Origin: Actinomycetota bacterium | GTDB taxonomy: Bacteria > Actinomycetota > Coriobacteriia > Anaerosomatales > JAUXNU01 | Length of the DNA: 58,412 nucleotides | Reading direction: 5' to 3' | Assembly (NCBI GenBank): GCA_030682655.1 | Contig: JAUXNU010000092.1 | Location: 1-58,412 of the forward strand | In this document: piece after piece, positions 1 to 58,412 of the stretch | How positions within the stretch are numbered: position 1 is the stretch's first letter | How the letters are laid out: each line of letters starts with the position of its first letter | Translations under genes and position numbers: made by a program | Notes under the pieces: model-generated | Told to the model about the DNA's origin: nothing | What the model saw: the letters and a program-made list of their open reading frames with translations, nothing else | Databases searched by the model: none

Positions 1-500
1 ATGACCTGGCATTACCAGGCTTCCTGGCCCATCAGGACCGGTTCATCCGCGAGCACCCCGGTCACGAGATCTACACGTGCAACGTGCTCGCCTTGACGCC
101 ACAGGGTGTCAAGACCCCGTTCCACACGGACGAGCTGCACACCCGCGAAGGCTCGTTCGCGCTGGAGACGATGCTTGACGGGAACCAGATGCTCTCGCAA
201 GGCACGATCTTCAGCCGCGGCATCTTCACCGAACTCGATGGCTTCCGAGAGGACCTGCGCTACAACGAGGACTACGACTTCTGGCTCAGAGCCTTGGCTC
301 AAGGTGCAAGTCACCGTCATAACCCCGAGTTTCTCACCGTCTACACCATTGCCCAGGGCACCAAGACCGGAGACCGAGGAGCGCTCATCAAGGACGTTCG
401 GCGCGTATTCGAGGACCTGGTGGAGTCAGGTACGCTCACCGCAGGGCAGCAGAGGCGCGCGCGCAGGCGTCTGAGGGGACTCGGGACGGTGGAACGCTAG
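1..500 (+). CDS. Glycosyltransferase family 2, C-terminal part (cut by window start)
   Basis: The frame is open from the first bases (first whole codon at 3), so the N-terminus lies outside the window. About 165 residues are visible. The stretch with EDYDFWLRAL near the middle is the usual GT2 acceptor-side motif of GT-A enzymes that add a sugar from a nucleotide donor to a growing surface glycan. The nucleotide-binding N-terminal half with its DxD motif is not visible. The stop codon overlaps by a few bases the stop of the convergent GT4 gene. Family assignment is fairly safe; sugar and acceptor cannot be told. Confidence 0.75.
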   Translation, partial: DLALPGFLAHQDRFIREHPGHEIYTCNVLALTPQGVKTPFHTDELHTREGSFALETMLDGNQMLSQGTIFSRGIFTELDGFREDLRYNEDYDFWLRALAQGASHRHNPEFLTVYTIAQGTKTGDRGALIKDVRRVFEDLVESGTLTAGQQRRARRRLRGLGTVER

Positions 501-1711
501 CCCGCGGGTGCGCGCCGGGCCGCGTCCCCGCACACTACCTCGTCATAGATGGCCTCAATGCGTCGGGCGTATGCATCAGCCCGGAACAACTCACCGAAGC
601 GAGTGCGGCCGCGCTGTCCCATCTGGTGGCACAACACCTCATCGGCGCAGAGCGACTCCAGTGCCATCGCAAGCCCGTCGACATCGCGCTCATCCACCAG
701 AAGACCGGTCTCACCGTCGACAATCGCGTCGGGTATGCCCGCGTGTCGCGTGCCAACGACAGGAAGACCTGCAGCCATAGCGTCGAGGATGATCGTCGGC
801 AGACCCTCCTTGTCGCCGTCTTCGGCCGTGACGCTCGGAACGACAACGATATCCACTCGGCCGAGATGCCTGCGAAGCTCCTCGTAGTCCATGCTGCCCA
901 GGAATCTGATTCGATTGCCCGCTAGCTCCCCGGCTCGAACTCGCAACTCAGCTTCCAGCGGCCCTTCACCGACGATCTCGAGATCCACGTCGTTGCGGAG
1001 ATCTGAGACTCTGCGTGCGGCCTCGATGAGGTACTCCATGCCCTTCTTCTCCAAGAACCGCGCGGCAGCAAGCACGACGACACCGTCGTGCTCCGTGTGA
1101 ACGACGTCGTTTGCGGGCACTCCCTGCGGTGCAACGCGGATCTTCTCCTCGGGACAGCCGAGCGCGATCAGGTCGTTCCGCATATCCGTCGTCAGAGCAA
1201 CCACGCGATCGACCACAGCGAACGACGATTTCACCCGTGCCCGTGCAAGGGGGCTTCTTGGGTAGGCAGTCACATCGACGCCGTAGGCGCTCACGACAAG
1301 CGGCACGCCAAGCTGGCTCGCAGCCAGCGATACGTCCTCCACGTCAGTGAGGAAGTGCGCGTGGACGACCGCCGGATCGAGAGATTGCAGCAGTTGGGCG
1401 ACACGTTCCGTCGGCCATGCGACCGCACGCCGATTGTACGCCTGGCGACGGCGCTGCTCCGCGGTCGGAAAGGCCCATGTGGCGAGCTTGAGCGCTCTGA
1501 TCCCGAGGAGCCCAGCGCGGCCGGACGCGGGTGCCGCCTGGGCTGCCGGCAGACGCATGCGTCCAGCCTCAGCGATCGTCTGACACACGGCGACCGGGTC
1601 GTAGCGTTCCTGTGACCGAATCAGCGTGTAGATGAAGGTCTCGGTCGTCTCGAACAGCGATCGTCGGTAGTGCACGACCCGCCTTCCCCTTGTATCGCGT
1701 CCGACCGTCAC
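497..1711 (-). CDS. Glycosyltransferase family 4 (GT-B fold)
   Basis: A protein of about 404 residues that should transfer a sugar from a nucleotide donor during surface polysaccharide assembly, acting at the cytoplasmic face of the membrane. Visible marks are VHAHF in the N-terminal domain, the start of the C-terminal Rossmann domain at ARFLEKKG, and the donor-binding stretch EGLPTIILDAMAAGLPVV typical of GT4 enzymes. I place the start at the GTG at 1711 because GGAGG sits six bases before it. The frame stays open further upstream but there it reads cysteine-rich, unconserved-looking sequence. It is divergent from the methyltransferase at 1854 and convergent with the GT2 gene. Confidence 0.85.
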   Translation of the reverse strand: MTVGRDTRGRRVVHYRRSLFETTETFIYTLIRSQERYDPVAVCQTIAEAGRMRLPAAQAAPASGRAGLLGIRALKLATWAFPTAEQRRRQAYNRRAVAWPTERVAQLLQSLDPAVVHAHFLTDVEDVSLAASQLGVPLVVSAYGVDVTAYPRSPLARARVKSSFAVVDRVVALTTDMRNDLIALGCPEEKIRVAPQGVPANDVVHTEHDGVVVLAAARFLEKKGMEYLIEAARRVSDLRNDVDLEIVGEGPLEAELRVRAGELAGNRIRFLGSMDYEELRRHLGRVDIVVVPSVTAEDGDKEGLPTIILDAMAAGLPVVGTRHAGIPDAIVDGETGLLVDERDVDGLAMALESLCADEVLCHQMGQRGRTRFGELFRADAYARRIEAIYDEVVCGDAARRAPAG

Positions 1712-1853
1712 CCTGTTCCTCCAAGTTCCGTCGCCGCACTCGATATGTCGAATGCACGAACCGCACGAAAGCAACAGTGTATACTCTTGCGAATCCATTC
1801 AGCGCCGATGCCCGGTTGGACACGCCACGTTCGTACCCAGGGAGGGCTCGTCT
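1712..1853. promoter_or_regulatory. Divergent intergenic region with candidate -10 box
   Basis: The gap separates the minus-strand GT4 gene from the plus-strand methyltransferase and must hold promoters for both. A TATACT box lies at 1780-1785 on the plus strand. I see no good -35 at the right distance, so the assignment is weak. Confidence 0.3.
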
Positions 1854-2570
1854 GTGCTCTCGCTTCGACCACATGCATGCCCCATCTGTGGGTACCGCGG
1901 GCGGTTCCGGTCGCTGGAAGTGCAAACAGGCTCTCGCAGATGGGCTGAGTGTCCCCGATGCGGATCCTACGAACGACACCGCCTGCAGAAGCTTGTCATG
2001 GACACCCTGAGCGCCGAGTTCGATTTCAAGGCGATGCGCTTGTTGCACGTTGCACCTGAACCCGCGCTCGGCCTCCTCTTCAAGACCTGGTTTCGCGCGT
2101 ACGAAACGGCCGATATCGAGACAGAGAAGGTCGACCACAAGGTGGACTTGCGCTCGCTTCCTTTCGCCGACCGTACCTACGACGTCGTCTACGCCTCGCA
2201 TGTCCTCGAGCACATCGATGATGACGAAGCGGCCTTGCTTGAGATCCGACGCGTGCTCGCTCCAGGTGGTTTCGCGGTTCTCCCGGTACCGATAGTCGTT
2301 GAAGAGACTATTGAGTATCCGGAGCCCAACCCGCTCGAGCACTATCACGTGCGTGCGCCTGGACCTGACTACTACGAACGCTACCAGCCCGTATTCGACA
2401 GAGTCCGTCTCTTCCGATCGGGCGACTTCGACGCTCGATACCAGGTCTACGTGCACGAAGACCGGACCAAGTGGCCCGAGGAAAGCGCCCCGCTACGCCT
2501 CCCGATGGACGGCGAGAAGCATGAAGACGTTGTCGCGGTTGGAATCGTAGACAGAACGCGGGAGTCCTGA
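1854..2570 (+). CDS. Class I SAM methyltransferase with N-terminal zinc ribbon
   Basis: About 238 residues. The N-terminus carries CPICG and CPRCG about 24 residues apart, a probable zinc ribbon. A Rossmann methyltransferase core follows, with LLHVAPEPAL as motif I and YASHVLEHIDDDEAAL plus LAPGGFAVLPVP as the post-I and motif III region. It probably methylates a sugar or lipid-linked glycan of the cluster. The GTG at 1854 is chosen as start because GGGAGG lies at 1840-1845; the frame stays open upstream without family resemblance. It is a lone plus-strand gene between two minus-strand ones. Confidence 0.8.
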   Translation: MLSLRPHACPICGYRGRFRSLEVQTGSRRWAECPRCGSYERHRLQKLVMDTLSAEFDFKAMRLLHVAPEPALGLLFKTWFRAYETADIETEKVDHKVDLRSLPFADRTYDVVYASHVLEHIDDDEAALLEIRRVLAPGGFAVLPVPIVVEETIEYPEPNPLEHYHVRAPGPDYYERYQPVFDRVRLFRSGDFDARYQVYVHEDRTKWPEESAPLRLPMDGEKHEDVVAVGIVDRTRES

Positions 2571-2598
2571 CCACGTTCACATCATGCAGCTCGGAGCG

Positions 2599-4128
2599 CT
2601 ACGCCGGGTCCGCTTGCCTGCGGCGCACCACCTGCCGCGCCAGGCTGGCGATTTCCTGCACATCGTTGCGCCAACCGAAGTATGCGACACACAGAGCTGC
2701 GAGCATGGCTGTGGAAAGGCCGATGGCCGCCAACACAAGATCAGGCAAGAAGCCCAGCGACAGCCTGCATGCGAGTGCGACAACCGCACTCACTAGCCCG
2801 AGCACCGCGCCAGGCGCAAGCTCAAGCAGGTATGTCGAGAATGGAGTGCGGATCATCTTGAGAGCACTTGCCTGTATGAAGGGAGCGAGACCCAGGGCTG
2901 TGATGACGACGGCGACCGCGACACCCGTGACCCCCCACCGCGCTGCAAACAAGACGGACACGAGCAACAGTCCGAACGCGGTCATACTCCACCGCAGCTC
3001 AATGTCTGGCCGTCCCCGACTTCGCATCACCACGCCCACGATGGTGCCGACCGATCGCTGTGCTCCAGCAAGACACAGAATCTGGAACGGCACGACTGCT
3101 GCTGCCCACTTCGGACCATACAGACCTACTATCAGCTGATGGCCGAGGACCGCAGCTGCGGCCAGCGGTGCCCACGTGAGGATCGCAAGCCAGCGGCTGG
3201 TACGCAGATATGCCCGAGCCATGCGCTCGATGTCGTTTTGGACAGACGAGAACGCCGGGAAGATAGCGGCCGAGAGCGTCTGTGAGACCTTGCGAAACGG
3301 GAACATGACCAGGTTGTAGGCCAGAGTGTACGCACCGAGAACTCCCGCGCCGAACTGTCGGCCGACAACCAGGTAGTCGGTATTGGTATACCCATAGTTG
3401 AACAGTCCTGAGCCCGTGACGCTCGCTCCGAACTTGGCCAGACTACGACACTCGTCCCATCGGAACTCAAGCCGAGGAGTCCAGTCAGCGTGGCGCCAGA
3501 TGAGCACGGACGGCAGTGTGCCCGCGACCATTCCCGGTACCACGAGACTCCACACGCCCGCGCCGGCGAACGCCATGCCAACGGACATCACGCTTCCAAG
3601 TACCGTTCCAGCCAACTGGAAGGCAGCAAGCGCTCGGAACTGCATCCTGCGATTGAGTAGCGCCGAGTGGATGGCCGGCACAGAAGCAAGCAGGAAGCTC
3701 AAGGAGAGAACCAGCACGATCTGCTTCAGCCTGGGCTCATGAAAGTAGGCCGCCAGAGGCAGAGACGAGGCAGCGACAAAGAGCGCACTCACCAAACCGA
3801 TAGCCATGTTGAGCCAGAAGATCGAACTCAGTCGTTCCTCGGACAGATCAGGCGCCTGGATCACAGCTGATGTGAGTCCAAACTCGTTCACAAGACCAAC
3901 AAGGCCGAGGTAGATGGCCGCCATCCCCGTTAGCCCAAAATCCGCGGGTGAGAGCAAGCGAGCCAGGGCCACACCGACGAGAATCGTCAGTGGCTGTGCG
4001 ATGAGCTGGGCGATGCCTGTCCACGCCGCTCCGCGGGCAGTCCTGACAGTCAGGGCCTCCTCCGAGGAGACGCCAGCAACTGCGGAGCCGAACTCCTCCT
4101 CGACGATAGGATCATCGTGGTGCGTCAC
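2599..4128 (-). CDS. Oligosaccharide flippase, Wzx/MOP superfamily
   Basis: About 509 residues with roughly 12-14 hydrophobic segments spread over the whole length. The N-terminal stretch ARGAAWTGIAQLIAQPLTI and the following LSPADFGL resemble polysaccharide biosynthesis exporters (RfbX/Wzx, MOP superfamily). Its job would be to flip undecaprenyl-linked repeat units across the membrane. The GTG at 4128 is preferred because it begins one base after the stop of the upstream SDR gene (4130), which suggests translational coupling. About 58 more codons are open upstream but overlap the SDR gene. Length fits the family. Confidence 0.88.
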   Translation of the reverse strand: MTHHDDPIVEEEFGSAVAGVSSEEALTVRTARGAAWTGIAQLIAQPLTILVGVALARLLSPADFGLTGMAAIYLGLVGLVNEFGLTSAVIQAPDLSEERLSSIFWLNMAIGLVSALFVAASSLPLAAYFHEPRLKQIVLVLSLSFLLASVPAIHSALLNRRMQFRALAAFQLAGTVLGSVMSVGMAFAGAGVWSLVVPGMVAGTLPSVLIWRHADWTPRLEFRWDECRSLAKFGASVTGSGLFNYGYTNTDYLVVGRQFGAGVLGAYTLAYNLVMFPFRKVSQTLSAAIFPAFSSVQNDIERMARAYLRTSRWLAILTWAPLAAAAVLGHQLIVGLYGPKWAAAVVPFQILCLAGAQRSVGTIVGVVMRSRGRPDIELRWSMTAFGLLLVSVLFAARWGVTGVAVAVVITALGLAPFIQASALKMIRTPFSTYLLELAPGAVLGLVSAVVALACRLSLGFLPDLVLAAIGLSTAMLAALCVAYFGWRNDVQEIASLARQVVRRRQADPA

Positions 4129-4129
4129 G

Positions 4130-5083
4130 TCAGCGGTCCTGCCCGGCGATGCACATGCGTATGCCACAGGCCAAGTCCGTTGTTGGCTCCCAATCGAGCA
4201 GGGTCCGAGCACGATCGATGCAGAAGTAGGAGTCCCCTGTCTCGACCTCAGCATAGTCCGCCGGCCATGGCATGTGCTCGATCCGCCCGCTCCCCACAAC
4301 ATCGACTACGGTCTGCGCTGCCTCGGCAATGGAGGTCGGAACCCCGGAGCCTATGTTGAGCACCTGTCCTACCGCCGCGTCCGACGTTGCCGCGGCCGCA
4401 AGTGCCTCGACCACGTCCTGTACATAGATGTAGTCACGCACCTGGGAGCCTTCACCGAACAACGTGATCGCCCCGTCCGCGATGGCGGTATCGATGAAGC
4501 GGTTGAGTACCGAGTAGTAGCCGGTCCGGGAACCGTCGGCATGCGGGCCGTAGGGGTTGGAGAGCCTCAGGACGGTGGAGCGCACACCGTAGTGCCGGTG
4601 ATAGACCATGTGATACTGACCGGCTGTGAACTTGTGCAGGGCATACGGGCTCAGCGGCGCGATCGGATGCTCCTCGTCGATGGGAAGACGGACCGCGCGA
4701 CCGTACTCCAGACGCGACCCCGGGAAGACCACGTGCGCCCCCGGGTTGAGATCCCGGACGCATTCGAGCAGGCGTATTTGTGCCACGCAGTTTGTCTGCA
4801 AGTCCTGCTCGATGCTCGACATGCTGTCGACAGCCCCGCTGCGTCCGGCGAGAGCGAAGACGACGTCGGCCTCAGCGATGAAGTCGCGCAGCAGCTCTGA
4901 GTCATCGGCCGATCCGATGGCCGATCGGGCGACAGGTAGACCGGCGGGTGGCTCGGCAAGATCGAGCGAAGTGCACGTCGCTCCGAGGTGCGCGAGATGC
5001 CGGATAAGATTCGTGCCGACGAATCCGCTGCCGCCGGTGACGAAGACGCGCGCGCCGTCCCAGCCTGCACGAGTCGAACTCAT
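4130..5083 (-). CDS. NAD-dependent epimerase/dehydratase (extended SDR)
   Basis: About 317 residues. The N-terminal TGGSGFVGTNL is the NAD(P)-binding glycine motif. YALHK gives the catalytic Tyr and Lys, and RLSNPYGPH and GSQVRDYIYVQDV are typical of GalE/RmlB-like sugar-nucleotide enzymes. It should epimerise, dehydrate or reduce a nucleotide sugar for the glycan made here. The start at 5083 has AAGGAG ten bases upstream. It is coupled to the flippase. A decayed relative lies at 8107-8459. The exact substrate is not readable from sequence. Confidence 0.88.
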   Translation of the reverse strand: MSSTRAGWDGARVFVTGGSGFVGTNLIRHLAHLGATCTSLDLAEPPAGLPVARSAIGSADDSELLRDFIAEADVVFALAGRSGAVDSMSSIEQDLQTNCVAQIRLLECVRDLNPGAHVVFPGSRLEYGRAVRLPIDEEHPIAPLSPYALHKFTAGQYHMVYHRHYGVRSTVLRLSNPYGPHADGSRTGYYSVLNRFIDTAIADGAITLFGEGSQVRDYIYVQDVVEALAAAATSDAAVGQVLNIGSGVPTSIAEAAQTVVDVVGSGRIEHMPWPADYAEVETGDSYFCIDRARTLLDWEPTTDLACGIRMCIAGQDR

Positions 5084-5171
5084 CCGGCAACCACTCCTTC
5101 TCACGGTCGAGCGCAAGTTGAGGGGACTATAGCACTCTGGAGCGTTCAGACACGCGTCCGTCATGCAAGCG

Positions 5172-5870
5172 TCACTCCGGCTTTCTCGCAATGAGAACGT
5201 AGTTGTTCGTCGCCTGTGGCCAATGATACCGACGGTCGAGGCTTGCGCCTGCTCGCTGAACCGTCCGGCATGCCAGGCGGTTCAGACGTCCCTTGCGATG
5301 GCTCTGCCAAAACAAGAAGTAGCTGATCGACGTCGCGACGTTCACCCATATGCCGCCCATCGGCTCGATCGACTCCACGGCGAGCCCGGCCCGCTCTGAC
5401 AGCTCCCGCAAGCCGTACTCACTGAAGCGGAAGTAGTCGTTCGGCTCCTCGTGGATCTGCCAGCTGAAGGGCGCCGTGAGTATCAGATAGCCTCCCGGCC
5501 GAAGAACACGTGCGCACTCGGCGAGCATCCTGAATGGATCACGGACGTGTTCGAGCACCTGCGAAGAGAACACTGTGTCGAAAGACTCGGGGTCGAATGG
5601 GATGTCGAGGGCAGTTCCGACAACATCAACCCCGCCCCGATCTTCGACATCCAACCCCACGTACTCGCAACCCTGACTTAGGAAGACTTCGGCATAGGGC
5701 TTGGTACCGCATCCGACATCAAGTACTCGCCCCGTGGCGCAGCAACGGGCTGCGTCGACGATCTGGCGTGCAAGCACCCTCCGATGTAGCTGGTTGTGGT
5801 ACGGGTCCGCGGGCACCAGACGCGCCATGAGAGGTTCGTCCGGTCGCGTGCGCCTGGTCGACGCGTTCAT
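5172..5870 (-). CDS. Class I SAM methyltransferase (UbiE/type 11)
   Basis: About 232 residues. The SAM-binding motif I reads VLDVGCGTKPYAEVF, followed by VGLDVED at the acidic ribose-binding position and VLRPGGYLILTAPF near the end of the core. The family covers sugar, lipid and small-molecule methylation; in this setting modification of a glycan or its lipid carrier is likely. The ATG overlaps the stop of the upstream GT-C gene in an ATGA junction, so the two are translated together. An 88-base gap separates it from the SDR downstream. Confidence 0.85.
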   Translation of the reverse strand: MNASTRRTRPDEPLMARLVPADPYHNQLHRRVLARQIVDAARCCATGRVLDVGCGTKPYAEVFLSQGCEYVGLDVEDRGGVDVVGTALDIPFDPESFDTVFSSQVLEHVRDPFRMLAECARVLRPGGYLILTAPFSWQIHEEPNDYFRFSEYGLRELSERAGLAVESIEPMGGIWVNVATSISYFLFWQSHRKGRLNRLACRTVQRAGASLDRRYHWPQATNNYVLIARKPE

Positions 5871-7576
5871 TGGCTCTTCCTCACGTACAACTCGACCCCG
5901 TCAGGCGGGTACTCGGACACATCGGCCAGAACGTAGGATTCAACGATCATCCGCTCCAGTTCCTCCGCCACCCTTGGGTCATCGGGGTCGTCGAGCGCCG
6001 TTCCACCACCCTGCAGTGGTCTGGCGAGGACAATTGCCGCTGGGGGCTCGTTTGCCAGGTCGTCGAGGATGATGTCGCCCGAGTTCTCCAGCGCTATTCC
6101 CATCACCACCTGCGATGCCCTCTCACCGTAGGGAGCTAGCGCGTAGTATGTCCACGTCGCGCGAGTACTCGACACCCTGTCCGCGTAGGCGAGTATGTCG
6201 CTCCTCGCCCCCCACACGAAGACCGTGTCGGCCGATGACGTCACCGCCTTGAGCTGCAGACCCGTCTCGCGTCCCCCGATATAGCGGTTGTTGTACGCGG
6301 CCGAGTTTGACACGCCCACTGTCGCTCCGATGGCGAGCAATAAGATGGCCAAGCCCGCCAAGGCGGTACGTCGCTCGGTCGCGTCGAAGCGCCCTTCGTG
6401 CCAACCCCGCGATGACGCGATCGCCGCGCCGACGGCAAGCGACGGTACCATCTGAACGTAGTAGTGCGGGTAGTATCGCCCGGAGGCAGCTACTCCCAAG
6501 AACGACAACCCCAACCACGCAAGAGCAAAGACCATTAGCCAAACACTCTTGTCACGCTGCAGTATGCCCCAGATCAGAGCTAGAACGACGCACAGCGCAG
6601 GGAGTGTGAATTCAAGCCGCAGTAGTCGTAGCGAATACAGCAGATTGGCGATGGCAGTCGCACGCATCGGCATCTGCACGTAGTACAAGTTGGAGAAGCC
6701 ACCGAATACGAGGAACTCACGGAACTGTCCCGTGAGTAGCGTCCAAGCGAGAGCGGCGAGAGCCACGACGACCAGCCCACCGGAGAAACCGCCGAGAAGC
6801 ACAAGTCGCCTGTTGTCTTTGGATGGGGCCAAAGGCAGTGCTGCAAGAGGCAAGAGCGCCGCGATGGCGCCGACCTGCTTGGTCAAGGCGGCAAGTGCGC
6901 AGGCGGCCCCAGCCAGCACAGCGTAGACGATCCCCCTCCTGCCGGCTCGCCGAACCGACAGAAGAACGAGCACTCCGCTGGCGGCATAGAAGGGCAGCAT
7001 GAACACTTCAGCATTGCCCCCCACCGCCTGCGTCAGGGGCATCGAAGCCAGCAACGCGGTGACAACCCCTCCCACGAGCGCCGTCTTGAGACCGAAGAGC
7101 TGCCCGAGACTCCAGAAGACGACGGCGACTGTGAAGGCACACGCCAGGAGGGCAAGAAGGCGGATGGACACCGCAGGACTCAAGCCCAGGGCATGATCAA
7201 GGGCACGCGATGCGCTGTAGTACGCATAGAGAAGAGGCGGCCTGTTCGTGTTGAGGTCCGCGTACAGCGAGTAGCCGCTCGCAGCCTTCATCACAGTCGC
7301 TGCGTAGGTTCCTTCGTCGATATCGAGTGGCGCGTTCACGTATGGCAGCCGGAGGCACACGACCAGTAGCACACTCGCTACAAGACCGAGGAGTCGCGTT
7401 CGTGACGTCATGCCCGGCGGATTCTGGACTTCGTGCACCCTGCTCTCGAACGCGCTCAAGCCCGAAGTGCGAAGCGGCGTCCGTAGTCCATCCCGGTTCA
7501 CCGTCGGCTTCCGCCCGTTGTCCACGTCAATTGCCTTGCCTTCCCCTTCCGAGCGGATCGTCCCATCGCTATCCAT
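5867..7576 (-). CDS. GT-C fold membrane glycosyltransferase (GT39/PMT_2-like)
   Basis: About 569 residues with around ten membrane segments. After the first segment the loop contains LDIDEGTYAATVMKA, the acidic motif of GT-C enzymes that use polyprenyl-phosphate sugars as donors. A soluble C-terminal part follows the last segment. I give the ATG at 7576, which overlaps the gtrA-like gene by eight bases. A later ATG at 7411, just before the first membrane segment, is equally possible because the first 55 residues are hydrophilic and neither start has a strong ribosome site. With the GtrA-like and GtrB-like genes upstream it resembles a GtrABC side-chain glycosylation set. Confidence 0.82.
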   Translation of the reverse strand: MDSDGTIRSEGEGKAIDVDNGRKPTVNRDGLRTPLRTSGLSAFESRVHEVQNPPGMTSRTRLLGLVASVLLVVCLRLPYVNAPLDIDEGTYAATVMKAASGYSLYADLNTNRPPLLYAYYSASRALDHALGLSPAVSIRLLALLACAFTVAVVFWSLGQLFGLKTALVGGVVTALLASMPLTQAVGGNAEVFMLPFYAASGVLVLLSVRRAGRRGIVYAVLAGAACALAALTKQVGAIAALLPLAALPLAPSKDNRRLVLLGGFSGGLVVVALAALAWTLLTGQFREFLVFGGFSNLYYVQMPMRATAIANLLYSLRLLRLEFTLPALCVVLALIWGILQRDKSVWLMVFALAWLGLSFLGVAASGRYYPHYYVQMVPSLAVGAAIASSRGWHEGRFDATERRTALAGLAILLLAIGATVGVSNSAAYNNRYIGGRETGLQLKAVTSSADTVFVWGARSDILAYADRVSSTRATWTYYALAPYGERASQVVMGIALENSGDIILDDLANEPPAAIVLARPLQGGGTALDDPDDPRVAEELERMIVESYVLADVSEYPPDGVELYVRKSQ

Positions 7577-8006
7577 GTTCGCGAACCGGTCGCCGAAACG
7601 TGAAGTACTTGTGTCCAAAGTAGCTCGCAATCATCACGACGACGATGGTCGGTAGGCTGGCCCAGAACACCGAGAGGTCGAAGAGCTGCGAGATCGCAAG
7701 CGCCAGAACCGACTGAAGCACAAAGGCCGCCGCGTATGTCATATACATCTTCCCGTACTCGTGCAGCCAGTTGCCTCTTGTGCGGAAGACCAGGAGCTTG
7801 AACGTGAAGAAGTTCTGAGTGACCGACACGATCCAGGTGGTCACAAGGACAGCCTCCTTCTGAAGGAGGCTGTTTTGGTCGTACGGAATCAGTCGGTCGA
7901 ACATCCAAAGTACTGCAATGCTGAAGAGCGTGTTCCACCCGCCGACCACGAAGAAGCGCAGCTTCTCACCGTGTCGACCGTAGATTCCGCGGTGCTGCTC
8001 AGCCAT
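7569..8006 (-). CDS. GtrA-like family membrane protein
   Basis: 145 residues with four hydrophobic segments. The opening KLRFFVVGGWNTLFSIAV and the closing YFGHKYFTFRR match the GtrA family, small proteins thought to help move polyprenyl-phosphate-linked sugars across the membrane. It lies between a GtrB-like transferase (8459-9460) and a GT-C enzyme (5867-7576), which supports that role. The remains of an SDR gene separate it from the GtrB-like gene. Confidence 0.88.
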   Translation of the reverse strand: MAEQHRGIYGRHGEKLRFFVVGGWNTLFSIAVLWMFDRLIPYDQNSLLQKEAVLVTTWIVSVTQNFFTFKLLVFRTRGNWLHEYGKMYMTYAAAFVLQSVLALAISQLFDLSVFWASLPTIVVVMIASYFGHKYFTFRRPVREHG

Positions 8007-8106
8007 CGGCGCTAGAGTCCAATCTCATCGATGACCAAAGGGAATACGGGAATCTCAATGAGGACGCAGCCGTCCTTCAACGCCTCTCGCACGACCAGCG
8101 ACTCGC

Positions 8107-8459
8107 TCACTTCACGCATCCCTCTCGCATCGTTTCCACAACCTCGGCGATGCTCTCGGAGAAGCCGACGCTCGGCCGCGTCTCGCAACGAGCACGGCTC
8201 GCCAGAGCCGATACTGAAGGCCTCCCCCGCTGCTTCGGGCGTCACGGAAGCGATGAGAGCGGATTGAGCTACGTCGTCGGTGATATCCCCCTGCACCATT
8301 GTGACGCCTGGGACTGGTCTCTCGGGCATGTGCAGATCGAACGAAAACGACATCCGCACCCGCTTCCACCAGCGCCCACGCCACACGAGAACCAATGAAG
8401 CCACTTCCACCGAAGACGACAGCCCTACGACGATTGAAGTGTGCAAGTGACCCCGACAT
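8107..8459 (-). pseudogene. Decayed NAD-dependent epimerase (SDR remnant)
   Basis: The ATG at 8459 overlaps the GtrB-like stop (ATGA) and is followed by an SDR nucleotide motif, VVFGGSGFIGSRVAWALVEA. The reading then shifts frame to DLHMPERPVPG and VQGDITDDVAQSALI, jumps to late-SDR sequence EAFSIGSGEPCSLRDAAE, and in a third frame ends with RPSVGFSESIAEVVETMREG and a stop at 8107. About 350 bases remain of a gene normally near 930, so at least two frameshifts and a large internal deletion have occurred. The gene was probably part of the operon when intact. Bases 8012-8106 continue open but show nothing recognisable. Confidence 0.75.
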
Positions 8460-9460
8460 CAGCGGCCAACGCTCGCAGGGGACTCGTCGGCACCGATTTG
8501 TTCGGCCACGAAGTAGAGTGGGCGCGACTTCGTTTCAAAGAAGATGCGTCCCAGGTACGCACCAAGTACACCCACGGATAGAAGCTGTATCCCGCCCATG
8601 AACAACACTGCGACTATCACAGTCGTCCATCCCTCGGGCACGGACCCCGGGTTGGCAAGTCGCTCAATGACAAGCCATGTGCCGTATCCCATGGCAATCA
8701 GCGTGACGAACATGCCAAATTGTATTGCCACGGACAGCGGCCGGCTCGAGAAGCTGAGAATCCCGTCGAAGGCGAGCTTCACGAGCTTGCGCAGCGTGTA
8801 GTTCGATCGGCCCGAGTACCGCGCATCTCTCGCGTAGTACACCGGCGTCTGCGAGAAGCCGACCCAGGCGACCATCCCGCGCATGTACCTGCTTTCCTCC
8901 TGCATCATGCGCAGCGCTTCCACGACCGTACGGTCGAGCAGCCGATAGTCACCTGAGTCCACCGGCAACGGCGTCTCGCTCAGTCGCTGCAACATTCGGT
9001 AGAAGAGCGCGGCAGTGGCCCGCTTGAGCCGGTGCTCTCCTCTGCGCTCAGAGCGCACGCCGTAGACCACCCTGTACCCCTCTCGCCACTTGACGACCAT
9101 CTCGGCAATGACCTCGGGAGGGTCTTGCAAGTCGTCATCGATAATGACGACCGCATCCCCCTGCGCGTGATCCATGCCAGCGGTGATCGCTACCTGATGG
9201 CCGAAGTTGCGCGACAGCGACAGGACTCTCACACACGGGTCCTCGTCAGCGATCACCCGCAACACATTGAGAGCGTTGTCCGGACTGCCATCGTTGACGA
9301 AGAGGATTTCGTATTCCACGCCCAGATTCGGATCAGTCAGCACTGCGCGCAGTCGCCTGTGTGTTTCCGGAAGAATGCTTTCGCTCCCGTAGACCGGCAC
9401 TACTACCGAGAGCAGCGACGGACGCACCGCAACGGACGCCCTCTCGTGTTCGGGGGTCAT
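8459..9460 (-). CDS. GtrB/DPM1-like polyprenyl-phosphate glycosyltransferase
   Basis: About 333 residues. A GT2 domain (roughly residues 10-230) with SVVVPVYGSESILPE at the start, the metal-binding IIDDDLQDPPEVI, and SRNFGHQVAITAGMDHAQGD, all typical of GtrB and dolichyl-phosphate mannosyltransferase-like enzymes. Two C-terminal membrane helices follow. It should load a sugar from a nucleotide donor onto undecaprenyl phosphate on the cytoplasmic side. The start at 9460 has AGGAAGG seven bases upstream and overlaps the last codon of the decayed aminotransferase gene (ATGA). Confidence 0.9.
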   Translation of the reverse strand: MTPEHERASVAVRPSLLSVVVPVYGSESILPETHRRLRAVLTDPNLGVEYEILFVNDGSPDNALNVLRVIADEDPCVRVLSLSRNFGHQVAITAGMDHAQGDAVVIIDDDLQDPPEVIAEMVVKWREGYRVVYGVRSERRGEHRLKRATAALFYRMLQRLSETPLPVDSGDYRLLDRTVVEALRMMQEESRYMRGMVAWVGFSQTPVYYARDARYSGRSNYTLRKLVKLAFDGILSFSSRPLSVAIQFGMFVTLIAMGYGTWLVIERLANPGSVPEGWTTVIVAVLFMGGIQLLSVGVLGAYLGRIFFETKSRPLYFVAEQIGADESPASVGR

Positions 9461-9680
9461 TTGTCGCCCTTCCTGCATGCCGTCACAACCGTCTCCGCCA
9501 TGTACTCTAGCATCTCCTCGGCAATGCCCAGATACATGCCGAATCCAGAACGCATCGTTCATGGTCCGATCGGTGTTCGGCAGCTCGCCCACCGCGCGGT
9601 AGCCAGCAAGTACCCACACTTGGTGCTCGGGACCGGTGAGTCTCGCCCCCCGTCTTGACATCGTGTCGAAGCCGCGATAT
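9457..9680 (-). pseudogene. C-terminal remnant of an RfbH-like DegT aminotransferase
   Basis: One frame reads AGYRAVGELPNTDRTMNDAF, close to the conserved stretch near the end of RfbH-type CDP-4-keto-6-deoxyglucose 3-dehydrases. The neighbouring frame then continues with GMYLGIAEEMLEYMAETV and a stop overlapping the next ATG. The two pieces are joined by a frameshift near 9538. The bulk of the enzyme, including the PLP site, is gone. The left limit given is approximate. RfbH acts in 3,6-dideoxyhexose synthesis, so this is a sign of a lost sugar branch. Family naming is from memory of the motif. Confidence 0.6.
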
Positions 9681-9824
9681 GCATTGCCTGCCGCCTTGGC
9701 GTGCACGGCCAAACGTTGGCCTAGTGCAACCGTCCGCGTGGCTGGGCCACGTGGAGGAGCCGTCGGATACATGACGTCCCCTGCTGGCGCAATGGTTCTG
9801 ACAGCGTATCGAGGAGGCTCTCGC

Positions 9825-10703
9825 GTGGGCGCAGACTTGTCAGAAGCGCGGTGTCCTCTGGTCACAATAGGTATTCCCTCGTACAACAGTGCCCGCTTCA
9901 TCGAGCAAGCCGTGGATTCTGCGCTCGCCCAGACCTACCGCCAGCTCGAAGTGCTCGTCATCGACGATGTCTCGGAGGACGAGACCTGGTCGTCTCTCTT
10001 GGGGTTTAGCGACCCACGTCTGAGGATTCTGCGGAACGACGCCAATCTAGGCGCCGTTGGGAACTGGAACCGGGTGCTTGCGGAGGCACAAGGTGAGTTC
10101 ATCAAGGTGCTGCATGCGGACGATTTCATTGAACCCGAAGCGATAGAAGCCCTCGTTGTCTCTTCGGCTGAGGATTCCGCCATCGTGTTGGCCAGCTCGC
10201 GCCGGTGGATCGTCAACGAAGGCGGATGTCGCATGGGAACTCGTGGAGCCCGATGGCCAAGGGGTCGCATCGACGGGCGACAGGCAGTCCAAGACATGGC
10301 CCGCACGGGTCGGAATCTCATTGGTGAGCCGAGCGCAACGCTCATGCGCACGGAGGCGGCGCGCCGGGTGGGAGGCTTCGACTCGAAGGCAGGCTACTGC
10401 GTCGATCTGGACCTCTGGACGCGCATGTTGGTCCAGGGTGACCTCTACTTCTGCGACACCCCTTTGGCCTCGTATCGTGTCTCTCGTGGGCAGTGGAGTG
10501 TCGAGCTCGCCGCTCGACAGTCCGCGGATTTCAGGCATCTGCTCACTCGTCTGCAGGAGGAGCCGAAGTTCGATGTGAGCAAGTCCGATGCGCATCGCGG
10601 CGCTCGCGCGGCGGCGAGGCAGGCGATTCTCAGGCGCATCCTGTACGTGCTTCTGCCGAAGGGGACGCGGAAGCAATCCGCCGAAAGCCCCTCTCGCCCC
10701 TAG
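9825..10703 (+). CDS. Glycosyltransferase family 2
   Basis: About 292 residues. LVTIGIPSYNSARFIEQAVD opens a GT-A fold, with VLVIDDVSEDET and KVLHADDFIEPEA carrying the acidic nucleotide- and metal-binding residues, and a later YCVDLDLWTRML corresponding to the acceptor-side motif. The GTG at 9825 is chosen because GAGGAGG lies at 9811-9817; upstream codons are open but show no family resemblance and overlap the aminotransferase remnant on the other strand. It leads a short plus-strand run of four genes. Substrate unknown. Confidence 0.85.
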   Translation: MGADLSEARCPLVTIGIPSYNSARFIEQAVDSALAQTYRQLEVLVIDDVSEDETWSSLLGFSDPRLRILRNDANLGAVGNWNRVLAEAQGEFIKVLHADDFIEPEAIEALVVSSAEDSAIVLASSRRWIVNEGGCRMGTRGARWPRGRIDGRQAVQDMARTGRNLIGEPSATLMRTEAARRVGGFDSKAGYCVDLDLWTRMLVQGDLYFCDTPLASYRVSRGQWSVELAARQSADFRHLLTRLQEEPKFDVSKSDAHRGARAAARQAILRRILYVLLPKGTRKQSAESPSRP

Positions 10704-10842
10704 GCAGTGGTTGGAGATGAAGCACGCGCTGCGCGGCATCGTCTATCGTGACATCAGGATTGCGGACCTTCGCGCTGAGGATTCTTGGGGCGGAGACTCT
10801 GCTTCGTGAGCGGGATCGAGAGTTGCGGACCGAGGAGGCGGG

Positions 10843-11715
10843 TTGGACGGCGACAGCTTCATCTGCTTGAACTGCAACGGCAGTAGGTCGGTGCAGTTCT
10901 ATCACAACTGCGCTGACCTCTATCTCGGGAAGCCCGTTCGGGTCGACTACGTCCGATGCGAGCAGTGTGGTCTGGTTCAGCAGTCACCGGTGCCCGAAGA
11001 CGTGGCGTCCTTCTATGAGGCCTATCCTGTTCACGAGAGCAAGAGCTGGCTCTATGACCACGCTCGCAGGCTCGTGATGAGGCAGGTCTACTACGACGCC
11101 TCCGCGCTGTCTCCGGGCCACCTGCTCTTGGACTACGGGTGCGGAGACGGATCATACCTGGAATCGCTCAAGGGCAATGGGCTCGACCTGGTTGGTTTCG
11201 AGGTCGATCCTGCTCACGCCGAGCGTCTTTCGCAGCGTCTCGGTATTCCGGTCTACTGCGACGTCGGTGCTCTTGTCTCCGAATACCACAGTCGCGTCAA
11301 CGTGCTAGCGGCACACTTTGTCATCGAGCACGTGACCAATCTCGACACGGCTTTCGCTCACATCAGCGTCCTGCTCGCTCCCGGAGGAATCGCACGGATC
11401 GTGGTGCCCAACGTCTCGTCTTGGGAGTCGCGAATGTTTCGTACGAAATGGCATGGACTCGATCCACCACGCCACATTAGCTTTCCGGACGGCCGCGTTG
11501 TCGGCGCGATTGCCAGCCGTCACGGTATGAGATTGATCGAAGAGCGTGCGGTCGCGTTCCCAAATGGTGTTGCAGGGAGTCTCGCCACGGTTCTGGGCGG
11601 CCGCTTCCGATATCCGCTCTACTTGCTCTTTCTCCCGATCGACATTGTGATGTCGGCCGTCGCGCCTAGCGGGCAGATGGCCTATCGCCTTGTCAAAGAA
11701 GGACCTTCAAGATAG
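10843..11715 (+). CDS. Class I SAM methyltransferase with zinc ribbon
   Basis: 290 residues. The N-terminus has CLNC and CEQC about 32 residues apart, a likely zinc ribbon, then a methyltransferase core with LLLDYGCGDGSYLESLKG as motif I and LLAPGGIARIVVPN after it. This matches methyltransferases often found in O-antigen clusters that modify sugars or chain ends. The TTG at 10843 has GAGGAGG four bases upstream, a short spacing, but no better start is visible. The 139 bases before it hold only a 30-codon open frame that I do not call. Confidence 0.82.
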   Translation: MDGDSFICLNCNGSRSVQFYHNCADLYLGKPVRVDYVRCEQCGLVQQSPVPEDVASFYEAYPVHESKSWLYDHARRLVMRQVYYDASALSPGHLLLDYGCGDGSYLESLKGNGLDLVGFEVDPAHAERLSQRLGIPVYCDVGALVSEYHSRVNVLAAHFVIEHVTNLDTAFAHISVLLAPGGIARIVVPNVSSWESRMFRTKWHGLDPPRHISFPDGRVVGAIASRHGMRLIEERAVAFPNGVAGSLATVLGGRFRYPLYLLFLPIDIVMSAVAPSGQMAYRLVKEGPSR

Positions 11716-11891
11716 GCATACGCCGGGCTAGACGATCCCCTGAACCCTGCCCCGTACGTGGGATTCGCGAAGTCTGCGGGTGCGCGGTGCGAGAACGTCG
11801 AAGCGGTAACATCGGCGCTGCGCTTCGTGTGCTAGCATCGGAAACTGTGCCTACGGCGCCCCGTTTGGCTGGACACTGGGTGGCGCAAGGC

Positions 11892-11916
11892 TGCTCGCCA
11901 GCGAATGTGGCGAGCA
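11892..11916 (+). promoter_or_regulatory. Perfect 9-bp inverted repeat in a 5' leader
   Basis: TGCTCGCCA at 11892-11900 and its exact complement TGGCGAGCA at 11908-11916 flank a seven-base loop. The repeat ends 25 bases before the GTG of the next methyltransferase gene and just before its ribosome site. It could be an mRNA hairpin or an operator. No T-run follows, so it is not a standard terminator. Confidence 0.35.
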
Positions 11917-11941
11917 CATGGGATGCTGGAAGGAAGATCTC

Positions 11942-12676
11942 GTGGATCACTTCGATACAACACGCGAACTGTATCGCAGCGTCGTGAAGCCGATCGCGAC
12001 CTACACTCGACGCAGAAGGTTGGACATCGTGCTTGACTACGTGGTCGGCAAGGATGTTCTCGACTTGGGGTGTGTCGAGCACGAGGCCTCCGTTTCCGAC
12101 AAGTGTGACTGGTGGCTACACGGGCTCATCAGGGATCGAGCGAAGAGCGTCAAGGGAGTTGACTACGATGCCGAAGAGGTCGCGAAGCTGCGCGAGCGAG
12201 GCTATGACGTCTGCGTGGCCGACGCAGAGAACATGAACCTCGGAGACAGGTACGAGGTTGTCGTGGCCGGTGAGCTCTTTGAGCACCTGACGAACCACCG
12301 CTCGTTTCTTGAGTCCGTAGGAAGGCATCTCGTGCCCGAGGGTCTACTGGTGATGAGCGTTCCGAACGCGAATTCCTTGAACTACCTGCTGCAAAATCTG
12401 GTGTACGGACATGAGGTAGATGCCTGGGATCATGCTGTGTTCTTCACCCCGGTGACTATGTCCGTGATGTTGATGAAGTGTGGATTCGTTCCCGTGCGGA
12501 TCGTCCTGTACCAACCGAGCGAGGTCTTCCACCACACGAGTCCCGCTCACCGAGTTCTGGCCTACGTGTCCAACAGGATTCAGCAGCTCGCGTGTCTGCT
12601 CTGGCCATCATTGGCGAGAGGCATGGTGGTTGTGGCCAGACCCTCGGATGCCGAGACTGCACACCGTCTGCCGTAG
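11942..12676 (+). CDS. Class I SAM-dependent methyltransferase
   Basis: About 244 residues. DVLDLGCVEHEAS is an altered motif I (Cys and Val where Gly is usual), followed by VKGVDYDAEEVAKL and AGELFEHLTNHRSFL, typical post-I positions of type 11/12 methyltransferases. The substrate is unknown; context suggests glycan or lipid carrier. The GTG at 11942 is preferred because AGGAAG lies seven bases upstream; an ATG eight codons earlier lacks a ribosome site. Confidence 0.75.
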   Translation: MDHFDTTRELYRSVVKPIATYTRRRRLDIVLDYVVGKDVLDLGCVEHEASVSDKCDWWLHGLIRDRAKSVKGVDYDAEEVAKLRERGYDVCVADAENMNLGDRYEVVVAGELFEHLTNHRSFLESVGRHLVPEGLLVMSVPNANSLNYLLQNLVYGHEVDAWDHAVFFTPVTMSVMLMKCGFVPVRIVLYQPSEVFHHTSPAHRVLAYVSNRIQQLACLLWPSLARGMVVVARPSDAETAHRLP

Positions 12677-12953
12677 GTCGTTCCCTTCATCCCGCGTGGC
12701 ACGGCGGAGCACTGAGCCCGAGGCTCCGGCGGGCTGCCCTTCGTGGTGCCAACCTGACTCTCGCCCGAATCTCGTCCGGGTTCGTTTTCGGGGGATTGGC
12801 CAGTGCGCCACGGTTCGCTTCCGCCCGACCACATCCAAGTTCGCTGCTCGCGCTGACTTGCGCACTGCCCGAAGCGCGGCGGTGGCTCTCCGTGAGGTCA
12901 GAGACATCGGACTTGGTCACCACTTGCGCCTAGGAGCTCACGCGTGCGATATC
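12677..12953 (+). other. Intergenic gap without a recognised gene
   Basis: A 277-base gap between two plus-strand genes. Open frames cross it but none shows a family motif or ribosome site. An AGGAG at 12932-12936 is too far from the ATG at 12954 to serve it well. Confidence 0.5.
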
Positions 12954-14798
12954 ATGAGCAACCGGCGGATGGACCAGGCTGTGGGAGACAATGTGACCGA
13001 TCAAGTAGTGGGCGAGGCGACCACGGTCGACAGCCTCTGGAGCCGGGAGTCCATTCAACACGTCTCTGTCCTCATCATCGCTCTTGCGGCCGTCGTTCTC
13101 ACGCTCGGGCTTGCGAACGTCGACTGGAACGTCCCCTTCGCCTATCGTGGCGATGCTCTTGCCACGCTGGCCGACGTGAAGGGTGTAATGGAGAACGGTA
13201 CGGTATACACGAACCCCTCTCTCGCAGCCCCCGACGGTGCCCAGGTCGCCGATTTCCCGAACTTCGATGGACTCAACTGGCTTCTGATCAGGGCAATTGG
13301 CGCAGCCACAAAGGACCCCGCCCGCACCATGAACGTGTTCTATGTGCTCGGCTTCCCTCTGGCGGCGCTCGCCGCGTCCTTCCTGTTTCGCCAAGCCGGC
13401 GTCTGGCCTCCCGCATCCGTGGTAGGCAGCGTTCTGTTCGCGCTGCTGCCCTACCACCTTATTCGCAGCGAGGGACATCTGATGCTTGCATCGTACTTCG
13501 CTGTGCCCCTTGGACTCGTCCTGTGCCTGTGGGTCACACAGGAAGAGCCCCCCTTCTTCGGTCGAGAGAACCCGTTTGGATCCGGTGCGCTCACCGCCCT
13601 GAGACGACTCCTTCCCTCTGCACTACTGTGCCTCGCTATCGGCTCTGCAGGTCTCTACTACGCGTTCTTCACATGCATTCTCGTCGTAGGGTCCGGCGTC
13701 CTGTCCATAGTCCGACGCCGGAACTTCAAGGGGATGGCAGCTGCTCTCGTGATGGTTGCCGCAATCGGACTGATCATCTTCGTGCAGGCCATACCGACGC
13801 TCAGCTTCCAGCGCGAACATGGTCCTAACCCGACAAGCGCACGCAGGGAGGCCTACGAGGCGGACATCTACGGGCTGCGAATCACCCAGCTTGTGCTGCC
13901 GCAGTCATCACACCGCGCTCGGATAGCGGCCGAAAGCCGTGAGACGTACAACCGAACAATCGCAAGCGTGGAGCCCAACGCCATCAACGAGAATGATTCC
14001 GCGTCTCTCGGCCTCTTCGCCGCGACAGGATTCATCTTCCTGCTGCTCTGGCTCGCCTTCAGACCGCGACTTCGCCGTTCACATCCTTCTGTCTTCACGC
14101 TTGACCAGCTCGCAACCCTGAATCTCACGGCGCTTCTGTTCGGCACGGTAGGCGGCTTGGGGGGCCTGTTTGCCTTTCTCGTGTCTCCACAGATTCGAGC
14201 CTACAACAGGATCTCGATCTTCCTCGGATGCATAGCGCTTCTGGCATGGGGCGTGGCAGCAACGATACTGAGGAGTAGCATTCGTAAACGCCGCTCTGTT
14301 CAGGTCCTTGCGGCTGTCTGTGTGGTCGTATTGACCCTGGGTCTCTGGGATCAGACCTCTCCTGCATACGTGCCGCCATATCAATCGCTCAAGACCAGCT
14401 ACGAAGCGGACGAGGCGTTCGTGCAGAGTGTTGGGCAGCGACTGGACGCCGACGCAATGGTGTTCCAACTGCCCTACGTGCCCTACCCTGAGTACCCCCC
14501 CGTCGAGCGGATGCTCGACTACGACCACCTCATGCCGTACATCCACTCGACCGATCTCCGCTGGAGCTATGGCGCCGTGAAGGGCCGGCCAACAGACCGG
14601 TGGCAGCGCAATGTGGCCGCATTGCCCGCCGTCGATATGCTGAAACAACTGCACCTGCATGGTTTCGCCGCGATTTGGATCGACACGTACGGGTATCCTG
14701 ATGAGGGCGCCCAGGTGGTCAACGCCATCTCTGGTTCGCTCCAAGGAGAGCGTCTCGAGAGCCCGAACGGGCGGTACGTGGTTCTTCTCATGGAGTAG
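12954..14798 (+). CDS. Multi-pass membrane protein, GT-C-like
   Basis: About 614 residues with some twelve hydrophobic segments and a soluble C-terminal domain of about 150 residues. Long open sequence continues upstream, but the ATG at 12954 sits where coherent protein sequence begins. The loop after the first segment is rich in acidic residues, as in GT-C enzymes, and ALLPYHLIRSEGHLML recurs in similar form in the convergent gene at 14824-16560 (APYHTVHALGHLALMG), so the two look like distant relatives. A role as polyprenyl-sugar glycosyltransferase is inferred from topology and context only. Confidence 0.7.
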   Translation: MSNRRMDQAVGDNVTDQVVGEATTVDSLWSRESIQHVSVLIIALAAVVLTLGLANVDWNVPFAYRGDALATLADVKGVMENGTVYTNPSLAAPDGAQVADFPNFDGLNWLLIRAIGAATKDPARTMNVFYVLGFPLAALAASFLFRQAGVWPPASVVGSVLFALLPYHLIRSEGHLMLASYFAVPLGLVLCLWVTQEEPPFFGRENPFGSGALTALRRLLPSALLCLAIGSAGLYYAFFTCILVVGSGVLSIVRRRNFKGMAAALVMVAAIGLIIFVQAIPTLSFQREHGPNPTSARREAYEADIYGLRITQLVLPQSSHRARIAAESRETYNRTIASVEPNAINENDSASLGLFAATGFIFLLLWLAFRPRLRRSHPSVFTLDQLATLNLTALLFGTVGGLGGLFAFLVSPQIRAYNRISIFLGCIALLAWGVAATILRSSIRKRRSVQVLAAVCVVVLTLGLWDQTSPAYVPPYQSLKTSYEADEAFVQSVGQRLDADAMVFQLPYVPYPEYPPVERMLDYDHLMPYIHSTDLRWSYGAVKGRPTDRWQRNVAALPAVDMLKQLHLHGFAAIWIDTYGYPDEGAQVVNAISGSLQGERLESPNGRYVVLLME

Positions 14799-14801
14799 GG
14801 T

Positions 14802-14816
14802 CGGAATCAGATTCCG
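14802..14816. terminator. Short hairpin between convergent stops
   Basis: CGGAAT and ATTCCG are exact complements around a three-base loop, placed between the stop codons of two convergent genes (14798 and 14824). There is no T-run, so terminator function is only suggested by position. Confidence 0.25.
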
Positions 14817-14823
14817 TGTCGAG

Positions 14824-16560
14824 TCACTGGATCGAGTACGCGGCAAGACCATCGAAATCCCGAGCCCGACGCAAGTTGATCGCGCTGTCGAGCGCGGAAC
14901 GTTGTCCGTCGCTCAGACTCGTGCGTCGAACCACCACCCACTGCACCCCCATCGCTCGCAATTCCTCGATCGCCACGGCGTCGGGGAACCCACTCAGCCG
15001 CTTGCGGCTCTCCTTGAACGGCTCGGGCAGGTAGGTCGTATCGCCGAATGCAATGGGCTTCCCCGTGAAGATCGTCCTGTACATCTGCTCGTCCCCGACG
15101 GTGTTCTCATAGGGTAGCCACATGACAGCCCCATCTCCCGGCTGCGCCGCGAGCCACTCATCGAGTTCGGTCGGCCGCGCGTCCATCGTAACTGACATCG
15201 GCGCGAACTCGACCGCGAGTGCGAGCAGCACCACCACAGTCGCGACCCACGCGCCGACCCTGCGGTCTCGCAGCCATGCTGCGAAGCGATCGAACCCGAA
15301 CCCCGCCAGCACCGCAACCGCCATCAGCACGACGGCACCGAACCTCGCGTACGCGCGCATCCCGGCGACCAACGGCAGGCGGCTGATCGCAAGCGCAGGC
15401 ATAGGCACGCCCAAGTTCAAGTAGTTCGCCACATCGCGACCTGCCACGCGAAGCGACTCGAGCTTCCACGGCGCAGAAACCAAAGAATCGCCGCCAAGGT
15501 ACAGGTACGGACCCAGCGACAGCACGAACGCAACCAGCGCCATCCACGCGAGCGACCAAACGACTGGCGAGCGTCGCTTCCTCCACCACGCACCCGCCGC
15601 AGCAAGCGCCATCGTCGTCCAGCCAAGGAACAGCGAGTCCTCGGCGGGACTGCGCGTGCCCCAAAGACGCGCGAACCAGCGACCCCACCACACCTGGAAG
15701 TACGACGGCAGCAGGTACGCCACCGGCGACGTGCCCCACTGGTTCTCCACGCGCCAACTCCGAGAGCCCTCGGAGTTCGTGAGCTTCACGATCACGTAGA
15801 CAGGCGCCACCAGCGCAGCACCCACCGCGGCCGCAAGCGCGAATGCGCCCCAGGGCCGACGCGTCTCGCCCGTGAACCTCGGCGCCATTCTCGCGAACGC
15901 GTACGTCGCGAGCGCGATGCCGAAGATGATCAGGTAGTACCAGCTCGACCAGCCGGCGAGGCCAACGCACGCACCCAGCCCGACAGCCCATCGGAGCTGA
16001 AGTCGGCGGTCCCCCGCATGCTCCGCCATACGCTCGATGCAGATGAGACCGACCGGGAGCACCCACATGCCCATGAGCGCCAGGTGCCCGAGCGCGTGCA
16101 CGGTGTGGTACGGGGCGAACGAGTACACGGCACCTGCGATCACGGCACCCGCACGCGTCACGCCCACCACGCGCGCATACGCATACGCCGCTAGTCCCGC
16201 GGTCACGAAGCTCAGCAGCATCGTCAGGTTGTACCCGCCGATGGGACCGAACACGCAGCTCAGAAGCACCGCGGGCAGCATGTTGAGCGGCGAGAGCTCC
16301 GCTGCCGAAAGGGCGTGGCCCGTCGGGAAGAAGACACTGCGCGAGTACCACAGCGTGTCCCCCCACTCGCGGAACCCGCCCGAAAACCACCAGATGCGCC
16401 AAGCGCGGTTGAAGCCGTCGCTGCCACCGTGCAGAAGCCCGTTGATATCGCGCAGTTGCGGCAAGAACAGAGCGATCGCGAGCGCCGCGAACAGCAGTGC
16501 CGGTAGGACGAACTCGCGCGCCCGGAGACGCTGTGTCGCACGCTCCGAGTCGGTGGACAT
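14824..16560 (-). CDS. Multi-pass membrane protein, GT-C-like
   Basis: About 578 residues with around eleven hydrophobic segments followed by a soluble tail. It shares the topology and the PYH-x(5)-GHL motif of the plus-strand gene that converges on it. The start ATG at 16560 has GGAG six bases upstream and lies three bases after the galU stop, so it is probably cotranslated with galU. UDP-glucose from GalU would feed the pathway it belongs to, but no catalytic motif allows a firm substrate call. Function by topology and context only. Confidence 0.7.
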   Translation of the reverse strand: MSTDSERATQRLRAREFVLPALLFAALAIALFLPQLRDINGLLHGGSDGFNRAWRIWWFSGGFREWGDTLWYSRSVFFPTGHALSAAELSPLNMLPAVLLSCVFGPIGGYNLTMLLSFVTAGLAAYAYARVVGVTRAGAVIAGAVYSFAPYHTVHALGHLALMGMWVLPVGLICIERMAEHAGDRRLQLRWAVGLGACVGLAGWSSWYYLIIFGIALATYAFARMAPRFTGETRRPWGAFALAAAVGAALVAPVYVIVKLTNSEGSRSWRVENQWGTSPVAYLLPSYFQVWWGRWFARLWGTRSPAEDSLFLGWTTMALAAAGAWWRKRRSPVVWSLAWMALVAFVLSLGPYLYLGGDSLVSAPWKLESLRVAGRDVANYLNLGVPMPALAISRLPLVAGMRAYARFGAVVLMAVAVLAGFGFDRFAAWLRDRRVGAWVATVVVLLALAVEFAPMSVTMDARPTELDEWLAAQPGDGAVMWLPYENTVGDEQMYRTIFTGKPIAFGDTTYLPEPFKESRKRLSGFPDAVAIEELRAMGVQWVVVRRTSLSDGQRSALDSAINLRRARDFDGLAAYSIQ

Positions 16561-16563
16561 CAC

Positions 16564-17415
16564 CTACTCCGTCAGCGCCTTCAGCCGCTCGCGCAGCGCG
16601 GGGCCCATGTCCTCCCTCTCGAGCGCAAGAGCGATGTTGGCCTCCAGCCACGAGAGGATATTCCCGGTGTCGAAGCCCTCGCAGTCCATCGTGACGGCGT
16701 AGATGTCCTCCTTGGCGAGCAGTTGCTTGAGGGCGTCGGTGAGCTGGATCTCGTCGCCACGCCCGGCCTCGACCTTGGGAAGCAGCTCCATGATGCGCGG
16801 CGTGAGCAGATACCTGCCAAAGATGGCGAGGTTCGACGGCGCCTCGTTCACCGGCGGTTTCTCGACAAGCGTGGTGAGCTTGTAGATGCCGGGCTCGACC
16901 TCGATACCGCCGATGACGCCGTAGCGAGACACATATCGCTGCTCGACCGCGGTCACGGCGAGCACTGACGTGCCGTACTTCTCGTGGACGGCCTTGAGAC
17001 GCGGCAGACAGTCGTGCGAGGGCACGAGAACGTCTCCGAGCATGACGAAGAAGGGTTCGCCGGCCGTGAAGGGGGCGCCGCAGAGTACAGCGTGCCCAAG
17101 CCCCTTCGGACGCTTCTGGCGCACGTAGAAGACCTCGGCGAGGTCGGTGATGTTGCGTATCTCGCGCAGCTTCTGCACGTTGCCCGAGCGCTCGAGCAGC
17201 TCCTCGAGTTCGAGCGAACGGTCGAAATGGTCCTCGATCGCGCGCTTGCCACGACCGGTGATGATGAGTATCTCGTCGGCACCGGCATCCACGGCCTCTT
17301 CGACCACGTACTGGATGACCGGCTTGTCGACGACGGGAAGCATCTCCTTGGGTTGGGACTTGGTTACCGGCAGAAACCTCGTGCCGAGACCGGCTGCCGG
17401 GATGATCGCCTTCAT
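16564..17415 (-). CDS. galU: UTP--glucose-1-phosphate uridylyltransferase
   Basis: 283 residues, normal for GalU. It makes UDP-glucose from UTP and glucose-1-phosphate, the donor for many glycans. The N-terminus AAGLGTRFLPVTKSQPKEML is the nucleotide-binding signature of bacterial UDP-glucose pyrophosphorylases. VDKPVIQYVVEEA, and near the end DCEGFDTGN, also match. AGGAGG stands ten bases before the ATG. The 79-base gap to wecB holds a possible TATGCT -10 box. Downstream it is joined almost directly to a membrane gene. Confidence 0.96.
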   Translation of the reverse strand: MKAIIPAAGLGTRFLPVTKSQPKEMLPVVDKPVIQYVVEEAVDAGADEILIITGRGKRAIEDHFDRSLELEELLERSGNVQKLREIRNITDLAEVFYVRQKRPKGLGHAVLCGAPFTAGEPFFVMLGDVLVPSHDCLPRLKAVHEKYGTSVLAVTAVEQRYVSRYGVIGGIEVEPGIYKLTTLVEKPPVNEAPSNLAIFGRYLLTPRIMELLPKVEAGRGDEIQLTDALKQLLAKEDIYAVTMDCEGFDTGNILSWLEANIALALEREDMGPALRERLKALTE

Positions 17416-17494
17416 CGGTGAAGCGCCTCCTGTCTTGGTGACTCACATGGAACGCGTGCGCGAACCATCGGATAGCATACAGCAGACACGGGGA

Positions 17495-18580
17495 TCAGTA
17501 GCCGCTTAAAGGTAGGATTCCGTTGCCGAGCGCCGCCACGATCCTCTGCGAGACTCCTTCATCCCAACGATCCGGGCAACGCCAGTCCCTCGACGACTGC
17601 AGTGCGTCCTCAAGCCCGCCAAGAATCGAGTCTCGCTCCGCGGACACAAGGCGGTTGGCGCCGACCTCCACAGTGACGGGCCGCTCGGTGTTTCGGCGAA
17701 CCGTGACGCACGGCGTTCCAAGCATGCACGACTCCTCCTGTATGCCACCGGAGTCCGTGACGATCGCCGCGGCATCGCGCTGTAGCGCAAGCATCTCGAG
17801 ATACCCCACAGGATCCACCAGACGGATGTTGTCGCCGCCATCAGCGGTAGCAGCAGCGAGAAGCGGCCTCGTACGGGGATGGACCGGGAACAGCACCGGA
17901 AGCTGAGCGTCGGCGAAGGCCGCCGCCACATGTCCGAGCCGCTCCGCGTAGTCGGTGTTCTCGGGCCGGTGCACGGTCGCGAGGACATAGCCGCCCGGGT
18001 CGAGCCCATGCTCGCGACACACCTCGCGCCCCTCGACGAGGCGGATATTCCTGAGCACCGACTCGGCCATGATGTTGCCGACGAACCGGATGCGCTCCTT
18101 GGCCACGCCCTCGTTGTCGAGGTTGATACCTGCTTCGAACGTCGGCGTGAGATGCATCGCAGAAAGCTGGTCGGCCACGAGGCGATTGACCTCCTCGGGC
18201 ATCGACATGTCGAGAGAGCGCAGGCCCGCCTCGAGATGGACGATCGGGATTCGGAGCTTGGAAGCGGCCAGGGCACCCGCGAGCGTCGAGTTCACGTCGC
18301 CGACCACCATGACGGCATCCGGCTCCTCGGCGATGAAGAGCTCCTCGAGCCGCATCATCGCGACACCGGTCTGCACTGCATGCGTGCCGGAACCGACGTT
18401 GAGGTACCAGCGCGGCTCGGGGATGTCGAGATCGCGGAAGAAGATGTCGGACATGACCTCGTCGTAGTGCTGGCCGGTGTGCGCGAGCGCAGCGTCGTAC
18501 CCGGCCTCAAGCAGGGCCGGCATGAGAGGGCCGACCTTGATGAAGTTCGGTCGGGCGCCGACAACGATGATCAGTCGCAT
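17495..18580 (-). CDS. wecB: UDP-N-acetylglucosamine 2-epimerase, non-hydrolysing
   Basis: About 361 residues. It interconverts UDP-GlcNAc and UDP-ManNAc, the first step toward ManNAc-containing surface glycans. Signatures are VVGARPNFIKVGPLMPAL at the N-terminus, VHLEAGLRS, FPVHPRTRP and VTDSGGIQEES in the C-terminal nucleotide-binding half. The start at 18580 has GGGGGAGGA six bases upstream. It lies 25 bases after hemL on the same strand, so a heme gene and a glycan gene are probably cotranscribed. Confidence 0.95.
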   Translation of the reverse strand: MRLIIVVGARPNFIKVGPLMPALLEAGYDAALAHTGQHYDEVMSDIFFRDLDIPEPRWYLNVGSGTHAVQTGVAMMRLEELFIAEEPDAVMVVGDVNSTLAGALAASKLRIPIVHLEAGLRSLDMSMPEEVNRLVADQLSAMHLTPTFEAGINLDNEGVAKERIRFVGNIMAESVLRNIRLVEGREVCREHGLDPGGYVLATVHRPENTDYAERLGHVAAAFADAQLPVLFPVHPRTRPLLAAATADGGDNIRLVDPVGYLEMLALQRDAAAIVTDSGGIQEESCMLGTPCVTVRRNTERPVTVEVGANRLVSAERDSILGGLEDALQSSRDWRCPDRWDEGVSQRIVAALGNGILPLSGY

Positions 18581-18605
18581 GCGAGTCCTCCCCCGATGCC
18601 GGTCG

Positions 18606-19889
18606 CTACAGCCCGCGCAGAACCTCGCCGGCGTCGGAAACGAAGGCGTCGATCTCCTCGTCGGTGTGGGCAAGCGAGACGAACGTCGCCTCGAACTGGC
18701 TCGGGGCGAGCGTGTATCCACGCTCGAGCATGCCGCGGAAGTAGCGCCCGTACATCTCGGTGTCCGAGGTCGACGCGGTCGTCCAGTCGAGTACCTCGAA
18801 GTGCGTGAAGAACATGCACGCCATCGAACCCACGCGCGTGCAGAACGTCTGCAGCCCCGCGCTCTCGGCCGCCTTGCACATGCCCCTCGAGAGGCGCGCG
18901 CCCTTCTGCTCCAGCTGGTCGTAGACGCCGGGCTCGGAAAGCGCCTTCACGGTCTCGAGACCCGCGATCATCGCCACGGGATTGCCCGAAAGCGTGCCTG
19001 CCTGGTAGACGGGTCCGATCGGTGCGAGGGACTCCATGATCTCGCGCTTCCCGCCGAAGGCACCGACCGGGAAGCCTCCGCCGATGATCTTGCCAAGGGT
19101 AGTGAGGTCGGGCATGACTCCGTAGCGCTCCTGCGCGCCGCCAAGGGCGATACGGAAACCGGTGATGACCTCGTCGAAGATGAGCACGACACCATGCTCG
19201 TCGCACGCCGCGCGCAGCCCCTCGAGGAATCCCGGAGCCGGCGGCACGACGCCCATGTTGCCGGCGACCGGCTCGATGATGATGGCCGCAACCTGGTCGC
19301 GGTTGGCCTCAAGCGCCTCTCGGACCGCTTCGACGTTGTTGTACGGCAGGACGATCGTGTCACCTGCGGCGCCCTCGGTCACGCCGGGCGTCGACGGGAT
19401 ACCGAGTGTGAGCAACCCGGAGCCGGCAGCCACCAGCAGTGCGTCGGAGTGGCCGTGATAGTTGCCGTCAAACTTGATGAACTTCGCGCGCCCGGTGTAG
19501 CCACGCGCAAGCCGGATCGCGCTCATGGTCGCCTCGGTGCCCGAGGAGACCATGCGAACCATCTCGACGCTCGGGACTGCGGCTACGACCGCCTCGGCCA
19601 GCTCGATCTCGACCTCCGTCGGAGCACCGAAACTCGTGCCGCGCGACAGTTGCTCGCGCACCCGATCGAGCACGCGCTCGGGACCGTGGCCGAGGATCAT
19701 CGGCCCCCACGACAGCACGAAATCGATGTACTCGTTGCCGTCGGTGTCCCACACGTGCGAGCCCTTCGAGCGCTCGTAGAAGATCGGGTCGGCGCCAACG
19801 CTCTTGAATGCCCGAACCGGCGAGTTCACGCCACCGGGGATGACGTTCTTGGCCTTTGCGAAGAGTGCCGAGGATCGGTCGTGAATCAT
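18606..19889 (-). CDS. hemL: Glutamate-1-semialdehyde 2,1-aminomutase
   Basis: 427 residues, normal length. It converts glutamate-1-semialdehyde to 5-aminolevulinate with PLP, the second step of C5 heme synthesis after HemA. TTLGKIIGGGFPVGAFGG contains the PLP-binding lysine; VSSGTEATMSAIRLARGYTG and FDEVITGFR are family marks. AAGGGAG precedes the ATG. A TATACT -10 candidate on the minus strand (19942-19937) is followed by AGTCTGC and GCAGACT arms (19908-19914 and 19925-19931) that would form a leader hairpin. hemL is set apart from the other hem genes by about nine kilobases of glycan genes. Confidence 0.97.
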   Translation of the reverse strand: MIHDRSSALFAKAKNVIPGGVNSPVRAFKSVGADPIFYERSKGSHVWDTDGNEYIDFVLSWGPMILGHGPERVLDRVREQLSRGTSFGAPTEVEIELAEAVVAAVPSVEMVRMVSSGTEATMSAIRLARGYTGRAKFIKFDGNYHGHSDALLVAAGSGLLTLGIPSTPGVTEGAAGDTIVLPYNNVEAVREALEANRDQVAAIIIEPVAGNMGVVPPAPGFLEGLRAACDEHGVVLIFDEVITGFRIALGGAQERYGVMPDLTTLGKIIGGGFPVGAFGGKREIMESLAPIGPVYQAGTLSGNPVAMIAGLETVKALSEPGVYDQLEQKGARLSRGMCKAAESAGLQTFCTRVGSMACMFFTHFEVLDWTTASTSDTEMYGRYFRGMLERGYTLAPSQFEATFVSLAHTDEEIDAFVSDAGEVLRGL

Positions 19890-19970
19890 CTGAGTATCTC
19901 CCTTCGAAGTCTGCGCACCGCGCTGCAGACTCCGAGAGTATACCAGCGCCGCAAGGACCCGGAGGCGCGC

Positions 19971-20330
19971 CTACTGCTTGAACGTCAGCCGCTTGATCGC
20001 CCAGGGAATCTCCGCAGGCGTGAGGAACACCGCGTGCGGGACCGTCTTCCGGGCCAGCTCGACGGACTCGTGGTCGCCTCCCACGAAGATGACCGGGAGA
20101 TCCTTGGTAGCCGCGCCGACTTGTAGGGCGCACGCAAGGTCGCACCCGCTCTGGACGCCGAAGCCGAGAGAGATCACGACAGCCATGGGCATGCAGTCAG
20201 CGATTCGCTGCTGCGCGGCCTGCGGGTCCTGGCATTCCATCTCAACATGCCAGCCGCGATCGCGCAGCGGACGCGCTACACGCTCCGCCTCGCCCGCATC
20301 GGAGGAAACCACGAACAGACGCTCCTGCAT
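19971..20330 (-). CDS. Degenerate CheY-like receiver domain protein
   Basis: About 119 residues, the size of one receiver domain. The strand and turn pattern (RLFVVSSDAGEAERVARPL, MAVVISLGFGVQSGCDLA, LPVIFVGG) follows response regulators, but the position of the phosphate-accepting Asp reads Ser in VVISLGFG and the late conserved Lys is not evident in FLTPAEIP. It is therefore probably a pseudo-receiver that binds partners without classic phosphorylation. The ATG at 20330 has GAGGGGG upstream. It closes the membrane-protein chain that begins at 28519. Role unknown. Confidence 0.6.
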   Translation of the reverse strand: MQERLFVVSSDAGEAERVARPLRDRGWHVEMECQDPQAAQQRIADCMPMAVVISLGFGVQSGCDLACALQVGAATKDLPVIFVGGDHESVELARKTVPHAVFLTPAEIPWAIKRLTFKQ

Positions 20331-20364
20331 GCGACGTACCCCCTCGCATGAAATGCGGACTTCG

Positions 20365-22011
20365 CTACTCGCCCGCTCCGATGACCACCCCATCGTCTCC
20401 GACGCGCTCGATCGCCGAGATCCCTTCCCCGTCCTCGGCAATCACGAAAAGAGTACCCCCACCCGCCCCCGAGGCCTCAACCAGAGCCCGGGCGTATTCG
20501 GGACTGTAGTACGCGATATTGCGTCCCGCATAGTATATCGCGGCACTGCCCACATAGAACGAGTTTCCTTGCACGAATACGATTCGCTCAGGTGGAACGC
20601 CCGCCTTCTTGATCGCCTCGCCGACAGCGGCCAGGCCTGAGTGCGAAGTGAAGTCACGGCGGTAGCTCAGCACCATGCTGCTCGTCGTGATCAGCGCAAC
20701 CGCGATCGCAAGTGTCGCCTGTGTGCGCCAGGGGTCTGCCGAGGAGCGTGCCGCCCGGTCCATCCCAGCCACCGCCAGTCCGAACAGCAGCCCTAGTACG
20801 GACGCGCTCTTGACCATGTCGAAGTCGTGTACGGCCGTGTGGCTGAACAGCAGCAGGTGGTGAAGCATGACCGGCCCAGACGTGAGCGCCAGCGCAGTGG
20901 CGAGCGGGGTCGCAAACCATGCGCGGAATGGCGCGGAGTCCGTCCTCGGCAGGACCTTGTCGCGGTTACGGCGCCTCCAGGCTCCCCAGAGCGCCGGAGC
21001 GGCGAACAGCGGGATCAGGCCGAGGAACGGCAGGTAGCCCTTGAGGTAGTAGCCGGCAATGTAGGCCCAGCTCTTGAGTGCGAAGATGCTGTGATGAGAG
21101 GCTTCGGAGACGCCGCTGCGCATCGCGTACTTGCCCGAGATGCCCGAGACGAACGCCTGCAGACCGGCCACACTCGAGTACTGCGCGACCATGAGCAGCA
21201 TCGTCGCGCCAACGACCGCGACTGCGACGATAGCCATCCTCCGCGCCGCACGGTCGCGCCGGCGCGCGATTCCGTAGACTGCAGCGGCGGCCGCGAACGT
21301 GACCCCAAGCCACTCGGTGTAGGCGACCGCGAAGATCGCCATGCCGAACGCCGGAAGGACCCAACGCGGCGCGGAGTCGTCGTGAACCGCGCGTACGGCC
21401 AGGTAGACCGCCAGAATGAACAGTGGCGTCGACAGCGATGCGGTCGTGTAGGCGTTCGAGTGATACCACAGCAGCACCGGCGCGGTTGCGTAGAGCACCG
21501 CCGCGAAGCCCCCGGCCATCCACGAGAATCTCTCTCCGAGCGAAGCTGTCGCGCGTTTCGCGAGCAGAAAGAGCGCAAGCGTCCCAAGTGCCTGCAGACC
21601 GAGATTGAATATCCGGACAGCCAACGGCGCTGCCTCTACGCCAAGGAGCTTGAATGTGGCGTATGGCGCAAGCGGGAACAGCGGCGGGAACGACACGTAG
21701 TAGTAGATGCCGCTGTCGTCGCGCAGGTAGCCCTGGTCGGCGATGTAGCGGTCGGCGGGAGCCGTACCGGTGGTACGCATCATCCAGTGCGTTTCGCCGA
21801 GCCCTACCGCGTCCCATATGGCGATATGTCGCAGCGTGCGAGCAGTGCCCTCACCGTGCCGCTTGTTCGAGATCGGCCGCTCAAGGAAGGGGATGCGCAG
21901 CGCGACAGAGCATAGAAGTGCGCCCACTGCTAGCGCGATCACAAACGCCTTCAGCGCGCGCGTGGCGGGATCTGCGGAGACGCCACAGATGTCGCGGGCC
22001 TCCGCTGTCAC
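20365..22011 (-). CDS. Multi-pass membrane protein, GT-C/GT39-like
   Basis: 548 residues. After the first hydrophobic segment, an extracytoplasmic loop carries RDDSGIYYYVSFPPLFPL, an acidic and aromatic stretch typical of GT39/PMT-type enzymes, then about ten more membrane segments and a soluble tail. It would transfer a sugar from a lipid carrier outside the membrane. The GTG start overlaps the stop of the pyruvyl transferase gene (GTGA). Family by topology; substrate unknown. Confidence 0.75.
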   Translation of the reverse strand: MTAEARDICGVSADPATRALKAFVIALAVGALLCSVALRIPFLERPISNKRHGEGTARTLRHIAIWDAVGLGETHWMMRTTGTAPADRYIADQGYLRDDSGIYYYVSFPPLFPLAPYATFKLLGVEAAPLAVRIFNLGLQALGTLALFLLAKRATASLGERFSWMAGGFAAVLYATAPVLLWYHSNAYTTASLSTPLFILAVYLAVRAVHDDSAPRWVLPAFGMAIFAVAYTEWLGVTFAAAAAVYGIARRRDRAARRMAIVAVAVVGATMLLMVAQYSSVAGLQAFVSGISGKYAMRSGVSEASHHSIFALKSWAYIAGYYLKGYLPFLGLIPLFAAPALWGAWRRRNRDKVLPRTDSAPFRAWFATPLATALALTSGPVMLHHLLLFSHTAVHDFDMVKSASVLGLLFGLAVAGMDRAARSSADPWRTQATLAIAVALITTSSMVLSYRRDFTSHSGLAAVGEAIKKAGVPPERIVFVQGNSFYVGSAAIYYAGRNIAYYSPEYARALVEASGAGGGTLFVIAEDGEGISAIERVGDDGVVIGAGE

Positions 22012-23267
22012 GCCCGACAGTCCTCGAGCCGCCGTACGACCTCGTCGAACTGTCGCCCGGAGCCCTCGGCGACAGACGGGAAAGCGTCCCCGATCTCCTT
22101 GGCGGCTTCATCGCGCCGCCCACACAGCTCGGTGAGCCGCTCGAGGAACGGCCCCGCCTCGTGATCGCCGGCGTCGAAGACGTAGCGCTCCTGCCCGAAC
22201 TGGCGCATGACCTCGAGATACTTGTGGCTCCAGCCCAGCACGGCGACGGGGACGCTCGCGGAAAGCGCGGCGACCATCGCGTGAAAGCGCGAGACCGCCA
22301 CGCACGAGCAACGCGACACTATCTCGCGGAGCCCGGCTGCGTTCACGTCGCCCGAGACCGCGAGAAGCGGCAGCGCTTCGGCATCGTCGAACCGCTCCAT
22401 GATCTGCGCTATCACCGGAAGGTCGTTGTTGCGCATCATGTTCGACGACGCGCGAGTGGCGTTCGGAAACAGCACCACTGCGCGACCGGTCTCCAGTATC
22501 CCGCGGACGATCTCGGCCATGAATCCGGGGTAGTCCCAACCATCGGCGACGGCCTTGCTGGCTATCACCGCGCTCGGACACACCCCAACCGTCTCGAACC
22601 CGCGTGCGACGAGCCGACCGATGTTCGTGGTGATGGCTGCCACCTCGGGTCGACCCTCGTCGCTGAGCGAGTCGCGCGACTCGAACAGGAAGGCCACGTC
22701 GGGCGAGGGCAGCGTGAGCTCCCCTGGATACCCGATCGCGGCCAGGTTCTCGACGGTGACCGAACCGCGCGGCGCGATCATCGCGCAGCGCCACAGAATG
22801 CGCGCGGCGAACCTGTTCACCGGGCTCGCGAACGGCCCGAGCGCCTGCGCAAGCTTGAACACCGGCACGCCAAGGAGCATCGCCGGCAGGATCGTGAGCA
22901 CGTTGTACGGCAGGAACTTCTCGCGACCGTCGATAAACGACACGCCCGCAAGGTCGATGAGCGCATCGCTCGTGGCAAGCGCCCGTACCGACTCCGGCCC
23001 CCACCGATACGGCAGATGCAGCACGCGCAGCAAGCCAAGGAGGACGCTCCATGGGAAGAGGACCAGCACGAGATGGAGTGGGCTGGCCGAGTACACGCGC
23101 ACGTCGGGGGCGCTCACGAGTTGCACGTCGCGATCCTGGTAGTACGAGAAGACGGCGAACTCGGCATCGGGCATGCGGTCCCGCAGGCGGCCGATGGTGG
23201 TCTCGAGCATCGCCTCCGCTCCACGGTTGCCCCACACGGTGGCCGCTATGACGGAGAAGCGCTTCAC
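22008..23267 (-). CDS. Polysaccharide pyruvyl transferase family protein
   Basis: 419 residues. The opening VIAATVWGNRGAEAML, the glycine-rich and acidic stretches after it, and SRFHAMVAALSASVPV late in the sequence are typical of the family (Pfam PS_pyruv_trans) that adds pyruvate ketals from PEP to sugars, often making an anionic wall polymer. The GTG start overlaps the FrhB-family gene stop (GTGA), and the stop overlaps the next start. FrhB-like and pyruvyl transferase genes are often neighbours in surface-polysaccharide clusters. Confidence 0.85.
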   Translation of the reverse strand: MKRFSVIAATVWGNRGAEAMLETTIGRLRDRMPDAEFAVFSYYQDRDVQLVSAPDVRVYSASPLHLVLVLFPWSVLLGLLRVLHLPYRWGPESVRALATSDALIDLAGVSFIDGREKFLPYNVLTILPAMLLGVPVFKLAQALGPFASPVNRFAARILWRCAMIAPRGSVTVENLAAIGYPGELTLPSPDVAFLFESRDSLSDEGRPEVAAITTNIGRLVARGFETVGVCPSAVIASKAVADGWDYPGFMAEIVRGILETGRAVVLFPNATRASSNMMRNNDLPVIAQIMERFDDAEALPLLAVSGDVNAAGLREIVSRCSCVAVSRFHAMVAALSASVPVAVLGWSHKYLEVMRQFGQERYVFDAGDHEAGPFLERLTELCGRRDEAAKEIGDAFPSVAEGSGRQFDEVVRRLEDCRA

Positions 23268-24367
23268 GACAGGGACTCCAATCCCTTGAACAGCAGCAGC
23301 TTGAGCTTGAGCACACGGCGGTTCGCGTGCAACACCGCCTCCACACCCTGCGGCGTTTGAGTCGAAAGGAAGTTGCGCAATGCGATGCTCGCAACCCGGC
23401 GCTCGTGCCAGCGCACCGGCGCGCCCACGCGGTCTGGGATCTTGATGCCCAGCTTGGCGCCCGCCTGTGAGCGTGCGGAGACATTGTAGTGGAACGGCGC
23501 GGCCCTGCGCTGGCCATCGAGCACGTGCTCGATGGGAACGTCGAGCGTTCCACAGGCGCCCGTCTCCTCGGCCAGCTCGATCGCTCGGGCACCAGCAGGC
23601 GTCTTGGCGACGAGCGCGGTGTACTTGATGGGGTGGGACTTGTACCGCTGCGACCAGATGTCGCCGGCGGAAAAGTCCGCATCGTAGCCGAAGTGGTCAC
23701 CGCAGAACATGCACTTCTTGACGGCGAAGTAGTAGAGGTTCTGGTAGAGACCGTAGCGCGAGAACGGCTTCTCGATCACGGCGCCGTTGTCGAAACCGGC
23801 GCGCATCATCCCGCGCCAGTGGCCGACGCGGAAGCGGAACGAGGTGAGCTCCCCGCCTCCCGCCTCCTTGGCCAGGCTCTCGACGACGCTGTCGACGAGT
23901 TCGTGGGTGGTGGCGTGACCGCAGAAGAGCGAGACGCGGACGGCGACCTTGGCGGCGAGTTCGGGACGGCGGGTCAGCGCCGTGAGCTCGCAGGGCAGAC
24001 CGACGACCGCGAGCCGCCCGTCGAAATCGGCAACGAGCGGCAGTGCCTCGCGCACGAACTCGCCGAGGACGTACGTGCTGCCACGTGCTTCGAGAAGCTC
24101 CTCGCGTGAGGTCGCGATGCAGTAGCGAGCGCGGACTCGTCCCGCCACGATCGCGCTCCTGCACACGAGCGCACCATCGATCTCGCCCGACTCGAGGAGA
24201 GCCGCGAGCACAGCGGTGACGGCGCCGCCGGAAGCTGCCGTCTCGCGCACAGCCGCGTCGGAGGCGTGTGCGATACACGCGCGCTCGACATGTCCGATGT
24301 AGGCCTCCACGATCTCGGGAGTCCATGTCTTGGCGGTAAGCCGCTCAGCTATGGCTGCAAGACCCAC
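23264..24367 (-). CDS. F420 hydrogenase/dehydrogenase beta-subunit (FrhB) family protein
   Basis: About 367 residues. The C-terminal half holds KKCMFCGDHFGYDADFSAGD, the Cys-containing motif of FrhB-family proteins, and the N-terminal half has ASGGAVTAVLAALLESGEID and STYVLGEFVREALP, also family marks. Relatives bind flavin and iron-sulfur clusters and reduce diverse substrates. In glycan operons such proteins accompany pyruvyl transferases and their reaction is not established to my knowledge. The GTG at 24367 has AGGAGGG eight bases upstream and starts one base after the previous stop. Confidence 0.85.
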   Translation of the reverse strand: MGLAAIAERLTAKTWTPEIVEAYIGHVERACIAHASDAAVRETAASGGAVTAVLAALLESGEIDGALVCRSAIVAGRVRARYCIATSREELLEARGSTYVLGEFVREALPLVADFDGRLAVVGLPCELTALTRRPELAAKVAVRVSLFCGHATTHELVDSVVESLAKEAGGGELTSFRFRVGHWRGMMRAGFDNGAVIEKPFSRYGLYQNLYYFAVKKCMFCGDHFGYDADFSAGDIWSQRYKSHPIKYTALVAKTPAGARAIELAEETGACGTLDVPIEHVLDGQRRAAPFHYNVSARSQAGAKLGIKIPDRVGAPVRWHERRVASIALRNFLSTQTPQGVEAVLHANRRVLKLKLLLFKGLESLS

Positions 24368-24368
24368 G

Positions 24369-25379
24369 TCACGCACCCTCCTCCGCGTCGTCCGCGGCAG
24401 CGGTTCGCGAGGTCGCGTCGGCCAGATGCACGCCGGTGATCCGCATGAGGTACCACGCCGCAGGTACGCCGAGGAGAAGCAGCCACACAAGCGTCACCGC
24501 GCGGTCCACGACCGACGCGGCGAGACCGAGTGACGGCTCCAGACCCGCGACCGCCGCTCCTGCGGCGGCGCCACCCTCCTTGAAACCGATGCCCCCGGGG
24601 ATGACGGACAGCCGCGCGGCGAAGATGCCTATGGCGGTGACGACCACGGACACGCCGAAACCGGCGCTGGTGGACAGCGCGTCGAACGACCACATCGTGC
24701 GCACCGAGGCGAGCATGACGAGCACCACGTTGATCACGACCTCGATTGCGAGCAGACGCCAGCTGCTGTAGATCATCGCGATGCCGTCCACGACCCTCCA
24801 AAGGGCCCGAACCCACTTCGACGCGTGGTCGTCGTACTTGCCGAGGCTCCGACGCCTCCCCCACACGACGAGCACCGCGATCACGGCTGTCGGCACCAGC
24901 AGCAACGCCCATGCGAGAGCGGGCTCGTGCCCGGTCCAAAGGAGCGCCGTGCCCGCACACCCGAGCGCGACCCACAGGTGGATGACGCTCGAGCCCGCCA
25001 CAAGCGCGCCGAAATGCCCGAGGCTGATCTTGTAGCGAGCCTTCATGAGCACACCGTTGAGTAGTGTGCCCGTCTTCATTGGCAGGTAGTTGAGCGTGCT
25101 GACGAGCAGGCCGAGGAGCATGGCCTCTCCGAATGGGATGTGACGGTCGAACCGCTTGGCGAGCACCTGCAACTCGACGCCGTTGACGATGAACGTCGCC
25201 ATCGCACTGGCCGAGATGAGGGCGAAGAGCGTGGGCGTCAGCGCGAACGCCGCCTTGAGGTCGTCGCCCCTGGTGGAGAGTATCCAGGCCACGAACCCCA
25301 CGGCGGCCACAAGTGAGACCCACTGGACTATGCCCGCACGGCTCCGCAGAAGCGAAGCCCGGGTGGGACGAGACGCCAT
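24369..25379 (-). CDS. Lysylphosphatidylglycerol synthase-like membrane protein (UPF0104)
   Basis: 336 residues, about eight membrane segments. The LPG_synthase_TM family pattern includes STLNYLPMKTGTLLNGVLMK in the middle and SVIPGGIGFKEGG toward the end. Members without a soluble lysyl-transferase domain, as here, are thought to act on lipid-linked sugars or lipids, including possible flippase roles. It sits between a GT2 and an FrhB-family gene with gaps of four and one bases, so it belongs to the same transcript. Lipid substrate unknown. Confidence 0.85.
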   Translation of the reverse strand: MASRPTRASLLRSRAGIVQWVSLVAAVGFVAWILSTRGDDLKAAFALTPTLFALISASAMATFIVNGVELQVLAKRFDRHIPFGEAMLLGLLVSTLNYLPMKTGTLLNGVLMKARYKISLGHFGALVAGSSVIHLWVALGCAGTALLWTGHEPALAWALLLVPTAVIAVLVVWGRRRSLGKYDDHASKWVRALWRVVDGIAMIYSSWRLLAIEVVINVVLVMLASVRTMWSFDALSTSAGFGVSVVVTAIGIFAARLSVIPGGIGFKEGGAAAGAAVAGLEPSLGLAASVVDRAVTLVWLLLLGVPAAWYLMRITGVHLADATSRTAAADDAEEGA

Positions 25380-25383
25380 GAGG

Positions 25384-26355
25384 CTACTCGACCCCTCTCT
25401 CGACGCCGAACTGCGACTCGAGTTCGAGCCGCCGCGTGCGCCACTGAATATCCTCGAGAAGCTTGCGGTTCGCGCCGAGCAGCTCGGCGATCAGGCCGAA
25501 CAGAACGAGCTGGACGCCGATCACCATCAGTATCGCCGTAAGTATGAGCGACTGGATGTGGCCGCCACCCTGGCCGATCGCGTAGTAGTACACGAAGCGC
25601 AGGCCCACGATCGTGCCGAGTCCGGCCATGAACGCACCGGGCATCATGAAGAACCGCATCGGTTTGTAGATCATGAAGACACGCACGATGGTGATGAGCG
25701 AGCGGCGTACGTACGAGCCGATCGATTTCACGAGCCGCGACGGGCGCAGGTCCTCGTTGACCCGGATCGGAACCGACACGATCTGCATGCCGGCACGGCC
25801 CGCCTGGATAATGGTCTCGATGGTGTAGGTGTACTCGGACAGCACGTTGAGACGCAGCGCCGTTCCTCGCGTCATCGCGCGAAAACCGCTCGGAGCGTCG
25901 GGCACCTCCGTGTTGCTCGCGACGCGCACGGCCCAGCTCCCGAGACGCTGCAGCGCCTTCTTGATCGGCGAGAAGTGCGGGATGTCCATGATGGGGCGCG
26001 CGCCGATGACGTAGTCGGCGGAGCCGTCGAGGATGGGGGCAACCAGCTTGGGGATGTCCTGAGCGCAGTACTGGTTGTCGGCATCCGTGTTCACGATGAC
26101 GTCGGCACCGAGCCGAAGCGACGCGTCGATTCCTGCCATGAAGACCTTGGCGAGTCCGCTGTTGCGCTTCATGCGTACGACATGGTCGACGCCGTTGGCG
26201 CGCGCAACCGCGGCGGTGCTATCCACACTGCCGTCATCGATGACGAGCCACTCAACGACATCGACGCCCTCGATCTCGCGCGGCAACTCGGCCAGCGCGA
26301 TCGGGAGCGTCTCTTCTTCGTTGTAGCACGGTATCTGGATGATGAGCTTGGTCAT
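25384..26355 (-). CDS. GT2 polyprenyl-phosphate glycosyltransferase
   Basis: About 323 residues. The GT2 core opens with LIIQIPCYNEEETLPIAL, with VIDDGS and NTDADNQY providing the acidic nucleotide- and metal-binding residues, then GYRAM-like sequence (SGFRAMTRGTAL). Two C-terminal membrane helices follow, ending in a polar tail. The layout matches DPM1/GtrB-like enzymes that charge a polyprenyl phosphate. The start at 26355 overlaps the stop of the GT-C-like gene upstream (ATGA), so a charged carrier may serve that enzyme. Confidence 0.88.
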   Translation of the reverse strand: MTKLIIQIPCYNEEETLPIALAELPREIEGVDVVEWLVIDDGSVDSTAAVARANGVDHVVRMKRNSGLAKVFMAGIDASLRLGADVIVNTDADNQYCAQDIPKLVAPILDGSADYVIGARPIMDIPHFSPIKKALQRLGSWAVRVASNTEVPDAPSGFRAMTRGTALRLNVLSEYTYTIETIIQAGRAGMQIVSVPIRVNEDLRPSRLVKSIGSYVRRSLITIVRVFMIYKPMRFFMMPGAFMAGLGTIVGLRFVYYYAIGQGGGHIQSLILTAILMVIGVQLVLFGLIAELLGANRKLLEDIQWRTRRLELESQFGVERGVE

Positions 26356-27944
26356 GCGCTCTCCGCGTCCCGGCCTTTCCGGCATGTGTCGAGAAGTCCC
26401 CCTACGACGTAACCAGCGTATACGAACACGAGCGGCACGGCATGGAACGCCACGCGCGCGAAGCTATCGGCCGGGCTCAGTCTACCTGTATGGCTCGTGC
26501 CATGCACGACGACCGCGACCGCGAAGAACTGCGCGATCGCGTAGAGGTGCAGCACGGGCCAGCGCCAGTGGGCCCAGAGGCTCCAGGTGGCCAAGGAGAG
26601 CGCGACGAGCGCCGCAGCCACCAGCCAGAGGTTGCCGTACCCGCCCGAGCGTGTGAGGTTGCCGATCATGTTGGAGGTCGCGGCCGCGAATCCGGCGGGG
26701 TTGCGGGCAGCCATGACAGCGATGGCGGCGGCGTTGGCAGTGAGCGCGAGCCCGAGCAGCAGCCCCTTCCTGCCAATGACCGCTCGCGCACGCGGGGCTC
26801 GTTCGGCTATCGCTGCAGCCGCCACTGTCGCGATTCCCGCTGCCGCGAGGCCGATGATGAGCGCGGCAGTCATGTTGCCCGACAACTTGGGACCGCGCCA
26901 CAGGCCGAGCCTCAGCAGCGCCGTGCCGTAGACGGCGGCGACCGGCGCGAGCAGCGCTGCCAGGTACGCGAGAATCGTCGCAGGAGTCGTGCCGGTGCGT
27001 TCGAAGCCCGCGATCGCCACGAGCACAAGCACGGCGAACGCGTACGCGAGCCCGTCCGGGCGCGCGAGCACGAGACCCGCTGTCGCGACGCCGGCGACGA
27101 CGAGCCACGCGCGGGCGGCGAGGGCGGACGGCGCGGAGGTGGGCGCCGGGGCAGGGCGGGGCGTGGCGGCGGGGGCGGACGCGGGCCAGAACGCGCGGCG
27201 AACGGCCAGCACGGCCAGCAGCAGGTAGCACGCCGAGATCATGTGGCTGTGAACGTACAGCGTGTGAGCCAGGAACGGAGCCGTGGTCACGAGAAGCAGC
27301 GTGATGATCGCGGCAAGTGCCGTGCGGGCCGCCGGCAGGAGCGTGCGAGACACAGCCCCGTACGTCTCGGCCGCGACCCAGACCGCGACATGCAGTGCCA
27401 ATAGCGGCCAGACGGTCGATACCCAGTCCAGGCCGAAGAGTCGGCCAGCAGCCAGAATCGACGGAATCAGCGGGCTGTACGCGCCGACGATATTCGGTGT
27501 GAACCTGCCGGTGTCAAAGAGCCACATCGCCGAGGACTGGTAGTGGAAGATGCTGTCGAACGCCGCCGAGGTCCAGCCGCTCGCTGCGAGTGCGGCCGCG
27601 ACCGCGGCGAGAGCGCCCCCGGTGGCCGCGAACGTCCACGCCGCGGGCGCGGAGGGCGCGCCGGGGCCGCCTGCCGCACGCGGGCCGCTACCGCGCGGCG
27701 CGCCCATGGCCTGCGTGAGCGCGAGTCCCGCACCCGAGAAGACCGCCGCACCTGCCAGCGCTATCTGCCACGTACACGCGTGCCGGACGACCGCGCTCAC
27801 GCAGGCCACCGCGCTCCAGCCGAGGAGCCCGACGGGGTATGCGACAGCGTGGTAGCCGGCCGCTCCGAGGCGGCGAGCGAGCGGCGCGAGCGCGATCCAG
27901 CCGAGCGCGAGCGTAGCGAGCGTGAAGGCGGCGGCAGCGATCAC
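26352..27944 (-). CDS. Large integral membrane protein, GT-C-like
   Basis: About 530 residues, very rich in Ala and Leu, with roughly twelve hydrophobic segments. ASGWTSAAFDSIFHYQSSA lies in the first long outer loop, a possible acidic GT-C motif. A proline- and alanine-rich linker sits near the middle. The GTG at 27944 overlaps the stop of the small anchored protein upstream (GTGA). It is cotranslated with a polyprenyl-phosphate GT2 gene, which supports a membrane glycosyltransferase role, but no catalytic motif is certain. Confidence 0.65.
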   Translation of the reverse strand: MIAAAAFTLATLALGWIALAPLARRLGAAGYHAVAYPVGLLGWSAVACVSAVVRHACTWQIALAGAAVFSGAGLALTQAMGAPRGSGPRAAGGPGAPSAPAAWTFAATGGALAAVAAALAASGWTSAAFDSIFHYQSSAMWLFDTGRFTPNIVGAYSPLIPSILAAGRLFGLDWVSTVWPLLALHVAVWVAAETYGAVSRTLLPAARTALAAIITLLLVTTAPFLAHTLYVHSHMISACYLLLAVLAVRRAFWPASAPAATPRPAPAPTSAPSALAARAWLVVAGVATAGLVLARPDGLAYAFAVLVLVAIAGFERTGTTPATILAYLAALLAPVAAVYGTALLRLGLWRGPKLSGNMTAALIIGLAAAGIATVAAAAIAERAPRARAVIGRKGLLLGLALTANAAAIAVMAARNPAGFAAATSNMIGNLTRSGGYGNLWLVAAALVALSLATWSLWAHWRWPVLHLYAIAQFFAVAVVVHGTSHTGRLSPADSFARVAFHAVPLVFVYAGYVVGGLLDTCRKGRDAESA

Positions 27945-28519
27945 GGTGTGCCCCCGCTCGGTATCGTCCCGGCGAGTCCCTCGGGAACCACGTACAGCGT
28001 GCTCCTGCCGGTGTCCGCATAGAGCACGAACCGCATCGCAGGCTCGTCCGGTCGCACGCCGAACACTCCCTTGGGATAGGCAACGAGCCGCCCTGCGATC
28101 TTCCATCGCTGGATCGTCGCAGCCCCGACACGAGCGTCGTACTTCGCGACCGTAGCAGCGCCGCCTACGAACGGATCGATGAGTCTGGGATCTATCGTCT
28201 GCTGATCCGCCCCGGCGAACCTGTCAGGCTTGACGTTGACCAGATCGTCGCGATCCTCAGGCACTACAAGCGACTCCACGACCCCGTCCGAGAGATCGCG
28301 CGCCGCAATCGCAACGATAACGCTGAGCGTCCGCGCACGACTCTGCGCGCCGGCGACCTCCTCGAAACCCGCAGCCCGGAACGGACGCGGGAGCTTCCAG
28401 TGCCCGGGCAGCGTCACGAGGTCGACAACGAGCACCGCCCCGAGCACGGCGAGCGCGGCAAGCGCCACGAGCGCTCCCGTGCGCTTCGAGCCGGACTGAA
28501 AGCGGGCGGCAGGTTCCAT
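27941..28519 (-). CDS. Membrane-anchored protein of unknown function
   Basis: 192 residues: a basic start, one hydrophobic segment (about residues 15-35) and an outside domain of mixed strands. I recognise no family. A GGGGAGG ribosome site is very close to the ATG. It is the first gene of a chain of overlapping minus-strand genes running to 20365 and begins 61 bases after the ahbAB stop, so it may share the heme transcript. The downstream gene overlaps its stop by four bases. Confidence 0.6.
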   Translation of the reverse strand: MEPAARFQSGSKRTGALVALAALAVLGAVLVVDLVTLPGHWKLPRPFRAAGFEEVAGAQSRARTLSVIVAIAARDLSDGVVESLVVPEDRDDLVNVKPDRFAGADQQTIDPRLIDPFVGGAATVAKYDARVGAATIQRWKIAGRLVAYPKGVFGVRPDEPAMRFVLYADTGRSTLYVVPEGLAGTIPSGGTP

Positions 28520-28580
28520 GTCCTCCCCGAATGCGTCTCACAATGATGACGTCGGTCCCAAACCTCGACGAACCGCCGCC

Positions 28581-29657
28581 TCAGTCCTCGGCGAAGTACC
28601 TCATCGACGTCTTCTTGAACTCACGCGTAGAGTACAGCAGTCGCGGCGCGGGCAGGCCAACGGCCTCCTGGATGCGTCGTGCGACGTCCTCGCACTCCTC
28701 GGACGTGCGCCCGTGGATCATCGTGTAGAGGTTCGCCGGCCACTGGGACAGCCGAGGACGCTCGTAGCAGTGGCTGACCTCCTTGAAGGACGCCATGATC
28801 TGTCCGACCTCCTCGATGCGCTCCGGAGGGCAGTCCCATACGCCCATCGCGTTGGCGGCGAAGCCGGTCTTGTGGTGCTTGATCGCCGCACCGAACCGTC
28901 GAATGACGCCGCTCTCCACCCACGCCTGGGTGCGCCCGATCGTCCAGCGCTGCGTCTCGTCCACGCCCTGCATCTCGAGCATGGCATGCAGCTCCTCGAA
29001 CGGATGCTCTCCGGTCGGCAGGTCTTCCTGCAGCAACCGCGCTAGCGCCCTCTCGTCCTCGGAAAGCTCGACCGCCTCCGTCTCCGCAGGCTTCACGATC
29101 GGCGGCGCGTCGGTCCGCGCTCCCCGCTCACCGGTCAGATCGAAGTCGACCCTGATCTTGAAGAGCCGGATCGCCGGCAGGTCGAGTATGTCGTCGATAC
29201 CGCTGCGCTCCGCGATCTCGCCAAGGATCTCCTCGATGCGCCCGGCCGATTCCGCGATGAGCGTGAACCAGACGTTGTAGCGGTCCTGCCGCAGGTAGTT
29301 GTGGGTGACGTTCGGATACTCGCCAATGATCGCCGCGACCTCGTCGACCCGCGCTTCCGGCGTCGCGATCGCACACAGTGTAGAGCGGTAGCCGAGGCGG
29401 TGGCTGTCGAAGATCGCGCCTACACGCCGGATGACGCCGGTCAGCCGCATCTTGACGACGCTATCGAGCACGTCCATCTCGGTCGTCTCGAACCCTGCCT
29501 CAGAGAGCCGCGCCGCTAGCGTGCAGTACGGCGAGTCGTCGATCGGGAAGCCGGCCTGGATCTCGGTGAGCACCCGGCGGTCGAGCTCGGTCAGCTCGCT
29601 TCCCGAGTCCGCAGCCCCCGCGGCACCCACGCCCGCCATTGCGTCCGCCGCGCTCAT
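28581..29657 (-). CDS. ahbAB: Siroheme decarboxylase, AhbA-AhbB fusion
   Basis: About 358 residues with two similar Lrp/AsnC-like halves, about 22-175 and 198-358. Each carries the family motif: GVIRRVGAIFDSHRLGY in the first, GVIRRFGAAIKHHKTGF in the second. The family (AhbA/AhbB, NirD/NirL/NirG/NirH) decarboxylates siroheme at C12 and C18 to 12,18-didecarboxysiroheme. The two subunits are usually separate genes, so a single chain is notable. The start at 29657 overlaps the ahbD stop (ATGA). The acidic, Ala-rich first 20 residues are dispensable-looking. Confidence 0.92.
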   Translation of the reverse strand: MSAADAMAGVGAAGAADSGSELTELDRRVLTEIQAGFPIDDSPYCTLAARLSEAGFETTEMDVLDSVVKMRLTGVIRRVGAIFDSHRLGYRSTLCAIATPEARVDEVAAIIGEYPNVTHNYLRQDRYNVWFTLIAESAGRIEEILGEIAERSGIDDILDLPAIRLFKIRVDFDLTGERGARTDAPPIVKPAETEAVELSEDERALARLLQEDLPTGEHPFEELHAMLEMQGVDETQRWTIGRTQAWVESGVIRRFGAAIKHHKTGFAANAMGVWDCPPERIEEVGQIMASFKEVSHCYERPRLSQWPANLYTMIHGRTSEECEDVARRIQEAVGLPAPRLLYSTREFKKTSMRYFAED

Positions 29658-31135
29658 GCGCCGTGCCCGTCGCCGGTCGTCGAGACACCCACGTCCTCGG
29701 CGGCCTCTTCGAGCGTGCATTCGCCCTTCCACGCGGGCGGTTCGTAGACGCAATACGGCTCGGCCTCCATGTAGTCACCCGTGATCTCGAGAGCCCGTGC
29801 CCGGCACCCGCCGCAGACGGCCTTGTACTCGCAGGCCCCGCACTTGCCCTTGAGCAGCGAGTAGTCGCGCAGGTCGCCCAGGACCTTCGACTCGGTCCAG
29901 ATCTCCGAGAACGGCTGTTCCTTGACGTTTCCAAGCTGCATATCGAAGTAGCCGCACGGCTGGATGTCGCCCACGTGGCTGACGAAGCAGAAGGTGATGC
30001 CGCCAAGGCACCCGCGCGTCATCGCGTCGAGCCCGTACTCCTCGCGGGTGACCTTCTTGCCCTCGGCCTTGGCCTTCTGGCGGATGATGCGGTAGTAGTG
30101 CGGCGCGTCGGTCGGCTTGAAGTGCAGCGGCGAGGTCTTCTGCCGCTCGTAGGCCCACTCGAGCACCCGTTCGTACTCGGCGGGTGGCAGCTCCTTCTCG
30201 AGCAGGTCGCTACCGCGCCCTGTCGGGACGAGCATGAAGATGTGGAACGCATCCACGCCGAGGTCCTCGGCGAGTGTGTGCATCTCCTCCATCTTGTCGG
30301 CGTTGAGCGTCGTGACGGTCATGTTGATCTGGACGCCTACGCCGTGCCGCTTGGCGATCTTGATGCCCTCGATCGTGGCGTCGAAGCACCCCGCCTGACC
30401 GCGGAAGGCGTCGTGCTCCTCTGCGGAGGGGAAATCGACGGACACGCTGATGCGCGGGATCTTGTGCGCGGCCATCTGCGCCGCGATCTCCTCGGTGATG
30501 AGCGTGGCGTTCGTGCCGATGACCGGCATCGCGCCCGCTCCTTGCGCGTAGTCGACGATCTCCCAGATGTCGGGCCGCATGAGTGGCTCGCCACCGGTAA
30601 GGATGATGATCGGGTTCGTGATGGTCACGATGTCGTCGATGACCGACTTGATCTGGTCGAGCTTCAGCTCACCTTCGTAGTGGCCGAACTCCGCGGCCGC
30701 GCGGCAGTGCGCGCAGGAGAGGTTGCACGAGCGCGTGATCTCCCACGCGATGATGCGCGGCGCCTTGATGCCCGTGCGCTCCTGGTATGCGATCGCGGCA
30801 GGCCCGCCACCGGGACGGAAGCCCACCGAGCGCGCTCCGCCGTGCCGCTGGCGCTCGCCGCCCGGCCCGCCGGGAGTGCTCGCTGGGTGGTTGACGGGGG
30901 GACCGGCGGTCGTTCGGGGATGACCGAAGGGAGCCTCCGCAGGGCGGTCTTGGCCCGAGGACAGCGACTGGAGGTCGTCCCCGCGACCGCCGAGGGGCAC
31001 CGAGATGCCAACCTCCCCGCAGCCAGCCTCGGCGTCCGCCATCTCCTGCTCATCGATCGTGGGAGCCTCGTCGCCGAACTCCTCGCCCAGTTCGAGGTCG
31101 GGTCGGGCGTCAGGGTTTCCTACATTGTCCGTCAT
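29654..31135 (-). CDS. ahbD: AhbD-like heme synthase (radical SAM, SPASM)
   Basis: 493 residues. The radical SAM cluster is SCNLSCAHC with cysteines near 137, 141 and 144, followed by ILTGGEPLMRPDIW. The C-terminal SPASM-type cluster reads CGACEYKAVCGGCRARA. AhbD oxidatively decarboxylates the two propionates of Fe-coproporphyrin III to vinyls, giving heme b. The first 115 residues are a low-complexity acidic then Pro/Gly/His-rich extension. The ATG at 31135 has AAGGAG ten bases upstream, so the extension appears to be translated. Context with ahbAB and ahbC supports the call over other SPASM proteins. Confidence 0.92.
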   Translation of the reverse strand: MTDNVGNPDARPDLELGEEFGDEAPTIDEQEMADAEAGCGEVGISVPLGGRGDDLQSLSSGQDRPAEAPFGHPRTTAGPPVNHPASTPGGPGGERQRHGGARSVGFRPGGGPAAIAYQERTGIKAPRIIAWEITRSCNLSCAHCRAAAEFGHYEGELKLDQIKSVIDDIVTITNPIIILTGGEPLMRPDIWEIVDYAQGAGAMPVIGTNATLITEEIAAQMAAHKIPRISVSVDFPSAEEHDAFRGQAGCFDATIEGIKIAKRHGVGVQINMTVTTLNADKMEEMHTLAEDLGVDAFHIFMLVPTGRGSDLLEKELPPAEYERVLEWAYERQKTSPLHFKPTDAPHYYRIIRQKAKAEGKKVTREEYGLDAMTRGCLGGITFCFVSHVGDIQPCGYFDMQLGNVKEQPFSEIWTESKVLGDLRDYSLLKGKCGACEYKAVCGGCRARALEITGDYMEAEPYCVYEPPAWKGECTLEEAAEDVGVSTTGDGHGA

Positions 31136-31213
31136 GCTTGATATGCTCCTTCTCTAATCCGGTCCACACCGAGTCTGCAAGAATCGCGCCTCGCGCGCCA
31201 CCGGGAATGACTC

Positions 31214-32533
31214 CTATGTGATTCCGGCAAACCATTTCCACGCCGGGACGATCTCAACGGTGCCGGGGCCGATGCCGATGCTGTCCTCGGCGCGCAAGCT
31301 CACCATCGTCGCACTGCCGAGACCCAGCTCCGACATCGCTTCACCGAGTGCACGCGTCTCGCGCAGCAATGTCGCCTCGCTCCCTGGTTCCGCACACACC
31401 TGGACGAGTTCGCGAGACGTGCCCGCCTCAACGTCGCCGATCACGAAGTCGACCTCATGACCACTCTGCGTCACGTAGTACGATATCGCGCCGTCCCGCA
31501 GACGACCGAGGCGGCGGCGAAGTTCAACGTACACCGCAGTCTCGAGTCGCGCACCCACGTTTTCGGCCGCAGCCACCGAGACGGCTAGGGCAAGGCCCGG
31601 ATCGATCGCGTAGATCTTGCGTGGCAAGCGCACCCGCTCCGAATGCGAGACACGAAACGCGCTCACCGGGGAGACCAGATACGCGTCGGTCAAGTGATCG
31701 AGCAGCGCGTGCAGCGTGTTCTTGCCCACTTCGATGCCGAGCGACCTCATCGACTGGTACGTCTTGTTCACCGAGAACAGGCTACCCGTTTGCCGAAGGA
31801 GACTCAGCGCGAACCACCTCGCTGACGAGGGGCTGGCTCCGCCATGTCTCTCGATCACGTCGCGCACGACCACGAGCTCCACGTAGTCCTGCAGTGTTCG
31901 CACGCGTTCCGGATACTCGAGTCCTTGCACCGCAGGGAACCCGCCGACCTCGAGATAGCGGTCCAGATGAGCCTCGAGAAGGGAGCGTCGCCGAGGACCA
32001 ACGGGCTCGTCGCCGAAGGCGATCCCGACGTGGCGCGCCGACTCCTGGAAGCTGAACGGCAACACCTCTACGGCTGCGCCACGACCGCGGAACTCGGTCG
32101 CCACCTCGGTTGAGAGCAGTTTGGCCGAGGAGCCGGAGACGAACAGTCTCGCCTCCTCGGTATCCAGAACACGGCGCGCGAATCGCGACCACCCGTCGAC
32201 AACCTGTATCTCATCAAAGAACAGGAACGCACCCGCTTCGCGAGCCTGAGGTTCGTGCCGGTAGAACGTTTCAAGCGCCTCCGAGAGCGTCTCGAGCGTC
32301 GGACGACCGAGACGGTCGTCTTCGAGGTTCAGGTACAGCATCCGTCGCTTGTCGACGCCGCTCTCGACGAGTCGCTTCATCTCCTGAAACAGCAGGTACG
32401 TCTTCCCCGACCGGCGCATGCCGACGAGCACGCTGGCGGTGTTTGGAACCTCGGGCAGCACGATATCGCGCGTGGTGAGGTCCGGCAACGGACGCTCCTG
32501 GAACTGCCCTATGAGAGTCTCGAGTGCATTCAC
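31214..32533 (-). CDS. AAA ATPase with DUF4143 domain
   Basis: 439 residues. The Walker A region is VLVGMRRSGKTYLLFQEM, Walker B is AFLFFDEIQVVDGW, and LFVSGSSAKLLSTEVATEFR is the AAA_14 sensor stretch. The C-terminal part has IDPGLALAVS and a DUF4143-type nuclease-like end with SGHEVDFVIGD. Members occur widely as solitary, often laterally moved genes with unclear function. It interrupts the heme genes between hemB and ahbD and has its own promoter inside a perfect palindrome (32547-32585). The GTG start has GGGAG nine bases upstream. Confidence 0.9.
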   Translation of the reverse strand: MNALETLIGQFQERPLPDLTTRDIVLPEVPNTASVLVGMRRSGKTYLLFQEMKRLVESGVDKRRMLYLNLEDDRLGRPTLETLSEALETFYRHEPQAREAGAFLFFDEIQVVDGWSRFARRVLDTEEARLFVSGSSAKLLSTEVATEFRGRGAAVEVLPFSFQESARHVGIAFGDEPVGPRRRSLLEAHLDRYLEVGGFPAVQGLEYPERVRTLQDYVELVVVRDVIERHGGASPSSARWFALSLLRQTGSLFSVNKTYQSMRSLGIEVGKNTLHALLDHLTDAYLVSPVSAFRVSHSERVRLPRKIYAIDPGLALAVSVAAAENVGARLETAVYVELRRRLGRLRDGAISYYVTQSGHEVDFVIGDVEAGTSRELVQVCAEPGSEATLLRETRALGEAMSELGLGSATMVSLRAEDSIGIGPGTVEIVPAWKWFAGIT

Positions 32534-32546
32534 GATGTGTCACTCC

Positions 32547-32585
32547 CTGAGAGACACATTATCACGGATGTGTCTCTCAGTGCAA
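32547..32585 (-). promoter_or_regulatory. Promoter embedded in a perfect 13-bp palindrome (ATPase gene)
   Basis: On the minus strand TTGCAC (32585-32580) and GATAAT (32563-32558) are 16 bases apart, a good sigma-70-type promoter. The -10 lies between the arms of an exact inverted repeat, CTGAGAGACACAT at 32547-32559 and ATGTGTCTCTCAG at 32568-32580, with an eight-base spacer. Transcription would start near 32551, 18 bases before the GTG. A repressor bound to the arms would block the promoter. The regulator is not identified; autoregulation by the ATPase is possible. Confidence 0.7.
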
Positions 32586-32602
32586 GCCACATATGCCCCA
32601 GT

Positions 32603-32623
32603 GTGTATCTCGATGAGAGACAC
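32603..32623. repeat. Second, imperfect copy of the GTGTCTCTC palindrome
   Basis: GTGTATCTC at 32603-32611 and GAGAGACAC at 32615-32623 form an inverted repeat with one mismatch and a three-base spacer. The half-site is the same as in the promoter palindrome about 25 bases away, so it may be an auxiliary operator. Confidence 0.5.
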
Positions 32624-32666
32624 GTCGAAGATGGCGCAGGGCCCTCGAACGCGGACCGCTGGCCCG

Positions 32667-33647
32667 TTAGCCCTTCTTGAGCCAGCGTGCTGCGTCCTTG
32701 GCGTGATACGTGAGGATAAGGTCCGCACCGGCGCGCTTGAACCCGGTGAGCGTCTCGAGCACGACACGCTTCTCGTCGATCCAGCCGTTGGCTGCGGCTG
32801 CCTTCACCATCGCGTACTCGCCGCTCACGTTGTAGGCGGCCGTCGGATAGCCGAAGTCGTCCTTCACGCGGCGGATGATGTCCATGTAGGCAAGCGCCGG
32901 CTTGACCATGACGATGTCGGCACCTTCGTCGATATCGAGCGCGACCTCGCGCATCGCCTCGTCACCGTTGGCGGGATCCATCTGGTAGGCGCGGCGATCG
33001 CCGAAGGCGGGAGCACTGTCGGCAGCGTCGCGGAAGGGCCCGTAGTACGCGCTTGAGTACTTGGCAGCGTAGCTCATGATCGGAGTGTCGGTGAAACCCT
33101 CGGCGTCGAGCGCAGAGCGGATCGCCGCGACACGCCCGTCCATCATGTCGCTCGGGGCAACCATGTCCGCGCCTGCCTCGGCGTGGCTGAGCGCGGTCGA
33201 CGCCAGCATCTCCAGCGTCACGTCGTTCATCACGCAGCCGCCCTCATCGATCGCACCGCAATGGCCGTGCGAGGTGTATTCGCACATGCACACGTCCGTG
33301 ATCACGTAGAAGTCCGGGTCGTGCGCCTTGATCGTGCGGATCGCCTGCTGAACGATGCCGTCGGGGTCCATGGCACCGCTTCCGGCCTCGTCCTTGACCG
33401 ACGGGACGCCGAAGAGGATGACGGCCGGGACGCCGAGCTTCTTGAGTTCGTCGATCTCGCCGGGCAGCTGGTCGAGCGAAAGGTTGAACTGACCCGGCAT
33501 CGAGACGATCTCCCGGCGCACGCCCTTGCCGAACTCGACAAACAGCGGGTATATCAAGTCGCCTGCATCAAGCGTGGTCTCGCGCACCATCGAGCGCAGA
33601 ACCTCGCTCTTGCGAAGCCTCCTCGGACGGTAGGTTGGAAACTCCAT
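32667..33647 (-). CDS. hemB: Porphobilinogen synthase (ALA dehydratase)
   Basis: 326 residues, normal length. It condenses two 5-aminolevulinate molecules to porphobilinogen. The zinc-site motif [14 protein letters not shown] shows a Cys-rich, zinc-dependent form. The two Schiff-base lysines lie in [15 protein letters not shown] and [29 protein letters not shown] is also a family mark. It follows the 75-aa membrane protein by 12 bases on the same strand and is separated from ahbC by a tRNA gene. Confidence 0.97.
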
Positions 33648-33659
33648 GGGGGTGCCTTC

Positions 33660-33887
33660 CTACTCGACGAACTCCTCGATCTTGATGGGCTCGTTCGCGC
33701 CGGTGTCCTCGGCGGCCTTCTTGGCAACAACGCCGGTCTGGAAGTCGACCCAGCGTTTGAAGATCATCACGGCCCAGATCGCGACGACCACCATGGCGAT
33801 CCAGTACAGCACCTGGATCGTGGGGCCGGCGTAGTACATGAACTGCTGGAACCAAGCGTCAAAACCCGAAGCGGCGGTCGTTGTCAT
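33660..33887 (-). CDS. Small single-pass membrane protein
   Basis: 75 residues. One hydrophobic helix (about residues 23-44) is flanked by a polar start and a charged, acidic tail. The ATG at 33887 has AGGGAG eight bases upstream, and the gene sits 12 bases before hemB, so it is probably translated and cotranscribed with it. I recognise no family. A role in heme handling at the membrane is only a guess from position. Confidence 0.6.
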   Translation of the reverse strand: MTTTAASGFDAWFQQFMYYAGPTIQVLYWIAMVVVAIWAVMIFKRWVDFQTGVVAKKAAEDTGANEPIKIEEFVE

Positions 33888-34042
33888 TCCGATTCTCCCT
33901 CTTCGTCTGCGACCCGTGCGGGCCCCATTGTTGCGGCGCCCCTCCCCGGCACCCGCCAAGGAGTTCCACGCCATCCATTGCATCGTACCCGTAGAGCAGG
34001 TCGAGGCGCTCCGCATGCGCGGACCGCCTCGACAGAATCACC

Positions 34043-34118
34043 TGGTGGAGACGAGCGGATTCGAACCGCCGACCTCTGCCGTGCGAAGGCAGCGCTCTCC
34101 CAACTGAGCCACGTCCCC
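34043..34118 (-). tRNA. tRNA-Ala (anticodon CGC)
   Basis: A 76-base cloverleaf read on the minus strand from GGGGACG to an encoded CCA end. The acceptor stem has seven pairs, including the G3-U70 wobble that marks alanine tRNAs. The anticodon stem CTGCC/GGCAG closes the loop TTCGCAC, giving anticodon CGC for GCG codons. GGTTCGAATCC is the T arm. It separates ahbC from the hemB pair, so a processed transcript or two promoters are needed here. Confidence 0.95.
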
Positions 34119-34244
34119 ATCTCGCGCCACGCCCCGGAGGGGCGCAGAGCATACAGTAGTCTGCCGAGCGTATCGCTCTTTGTCAATTCCGGCCGCAGCT
34201 GCCGCACACCCGCACGTGCGCACCCATCGGGTGCATTCTCGCTG

Positions 34245-35522
34245 CTAGTCGACCTCGCCACCGACAGGCGCTCCGGTCTGGGCAGCCATTTCGCCTTCCG
34301 CAAGATCGACCACGTCGGCCACTTCGGCAAGCCCGATCTCCTCGTCCGTGAGGTAGCACGCAGGGTCCGGTGCCCAGAGGTCGCCGGTGGCTGCCTCGGC
34401 ACGCACGCGGAAGTTGCCGCCGCAGATCTGCAGCCACGTGCACTCGGCGCAGCGGCCGGTCACATACGGCCTCTTGTCCTTGAGACGCTTCATCATCTCG
34501 GACTGCTCGGTATCGCCCGAGACATCCGTCCAGATCTGCGAGAACGGACGCTCGCGCACGTTGCCGAGCGAGAAGTGACGCCAGAACTGGTCGGCATAGA
34601 CCTCGCCGTTCCAGCTCACGCAGCCGATGCCGTTACCGGTCGAGTTGCCCTGGTTCCACTGGAGGAGCTGCAAGACGTCCTCGGCACGTTCGGGGTCCTC
34701 TTTGAGCATCTCCATGTAGACGAACGGACCGTCGGCGTGATTGTCGACGGTGAGGACCTCGGGCTCGAGGCCCTTGTCGAACATCGCCTTGGTCTTGTCC
34801 ATGATGAGGCGCACGGCCTGTCGCGTCTCATCATGGTCCAGGTCTTCCTTCATGAGCTCGGAGCCGCGACCGGTATAGACAAGGTGATAGAAGCACGCCC
34901 GCGGGATGTTCTCTTCCTCCATGACCTTGAAGATCTCGGGGATGTCTTGCCAGTTGCGCTTGTTGATCGTCATGCGCAGGCCGACCTTGATGCCGGCGTC
35001 CCGCGAGTTGCGAATGCCTGCGATAGCCTTGTCGAAGCTGCCCGGGAGGCCGCGGAACTTGTCGTGAGTCTCACGCCCGCCGTCGAGGGAGACTCCAACG
35101 TACGAGAGGCCTACCTCGGCGAACTGCTTGGCCTTCTCAGGAGTGATGAGCGTTCCGTTGGTGGAGATGACGACGCGCATGCTCTTGGACTTGGCGTAGT
35201 GCATGAGTTCGAGAAGGTCCCGGCGGATCGTCGGCTCGCCGCCGGAGAACAGCAGCACCGGCGCGCCGTAGTCCGCCAGGTCGTCGATCATCGCCTTGCC
35301 CTCTTCGGTGCTCATCTCGCCGGGGTAGTTGCGGTCCTCGGACTGTGCGTAGCAGTGCACGCACTTGAGGTTGCACCGCTGGGTGCAGTTCCACACGACG
35401 ACGGGCTTCTTGTCGCGGCTGAACTGCAGCAGATCGCTCGGTAGCTGCGCCGAGTCGCGATCGTAGCGCAGCACGTCACCAGGTTCGACGGCCCCGCAGT
35501 ATAGCTTCGAGATTCCAATCAT
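34245..35522 (-). CDS. ahbC: AhbC, 12,18-didecarboxysiroheme deacetylase (radical SAM, SPASM)
   Basis: 425 residues. The N-terminus MIGISKLYCGAVEPGDVLRY is characteristic of AhbC. The radical SAM cysteines lie in QRCNLKCVHC (50, 54 and 57), followed by LLFSGGEPTIRRDLLEL. A C-terminal cluster is in GRCAECTWLQICGGN. AhbC removes the C2 and C7 acetate groups of 12,18-didecarboxysiroheme, forming Fe-coproporphyrin III, the substrate of AhbD. It follows cobA-hemD by 36 bases on the same strand. AGGA precedes the ATG at about twelve bases. Confidence 0.94.
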   Translation of the reverse strand: MIGISKLYCGAVEPGDVLRYDRDSAQLPSDLLQFSRDKKPVVVWNCTQRCNLKCVHCYAQSEDRNYPGEMSTEEGKAMIDDLADYGAPVLLFSGGEPTIRRDLLELMHYAKSKSMRVVISTNGTLITPEKAKQFAEVGLSYVGVSLDGGRETHDKFRGLPGSFDKAIAGIRNSRDAGIKVGLRMTINKRNWQDIPEIFKVMEEENIPRACFYHLVYTGRGSELMKEDLDHDETRQAVRLIMDKTKAMFDKGLEPEVLTVDNHADGPFVYMEMLKEDPERAEDVLQLLQWNQGNSTGNGIGCVSWNGEVYADQFWRHFSLGNVRERPFSQIWTDVSGDTEQSEMMKRLKDKRPYVTGRCAECTWLQICGGNFRVRAEAATGDLWAPDPACYLTDEEIGLAEVADVVDLAEGEMAAQTGAPVGGEVD

Positions 35523-35558
35523 GTTTCGTGTGTCCTTTCCGTAGCCGCCGGCACGGCG

Positions 35559-37103
35559 CTAGCATTCTCCGTAGTGGTCGCACACGGCCTGTACGAGGCC
35601 GGGAATCGTGAACTCAGCCGCCTCGACGCCGACCGCTAGCCCAAGGCCGCGCGCAGTGTCACTCGTGATCGGTCCAATCGATGCCACGAGCACGTCGCGC
35701 ATCACATCAGCAACCTCCGTGCCCTCGGGAAGGCCTTCCTCGGCAAGTGCGAAGAAGTTCTTCACCGTGGAGCTCGAGGTGAAGGTCACACAGTCGACGC
35801 TGCCTTCGGCCAGTCGCTGCACCACACTTGTCTCGCCCACGCCAAGGACAGTGCGGTAGACCGGCGCGACGTCGACGATCGCGCCGCGCTCCCGCAGCGT
35901 GTCGGGGAGCACCTCGCGCGCTTCGAGCGCCCGCGGGATGAGCACGCGGCTGCCCTTGCCGACTCCGCGCTCGATGAAACCCTCGAGCACGCCTTCGGCG
36001 CGGTATTCGACCGGGACGTAGTCAGGGCGGATACCGTGTTCCATGCAACGCGCTGCGGTCGCGGGGCCGATAGCGGCAACGCGGCAGCCTGCGAGCTGAC
36101 GCGCGTCGGCATCCATTTCCTCCATGCGCGCGAAGAACTGCTCGACGCCGTTGACGCTCGTCAGCACGATCCAGTCGTACACCTCGATGTTGCGGATAGC
36201 CTCATCGACCAGGTCGAAACTCTCGGGATCGGTGATGCGGATCGTCGGGAATTCGAGCACCTCGGCGCCCAGATCGATGAGCTTCATCGACAGATCGCTT
36301 GCCTGCGCCCGCGAGCGGGTGACCACGACCGTCTTGCCGAACAGCGGCTTGGTCTCGAACCACGAGAGCTCCTCCCGCAGGTTCACGACCTCGCCGACGA
36401 TGGTGATCGCCGGGGCCTTGAAGTTCGCCTCGGCGGCCTTGTCTGCAATATCGGCGAGCGTGCCGACAAGCGTCTCCTGCCGAGGAGTGGTCCCCCACCG
36501 GACGAGCGCAACGGGCGTCTCCGGCGAGCGACCATGCTCGATGAGCCGCGCGCTGATCTCAGGCAGGTTCTTGATGCCCATGAAGAAGCAGATCGTGCCG
36601 ACTGCCGTGGCGAGCTTGTCCCACTTGACGTCAGAGGTCTCCTTGGTGGGATCCTCGTGACCGGTCACGAACGCCACGTCGGTGGTCATGCCCCGGTGCG
36701 TGACCGGGATGCCGGCATAGGCGGGAGCAGCGTAGCCGCTCGAGATGCCTGGGACGACCTCGAAGCGAACGCCGACCTCTTTCAGTGCGAGCGCTTCCTC
36801 GCCTCCCCGGCCGAAGATGAACGGGTCGCCGCCCTTGAGACGCGCAACGATCTTGCCGCCGTCCTCCTGGGCCTTCTCGACGAGTAGCGCGTTGATCTCG
36901 TCCTGAGTGACATGCTTGGAGAAGCCCTTCTTGCCCACGTAGATGAGCTCGGCGTCCTCGCGCGCAGCCGCAAGAAACCGCGGGTTGGCGAGATAGTCGT
37001 AGATCACGATGTCGGCCTCGGCAAGGCATTCCATGCCGCGGATCGTCATGAGCCCCGGATCGCCCGGTCCGGCGCCGATCAGGTACACGATGGGAGCACC
37101 CAT
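35559..37103 (-). CDS. cobA-hemD: Uroporphyrinogen-III methyltransferase / uroporphyrinogen-III synthase fusion
   Basis: About 514 residues. The first 245 are a CobA/SUMT domain: [35 protein letters not shown] and [20 protein letters not shown]. The second half, from about 255, is HemD-like with [17 protein letters not shown] and [12 protein letters not shown]. One chain thus closes hydroxymethylbilane to uroporphyrinogen III and methylates it to precorrin-2, directing flux into siroheme. I use the ATG at 37103, with GAGGAGG four bases upstream, over the TTG three bases earlier. It follows hemC by 61 bases. Confidence 0.95.
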
Positions 37104-37164
37104 CAAACCTCCTCAAGACTGTAGGGTGTGTCGTCCGTTGCCACGCAAACGGCCTGCCGAGGAC

Positions 37165-38139
37165 TTACGTCTCGAGCAGCCCGTCCACGCTACCCCCCGC
37201 GGCTTCGGCCGCGCCCCGTATCTGCTCGAGAACCTCGCCTGCGCCCATGTCGATCATCCGGTCGACCATGGCCAGTCCCAACGTCTCGGGCTCTGCCGGA
37301 GAGCCCTCCAGGTAGTGGCGGAGGATCGTCTTGCCATCCACCGAACCCACGAAAGCGTCCATCACGAGCTTGTCGCCCTCGATGCGCGCGTACGCGCCGA
37401 TCGGGACCTGGCAACCACCCTCGAGCTTGCGCATGACCACCCGCTCGGCGGTCACGCAGATCTGCGTCTCGGTGTGCGTGAGCTTCTCGCACACGTCGCG
37501 CATGAAGTCGTCGTCGGTGCGTATTTCGACGCCGATGGCGCCTTGGCCTACCGCCGAGACCATCTGGTCAGACTCGATGTAGTGCGTGATGCGATCGGCC
37601 CAGCCCATGCGGGTGATGCCAGCGCTCGCAAGAATGACCGCGTCGACCTCGCCGTTCTCGGCCTTGCGCATGCGAGTGTCGAGGTTGCCGCGCACGTCCA
37701 CGATCTCGAGGTCCGGCCGCAGCGCAACCGCCTGGCTGCGGCGGCGCAGACTCGATGTGCCGAGCCGCGCGCCACGGGGCAGCGTTTCGAGGTTGTAGCC
37801 GGCGCCGCTCACCATGACGTCACGCGGGTCGACGCGCTCCGGTGTCGCCGCGATCTCCAGTCCCTCGGGAAGCTCGGTCGGCACGTCCTTCATCGAGTGC
37901 ACGCACAGGTCCACTGTGCCCGCTGTCAGCTCGACTTCAAGCTCCTTGGTGAAGAGACCCTTGCCGCCGACTTTGGCCAGCGGCACGTCGAGGATCTTAT
38001 CGCCGGTCGTCTTGATGATCATCAGTTCCACAGGAAGGCCGGTGATCTCTTCCACGCGGCCCTTGATGTAGTTGCTCTGCCACAGCGCGAGCTTACTGCC
38101 CCGCGTGCCGATGACGAGTCTTTCGCGACTAGCAGCCAA
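37165..38139 (-). CDS. hemC: Porphobilinogen deaminase (hydroxymethylbilane synthase)
   Basis: About 324 residues. It joins four porphobilinogens into hydroxymethylbilane. VIGTRGSKLALWQSNYIKG opens the protein, SMKDVPTELPEGLEI and LGTSSLRRRSQAVALRPDL bind substrate, and the Cys in RKLEGGCQVPIGAYA anchors the dipyrromethane cofactor. I place the start at the TTG at 38139, seven bases after GGGAG, inside the last codons of hemA, so the genes overlap by 11 bases. No ATG fits before the conserved region. Confidence 0.96.
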   Translation of the reverse strand: MAASRERLVIGTRGSKLALWQSNYIKGRVEEITGLPVELMIIKTTGDKILDVPLAKVGGKGLFTKELEVELTAGTVDLCVHSMKDVPTELPEGLEIAATPERVDPRDVMVSGAGYNLETLPRGARLGTSSLRRRSQAVALRPDLEIVDVRGNLDTRMRKAENGEVDAVILASAGITRMGWADRITHYIESDQMVSAVGQGAIGVEIRTDDDFMRDVCEKLTHTETQICVTAERVVMRKLEGGCQVPIGAYARIEGDKLVMDAFVGSVDGKTILRHYLEGSPAEPETLGLAMVDRMIDMGAGEVLEQIRGAAEAAGGSVDGLLET

Positions 38140-39508
38140 GCTGGTCTCCCATCTCCTTCTGCTCCTTCTCCGACGCCGAAGTGCGCTCCATCTTGCCAAG
38201 GAGCGTCTTCAGTAGGTTCGGATGCGGGCTTCTGCCCTCGGGGTTCTGGTCCAGCCCATAGAGGTAGCGCGCCGCCTCGACGTAGGCGATGCCGTAGCGC
38301 TCGCCCGCGATCTGCTTGAGGCGGTTCGTGGGCCCGTGCATCATCTTGTTCACGATTGCCGAGGACATCGCTTCGACCGCAGCGATCTCCTTCTCCGAGA
38401 GACCGCCGAGACGCTTGAGTGCGCGCGCGAGCTCCTCCTGACGGATGGCCTCGGCCTTCGCGCGCATCGCGGCCACCGTCGGCACGACCTCCATCGATTC
38501 GAGCCAGCCTTCGAAGACCCCCATCTCCTCGGTGATGATCACGTCGGCGCGCTCGGCCTCGCGCATTCGTTCGTCGAGGTTCGATTCGACGACTCCGCTG
38601 AGGTCGTCGATGTCGTAGAGGTAAACGTCGTCGATCTCGGCCACGGCCGGGTCGATGTCACGCGGAACGGCGATATCGATGAAGAACAGTGGTCGACCAC
38701 GGCGGTGACGCCGCGCCTCGGCGACGGGACCCTTCGTGATGATGTACTCGGTCGCGGCGGTCGACGAGATGACGATGTCGGCCTCGACCATGCGCTCGAA
38801 GATGGCCTCGTAGTGGATCGGCTCCCCGTCGAAGCGTCCCGCGAGCTCGACCGCGCGCTCGTAGGTGCGGTTGGCCACGAGCACCTTTCTGACACCGTTG
38901 CTGAGCAGGTGCTTGGCGGTCAGCTCGCTCATCTTGCCGGCGCCCACCACGAGGATCGTGCGGCCCGCGAGCTCGTCGAAGACCTTCTTGGCCAGCTCGA
39001 CGGCCGCGTAGCTTATCGATACCGCCGATTCGCCAATCGCGGTCTCGTTGCGCACGCGCTTGCCCACCTCGAAGCTCTGGCGGAACAGCTTGTTGAAGAT
39101 GCGCCCGCACGCGTTGTGAGTGAACGCGTGGTCGTAGGCTTCCTTCACCTGGCCAAGAATCTGTGCTTCTCCGATGATCATCGAGTCGAGTGAAGCGACA
39201 ACCCGGAACAGGTGACGCACGACGGCTTCACCCTCAGAGATGTATAGGTAGCGCACGAGGTCGTGACGGTCGAGATCGTGGTAGTCCGCCATGAAGTCGA
39301 TGACGGCTCCGGGGCCGTCGGAATCGGCGGCAGTGACTGCGTAGATCTCGGTGCGATTGCAGGTAGAGAGGACGACCGCTTCGATGACGTCGGGTGAAGC
39401 GGTGAGTATCGCGAGCGCTTCTTCCTGGCGATTGGCCGGGAAGGTGAGCTTCTCGCGAATCTCGACCGGTGCGGTCTTGTGACTCAAACCGATAAGCGTC
39501 AGATGCAT
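38129..39508 (-). CDS. hemA: Glutamyl-tRNA reductase
   Basis: 459 residues, slightly longer than usual, with a charged tail. It reduces Glu-tRNA to glutamate-1-semialdehyde with NADPH, the first and commonly the controlled step of C5 tetrapyrrole synthesis. IGLSHKTAPVEIREKL starts the protein; Cys50 in LSTCNRTEIY is the catalytic thiol; GEAQILGQVKEAY and VVGAGKMSELTAKHL (NADPH site) follow. It leads the hemA-hemC-cobA/hemD-ahbC run and is preceded by an unusual structured leader at 39548-39649. Confidence 0.97.
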   Translation of the reverse strand: MHLTLIGLSHKTAPVEIREKLTFPANRQEEALAILTASPDVIEAVVLSTCNRTEIYAVTAADSDGPGAVIDFMADYHDLDRHDLVRYLYISEGEAVVRHLFRVVASLDSMIIGEAQILGQVKEAYDHAFTHNACGRIFNKLFRQSFEVGKRVRNETAIGESAVSISYAAVELAKKVFDELAGRTILVVGAGKMSELTAKHLLSNGVRKVLVANRTYERAVELAGRFDGEPIHYEAIFERMVEADIVISSTAATEYIITKGPVAEARRHRRGRPLFFIDIAVPRDIDPAVAEIDDVYLYDIDDLSGVVESNLDERMREAERADVIITEEMGVFEGWLESMEVVPTVAAMRAKAEAIRQEELARALKRLGGLSEKEIAAVEAMSSAIVNKMMHGPTNRLKQIAGERYGIAYVEAARYLYGLDQNPEGRSPHPNLLKTLLGKMERTSASEKEQKEMGDQLGC

Positions 39509-39547
39509 GCGGTCCTGTATCGCCTCACCACTGTGTAGACATAGGTA

Positions 39548-39649
39548 CGCCCTCGCCGGAGCGGTGCGTGGTGTTCAGGCAAGCAGGCCCGGCGAGGGCG
39601 GAGTAGGATCACGCAAAACACGCACCTCTGCTAAATGCCTGAACAGCAG
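39548..39649 (-). ncRNA. Candidate structured RNA leader of hemA (interleaved helices)
   Basis: Read on the minus strand, CTGCT/AGCAG (39649-39645 and 39632-39628) closes a 12-base loop holding GTTCAGGCA. Downstream a 12-bp perfect stem (39600-39589 with 39559-39548) closes a 29-base loop holding the exact complement TGCCTGAAC (39581-39573). The two loops could form a nine-pair kissing contact. GGTGCGTG (39626-39619) and CACGCACC (39570-39563) offer a competing pairing. The structure ends about 40 bases before the hemA ATG. It fits no riboswitch class I know. Function is inferred from position. Confidence 0.5.
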
Positions 39650-39918
39650 GAATTCTACCATTCCAAGGGGGTTCTCAGCAACGCGTGGGCCAGGTTGGGA
39701 AAGCTGCCGACACGCTCCTTGTGGCGGAACAAGTCACCATCCATCTGACACGGGCGCGAGGCGCGCTGCGTGTGCGTCTTTGCGTCGCAGAGACATGTCA
39801 TCGCGTCGTCACCGACATGCGGCCGGTGTTCCCGCGCGCCCATCTCGGCGAAGTCCTCGATAGTCAGCGTGGCTGCTTCGCCGGAAGGACAAACGTCTCC
39901 AATCAGTCAGGCATGCCG
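39650..39918. other. Region upstream of the hemA leader without a recognised gene
   Basis: With the leader, 410 bases separate hemA from the lipoprotein stop. Short open frames exist on both strands but none shows a family motif or a convincing ribosome site. The promoter of the hem operon should lie here; I see no clear sigma-70 pair. Confidence 0.5.
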
Positions 39919-40671
39919 CTAGTGCACGCCATCCGATGACGCCTCAATCGCGCTCTCCGGCACTTCGATCGTCACATCAGTGCCGAAGTCGGAGAACTCG
40001 TAGACCCAAACCGCCGGATTCTCGTCAGCCATGGTGAACTGTAGTCTGTGGATGAGGGAATCCCTCGTGCCAATCCAGACGTTGACGACAACCCATCGTC
40101 CTGGGGCGTCTGAACGGTCGCCAGCTACCACTATTGCGCGATAGTCGCCTTCGGGTATATCCAACTGCAACTGACGACACTCCACCCCACCCGTTGTTTC
40201 CAGTCCGTGATCTGCGACGCCGGTGCGGTCCTTCAACAAGGCAATGTATGCTTGGGGCGAGTACAGTTGAAGCGCCGCAAGTTCCTGGGTTCCGATCGTG
40301 CCAAAATGCACCCACGTGGAGCCATCACTCAACTGTGCATACGCCTCTTCGTCAACCACGCGCAAGCGGGACGTCTCGCCGCGTTCGGCGGCAATGAATC
40401 GCTCGAGGCCAATCTCGAAGTCGGAGCCCCGCATAGTGCCTCGCGCCTGCCCACTGTCATATGCGGAGTGCTTCTCGAGCAGGAATTCCATCCCCGAAGT
40501 ATCGAGCATATTCTCGACCGCAGTCGCTAGGAGCGCATCCGGTGCGTGAGAGGTCTCGATGCTTCTCGGACCGCAGGCGACGAGTATGCATGCAAGCATG
40601 CAGAACTGGAGCGTGACGGCGATGGTCAGGAGCGACCCATGCCGAGGATTGACTCCTTCGCGGACTAACAT
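39919..40671 (-). CDS. Lipoprotein of unknown function, possible immunity protein
   Basis: About 250 residues. The signal peptide ends in a lipobox, CILVACGP, so the protein should be lipid-anchored. The mature part contains DGSTWVHFGTIGTQELAAL and late FSDFGTDVTIEVPE, resembling bacterial LppX/LprG/LolA-like folds, though I cannot name a family firmly. The start at 40671 has AAGG six bases upstream. It lies 66 bases downstream of an orphan RHS toxin tip on the same strand, the usual place for an immunity gene. That role is inference. Confidence 0.6.
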   Translation of the reverse strand: MLVREGVNPRHGSLLTIAVTLQFCMLACILVACGPRSIETSHAPDALLATAVENMLDTSGMEFLLEKHSAYDSGQARGTMRGSDFEIGLERFIAAERGETSRLRVVDEEAYAQLSDGSTWVHFGTIGTQELAALQLYSPQAYIALLKDRTGVADHGLETTGGVECRQLQLDIPEGDYRAIVVAGDRSDAPGRWVVVNVWIGTRDSLIHRLQFTMADENPAVWVYEFSDFGTDVTIEVPESAIEASSDGVH

Positions 40672-40737
40672 TGGCACCTTCTCTCTCGGTCCGTGTACAC
40701 ACTCCCGGAGGCCGACCGACGGGGGATTGAACCGCAT

Positions 40738-41410
40738 CTATCGTGCTCGGGACTCGCCCACCCTGTCTGCGAACTTGTTTAGATAGCCCACCGTGTTGTT
40801 CTTTGCCCTTTCGACCCGTCTAGCGATGTTGTACGGCGGATCGGGATCGTCGAAGCGACCATCCCTGAGAACGAATCCATACCATCCGTGAACAAGCGGC
40901 TCAACATTCCCGTGCGCGTAGGCATCCTGAACCGCGTGGACGCCAAGCCCAAGTTCAAAGAGTCCCTGACGCCTACTGTACGTGCGCATGTCGTTCCTAT
41001 TCCACAGCTCGACGGCAAGATCCCTTTGTCTGACGGCATAGCCGCGCCTTGAGTCCACGCGATCAAGCTCGAAGACCGTGCTCTCGAAGGTATATGCCTT
41101 CTCCCAGAAGTAGCGCAGGTCCGTGTTGAAATGATGCGGGCAGTAGAACGGTCCCATTCCCATGGGGCGGATGTTGGATCTCCAGTAGCTCCCATCAGCA
41201 ATCAGGTCCGCCCGACGCGCGTTCCATTGGAACTTGTTCTCCACAATATCCAATGTCCACGGACGGTGCTCATCACGACGCCCCCAGAGCCCCGAATCGT
41301 CCGTCTTCTCAACGGGCGCACCCGCACAGTACTGGTACGCGCTCTCTTCGCCATCGGCGCGAACCGGGTCCTTGGAGACACAGTCGATTCCACTTGCACC
41401 ATCCTTCCGC
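40738..41410 (-). pseudogene. Orphan RHS C-terminal toxin tip (Het-C/phospholipase C-like domain)
   Basis: The sequence begins with the end of an RHS core, KDPVRADGEESAYQYCAGAP then VEKTDDSGLWG (normally DPxGLxG), and continues as a unique domain of about 195 residues ending at 40738. That domain has GVHAVQDAYAHGNV, the HxxxDxxxH pattern of Het-C and zinc phospholipase C-like helices, plus an earlier HHFNTD. The RHS body and any start codon are missing: the frame runs on into the antitoxin gene region on the other strand without RHS sequence. It looks like a displaced cassette, possibly silent. Confidence 0.65.
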
Positions 41411-41421
41411 CGAGTTATACT
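41394..41421 (+). promoter_or_regulatory. Promoter of the MazEF-like operon, apparently leaderless
   Basis: TTGCAC (41394-41399) and TATACT (41416-41421) are 16 bases apart. The ATG of the antitoxin begins seven bases after the -10, exactly where transcription should start, and no ribosome site precedes it. The antitoxin message is therefore probably leaderless. Confidence 0.7.
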
Positions 41422-41427
41422 TTCGGT

Positions 41428-41664
41428 ATGAAGACGGCGATCTCGATACCCGACGACGTGTTCTCGGACGCGGAAGAGCTTGCGCGGGAGCTCAATCAGT
41501 CCCGCAGCCAGCTCTACAGCCGCGCCGTTCGCGAGTATGTCGCTCGCCACTCCGCCGACAGCGTCACAGCGGCGCTCGACAGCATCTGCGCGGAAGAACC
41601 GAACCCCAACAACGACTTCATCAAAGCCGCGGCCAAGTGCACGCTTGAGCGGTCTGATTGGTGA
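41428..41664 (+). CDS. Ribbon-helix-helix antitoxin (MazE-type)
   Basis: 78 residues. MKTAISIPDDVFSDAEELAR and QSRSQLYSRAVREYVARH form the ribbon-helix-helix DNA-binding fold of CopG-like antitoxins paired with MazF toxins in actinobacteria and others. The acidic, flexible tail should wrap the toxin. It overlaps the toxin gene by four bases (GTGA), so antitoxin and toxin are coupled, and the pair likely represses its own promoter. Confidence 0.9.
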   Translation: MKTAISIPDDVFSDAEELARELNQSRSQLYSRAVREYVARHSADSVTAALDSICAEEPNPNNDFIKAAAKCTLERSDW

Positions 41665-42002
41665 TATCTCAGGGGGAGATATGGTGGGCGGACCTGGGTG
41701 AACCAATCGGATCAGCACCTGGATTCCGACGTCCCGTAGTCATTGTGCAAAGCGACTCGTTCAATCGCAGTCGCATCTCAACGGTCGTGTGCGTGCCACT
41801 CACCAGCAACATGCGTTGGGCCGAAGCTCCCGGCAACGTGCAGCTCGACTCGGCTGCGACGGGGCTTCCCAAAGACTCTGTGGCCAACGTCTCGCAGATC
41901 GTCTCGCTTGACCGAGCGATCCTCACCGAGCGTGCAGGTCACTTGCCGCAGGGCAAGCTGGAACTCGTGCTGTACGGGATCGACGTCGTCCTCGGCCGCT
42001 AG
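41661..42002 (+). CDS. mazF: MazF/PemK-family endoribonuclease toxin
   Basis: 113 residues. GEIWWADLGEPIGSAPGFRR and PVVIVQSDSFNRS, followed by VVCVPLTSNM and NVSQIVSLDRAIL, are typical of MazF/PemK toxins, which cut RNA at short motifs to stop growth. The GTG at 41661 overlaps the antitoxin stop; a TTG three bases earlier is possible. Its stop overlaps the stop of the convergent SDR gene. The coding region looks intact. Confidence 0.93.
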   Translation: MISQGEIWWADLGEPIGSAPGFRRPVVIVQSDSFNRSRISTVVCVPLTSNMRWAEAPGNVQLDSAATGLPKDSVANVSQIVSLDRAILTERAGHLPQGKLELVLYGIDVVLGR

Positions 42003-42814
42003 CCTTTGCGGGCTTTGCGCACATCCCCGTCGACGATCGAGAAGAAGATCTCGGGCCACACACCCTTGAGCCTGAAGTAGAAGCGGCTCAGAGCGTCCGG
42101 GATGATGTAGTACTTGTCTTTGTCCACCCCGCGAAGAATCGCCTCGGCGACCTTCTCGGGCGGGATCGCCTTGATGTTGCCGGCGATGACGTCGGTCTCC
42201 ACCGGCCGCATGGTCTTCTCGGCCGCAAGCGCCGGCGTGTCGGTATCGGGCGGGCAGACGACGTGCACGCTTACGCCCTCGGGCTTCATCTCGAACCGCA
42301 GCGCCTCGGTGAATCCCATCACCGCGTACTTGGCAGCCGAGTACCCCGTGTACCCGTATATGCCAAGGAAACCCGCGATGCTCGATACGTTCACGATGTG
42401 CCCGCTGCCGCGCGCGATCATGTACGGAACGGCTGCTCGGCACGGATAGACCACGCTCAGGAAGCCGTTCTCGAGGTTCTCCGTGATGCGGGTAAGGGGC
42501 ATCTTCGCGAACTCGCCGGGAAGGATCACTCCCGCGCTATTCACAAGGACGTCGGGCACGAGACCCTCGTCTGTGAAGCGCTCGATCGCCGCGCGCGCCT
42601 GGTCGAACACCGAAAGGTCGGCTCGCGCGGTGAGCACACGCTGCTCGGGACTGCGGCGGGCAGCCTCGATCTCCTTGCGTGCGCTTGCGAGCTTCTCGGG
42701 GTTGCGTCCCACGATCGCGACGTCGCAGCCGCGCGCGGCGTAGGCCTTGGCGGTCGCAAGCCCGATCCCGCTCGACCCGCCCGTGACGATGACATTGTTG
42801 ATGTCCTCGGCCAT
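41999..42814 (-). CDS. Classical short-chain dehydrogenase/reductase
   Basis: About 271 residues. VIVTGGSSGIGLATAKAYAA is the nucleotide motif and YSAAKYAVMGFTEALR holds the catalytic Tyr and Lys; NVSSIAG has the Ser. The arrangement resembles 3-ketodihydrosphingosine reductase-like SDRs, which reduce long-chain or sphingoid ketones, but that identity is uncertain. The ATG at 42814 begins one base after the SirC-like stop and has GAAGG upstream, so the two are probably cotranslated. A direct role in heme or cytochrome synthesis is not evident. Confidence 0.85.
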   Translation of the reverse strand: MAEDINNVIVTGGSSGIGLATAKAYAARGCDVAIVGRNPEKLASARKEIEAARRSPEQRVLTARADLSVFDQARAAIERFTDEGLVPDVLVNSAGVILPGEFAKMPLTRITENLENGFLSVVYPCRAAVPYMIARGSGHIVNVSSIAGFLGIYGYTGYSAAKYAVMGFTEALRFEMKPEGVSVHVVCPPDTDTPALAAEKTMRPVETDVIAGNIKAIPPEKVAEAILRGVDKDKYYIIPDALSRFYFRLKGVWPEIFFSIVDGDVRKARKG

Positions 42815-42815
42815 C

Positions 42816-43490
42816 TCAGCCCTTCTGGTGGGGTGCGGACTCGCCAAGGGCGAACTCGCGGAAGACATCCTCGGCGCTCGGCGCTGCACCGCTGGCGACG
42901 CGGTCGAACAAGTCAGAGTCGGCCATGGCCTCGAAGATCGGCTTGCGATCCTCTTCGTCACCGGGGATGCGCGCCATCACGAGCGAGCGGACCTCGGCGA
43001 GCAGCGTCACGTAGGCGCCCCACTCATCGCCGAACTCGCTCTCAAGGCGCTTGCGAAGTCGCTTGGCCACAGTCGGTGCGGCCCCCGCGGTGGAGATCGC
43101 AATCTGCAGCGGGCCGCGCTGCACGATAGATGGCACGATGAAGTTGCACAGCTCCGGCACGTCTACCACGTTCACGAGGCAGCCCATTCCCTCGGCCTCC
43201 TGATAAACAGCGCGGTTGACCTCGGTATCGTCGGTCGCACAGATCACGATGAAGGCACCGGCCAGGTCGCCGCGGATGTAGCCACGTTCCTCGTGCTCGA
43301 TGCGCCCTTCGGCAACGAGCGCGTCGATCCCCGGCGTCGCGAGCGGGGCGATGACGACAACGTCCGCGCCATAGCGCAGCAGCGTCTCGATCTTGCGCCC
43401 GGCCACGGTTCCACCACCCACCACGACCGCGAGGCGGTTGTGAAGGTCAAGGAAGACCGGGTAATAGGGGCTCGTGTACTCCTCGGCCAC
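42816..43490 (-). CDS. Precorrin-2 dehydrogenase, possibly also ferrochelatase (SirC/Met8-like)
   Basis: About 224 residues. YPVFLDLHNRLAVVVGGGTV begins a Rossmann domain that binds NAD; VICATDDTEVNRAVY and NFIVPSIVQRGPLQIAISTA match CysG N-terminal, Met8p and SirC proteins. It would oxidise precorrin-2 to sirohydrochlorin and may insert iron; VNVVDVPELCNF keeps an Asp in the region used by Met8p, but chelatase activity is not certain. The GTG at 43490 has AGGGGG eight bases upstream, 11 bases after the HemX-like stop. Confidence 0.9.
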   Translation of the reverse strand: MAEEYTSPYYPVFLDLHNRLAVVVGGGTVAGRKIETLLRYGADVVVIAPLATPGIDALVAEGRIEHEERGYIRGDLAGAFIVICATDDTEVNRAVYQEAEGMGCLVNVVDVPELCNFIVPSIVQRGPLQIAISTAGAAPTVAKRLRKRLESEFGDEWGAYVTLLAEVRSLVMARIPGDEEDRKPIFEAMADSDLFDRVASGAAPSAEDVFREFALGESAPHQKG

Positions 43491-43501
43491 CTGTCTGCCC
43501 C

Positions 43502-44344
43502 CTAGAGCGCGAAGACGTGGAAGCCGACAGGCAGCATGCGAGCAATGACGGCAAGCACGATCACGAACACGAGGCCGGCGACCGCGATGTAGGACGTCGT
43601 CCGGCGCGACGCGCCGTGGCGGTACAGAAGTACCAGGTAGGCGCAGAAGCACAGCCAAACCACGCCCGACATCATGATGCGCGGGTCTGCCCACCAGCCC
43701 TGCACATCGGTTTCGATGGCACGAATCATGCCGAGGAGCATCCCCGCCGTGTACAGCGGGAACCCGAGCACGATGGGACGGCGGGCAAGCGTCTGCGTCT
43801 TCGCGAGCGACGGCAGGCGGCGGAAGAGCACGGTCGTCTTGTGCTGCTTGAGCTGAGAGTCCTGGATGATGTAGAGCAGCGACGCCGCGCCTCCGATGGC
43901 GAAGCCCGCGTTGGCGAATGTGATAAGCGCCACGTGGATACCGACGCGCCAGCTGTCGAGCAGCGAGAGTTCCTCGGCTGACAGGCCCTTGGGAGTGGCT
44001 CCCGAAAGGAACTGCGCGATTATCAGCAGTCCGACCGCAGCCGGAACCAGGAAGGTGCCGTAGGTCTTGATCTTGATGAGGTGCTCGACCACGAAGTACA
44101 CGAGCAACAGCGCCCAACCAAGCAGAACGATGGTGTTGTACGGGCCGGTTAGCACCGTGCCGCCGGTGACGCGTGAGCGAAGACCGATCGACGCGGTCAG
44201 GGTCAGGAAGCCCGCGCCCGTGAGAAACCGCGCCCACCATGAAAAGGCCGCGCGCTTGGTCACGAACTGGTACGCATAGAGTACGGTCGCGCCGATTAGG
44301 AGCGCGAGCGCGATCCAGCCACTCAGAACCGCTGCCTGTTCCAC
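43502..44344 (-). CDS. HemX/CcsA-like cytochrome biogenesis membrane protein
   Basis: 280 residues, eight hydrophobic segments. YNTIVLLGWALLLVYFVVE and ETDVQGWWADPRIMMSGVVW fit the CcsA/ResC/HemX superfamily; the latter is a reduced form of the tryptophan-rich WWD heme loop and lacks the full WxWD pattern. HemX proteins often neighbour hemA or siroheme genes, as here with the SirC-like gene, and may influence glutamyl-tRNA reductase or bind heme. A full System II CcsA is less likely because ccmF is present. Confidence 0.8.
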   Translation of the reverse strand: MEQAAVLSGWIALALLIGATVLYAYQFVTKRAAFSWWARFLTGAGFLTLTASIGLRSRVTGGTVLTGPYNTIVLLGWALLLVYFVVEHLIKIKTYGTFLVPAAVGLLIIAQFLSGATPKGLSAEELSLLDSWRVGIHVALITFANAGFAIGGAASLLYIIQDSQLKQHKTTVLFRRLPSLAKTQTLARRPIVLGFPLYTAGMLLGMIRAIETDVQGWWADPRIMMSGVVWLCFCAYLVLLYRHGASRRTTSYIAVAGLVFVIVLAVIARMLPVGFHVFAL

Positions 44345-44408
44345 GCGCGCACCTCCTCCGGGGGTAGTTCGACGCCCCTCATCTTATACGAACGACCCCG
44401 CACGCGCG

Positions 44409-44597
44409 CTACTCAGCGGCGCCGCGACGCGCAACAGATTCCTCGAGCACCGCGATCTCCTTCTCGAGGCGCATAGCACGGCGAAGCACCATGCTTACAT
44501 AGCCAATGAGTGCCGCCCACAAGATGCCGTACGCGGCGATCACGTAGGGCGCATCCGCCATTGCCAGCTTGTAGAGCTCTGCATTCGTTGCGTCCAT
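44409..44597 (-). CDS. ccmD: CcmD-like small membrane protein
   Basis: 62 residues: one helix in YVIAAYGILWAALIGYVSMV followed by basic residues and a coiled tail, RAMRLEKEIAVLEESVARR. The shape and place just after ccmC match CcmD, which helps release heme-loaded CcmE from the CcmABC complex. AAGGAGG lies ten bases before the ATG. Confidence 0.82.
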   Translation of the reverse strand: MDATNAELYKLAMADAPYVIAAYGILWAALIGYVSMVLRRAMRLEKEIAVLEESVARRGAAE

Positions 44598-44638
44598 GTC
44601 CGAACCGACCTCCTTCGTGCAAACGGCCTCGCAGGCCG

Positions 44639-45391
44639 CTAGCTTCCGAGTGTCTCCTTGACTGCCTCGAGGCGCTCACGGAACCGCTCCTCGGACATAC
44701 GTACGACGTAGATCGTGTAGCCGACCAGCAACATACCGACCTGGGCCACGATGAAGGGCACGAGTTGTGAAGTCGCGATTCCCCCCTCGGTGAACACCAC
44801 GGGGTGGCTCGAAGGAAGGATGCGCGTAACGAGGAACGAGATCGGCACGTCGATGACGGCAATGAGCGCGAAGACCGCGCCGTAGACCGCGCGACGCTCC
44901 TCGTCCTCGATTGAGTTGCGCAAGACGAAGTAGGCGATGATGAGCAGCGTCATGATGAAGTACGTCGTCAGGCGCGGCTCCCACTCCCACCAAACGCTCC
45001 ACGACGCGCGCGTCCACAGCACTCCGGTGATCATCGTGAGCACCGTGAACACGAGCGCGGTCTCCATGGCGATGCGACCCTTCGTGTCGTATTCGCGACG
45101 GCGCGTCATGAGGAAGCGCACCGCGAAGTACGCCGCGACGGCAAACACGAGGAACGACGCCTCGGCCACCGGCACGTGGAAGTAGAAGATCTTCTGGCTG
45201 AACCAGGCGATGCCATAGTGAAAGCCCCCGGCGGTCTGGTTCACGAGCGGCCGCGCGGTGTCGAGCGCGTTCGGGACTGACACCGTCCCGAAGCTCGGCA
45301 CCTCGGCGGTGAAGAAGGCCATGAAGAAGGCCACCGTCGTGAGCACCCCGCCAAGGAGCAGCATCCCAAGCGCAATCCTGAGCTGTTTCAC
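44639..45391 (-). CDS. ccmC: Heme exporter/handling protein CcmC
   Basis: 250 residues, six hydrophobic segments. CcmC loads heme onto CcmE outside the membrane. The heme loop reads LWTRASWSVWWEWEPRLTT, the WWD domain with Glu where most family members have Asp. FHVPVAEASF and ILPSSHPVVF carry the likely heme-ligand histidines on either side. AAGGAGG lies nine bases before the GTG. It is between ccmB and ccmD in transcription order. Confidence 0.93.
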   Translation of the reverse strand: MKQLRIALGMLLLGGVLTTVAFFMAFFTAEVPSFGTVSVPNALDTARPLVNQTAGGFHYGIAWFSQKIFYFHVPVAEASFLVFAVAAYFAVRFLMTRRREYDTKGRIAMETALVFTVLTMITGVLWTRASWSVWWEWEPRLTTYFIMTLLIIAYFVLRNSIEDEERRAVYGAVFALIAVIDVPISFLVTRILPSSHPVVFTEGGIATSQLVPFIVAQVGMLLVGYTIYVVRMSEERFRERLEAVKETLGS

Positions 45392-45428
45392 TCCCCACTA
45401 CCTCCTTATGAGCTGCGACCCGGCACGC

Positions 45429-46175
45429 CTACGCGCCGATGACGAACTCGTAGAGTCCAAAGGCTGCGAGCAACATGATGGCATCGTATCCCGCCACAAG
45501 CCCCATGCCCTGCCAGAACTGCTGCACCGACCCGTCGCCTCCGAGAATAGCGGCAGTCGTGGCCGAGACCGCCGCAAGCAGAAGCGGGTACATGAGCGGC
45601 ACCATGAGCACCGTGAGAACGAAGTCCTTGCCGCTCGTGTTCACCGACATGGTAGCGAGTAGTGTGCCGATGCCCGCGATACCGATGGAGCCCGCCATGA
45701 GCACCAGCGGAATCATCCACCACTCGCCGCCGAAGGCGCTCCCCTGCAAGAACATGAATGCGAAGAACGGCACGGTGAGCACCTCGACGATGCCAAGGAA
45801 GATCAGGTTGCCGGTCGCCTTGGCGAAGAAGATGATCGGCCGGTCGACCGGGGAGAGCAGCAGTGCCTCGAGGCAGCCCTGGTCCTTCTCGTGCACGAGC
45901 GAGCGGTTCAGACCGAGCATGGATGTGAACACGAACGCCAGCCAAAGCAGGCCCGCCGCGATCTGGCGCGGGTCGAAGGCCGAGCCGGACTGAGAGAGCG
46001 CGACCTGATAGATAACCATCGTGAGCACGGCGTACAGTGCCATCGAGGTGACCATCTCCTTGGTGCGCATCTCCATGACGATGTCTTTGCGCAGTATCGC
46101 GCGGAACTGACGGGCGGAAAGCCCGCGAGGTGCGGCGGCCGAGGTCGAGGGCGCGCTGCCGGCCTGCTTGGTCAT
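45429..46175 (-). CDS. ccmB: Heme exporter CcmB (ABC permease)
   Basis: 248 residues with about six membrane segments after a polar N-terminus. FTSMLGLNRSLVHEKDQGCL and EALLLSPVDRPIIFFAKATG match CcmB, the membrane partner of CcmA. Together with CcmC they release holo-CcmE using ATP. The ATG directly abuts the ccmA stop. The final segment ends in a short tail. Confidence 0.94.
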   Translation of the reverse strand: MTKQAGSAPSTSAAAPRGLSARQFRAILRKDIVMEMRTKEMVTSMALYAVLTMVIYQVALSQSGSAFDPRQIAAGLLWLAFVFTSMLGLNRSLVHEKDQGCLEALLLSPVDRPIIFFAKATGNLIFLGIVEVLTVPFFAFMFLQGSAFGGEWWMIPLVLMAGSIGIAGIGTLLATMSVNTSGKDFVLTVLMVPLMYPLLLAAVSATTAAILGGDGSVQQFWQGMGLVAGYDAIMLLAAFGLYEFVIGA

Positions 46176-46904
46176 CTACGCCACCCCCATTCCTACGGTG
46201 GAGCGGTAGGTGGCGGCGAACTCGGCCTCATCGAGCCCGCTCTTGGGCTCGGAGAGCACGACCTTGCCCTTGGCAAGAATGAGCGCGTGGCTGCAAAGCT
46301 CGAGGCCTTTCGCGAGGTCGTGGCTGATCATCACGAAGGTGTGATCGGCGCGGATCTGCGCGATGAGGTTGTCGAAGATGTCCATCGCGTGCGGGTCGAG
46401 CCCCGAGTACGGCTCGTCGAGAAAGAGCACGTCCGGGCGATGCAGAAGCGCGCGAGCGATGGAGAGACGCTGCAGCATGCCGCGCGAGAACGTGCGCGTA
46501 GGGTCGAGCCTGCGGTGGTCGAGCTCGACCGCGACGAGCAGCTCGCGCACCCGATCTGACGCGTTCTCGACTCCGTACATCTCCGCAAAGAACAACAGAT
46601 TCTCCTCGGCGGAGAGATCGGGGTACAGCAGCGGGTTATGGCTGATAAGCCCTATGCGGCTGCGCAGCGCGACCGCGTCCTCAACGACGTCCAGGTCGCA
46701 GATGCGCGCAGCGCCCTTGCTCGGCGCCATGAGCGTCGTGAGCACCTTGACGAGCGTGGTCTTGCCGGCACCGTTGGGACCGAAGACCGAGAGAAACGCG
46801 CCGCGCGGCAGCTCGAAGCTCACGCTGTCGAGCGCTTTGCGCACGCCAAAGGTCCGGGTCAGTTCCCGGACCTCGACGGCGGTCTCCGTGCAGGCGTCGC
46901 CCAT
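46176..46904 (-). CDS. ccmA: ABC transporter ATPase CcmA
   Basis: About 242 residues. Walker A is FGPNGAGKTTLVKVL, the signature is FSRGMLQRLSIARALL, and Walker B is DVLFLDEPYSGLDPH. In context it powers CcmB/CcmC in release of heme-loaded CcmE. The signature has SRGM in place of SGGQ, as in several CcmA proteins. The ATG at 46904 has AGGAG upstream; seven more codons are open before it. It starts 11 bases after ccmF. Confidence 0.94.
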   Translation of the reverse strand: MGDACTETAVEVRELTRTFGVRKALDSVSFELPRGAFLSVFGPNGAGKTTLVKVLTTLMAPSKGAARICDLDVVEDAVALRSRIGLISHNPLLYPDLSAEENLLFFAEMYGVENASDRVRELLVAVELDHRRLDPTRTFSRGMLQRLSIARALLHRPDVLFLDEPYSGLDPHAMDIFDNLIAQIRADHTFVMISHDLAKGLELCSHALILAKGKVVLSEPKSGLDEAEFAATYRSTVGMGVA

Positions 46905-46914
46905 GGGTCTCCTG

Positions 46915-48963
46915 TCAGGCAGCAAGCTGCTTCTTAGGATACGACGCCAGCCCCGTGCCGAGGATAGTCAGCACGAAACCGAACCACGCCCAGCTGATGA
47001 GCGGGTTGATCTTGACGTTCAGAGACAGCGTGTTCTCGTCGGCGCCTTCGAGCACGACGAAGACATCGTGGAGCGGCTCGACGGTGACGTCGGCTTGGAG
47101 CTTAGTCTGGCCCTGGCGGTAGAAGGAGATCTGGCCCGGCTTGACCGTCCCGGCAGGCTTGCCGTCCTTGTCAAGCAAGAATGTCGCCTCGGTGACCACG
47201 TCGCCGTTGGGCAGGTTCTGCTCCTCCAACCCCTCGAACGTGAAGGTGTAGACCCCGGCCTCGAAGGTCGCGCCCGGCTTGTTCTCCACCGTCGTCTTGA
47301 TGTCGTCGACGAACATGGTCGAGCCCACGAGGCCGATCAGGATGATGCCGATGCCGAGGTGCGTGAGGTAGCCGCCAGACTGCGTTCGAGCCCGGCTCAC
47401 GATCTGCCACAGCGCTCCGCCGAAGCTCTCTCCCTTGGCCGCCGCGCGACGGCGGGCACCCTCGATGAACAGGAACGCCGCGACCGAGACCGCGAACGCG
47501 CCCACGACAAGCCCGACTATCGAGTAGATCATTATCAGCGAGGGCGGCTCCCACGGATTGGCGGAGCCGTTCTTCTGAAGGATCGGCAGCATCTCCGTGT
47601 ACCAGATAGCGAGCAACCCGGCCGACAGCACCGCGGTGCTCACGACAGGCCACTTGGCCTTGGCCCAGAACGCCGGACCCAGAGTCTTGCGCCATGACAG
47701 CAGTGGGCAGACGGCCATGATCGCGACATAGATGATGCCGAGCGGGTGGGCCAGCGCGTTGTAGGTCTCCGGCCCGAAGGCCTTGCCGCCGAACGCCGGC
47801 GACAAAGTGAGCAGTGCCACGACGATGGCCGACACAAGCATGATCACGTTGTTGAAGTAGTACGAACTCTCCTTGGAGGTAAGCGACTCGAACTCGTCGG
47901 CACCCTCGAACTCCTTCGAGCGTACGGCCAGACCGATGACGCCGGCAGCCATGGCGAGCACCATCATCGCGAGGAAGATGCCGAGCGACCAGGGGTCCTT
48001 GGCAAACGAGTGAACCGAGACGTCAGCCAGCACGCCGGAACGCGTGATGAACGTGCCCAGGATTACGAGCACGAAGCTGATCGTCGCCATCATGACGGCC
48101 CACTTCTTGAACCCGCCACGACGGCGGTAGACCGTGAAGCTGTGCAGCAGACCCACGCCGGTCAGCCACGGAAGCAGCGAGGCGTTCTCGACCGGATCCC
48201 AGGCCCAGAAGCCGCCCCACCCGAGCACGACGTAGGCCCAGATGGCGCCCAGACCGATACCGATGCCGAGGAACAGCCACGAGAAGACGGTTATGCGGTC
48301 GACGAGCACGACCCAGCGCTTGGACGAGTCGCCGACGATCAGCGCGCCTATCGCAAAAGCGAACGGCACGGCGAGGCCCGCATAACCGATGAAGAGCGTC
48401 GGCGGATGGATGATCATCGCCCAGTGTTGGAGTAGCGGGTTCATGCCGATCTCGCCGATGAGCAGCTCGCCATTGGCCCCAAGCCACTCCGCCGGAGACA
48501 CCCGGAAGGGGTTGTTGGCACTCACGAACAGCGACACGAGGAAGAACAGCTGCACGATATTGAGTACGGCGAGAGACATGTTCGACAGCTCATCGGTTTC
48601 GGACATGCGCCGCCATGCGACGTAGGCCGCAAAGATCGCGAGCAGCCACGCCCAGAACAGCAGCGAGCCCTCGCGTCCCGCCCACACACCAGAGATCTTG
48701 TACAGCCAGGAGATACTGGAGACGTCGGTCGAATGATTCTCGGCGACGTACATGAAAGTGAAGTCCTGTCGGAAGAAGGCGGCCAGCAGTACCGCTACAC
48801 TGCCCGTTAGGCCGGCGAAGATCGCGTACGTGGACAGGTATCCCACGTTCGTGACCGGCTCGCCCTCCTTGCTTCCCATCGCGCGTCCCCAAAACAGCGA
48901 TATCACGGAGACGAACCCACTCACCAAAGCGAGTGCCATGAGCACGTTCCCGAGCGTTGTCAT
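46915..48963 (-). CDS. ccmF: Cytochrome c heme lyase CcmF
   Basis: About 682 residues and roughly 15 membrane segments, near the family size. CcmF takes heme from CcmE and joins it to apocytochrome c. The WWD heme loop is WGGFWAWDPVENASLLPWL, and QHWAMIIHPPTLFIGYAG contains conserved histidines. A periplasmic domain sits before the last helix. The ATG at 48963 has GGAG five bases upstream. No ccmG, ccmH or ccmI gene is in the window, so the reductive and apocytochrome-binding parts must lie elsewhere or be replaced. Confidence 0.95.
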   Translation of the reverse strand: MTTLGNVLMALALVSGFVSVISLFWGRAMGSKEGEPVTNVGYLSTYAIFAGLTGSVAVLLAAFFRQDFTFMYVAENHSTDVSSISWLYKISGVWAGREGSLLFWAWLLAIFAAYVAWRRMSETDELSNMSLAVLNIVQLFFLVSLFVSANNPFRVSPAEWLGANGELLIGEIGMNPLLQHWAMIIHPPTLFIGYAGLAVPFAFAIGALIVGDSSKRWVVLVDRITVFSWLFLGIGIGLGAIWAYVVLGWGGFWAWDPVENASLLPWLTGVGLLHSFTVYRRRGGFKKWAVMMATISFVLVILGTFITRSGVLADVSVHSFAKDPWSLGIFLAMMVLAMAAGVIGLAVRSKEFEGADEFESLTSKESSYYFNNVIMLVSAIVVALLTLSPAFGGKAFGPETYNALAHPLGIIYVAIMAVCPLLSWRKTLGPAFWAKAKWPVVSTAVLSAGLLAIWYTEMLPILQKNGSANPWEPPSLIMIYSIVGLVVGAFAVSVAAFLFIEGARRRAAAKGESFGGALWQIVSRARTQSGGYLTHLGIGIILIGLVGSTMFVDDIKTTVENKPGATFEAGVYTFTFEGLEEQNLPNGDVVTEATFLLDKDGKPAGTVKPGQISFYRQGQTKLQADVTVEPLHDVFVVLEGADENTLSLNVKINPLISWAWFGFVLTILGTGLASYPKKQLAA

Positions 48964-49027
48964 GCGTTCTCCATCCGTCGCCAGGACATGAAGCGGCCAC
49001 CCGACTCGCGGGCCGCGGACGTGGTTT

Positions 49028-49705
49028 CTACTTGCTCTCCTCGGACATGGCCACCGTCGTGGCATCGAACACGCCAGCGCTATCGAGCGATCCGCCGATG
49101 ACTACGTGCGAACCGTCTGTCATGCCTGCGGGCAGAGCCCCGTCGTAGAAGACGTCGATGCCCCGTGTCTCTCCTGCAGCATTCGCGATGGAGAAGCGCA
49201 CGCTGTCGCCAGGCGGCTGGATGGTGGCTGCAATGACGTAGCCGGTTAGCTTCATCGGCTTGCCAACAGCGGTCTCTCCCATAGCAAGAACAGAAGCGAC
49301 CGTAGTGGCGTCCGTCGCGGACTCGTACTTGGACGGGCACTTGGTGAGCATGTCATCGGCGTCCAGCACGCCATCGGAACTGAGCGTGCCGGTCATGATG
49401 GCGACGACCCCGTCGCCGAACGTCGAGGGAACGCTTCCGCTGTAGACGACTTTCAGGGTGGGGCCGCCGGTGGCGTTCTCCTCGCGGATCTCGAAGCGCA
49501 TCGGGTTGGACTTCTTGTCCCAGGAGCCTTCGACGACCGAGCCGCCGACCTTGATGCGCTCGCCATCGAATTCGCTGCTGCCGGCGACCTCGCTGACCTC
49601 GCGATAGTAGGCGCCCTGAGACTGGGCTCCGAAAAAGACCGCGATGACCGCGATCAGGACAATCGCCGTGACGCCGATAAGGCGCATTCGTGCCCGTTTG
49701 TTCAC
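49028..49705 (-). CDS. ccmE: Heme chaperone CcmE, Cys-type, with duplicated OB-like domain
   Basis: 225 residues against about 150 usually. One N-terminal membrane anchor (about 8-28) precedes an OB-like domain. The heme-binding position is Cys123 in LTKCPSKYE (CxxxY) instead of the HxxxY of proteobacteria; Cys-type CcmE is known in Desulfovibrio and archaea. A second domain (about 145-222) repeats the pattern of the first (KVGGSVVEG and KLTGYVIAA; GTLSSDGVLDA and GSLDSAGVFDA) but lacks the Cys. The GTG start has AAGGAG seven bases upstream. It leads the ccm operon. Confidence 0.92.
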   Translation of the reverse strand: MNKRARMRLIGVTAIVLIAVIAVFFGAQSQGAYYREVSEVAGSSEFDGERIKVGGSVVEGSWDKKSNPMRFEIREENATGGPTLKVVYSGSVPSTFGDGVVAIMTGTLSSDGVLDADDMLTKCPSKYESATDATTVASVLAMGETAVGKPMKLTGYVIAATIQPPGDSVRFSIANAAGETRGIDVFYDGALPAGMTDGSHVVIGGSLDSAGVFDATTVAMSEESK

Positions 49706-49978
49706 CTGGTCACTCCTTCATACGCATGCCTACGGTCACGTAGGGCGGCCGCGCGGGGCACGCGACACTACAGCCGCGTGGTGCGTCGTGACGAGGGAAG
49801 GACACCGCTCGTGCCGCCTACTTGCCTGAACACCCAGATAGTACCATCGCCGACCCATCGCCGACAACGGACGCGCAACCCGGAACCACGCCCCCAGAAG
49901 AGCAAACCCGGGGCCGGGTCGGGTCGGCTGCTTCGGTGTGGCGTTTCGCGTGCAAGCAGGTGCCGCGGCGGCGTGCTG
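49706..49978. other. Upstream region of the ccm operon without a gene
   Basis: A 273-base gap between the ccm operon and the gene ending at 49979. A short hairpin CCTACG/CGTAGG spans 49729-49744 just before the ccmE ribosome site. No open frame with support and no clear promoter were seen. Confidence 0.45.
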
Positions 49979-50890
49979 TCACTGCCCCGCGGCACGCTGC
50001 AACCACTGCACATCGGGAACGAATCCGACCTGGCGCAGAAGCGTCATGTACTCCTCGGCAGGAAGCTCGCCGGAAGCACCCTTGAGGGCGACCATCGTAG
50101 CCTCGATGACGTTCGTGCCGAAGCTGCGCCCTTCGAGACGCGGCGTGCTCGTGACGAGCAGCTCGATGCCTTTGGCGCGGCACAGCTCGACGTCTTCCGG
50201 CGTCGTCGTGTTCGTGATGACCCATTTGCCGCTCATGTCCGCGGGCATGTACTTCTTCACGTACTGCCAGTCACCAGCGATGATGTCGGCCCAACGGTAG
50301 ATCTTCTCCATGCGCGGGTTGGGCTTGGGCTCCTTGTTCTGCTCGCTGCCGGTCGGGTAGAGCCAGGAGAACGGAAGCTGAGACACGAGCGGCGTGAGCA
50401 CGCGCACGAGCACCACGAGCGAACGCCAGGTGCGTATCGGGAACGGCACGCCCAGCGCGTAGATCAGATCGCCAAAGACCATCTCGCAGCCCGCGTCACG
50501 CAGTCCCTCAGCCATGCCCCAACGGTCGACGGCGCTCGTCATAAGCACGCGCTTGCCGCGCAGGTCGAGCCCGAGCTCGCCGGTCAGGTAGCCCGGGACG
50601 CTCGCCTCGACCGCGCCCTTGAGGCCGCTGCCGTCAACGATCGGGGTGTCCCCGGCCGCCTTCTTGAGCTTCTTGGCCTCACGGAAAAAGTACTTGTGCC
50701 CTGCGGCTCGCAGATAGATGTCGATACCGCCCATGCCAAATGCGTCGACATGGTCTTTCAGCTCGGCGAACTTGGCGGCGGCCCGGTCCAGATCACCATC
50801 GGTGCCGATACGGCTGATGCGGAACTGTTCGCCAAGGAGCTCGATCTCGACCGAGTGGTCTCGCTTGGAGGAGCCTATGCTGACGCTCAC
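49979..50890 (-). CDS. Conserved protein of unclear function (family sometimes labelled quinate/shikimate dehydrogenase)
   Basis: About 303 residues, no signal peptide or clear membrane anchor. Stretches such as TPIVDGSGLKGAVEASVPG and KWVITNTTTPEDVELCRAKG suggest an alpha/beta enzyme fold. I recall similar proteins in Firmicutes annotated as quinate 5-dehydrogenase, always beside a regulator like the one upstream here, but no catalytic motif proves this. The GTG at 50890 overlaps the regulator stop (GTGA); the frame stays open seven codons further upstream. The coupling implies a shared process. Confidence 0.55.
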   Translation of the reverse strand: MSVSIGSSKRDHSVEIELLGEQFRISRIGTDGDLDRAAAKFAELKDHVDAFGMGGIDIYLRAAGHKYFFREAKKLKKAAGDTPIVDGSGLKGAVEASVPGYLTGELGLDLRGKRVLMTSAVDRWGMAEGLRDAGCEMVFGDLIYALGVPFPIRTWRSLVVLVRVLTPLVSQLPFSWLYPTGSEQNKEPKPNPRMEKIYRWADIIAGDWQYVKKYMPADMSGKWVITNTTTPEDVELCRAKGIELLVTSTPRLEGRSFGTNVIEATMVALKGASGELPAEEYMTLLRQVGFVPDVQWLQRAAGQ

Positions 50891-51501
50891 GACCTCTTTG
50901 ATGAGTTCCACCTCCCAGCACGCTCGGCGGCTTCGCGTAGCGCGGAGCTTACACGCCCGCTTCGGGGCCGCGCGCCGCGCGCCGCCAGTATGCCGGCAAG
51001 CAATCGCTCGAGCTCGGCGATGTCCACGCGCTTGTCTTCGCGAATCGGAGAGTGCCCGAGCGGGATGCCGATGATCTCCCGCCCGAGGATTCGCTCGATG
51101 AGCTCGATGCGCCAGTCGCTGGCCATGAGCACTATGACGTCGTAGTCACGCAGGGTCGCAAGCGTCTCGAGCAGCCGGTTGAAGACCTCGGTAGCCGAGC
51201 CTGCCTCGATGCTCTCCCGCTCAGCCTGCGAGACCACGAGCACGAAGTCGATGGCGAGACGCTCTGCGAGCTCCTTGACCTCCTCGGCGTTCTCGATAGG
51301 AAAGCCGACGAGTGCGATGCGGGCTCCCCGACGCACCTCGCCGATCGACTCAAGGAACGAGACGAAGCTGCGCTGTACGCCCTTTGCGCGCGCGACTTCC
51401 TCCTGGGTTGCGCCGGCCTCGCGGTCCTCGAGGATCTCCTCGAGCGCATCAAAGAGCTTCTCGCGGCTGATGACCTTGTCCCCGATGCGAAACAGCCGCA
51501 T
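50887..51501 (-). CDS. Helix-turn-helix regulator-like protein
   Basis: About 204 residues. The N-terminal LFRIGDKVISREKLFDALEE leads into a helix-turn-helix, ATQEEVARAKGVQRSFVSFL. A C-terminal alpha/beta domain (from about 55) follows with IALVGFPIENAEEV and IVLMASDWR. It resembles a group of Firmicutes transcriptional regulators with the same N-terminus. AGGAGGG lies five bases before the ATG at 51501. It is coupled to the gene downstream, whose expression or product it may sense. Ligand unknown. Confidence 0.65.
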   Translation of the reverse strand: MRLFRIGDKVISREKLFDALEEILEDREAGATQEEVARAKGVQRSFVSFLESIGEVRRGARIALVGFPIENAEEVKELAERLAIDFVLVVSQAERESIEAGSATEVFNRLLETLATLRDYDVIVLMASDWRIELIERILGREIIGIPLGHSPIREDKRVDIAELERLLAGILAARGARPRSGRVSSALREAAERAGRWNSSKRS

Positions 51502-51660
51502 CGCGCCCTCCTCGTGTCGGCGTCGCGCCGCACCAGGCGGCGTGTGCACAGAGATGTACACACGAAGTATACGCGAGGGCGTGGAACTGGGCTCTCCGAG
51601 TCGCCGGAGACCGCGATCCTGGCACTCTGAGTCCTCGATGCCTAGCGATCTTGGCAACTC

Positions 51661-52377
51661 CTAGCGCGCGTTGGCAATCGCGGAGAAGTCGATCGATGAG
51701 GCAAACTCGACCAGATCGTCTACATCCGCGACGGGAGAAGCCACGGTGAGCGCGAAAGGCCCATGGTGCCACACGACGAGTGCCGCAGAGGTGCTGAGCC
51801 CAGTCCCAGGCTTGGCGGGATAGACAGTGAGACTCCCATCGCTCTTCCACGGCTCCGCCTCGGGATCGGCCTCGGGTGGAATACTGAGTCGTGGGACAGC
51901 GTATGCGGTGGCCCCGTCTATGTCATGCCGAGTAACGTACTTCTCGAAACCGGTCGGACTTCCCCTGCCGCGCACAACAGCCTCCGCAGTGGACTCGTTC
52001 ACCTGGCGTGTCACCGAGACGACGGTGTCACTTGCATAGACCACGAGGAAGCCCGGTGGCTCACCGGGAAGCGGGTCAGGAACATACACCCCCTCGAGTT
52101 CTCCACCGATCGCTGAGGTCGGGAACACGCACTCGACTCCGAACCTCTCGTCGAGACGAGCCCACTCCTGTGAGCCGAAGTTCTCCGAGGTGAACAACGC
52201 GCGCGGCAAGAACTCTGTGTTGGCCCCTCGCGGAATCGCCGCAGGCGTGTCTGTGGCTTGAGCGGTCAGTGGTTGGTCTGACTGCTCGGAAGCAGTCGGC
52301 GAGCTACATCCGGAGACAACGAGAGCCGCGAGTGCTACGACGAGGAGTGTCTCAGCGATGCGTTTGGGGATCGACAT
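51661..52377 (-). CDS. Lipoprotein of unknown function
   Basis: 238 residues. A signal peptide ends in the lipobox LVVSGCSS, followed by a Ser/Thr/Gln-rich linker and a mixed domain with FLVVYASDTVVSVTRQVNE. I see no known family. AAGGAG stands six bases before the ATG. It is separated by about 110 bases from coaX and by 160 from the regulator, so it may be a single transcript. It does not resemble the lipoprotein at 39919. Confidence 0.65.
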   Translation of the reverse strand: MSIPKRIAETLLVVALAALVVSGCSSPTASEQSDQPLTAQATDTPAAIPRGANTEFLPRALFTSENFGSQEWARLDERFGVECVFPTSAIGGELEGVYVPDPLPGEPPGFLVVYASDTVVSVTRQVNESTAEAVVRGRGSPTGFEKYVTRHDIDGATAYAVPRLSIPPEADPEAEPWKSDGSLTVYPAKPGTGLSTSAALVVWHHGPFALTVASPVADVDDLVEFASSIDFSAIANAR

Positions 52378-52488
52378 CTCTCACTCCTTCCTAGTAGGCG
52401 CTGTGGGTGAGGTAGTCAGGCTCGACCTTCGTGAAACGATAGTAGGGATCACCGTTGGCAGCAGGAACCGGGCCCTGCCGCAGGTCGC

Positions 52489-53253
52489 TCAGGCGTTGCG
52501 CGCGTAGATGATCATGAGCCCCTTGAGCGTGAGGTCTACGTCCACGTCGGTCACCGTATCGCACAGTGGCGCCATCCGAGGCGCAAGTCCGCCGGTCGCG
52601 ATGACCGGCGTCTCAGTTCCGATCTCGAGCCATACGCGCCGCACCAGCCCATCGATCATGGCGGCCTCCCCGAGCATTAGCCCGGACTGCACCGAAGCAC
52701 GTGTGTTCGTGCCGATGACACGATCCGGCGCCTCGAGATCGACCTTTGAGAGCCGGGCCGCCTTTGAGAAGAGCGCCTCGGCGCTTGTTTCGACGCCGGG
52801 CGCGATCACCCCGCCGATGTAGCCACCGTCCTCGGCTATCACGTCGATGGTGGTAGCGGTCCCGAAGTCGACCACGACGACGGGTCCGCCGTGGGACTCA
52901 AAGGCGGCGACGCCGTTGACGATACGGTCCGCCCCGACCTCGTGAGGATTGTCGTAGCGTATCGGCATGCCGGTCTTGAGCCCGGGGCCTACGACCATCG
53001 GTGCTCGACCGGTTGCCTGCTGCGCGATCTCCTCGTATGCCGCAGTAAGACGGGGCACGACCGAAGAGACCACGACCCGCTCGACGTCGGACCAGCCGGA
53101 GCCTTCCTCGGCGAGCAGGATTCCGATCTGGACGCGGAGTTCGTCGGAGGTGAGCGAAGGAGTGGTGGAGACCCGCCAGTGGCCGTCGAGGCCGCCCTCG
53201 CCGAACAGGCCAAGGACGGTCTGCGTGTTTCCAACGTCGACCGCGAGAATCAT
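52489..53253 (-). CDS. coaX: Type III pantothenate kinase
   Basis: About 254 residues, normal for CoaX. It phosphorylates pantothenate in the first step of CoA synthesis. ILAVDVGNTQTVLGLFG holds the first phosphate-binding motif, GADRIVNGVAAFE the active-site stretch, and VVDFGTATTIDVI the second. GGGAGG lies seven bases before the ATG at 53253. The gene is divergent from the response regulator at 53369, leaving a 115-base shared upstream region. Confidence 0.95.
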   Translation of the reverse strand: MILAVDVGNTQTVLGLFGEGGLDGHWRVSTTPSLTSDELRVQIGILLAEEGSGWSDVERVVVSSVVPRLTAAYEEIAQQATGRAPMVVGPGLKTGMPIRYDNPHEVGADRIVNGVAAFESHGGPVVVVDFGTATTIDVIAEDGGYIGGVIAPGVETSAEALFSKAARLSKVDLEAPDRVIGTNTRASVQSGLMLGEAAMIDGLVRRVWLEIGTETPVIATGGLAPRMAPLCDTVTDVDVDLTLKGLMIIYARNA

Positions 53254-53368
53254 GTGGCCCCTCCCTTGACATGACGGGCCGGTAACGGCCGGGTGCGCCC
53301 GCAGGGGGCATGTACTGTCCGATGGTATCATCGCCGCAGACCGCCCGCGAATATGTGGAGGTGTACGC

Positions 53369-54073
53369 GTGACCACGCGACCTGCGCGGATTCTGGTCGT
53401 AGACGACGAAGCGTCGATTCTGCAATTCGTCTCTTACAACCTGCTCAAAGAAGGCTACGAAGTCACCACGTCGGAAGATGGCGATGAGGCCGTCGACCTC
53501 GTGGACAAGGGCGACTTCGACCTCGTGATCCTGGACATCATGCTGCCCGGAACCGACGGCTACGAGGTGTGCCGCCGCCTGCGCGCCGCCACTGACGTGC
53601 CTGTGCTGTTTCTTTCCGCCCGCGACACGGAACTCGACAAGGTCGTCGGTCTCGAGATCGGAGGCGACGACTACCTGGCCAAACCGTTCGGGATCCGCGA
53701 GCTCCAGGCGCGGGTGAAGGCGCTTCTGCGCCGCGCATCGCAGTCACCCTCGCGCGAAGGTGGCGTGGCTGGCGACAAGCTCGACGCTGCCGGCATCTCG
53801 CTCGACGAGGCCGCCCACACAGCCGATTTCGGTCCGACCGCCATCGACCTGACGCCGCGCGAGTTCGAACTGCTTGCGACGCTCATGCGTCACGCCGGCA
53901 ATGTGCTCACCCGCGAACAACTGCTCAAGCAGGCGTGGGGATGGGAGTACCTGGTCGAGACCAAGACGGTCGACACCCACGTCAAGCGCCTGCGCGACAA
54001 GCTCGAAGCAGCTGGTGCTGATCCCGGTGTCGTCGAGACGGTGCGCGGGTACGGCTATCGCATCCAAGGCTGA
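53369..54073 (+). CDS. OmpR/PhoB-family response regulator
   Basis: 234 residues. Receiver domain first: ILVVDDEASILQF with acidic residues, DLVILDIMLPGTDGYEV with the phosphate-accepting Asp, and YLAKPF with the Lys. A winged helix follows, ending in VDTHVKRLRDKL and VETVRGYGYRIQ. The GTG has GGAGG eight bases upstream. It is followed after two bases by its likely histidine kinase. The pair resembles PhoP/PhoR, and a role in phosphate or envelope response is plausible but not shown. Confidence 0.93.
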   Translation: MTTRPARILVVDDEASILQFVSYNLLKEGYEVTTSEDGDEAVDLVDKGDFDLVILDIMLPGTDGYEVCRRLRAATDVPVLFLSARDTELDKVVGLEIGGDDYLAKPFGIRELQARVKALLRRASQSPSREGGVAGDKLDAAGISLDEAAHTADFGPTAIDLTPREFELLATLMRHAGNVLTREQLLKQAWGWEYLVETKTVDTHVKRLRDKLEAAGADPGVVETVRGYGYRIQG

Positions 54074-54075
54074 TC

Positions 54076-55503
54076 GTGCGCGCCACCACCTCGATTCGCA
54101 CGCGCCTCCTCGCCTCGCTGCTGGCAGTCGCCGTCATCTCCGCCGCCGGCCTCTCTCTGTACTTCCTCGACGAACTCGAGTCCTACGGGCTACGCAAGCT
54201 CGAAGAGCGGCTCGGTAGCGAGGCGCGACTGCTCGCAGCCGTCGTATCGCCCCAAGATCTCAGCCACCCTGACGCCCTCGATGAGGCACTTCAGTCAGTC
54301 AGGCTGCCAGGAGTCTCGTGGGTCGGCGTTCTGGACGAACGTGGTGTGGTGGTGGCCGACTCCGCCAAGAAAGGCGTCGGTGCAGACTACGGTGAGCGTC
54401 CCGAAGTCCGGCAGGCACTCGTCGGCAGCTACGGAGCGCACACTCGCGCCACCGGCAGCGGCAAGCTCGGACTCTACGTCGCCTACCCCATCTACGACGG
54501 CACCAGGGTGGTCGGCGCTGCATACTCCTCGGCGGAGACGTTCTCGATCGTCACGCTGCTGCACGCCTACCGTGTGCGCCTCGCGATCGTCGTACTGCTG
54601 TTCGTTGCGGCGACATTCGTTCTCGCCGAACTGCTCGCTCGCTGGCTCTCGAGCCCGCTGCAGGCCCTCGGGTCGACCGCGGAGCAATTCGCAGCAGGCG
54701 ACCACGCAGTGCGGGTGAAGCCGGCCGGCTCGCGCGAGACGCGCGCCCTTGGCGAGGCGTTCAACACCATGGCCGAGGAGGTCGTGCGCATGGTGACCGA
54801 GCTGCGCGAGGAGGAGCGGCGCAAGTCCCGCTTCGTCTCCGACGTCAGCCATGAGCTGCGCACTCCGCTCACCGCGATCCGCGGCACAGCCGAGACGCTG
54901 CTCGATGGCGACGTTGAGCCTGAGGACGCCGACCGGTTCCTCGCCACGATCGTGCGCGAGTCCGAACGTCTCGCGAGGCTCGCCGACGATCTGCTGACAC
55001 TCCAACGCATCGAAGGGGCGACCGGTGAGCTCCCGCTGCGTCAGGTCGACCTGCGGCAGGTTGCCGAGCGCGCCGTGAGTGCACTCGAACCGCTTATCGA
55101 GCAGCGAGAGGTGCGCGTGGAGGTCCTTGGCGAGGCGCCGACCGTGCTGGGCGACGCGGACCGGCTCCAACAGGTTGTCGCCAACCTTGTGGACAACGGC
55201 AGCCGGATGATGGCGGGGGCCGGCACGATCACGATCGAGCTCGGAACTGCCAAGGACGGCCGCGCGATGCTGTCGGTGCTTGATGAGGGTCCGGGCATCC
55301 CCGAGGCAGCCGAGGCGCACTTGTTCGATCGCTTCTACCGCGCTCAGGCGAGCCGTGACCGTTCGACTGGCGGCGCCGGGCTCGGGCTCGCGATCGTGAA
55401 GGCTATCGTGACGGCGCATGCCGGCGAGATCGAGGTCGCGAACCGGCCCGGAGGCGGCACCCGCTTCACGTTCAAGTTGCCCGCGATGCGATCGCTCGGG
55501 TAG
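54076..55503 (+). CDS. Sensor histidine kinase, PhoR/WalK-like
   Basis: 475 residues. Two membrane helices (about 13-30 and 172-192) enclose an extracytoplasmic sensing domain. HAMP follows, then the H-box VSDVSHELRTPLTAIRG with the phospho-accepting His, the N-box VVANLVDNGSRM and the G-boxes DEGPGIP and GGAGLGLAIVKAI. The kinase should phosphorylate the regulator just upstream. The GTG start is two bases after the regulator stop. All catalytic boxes are present. Confidence 0.94.
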   Translation: MRATTSIRTRLLASLLAVAVISAAGLSLYFLDELESYGLRKLEERLGSEARLLAAVVSPQDLSHPDALDEALQSVRLPGVSWVGVLDERGVVVADSAKKGVGADYGERPEVRQALVGSYGAHTRATGSGKLGLYVAYPIYDGTRVVGAAYSSAETFSIVTLLHAYRVRLAIVVLLFVAATFVLAELLARWLSSPLQALGSTAEQFAAGDHAVRVKPAGSRETRALGEAFNTMAEEVVRMVTELREEERRKSRFVSDVSHELRTPLTAIRGTAETLLDGDVEPEDADRFLATIVRESERLARLADDLLTLQRIEGATGELPLRQVDLRQVAERAVSALEPLIEQREVRVEVLGEAPTVLGDADRLQQVVANLVDNGSRMMAGAGTITIELGTAKDGRAMLSVLDEGPGIPEAAEAHLFDRFYRAQASRDRSTGGAGLGLAIVKAIVTAHAGEIEVANRPGGGTRFTFKLPAMRSLG

Positions 55504-55629
55504 GCGATTCGCCCGGCGGTCGGGCGCCGCATGCGCGCCGCTGCCGCAGAACTGCGCCCGACACGTCAACCCCGCGTCAACCTCCTGCCACCGCTGTGCC
55601 ACCGGCAAAGGCCAGAGTAGGAGTACGGG

Positions 55630-56913
55630 ATGAACGAGCGCGCGGGCCGTATGCCGCGCAGAGAGGGGAGCACAGTGACACCGCTCAGGCTCTTTGGAAT
55701 CGCGGTGATCCTCGTGGTCGCCACCGTGGCGTGGTTCGTGCTCGCGGGCGCCACCACATACCGCACGGACACGGCCGACACCACCGGCTACGACAAGGTG
55801 GGCTCGCTGTGGGGCGAGCCGCAGACGCAGTTCGCGCCCACGTTTCGCACCGGCAAGAAGGAGCTCGACATCGCATCGAGCGACATCGCGGCCGACTTCA
55901 CGCTCGATCAGCGCAAGAAAGGTCTGCTCTGGTACTCGACGTACGCAGTGGACTTCCGCGCGACGTAAGGCGTCCGAAACGACAGCACAAGCACTGTGCC
56001 TGTGACTATGCGGCTGGCTTTCCCGACACCTGACGGCGTCTACGACGCGTTCACCATCCAGGTCGGAGGGCACAGCGTGCCTGTGCGATACGAAGAGGGC
56101 GTGGCGGTGGCGACGTTCGACGTGCCGCCAGCATCGACCGCGTCGATCGCGACCGGCTACAAGACACAGGGGCAAGACGAGTGGCGCTACGCCCCCGCCA
56201 ACGAGGGAGTGGCAGTCGTCGAGGACTTCACGCTCGCTATGCGCACCGGCTTCGACGGCTTGGACTTCCCGGACGGCACCGTCTCCCCCGTCAGCAAACG
56301 ACGCGAAGGTGACGGCTGGGTCCTCACGTGGGACTACGACAGCCTCGTGAGCGGGCGGCAGATCGGCGTCAGGATGCCCAAGCCCATCAACCCCGGCCCT
56401 GTCGCCTCACGCATCTCGATGTTCGCGCCGGTCTCGCTGCTCTTCTTCTTCGCGGCGCTGATCCTCGTGAGCGCTACACGGGGAGTCCGGGTGCACCCGA
56501 TGAACTACGGCTTCCTCGCGGCGGGTTTCTTCGCATTCCACCTGCTGTTTGCATACCTCGTTGACCGGGTCGATATCGGCGTAGCTTTCGCGATCGGATC
56601 CGTTGTCTCGGTGGCGCTGTGCATGGGCTACCTGCGGCTCTTCGTGAAGGACGCGCGCGCGCTCGGGGAGCTGGCGGCCAGCCAGCTCATCTTCCTCGTC
56701 TTGTTCAGCTTCACGTTCTTCTTCGAGGGACTGACCGGTCTCGCGATAACCATCGGCTCAGTCATCACGCTCGGGTACTTCATGGCACGGACCGGTGGGC
56801 TCGATTGGGAAGCGATCTTCGCGAGAAGTGCCGAGGAGAAACGCCGCAAGGCTCTGGAGCGTTTCCCGACGCTTGACCAGCAAATGCCACCCACGCCGCC
56901 GTCAACCGGCTAG
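55630..56913 (+). pseudogene. CreD-like inner membrane protein interrupted by an in-frame TAA
   Basis: One frame reads through from 55630 to 56913 except for a TAA at 55966-55968. Before it lie an N-terminal helix and the beginning of an outside domain (to VDFRAT); after it the same domain continues (GVRNDSTSTVPVTMRLAFP), then five to six membrane segments and a polar tail. The layout matches CreD-like proteins, often near two-component genes. A single base change (for example TAC to TAA) explains the break. The ATG at 55630 has GGAG six bases upstream; a GTG at 55675 is possible. A sequencing error cannot be excluded. Confidence 0.7.
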
Positions 56914-56936
56914 CGCGACCGAGGCTGCGCTAGCAG

Positions 56937-58411
56937 CAATGCAGTTCACTTAAGTATCCGAACGCTCTCGGATACGTTCACCGGCGGCCAATGCAGCCTC
57001 GGCCTCGTGCATACGGCGTAGCTGCTCATCTTGCGCTTCACCGCCCGCTGGTTGCGCCGCCCACGGCGTGGGGCAACCGTTTGATCGAGGATCTCGAGAA
57101 GGGTCGCCTCGTGAAACGCCGGCCGGTCCTTAGGGGGGAGTAAGGACGTAGAGCGGCAGTTTTCGCCGTATCACGCGGACGGCGTGCGTGTAGGATATCC
57201 GATCTGGATCGATGTCCTTCTTGAGCGCCGCTTCGTGCATGAGACCCCGAACGGCGAAGTGGGCCATCATCAGGCCGTAGAATTCTTGCACGACAAGTTC
57301 GGGGGTCCTGCTGCGAAGCACGATCCCCGGTCCTCTCAGATGGGTCTTGAGTTCGTCGAGAGCGGTCTCGATCTCCCAGCGTTCGGCGTAGAGCGCGGCA
57401 AGCTCTTCTGCCGATGCCTTCTCGGGATCGAGGATGGTCGTCAGCAGCCGGTAACTCAGCTCAGAACCCTCGATGCCGTCGAGAGCATACTCGACCACCC
57501 GCACCGGTATGTCGGCCGCGCCCTGCTTCCGCTGGGCTTCCCCCGGACGGAGGCGGCTCAAGTACGACCCGTCTCCCAGACGCTCAAGACATGGAAGAGA
57601 GAGGTCTTTGCGGATGCGGAAGAGGAGGTCTGCCCCTCCCTGCGCCGCCTTGCTCCACAGCGCGAAGCTGCAAAAGCCGCGATCCGCCAAGCACAGCATG
57701 CCCGCCCGCAGCGCCTGGACCACCTCGGCCGCCAGCGCCATCTCGGAGGTCTTGCAGGGTCCGGCCTCGGTCGCGAACAGGACATGGGTCCCGTTCTCGA
57801 CGAGAGAGACGAACCGGATCTTTGGGTAGGCGCTGTGCCCCCGGCTTGCTCCAGGACGCCCGAAGGCGGCCTCGTTTCCCGCAGTGTCGGCGATGTCCAG
57901 AGAGCTGCCGTCGAGACTGACGAGACGCCACGCCCGAAAGAAGGCGCCCCTTGTGGCGGGGGTGGCGATCGGAACCACCACTTCGTCGTGGAGGCGTCTC
58001 ACCGGCTCAACACCGAGCCTGGCGCGGGCCTGCGAGATCCCTGATCTGCCTGCCACCCTGATCCGCCCATCAGGACCCGCCAGCCACCGGATGCCCTCGA
58101 GCAGACAGCGCAAGACCTCCCCGCTTGATACATTCAGATAAAGGGCGAGAGCGATCACGTAGTAGACCATCACGTGAGCAGGGAGATCACGCTGCCTCTT
58201 GCTCCGCCTGCCGGTCTCGGCCAGCACTCTCTCGACAACATCGGGAGGAAACGCCTTCGCGATGACTCCGAGGCTGATGTGATCCGTGATCCTGGTTCCG
58301 ACGGGCAGCTCCGCTACGGACCGAGGCATGAGCAGTCCTTTCTCACAGAAGAGGACGATTCTCTTGCTGGAGGAAGAGTATCACGTGGACTAGCTTAAGT
58401 GAACGGTATTG
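56937..58411 (-). mobile_element. IS4-family insertion sequence
   Basis: The element is bounded by 18-bp imperfect inverted repeats, 56937-56954 and 58394-58411, which match at 16 of 18 positions around GTTCACTTAAG. It holds one transposase gene (57130-58329). The right end reaches the window edge, so the target duplication cannot be checked. Between the left repeat and the transposase stop, about 175 bases hold no gene. The coding region appears intact, so the copy may be active. Confidence 0.85.
57130..58329 (-). CDS. IS4-family transposase (DDE)
   Basis: 399 residues. The N-terminal domain (about 20-100) with GVIAKAFPPDVVERVLAETG resembles the IS4 N-terminal DNA-binding region. The DDE core shows LVSLDGSSLDIAD, CLADRGFCSFALW and the YREK-like YAERWEIETALDELKTH that carries the catalytic Glu. 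Full length is kept and no frameshift is seen. It is read toward the left end of the element. GTCCTTA/TAAGGAC (57126-57132 and 57141-57147) forms a hairpin over its last codons. Confidence 0.93.
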   Translation of the reverse strand: MPRSVAELPVGTRITDHISLGVIAKAFPPDVVERVLAETGRRSKRQRDLPAHVMVYYVIALALYLNVSSGEVLRCLLEGIRWLAGPDGRIRVAGRSGISQARARLGVEPVRRLHDEVVVPIATPATRGAFFRAWRLVSLDGSSLDIADTAGNEAAFGRPGASRGHSAYPKIRFVSLVENGTHVLFATEAGPCKTSEMALAAEVVQALRAGMLCLADRGFCSFALWSKAAQGGADLLFRIRKDLSLPCLERLGDGSYLSRLRPGEAQRKQGAADIPVRVVEYALDGIEGSELSYRLLTTILDPEKASAEELAALYAERWEIETALDELKTHLRGPGIVLRSRTPELVVQEFYGLMMAHFAVRGLMHEAALKKDIDPDRISYTHAVRVIRRKLPLYVLTPP

Positions 58412-58412
58412 G

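Follow-up and report, generated by a model that had tools for sequence, protein, structure and literature searches.

The window considered here, by which is meant the whole stretch of 58,412 nucleotides that was analysed, sits in a 2.94 Mb genome of an Actinomycetota bacterium of the order Anaerosomatales. Its minus strand encodes hemA, for glutamyl-tRNA reductase, and a ccm operon for cytochrome c maturation. A structured leader RNA is found ahead of hemA, and a weak second match to this leader (49816-49834) falls where the ccm operon begins, 10 kb from hemA. The features of both sites are collected in Table 1.

Table 1. The hemA leader and the start of the ccm operon, with positions numbered along the window.
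Feature	Position	Strand	Observation
Possible hemA -35 hexamer, TTGCTG	39676-39681	-	18 nt ahead of the -10 box; noted by eye
hemA promoter -10 box, TAGAAT	39652-39657	-	of the form TAnnnT
Structured hemA leader RNA	39548-39644	-	
Segment A, GTTCAGGCA	39636-39644	-	at the predicted +1 (about 39644) of the hemA mRNA
AGCAG, possible extension of helix A	39628-39632	-	predicted duplex with loop CTGCT; GCAG frequent in relatives
Segment B, GGTGCGTG	39619-39626	-	covaries with B'
Stem P (12 bp), 5' strand, CGCCCTCGCCGG	39589-39600	-	100% paired in 57 relatives, 3 pairs double-changed; very different sequences in the second class, still paired
29-nt loop of P	39560-39588	-	holds ext', A' and B'; nearly invariant within the order
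ext', CTGCT	39582-39586	-	predicted duplex with AGCAG in cis or with the A extension of the ccm mRNA
A', TGCCTGAAC	39573-39581	-	exact complement of A; covaries with A in the second class
B', CACGCACC	39563-39570	-	cis covariation with B of hemA, trans covariation with B of ccm
Stem P, 3' strand, CCGGCGAGGGCG	39548-39559	-	perfect 12-bp match to the 5' strand
hemA, glutamyl-tRNA reductase	38129-39508	-	Pfam GlutR_N, Shikimate_DH and GlutR_dimer, the full glutamyl-tRNA reductase domain set
ccm operon -10 box, TACTAT	49838-49843	-	6 nt ahead of A; relatives arranged alike
ccm target, A plus extension, GTTCAGGCAAGTAGGC	49816-49831	-	predicted +1; predicted 16-bp duplex with the hemA loop, -33.1 kcal/mol
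ccm segment B, GAGCGGTG	49803-49810	-	complements the B' region of the hemA loop; trans covariation across genomes
ccmE	49028-49705	-	first gene of the ccm operon; Pfam CcmE
ccmF	46915-49065	-	Pfam CcmF_C and Cytochrom_C_asm

Along the hemA leader RNA the paired segments follow one another in the order A, B, P, A', B' and P', and it follows from this order that all three helices cross one another. Segment A (GUUCAGGCA) starts at the predicted transcription start of hemA, and is taken as the predicted first segment of the mRNA because a -10 box precedes it by 6 or 7 nucleotides in 60 of 64 hemA leaders. When hemA and ccm leaders are considered together, A starts 6-8 nucleotides past the -10 box, the start sites again being predicted ones. 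The possible -35 hexamer of hemA was missed by a consensus scan. The stretch of 102 nucleotides folds better than its shuffled counterparts (z of -2.3), as does the 126-nucleotide leader (z of -2.75).

Much of this architecture had been described in a sequence-only reading of the DNA. The perfect 12-bp GC-rich stem with its 29-base loop is present, the nine-base complement in that loop matches segment A exactly, and the 8-bp pairing that had been seen as a competitor is also there and, as helix B/B', is conserved in its own right. The proposed pseudoknot takes the form of a pairing between the loop and the 5' segment, which is kept with compensatory changes. A second, small hairpin, with a 5-bp stem of CTGCT and AGCAG, had been thought to present segment A. 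Its 5' arm (39649-39645) is not conserved and lies between the -10 box and the predicted +1, where it is probably untranscribed, and for this reason the small hairpin was dropped. The AGCAG segment is better explained as a putative extension of helix A that pairs with CTGCT in the loop. The stretch from A to P was also examined for a conserved local hairpin, which was rejected, as the mean z over 70 leaders was -0.28 and few genomes have one. Helices A/A' and B/B' may coexist or alternate, and the loop may be too tight to hold both alongside P.

Conservation and covariation in relatives, on which the sequence-only reading had staked its case, came out in favour of an RNA. A BLASTN search with a 126-nucleotide query found leader matches in 64 of 68 relatives from the same order, with one per genome if weak second matches are set aside. 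The four genomes that gave no match were G008 and G028, where hemA itself was not found, G068, which is incomplete, and G014. The cells of the three helices pair in 98.6% of cases in 57 aligned relatives, against 36-48% when the partners are slid by 1-3 columns. Broken down by helix for these 57 distinct leaders, P has its full set of 12 pairs in each genome, and pairing reaches 99.8% of cells for helix A and 93.9% for the helix B core. Changes on both sides are seen at two B pairs and three P pairs. A' is unchanging, or nearly so, across the order, and 21 of the 22 changes in A leave a wobble pair. Covariation between A and A' is thus uninformative within the order, and helix A was judged there by its variants only.

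RNAalifold proposed other pairs, with A and B missing from its output since both cross P, and it was replaced by direct pair counts and by an own-versus-cross test. This test is register-free and compares the energy of each leader's own duplex with the energies of duplexes formed between leaders. Judged against permutations that ignore shared ancestry and use no tree, B and P outscored each of 5000 permutations whichever set was tested, and A did so in the second class and in the whole set.

This second class was reached with a covariance model built from the order alignment. The model found the leader in 9 more genomes elsewhere in the class, counting matches at E up to 0.01, and the element in a second Actinomycetota class, where 17 of 36 genomes carry it. 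Here the pairs of helix A are rewritten, as GTCCAGGC/GCCTGGAC, GTTTAGGC/GCCTAAAC and GTTTAGAC/GTCTAAAC, and on comparative grounds these variants settle the predicted helix. Helix B is wholly rewritten and still paired, with AGCGCAT opposite ATGCGCT in L303 and AAGTTC opposite GAACTT in L418. The element consequently behaves as a conserved structured RNA family, with compensatory changes and a spread past close relatives into two classes, and the alignments support a fold of three mutually crossing helices. The leader has no match in Rfam 15, which includes the cobalamin and T-box families, at E up to 10, in agreement with the earlier remark that it bears no hallmarks of either, and 12 distant members gave no Rfam 15 match at E up to 0.5.

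The ccm operon had been overlooked as a partner in trans. Its target segment lies slightly more than 100 nucleotides ahead of ccmE, and of 11,676 forty-base stretches in the window the ccm start forms the best duplex with the hemA loop, the loop's own antisense aside. A ccm leader with this target arrangement is found in 61 of the 62 genomes that have enough upstream sequence. The sole exception, G014, has both hemA and ccm, and the element is missing from both. The two leaders of that genome, L217 and L164, are short as well, and its element-bearing family mates would provide a natural comparison. Hairpin P is absent from the ccm leaders of the order. A search of the window genome for further targets gave 29 GTTCAGGCA sites, and among the forward matches listed only that of hemA has promoter context; the combined pattern of a -10 box plus A was found at hemA, at ccm, at one likely chance site and nowhere else in this genome.

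Complementarity between the two transcripts is kept through sequence change, which is what was looked for in a trans regulator. At ccm positions 1-13, each of the 40 transitions preserves wobble pairing to the loop, with no transition that breaks it, and there are also 4 transversions. Segment B of ccm matches the hemA loop from the same genome better than loops from other genomes in a permutation test, again with shared ancestry ignored, that was equalled by 0 of 20000 permutations, or by 5 of 20000 when family f7 is left out. In G019, which belongs to f7, the loop reads ACGCACCAAT and ccm reads ATTGGTGCGT, where most genomes have ...CACCGCT and AGCGGTG. In family f20 (G072 and G091) the region just upstream of the hemA hairpin lacks a segment A, the loop is TTACCTGAAC and the ccm start is GTTCAGGTAGGTGGG, so that a C-G pair has become U-A between two transcripts, with a U-G intermediate in G093. 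Trans covariation of the ccm A extension within the order was not significant (1560 of 5000 permutations), as the loop hardly varies there. The comparisons make pairing of ccm with the loop in trans a well supported prediction. Since most members have a cis partner too, trans action in the window genome rests on complementarity and on the relatives. The earlier view of the leader stands as regards its structure and conservation, and loses the small hairpin; no sign of a ligand emerged for the suggested feedback by heme, siroheme or Glu-tRNA. With an A segment at the start of the ccm message that matches the loop in trans, the reading moves from a cis riboswitch to a base-pairing regulator of two or more targets.

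The hairpin is not confined to one genomic position. It is located ahead of hemA in the Coriobacteriia and in G677 and G611, and ahead of a membrane-protein gene and ccmE in families f46 and f98. In family f21, whose genomes gave no hemA match, it follows the ccm operon, and ccm starts with GTTCAGGCA in the 2 readable genomes. The f21 loci are L429 (G085), L430 (G089) and L431 (G077), where the hairpin lies 3' of a small ccmD-like frame recognised by eye; a terminator follows it in at least two genomes, and the GTTCAGGCA starts are those of G085 and G077. It is possible that the f21 hairpin is a small RNA derived from a 3' end.

A stand-alone hairpin is found in four genomes (f74 and f93) between moaC and mogA, where it has -35 and -10 boxes of its own, seen by eye, and a U-tract at its end. 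In these families hemA and the genes for ResA-like thioredoxin and FtrD-like proteins open with GTTCAGGCA, and their fit to the loop is 23-29 kcal/mol. The ResA-like genes are L373 and L411 (G650), L374 (G732), and L378 and L385 (G659), and their GTTCAGGCA start stands near a -10-like box, which suggests that the cytochrome c regulon is wider where a stand-alone hairpin exists. In L319, L320, L327, L328, L413 and L396, which are hemA and FtrD-like leaders of f74 and f93, the target segment is followed by a terminator-like hairpin and a U-tract, and some of these hairpins have a degenerate A' in the loop. Such leaders are possibly attenuators derived from the same element. In G611 and f74/f93, U-tracts come after the hairpins, which points either to regulated termination or to a site at which a short RNA can end.

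On this comparative evidence we consider it probable that the hemA leader is a base-pairing regulatory hairpin that acts in cis on hemA and in trans on ccm, and that couples heme synthesis to cytochrome c maturation. The 29-nucleotide loop, read as ext'-A'-B', would pair with the opening bases of two mRNAs, in cis with those of hemA, to give the three crossing helices, and in trans with those of ccm. With hemA as the first committed step of heme synthesis, the leader would couple heme production to its use in cytochrome c maturation. Comparison supports the existence, conservation and covariation of the three predicted helices, the position of A at the predicted +1, the complementarity and covariation between ccm and the loop, and the stand-alone and 3'-end hairpins. 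We infer that these pairings occur in vivo and affect expression. More broadly, we lean slightly towards a mobile hairpin family in which one loop locks the first nucleotides of mRNAs for heme and cytochrome c biogenesis from a hemA leader, a ccm leader, the 3' end of a ccm operon or a small RNA gene of its own, with the hemA leader of the Anaerosomatales as a dual cis/trans regulator that balances heme supply against cytochrome c assembly.

The outcome of pairing can be approached through RoxS of Bacillus subtilis, which pairs with the 5' end of the yflS mRNA and blocks RNase J1 (PMC5419742). In both cases pairing, predicted for the hemA element, is at the extreme 5' end of the mRNA, and the targets are dispersed and share one metabolic theme. 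RoxS itself is a stand-alone small RNA with C-rich regions that has been shown to block RNase J1 (PMC5419742), whereas the hemA element is a 29-nucleotide hairpin loop that usually lies inside an mRNA leader, recognises a target of two segments and has a cis partner, and its control of decay is only proposed. As the target segments are at the extreme 5' end and far from the ribosome site, as in RoxS-yflS, control of mRNA stability via the 5' end is favoured; pairing roughly 80-150 nucleotides ahead of the start codons makes translation control not obvious. By this analogy the most likely effect, held tentatively and at somewhat short of an even chance, is that an mRNA whose 5' end lies in a duplex is protected against 5'-dependent decay of the RNase J or RppH type, so that the hairpin stabilises the ccm mRNA, as well as the hemA mRNA when it is paired in cis.

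The main alternative outcome, a doubtful one, is silencing, in which trans pairing would repress ccm and hemA, for instance by recruiting RNase III or RNase E. Long perfect duplexes are good substrates of RNase III, and small-RNA pairing is more often negative than positive. Against this, a target at the extreme 5' end and far from the ribosome site has the protective geometry of RoxS on yflS (PMC5419742). The U-tract terminators of several second-class leaders could instead mean attenuation rather than decay control. A transcription attenuator, with P as a terminator whose formation depends on A/A' or B/B' pairing, supplied either in cis or by a small RNA, would account for the T7 that follows the hairpin ahead of hemA in G611, and for the terminator-like hairpins past the target segment in the hemA and FtrD-like leaders of f74/f93. 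It is nonetheless unlikely, as no U-tract follows P in the Coriobacteriia or in f46, the terminator scan calls nothing in the window leader, where the combination of GC stem and U-tract is lacking, and the ccm leaders of the order have no P at all.

That the leader acts in cis only, folding on itself and possibly around a ligand such as heme, with the ccm likeness as a shared promoter-proximal element of another role, is quite unlikely. The three crossing helices are indeed conserved in cis, and in f46 and f98 the whole element precedes the ccm operon and a second target was looked for and not found. Yet the hairpins of f20, f74 and f93 retain the loop with no cis partner nearby, there is covariation between the ccm segment and the hemA loop, and both elements are lost together in G014. 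A DNA operator, in which a transcription factor would bind sites of the GTTCAGGC type at both the hemA and the ccm +1, and the hemA hairpin would hold a second, inverted site, is very improbable. The promoter location and nearly fixed spacing of the sites suit it, and operators of one factor would change together and could mimic the covariation of A with A'. It sits poorly with a stem P that stays paired even where its sequence is entirely different and that has RNA-like U-tracts after it in five loci, with an order of A and B that differs between 5' segment and loop, as crossing pairs require and a protein site does not, and with changes in A that within the order are, all but one, wobble-compatible.

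Base-pairing regulatory RNAs are known as a general kind; this family seems to be new, as does its dual cis/trans design in which the hairpin relocates, and no hemA or ccm leader RNA of such a kind was found in the open-access literature searched. Cobalamin riboswitches and T-box leaders likewise stand ahead of bacterial biosynthetic genes, and they differ from the present leader in that it matches neither in Rfam. The cobalamin riboswitch class has a loop-loop contact as a further point of likeness. In Listeria, SreA is a leader released by termination that acts as a possible small RNA. The SAM-II riboswitch RNAs RZ and RA1 of Sinorhizobium are likewise termination-released leaders and possible small RNAs (PMC9373788). 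All three resemble the hemA leader in that a 5' leader could double as a small RNA; they are ligand-binding riboswitches, whereas the hemA leader has no ligand domain or Rfam match. FasX of Streptococcus, as it is discussed in PMC5419742, is proposed to pair with the 5' end of the ska mRNA and to stabilise it, and as far as that discussion goes it resembles the hemA hairpin in its 5'-end target and is unrelated in sequence, host and architecture. The crossing order A B P A' B' P' is that of the ABCABC pseudoknots (pseudotrefoil, class 1C), of which 51 sequences are recorded as against 1688 of the simple ABAB class (PMC3390330), a likeness of topology only that does not imply simultaneous helices.

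Outside model species, little is understood of how bacteria match heme synthesis to cytochrome c assembly, and here one conserved RNA pairing appears to join the first heme enzyme with the cytochrome c maturation operon. The hosts are uncultured and newly cultured anaerobes (Anaerosomatales, formerly OPB41). As the loop is kept while gene, position and stem sequence change, the hairpin offers a natural series in which to follow how a cis leader may turn into a trans-acting RNA, and the exactness of the predicted target sites makes the idea directly testable with compensatory mutants.

The two sites also have neighbours of some note. Just upstream of the ccm operon, on the minus strand, are two ORFs with no Pfam match (49979-50911 and 50887-51657), and upstream of hemA, on the plus strand at 41370-42002, are two small ORFs that by eye have the look of a MazE/MazF-type toxin-antitoxin pair.
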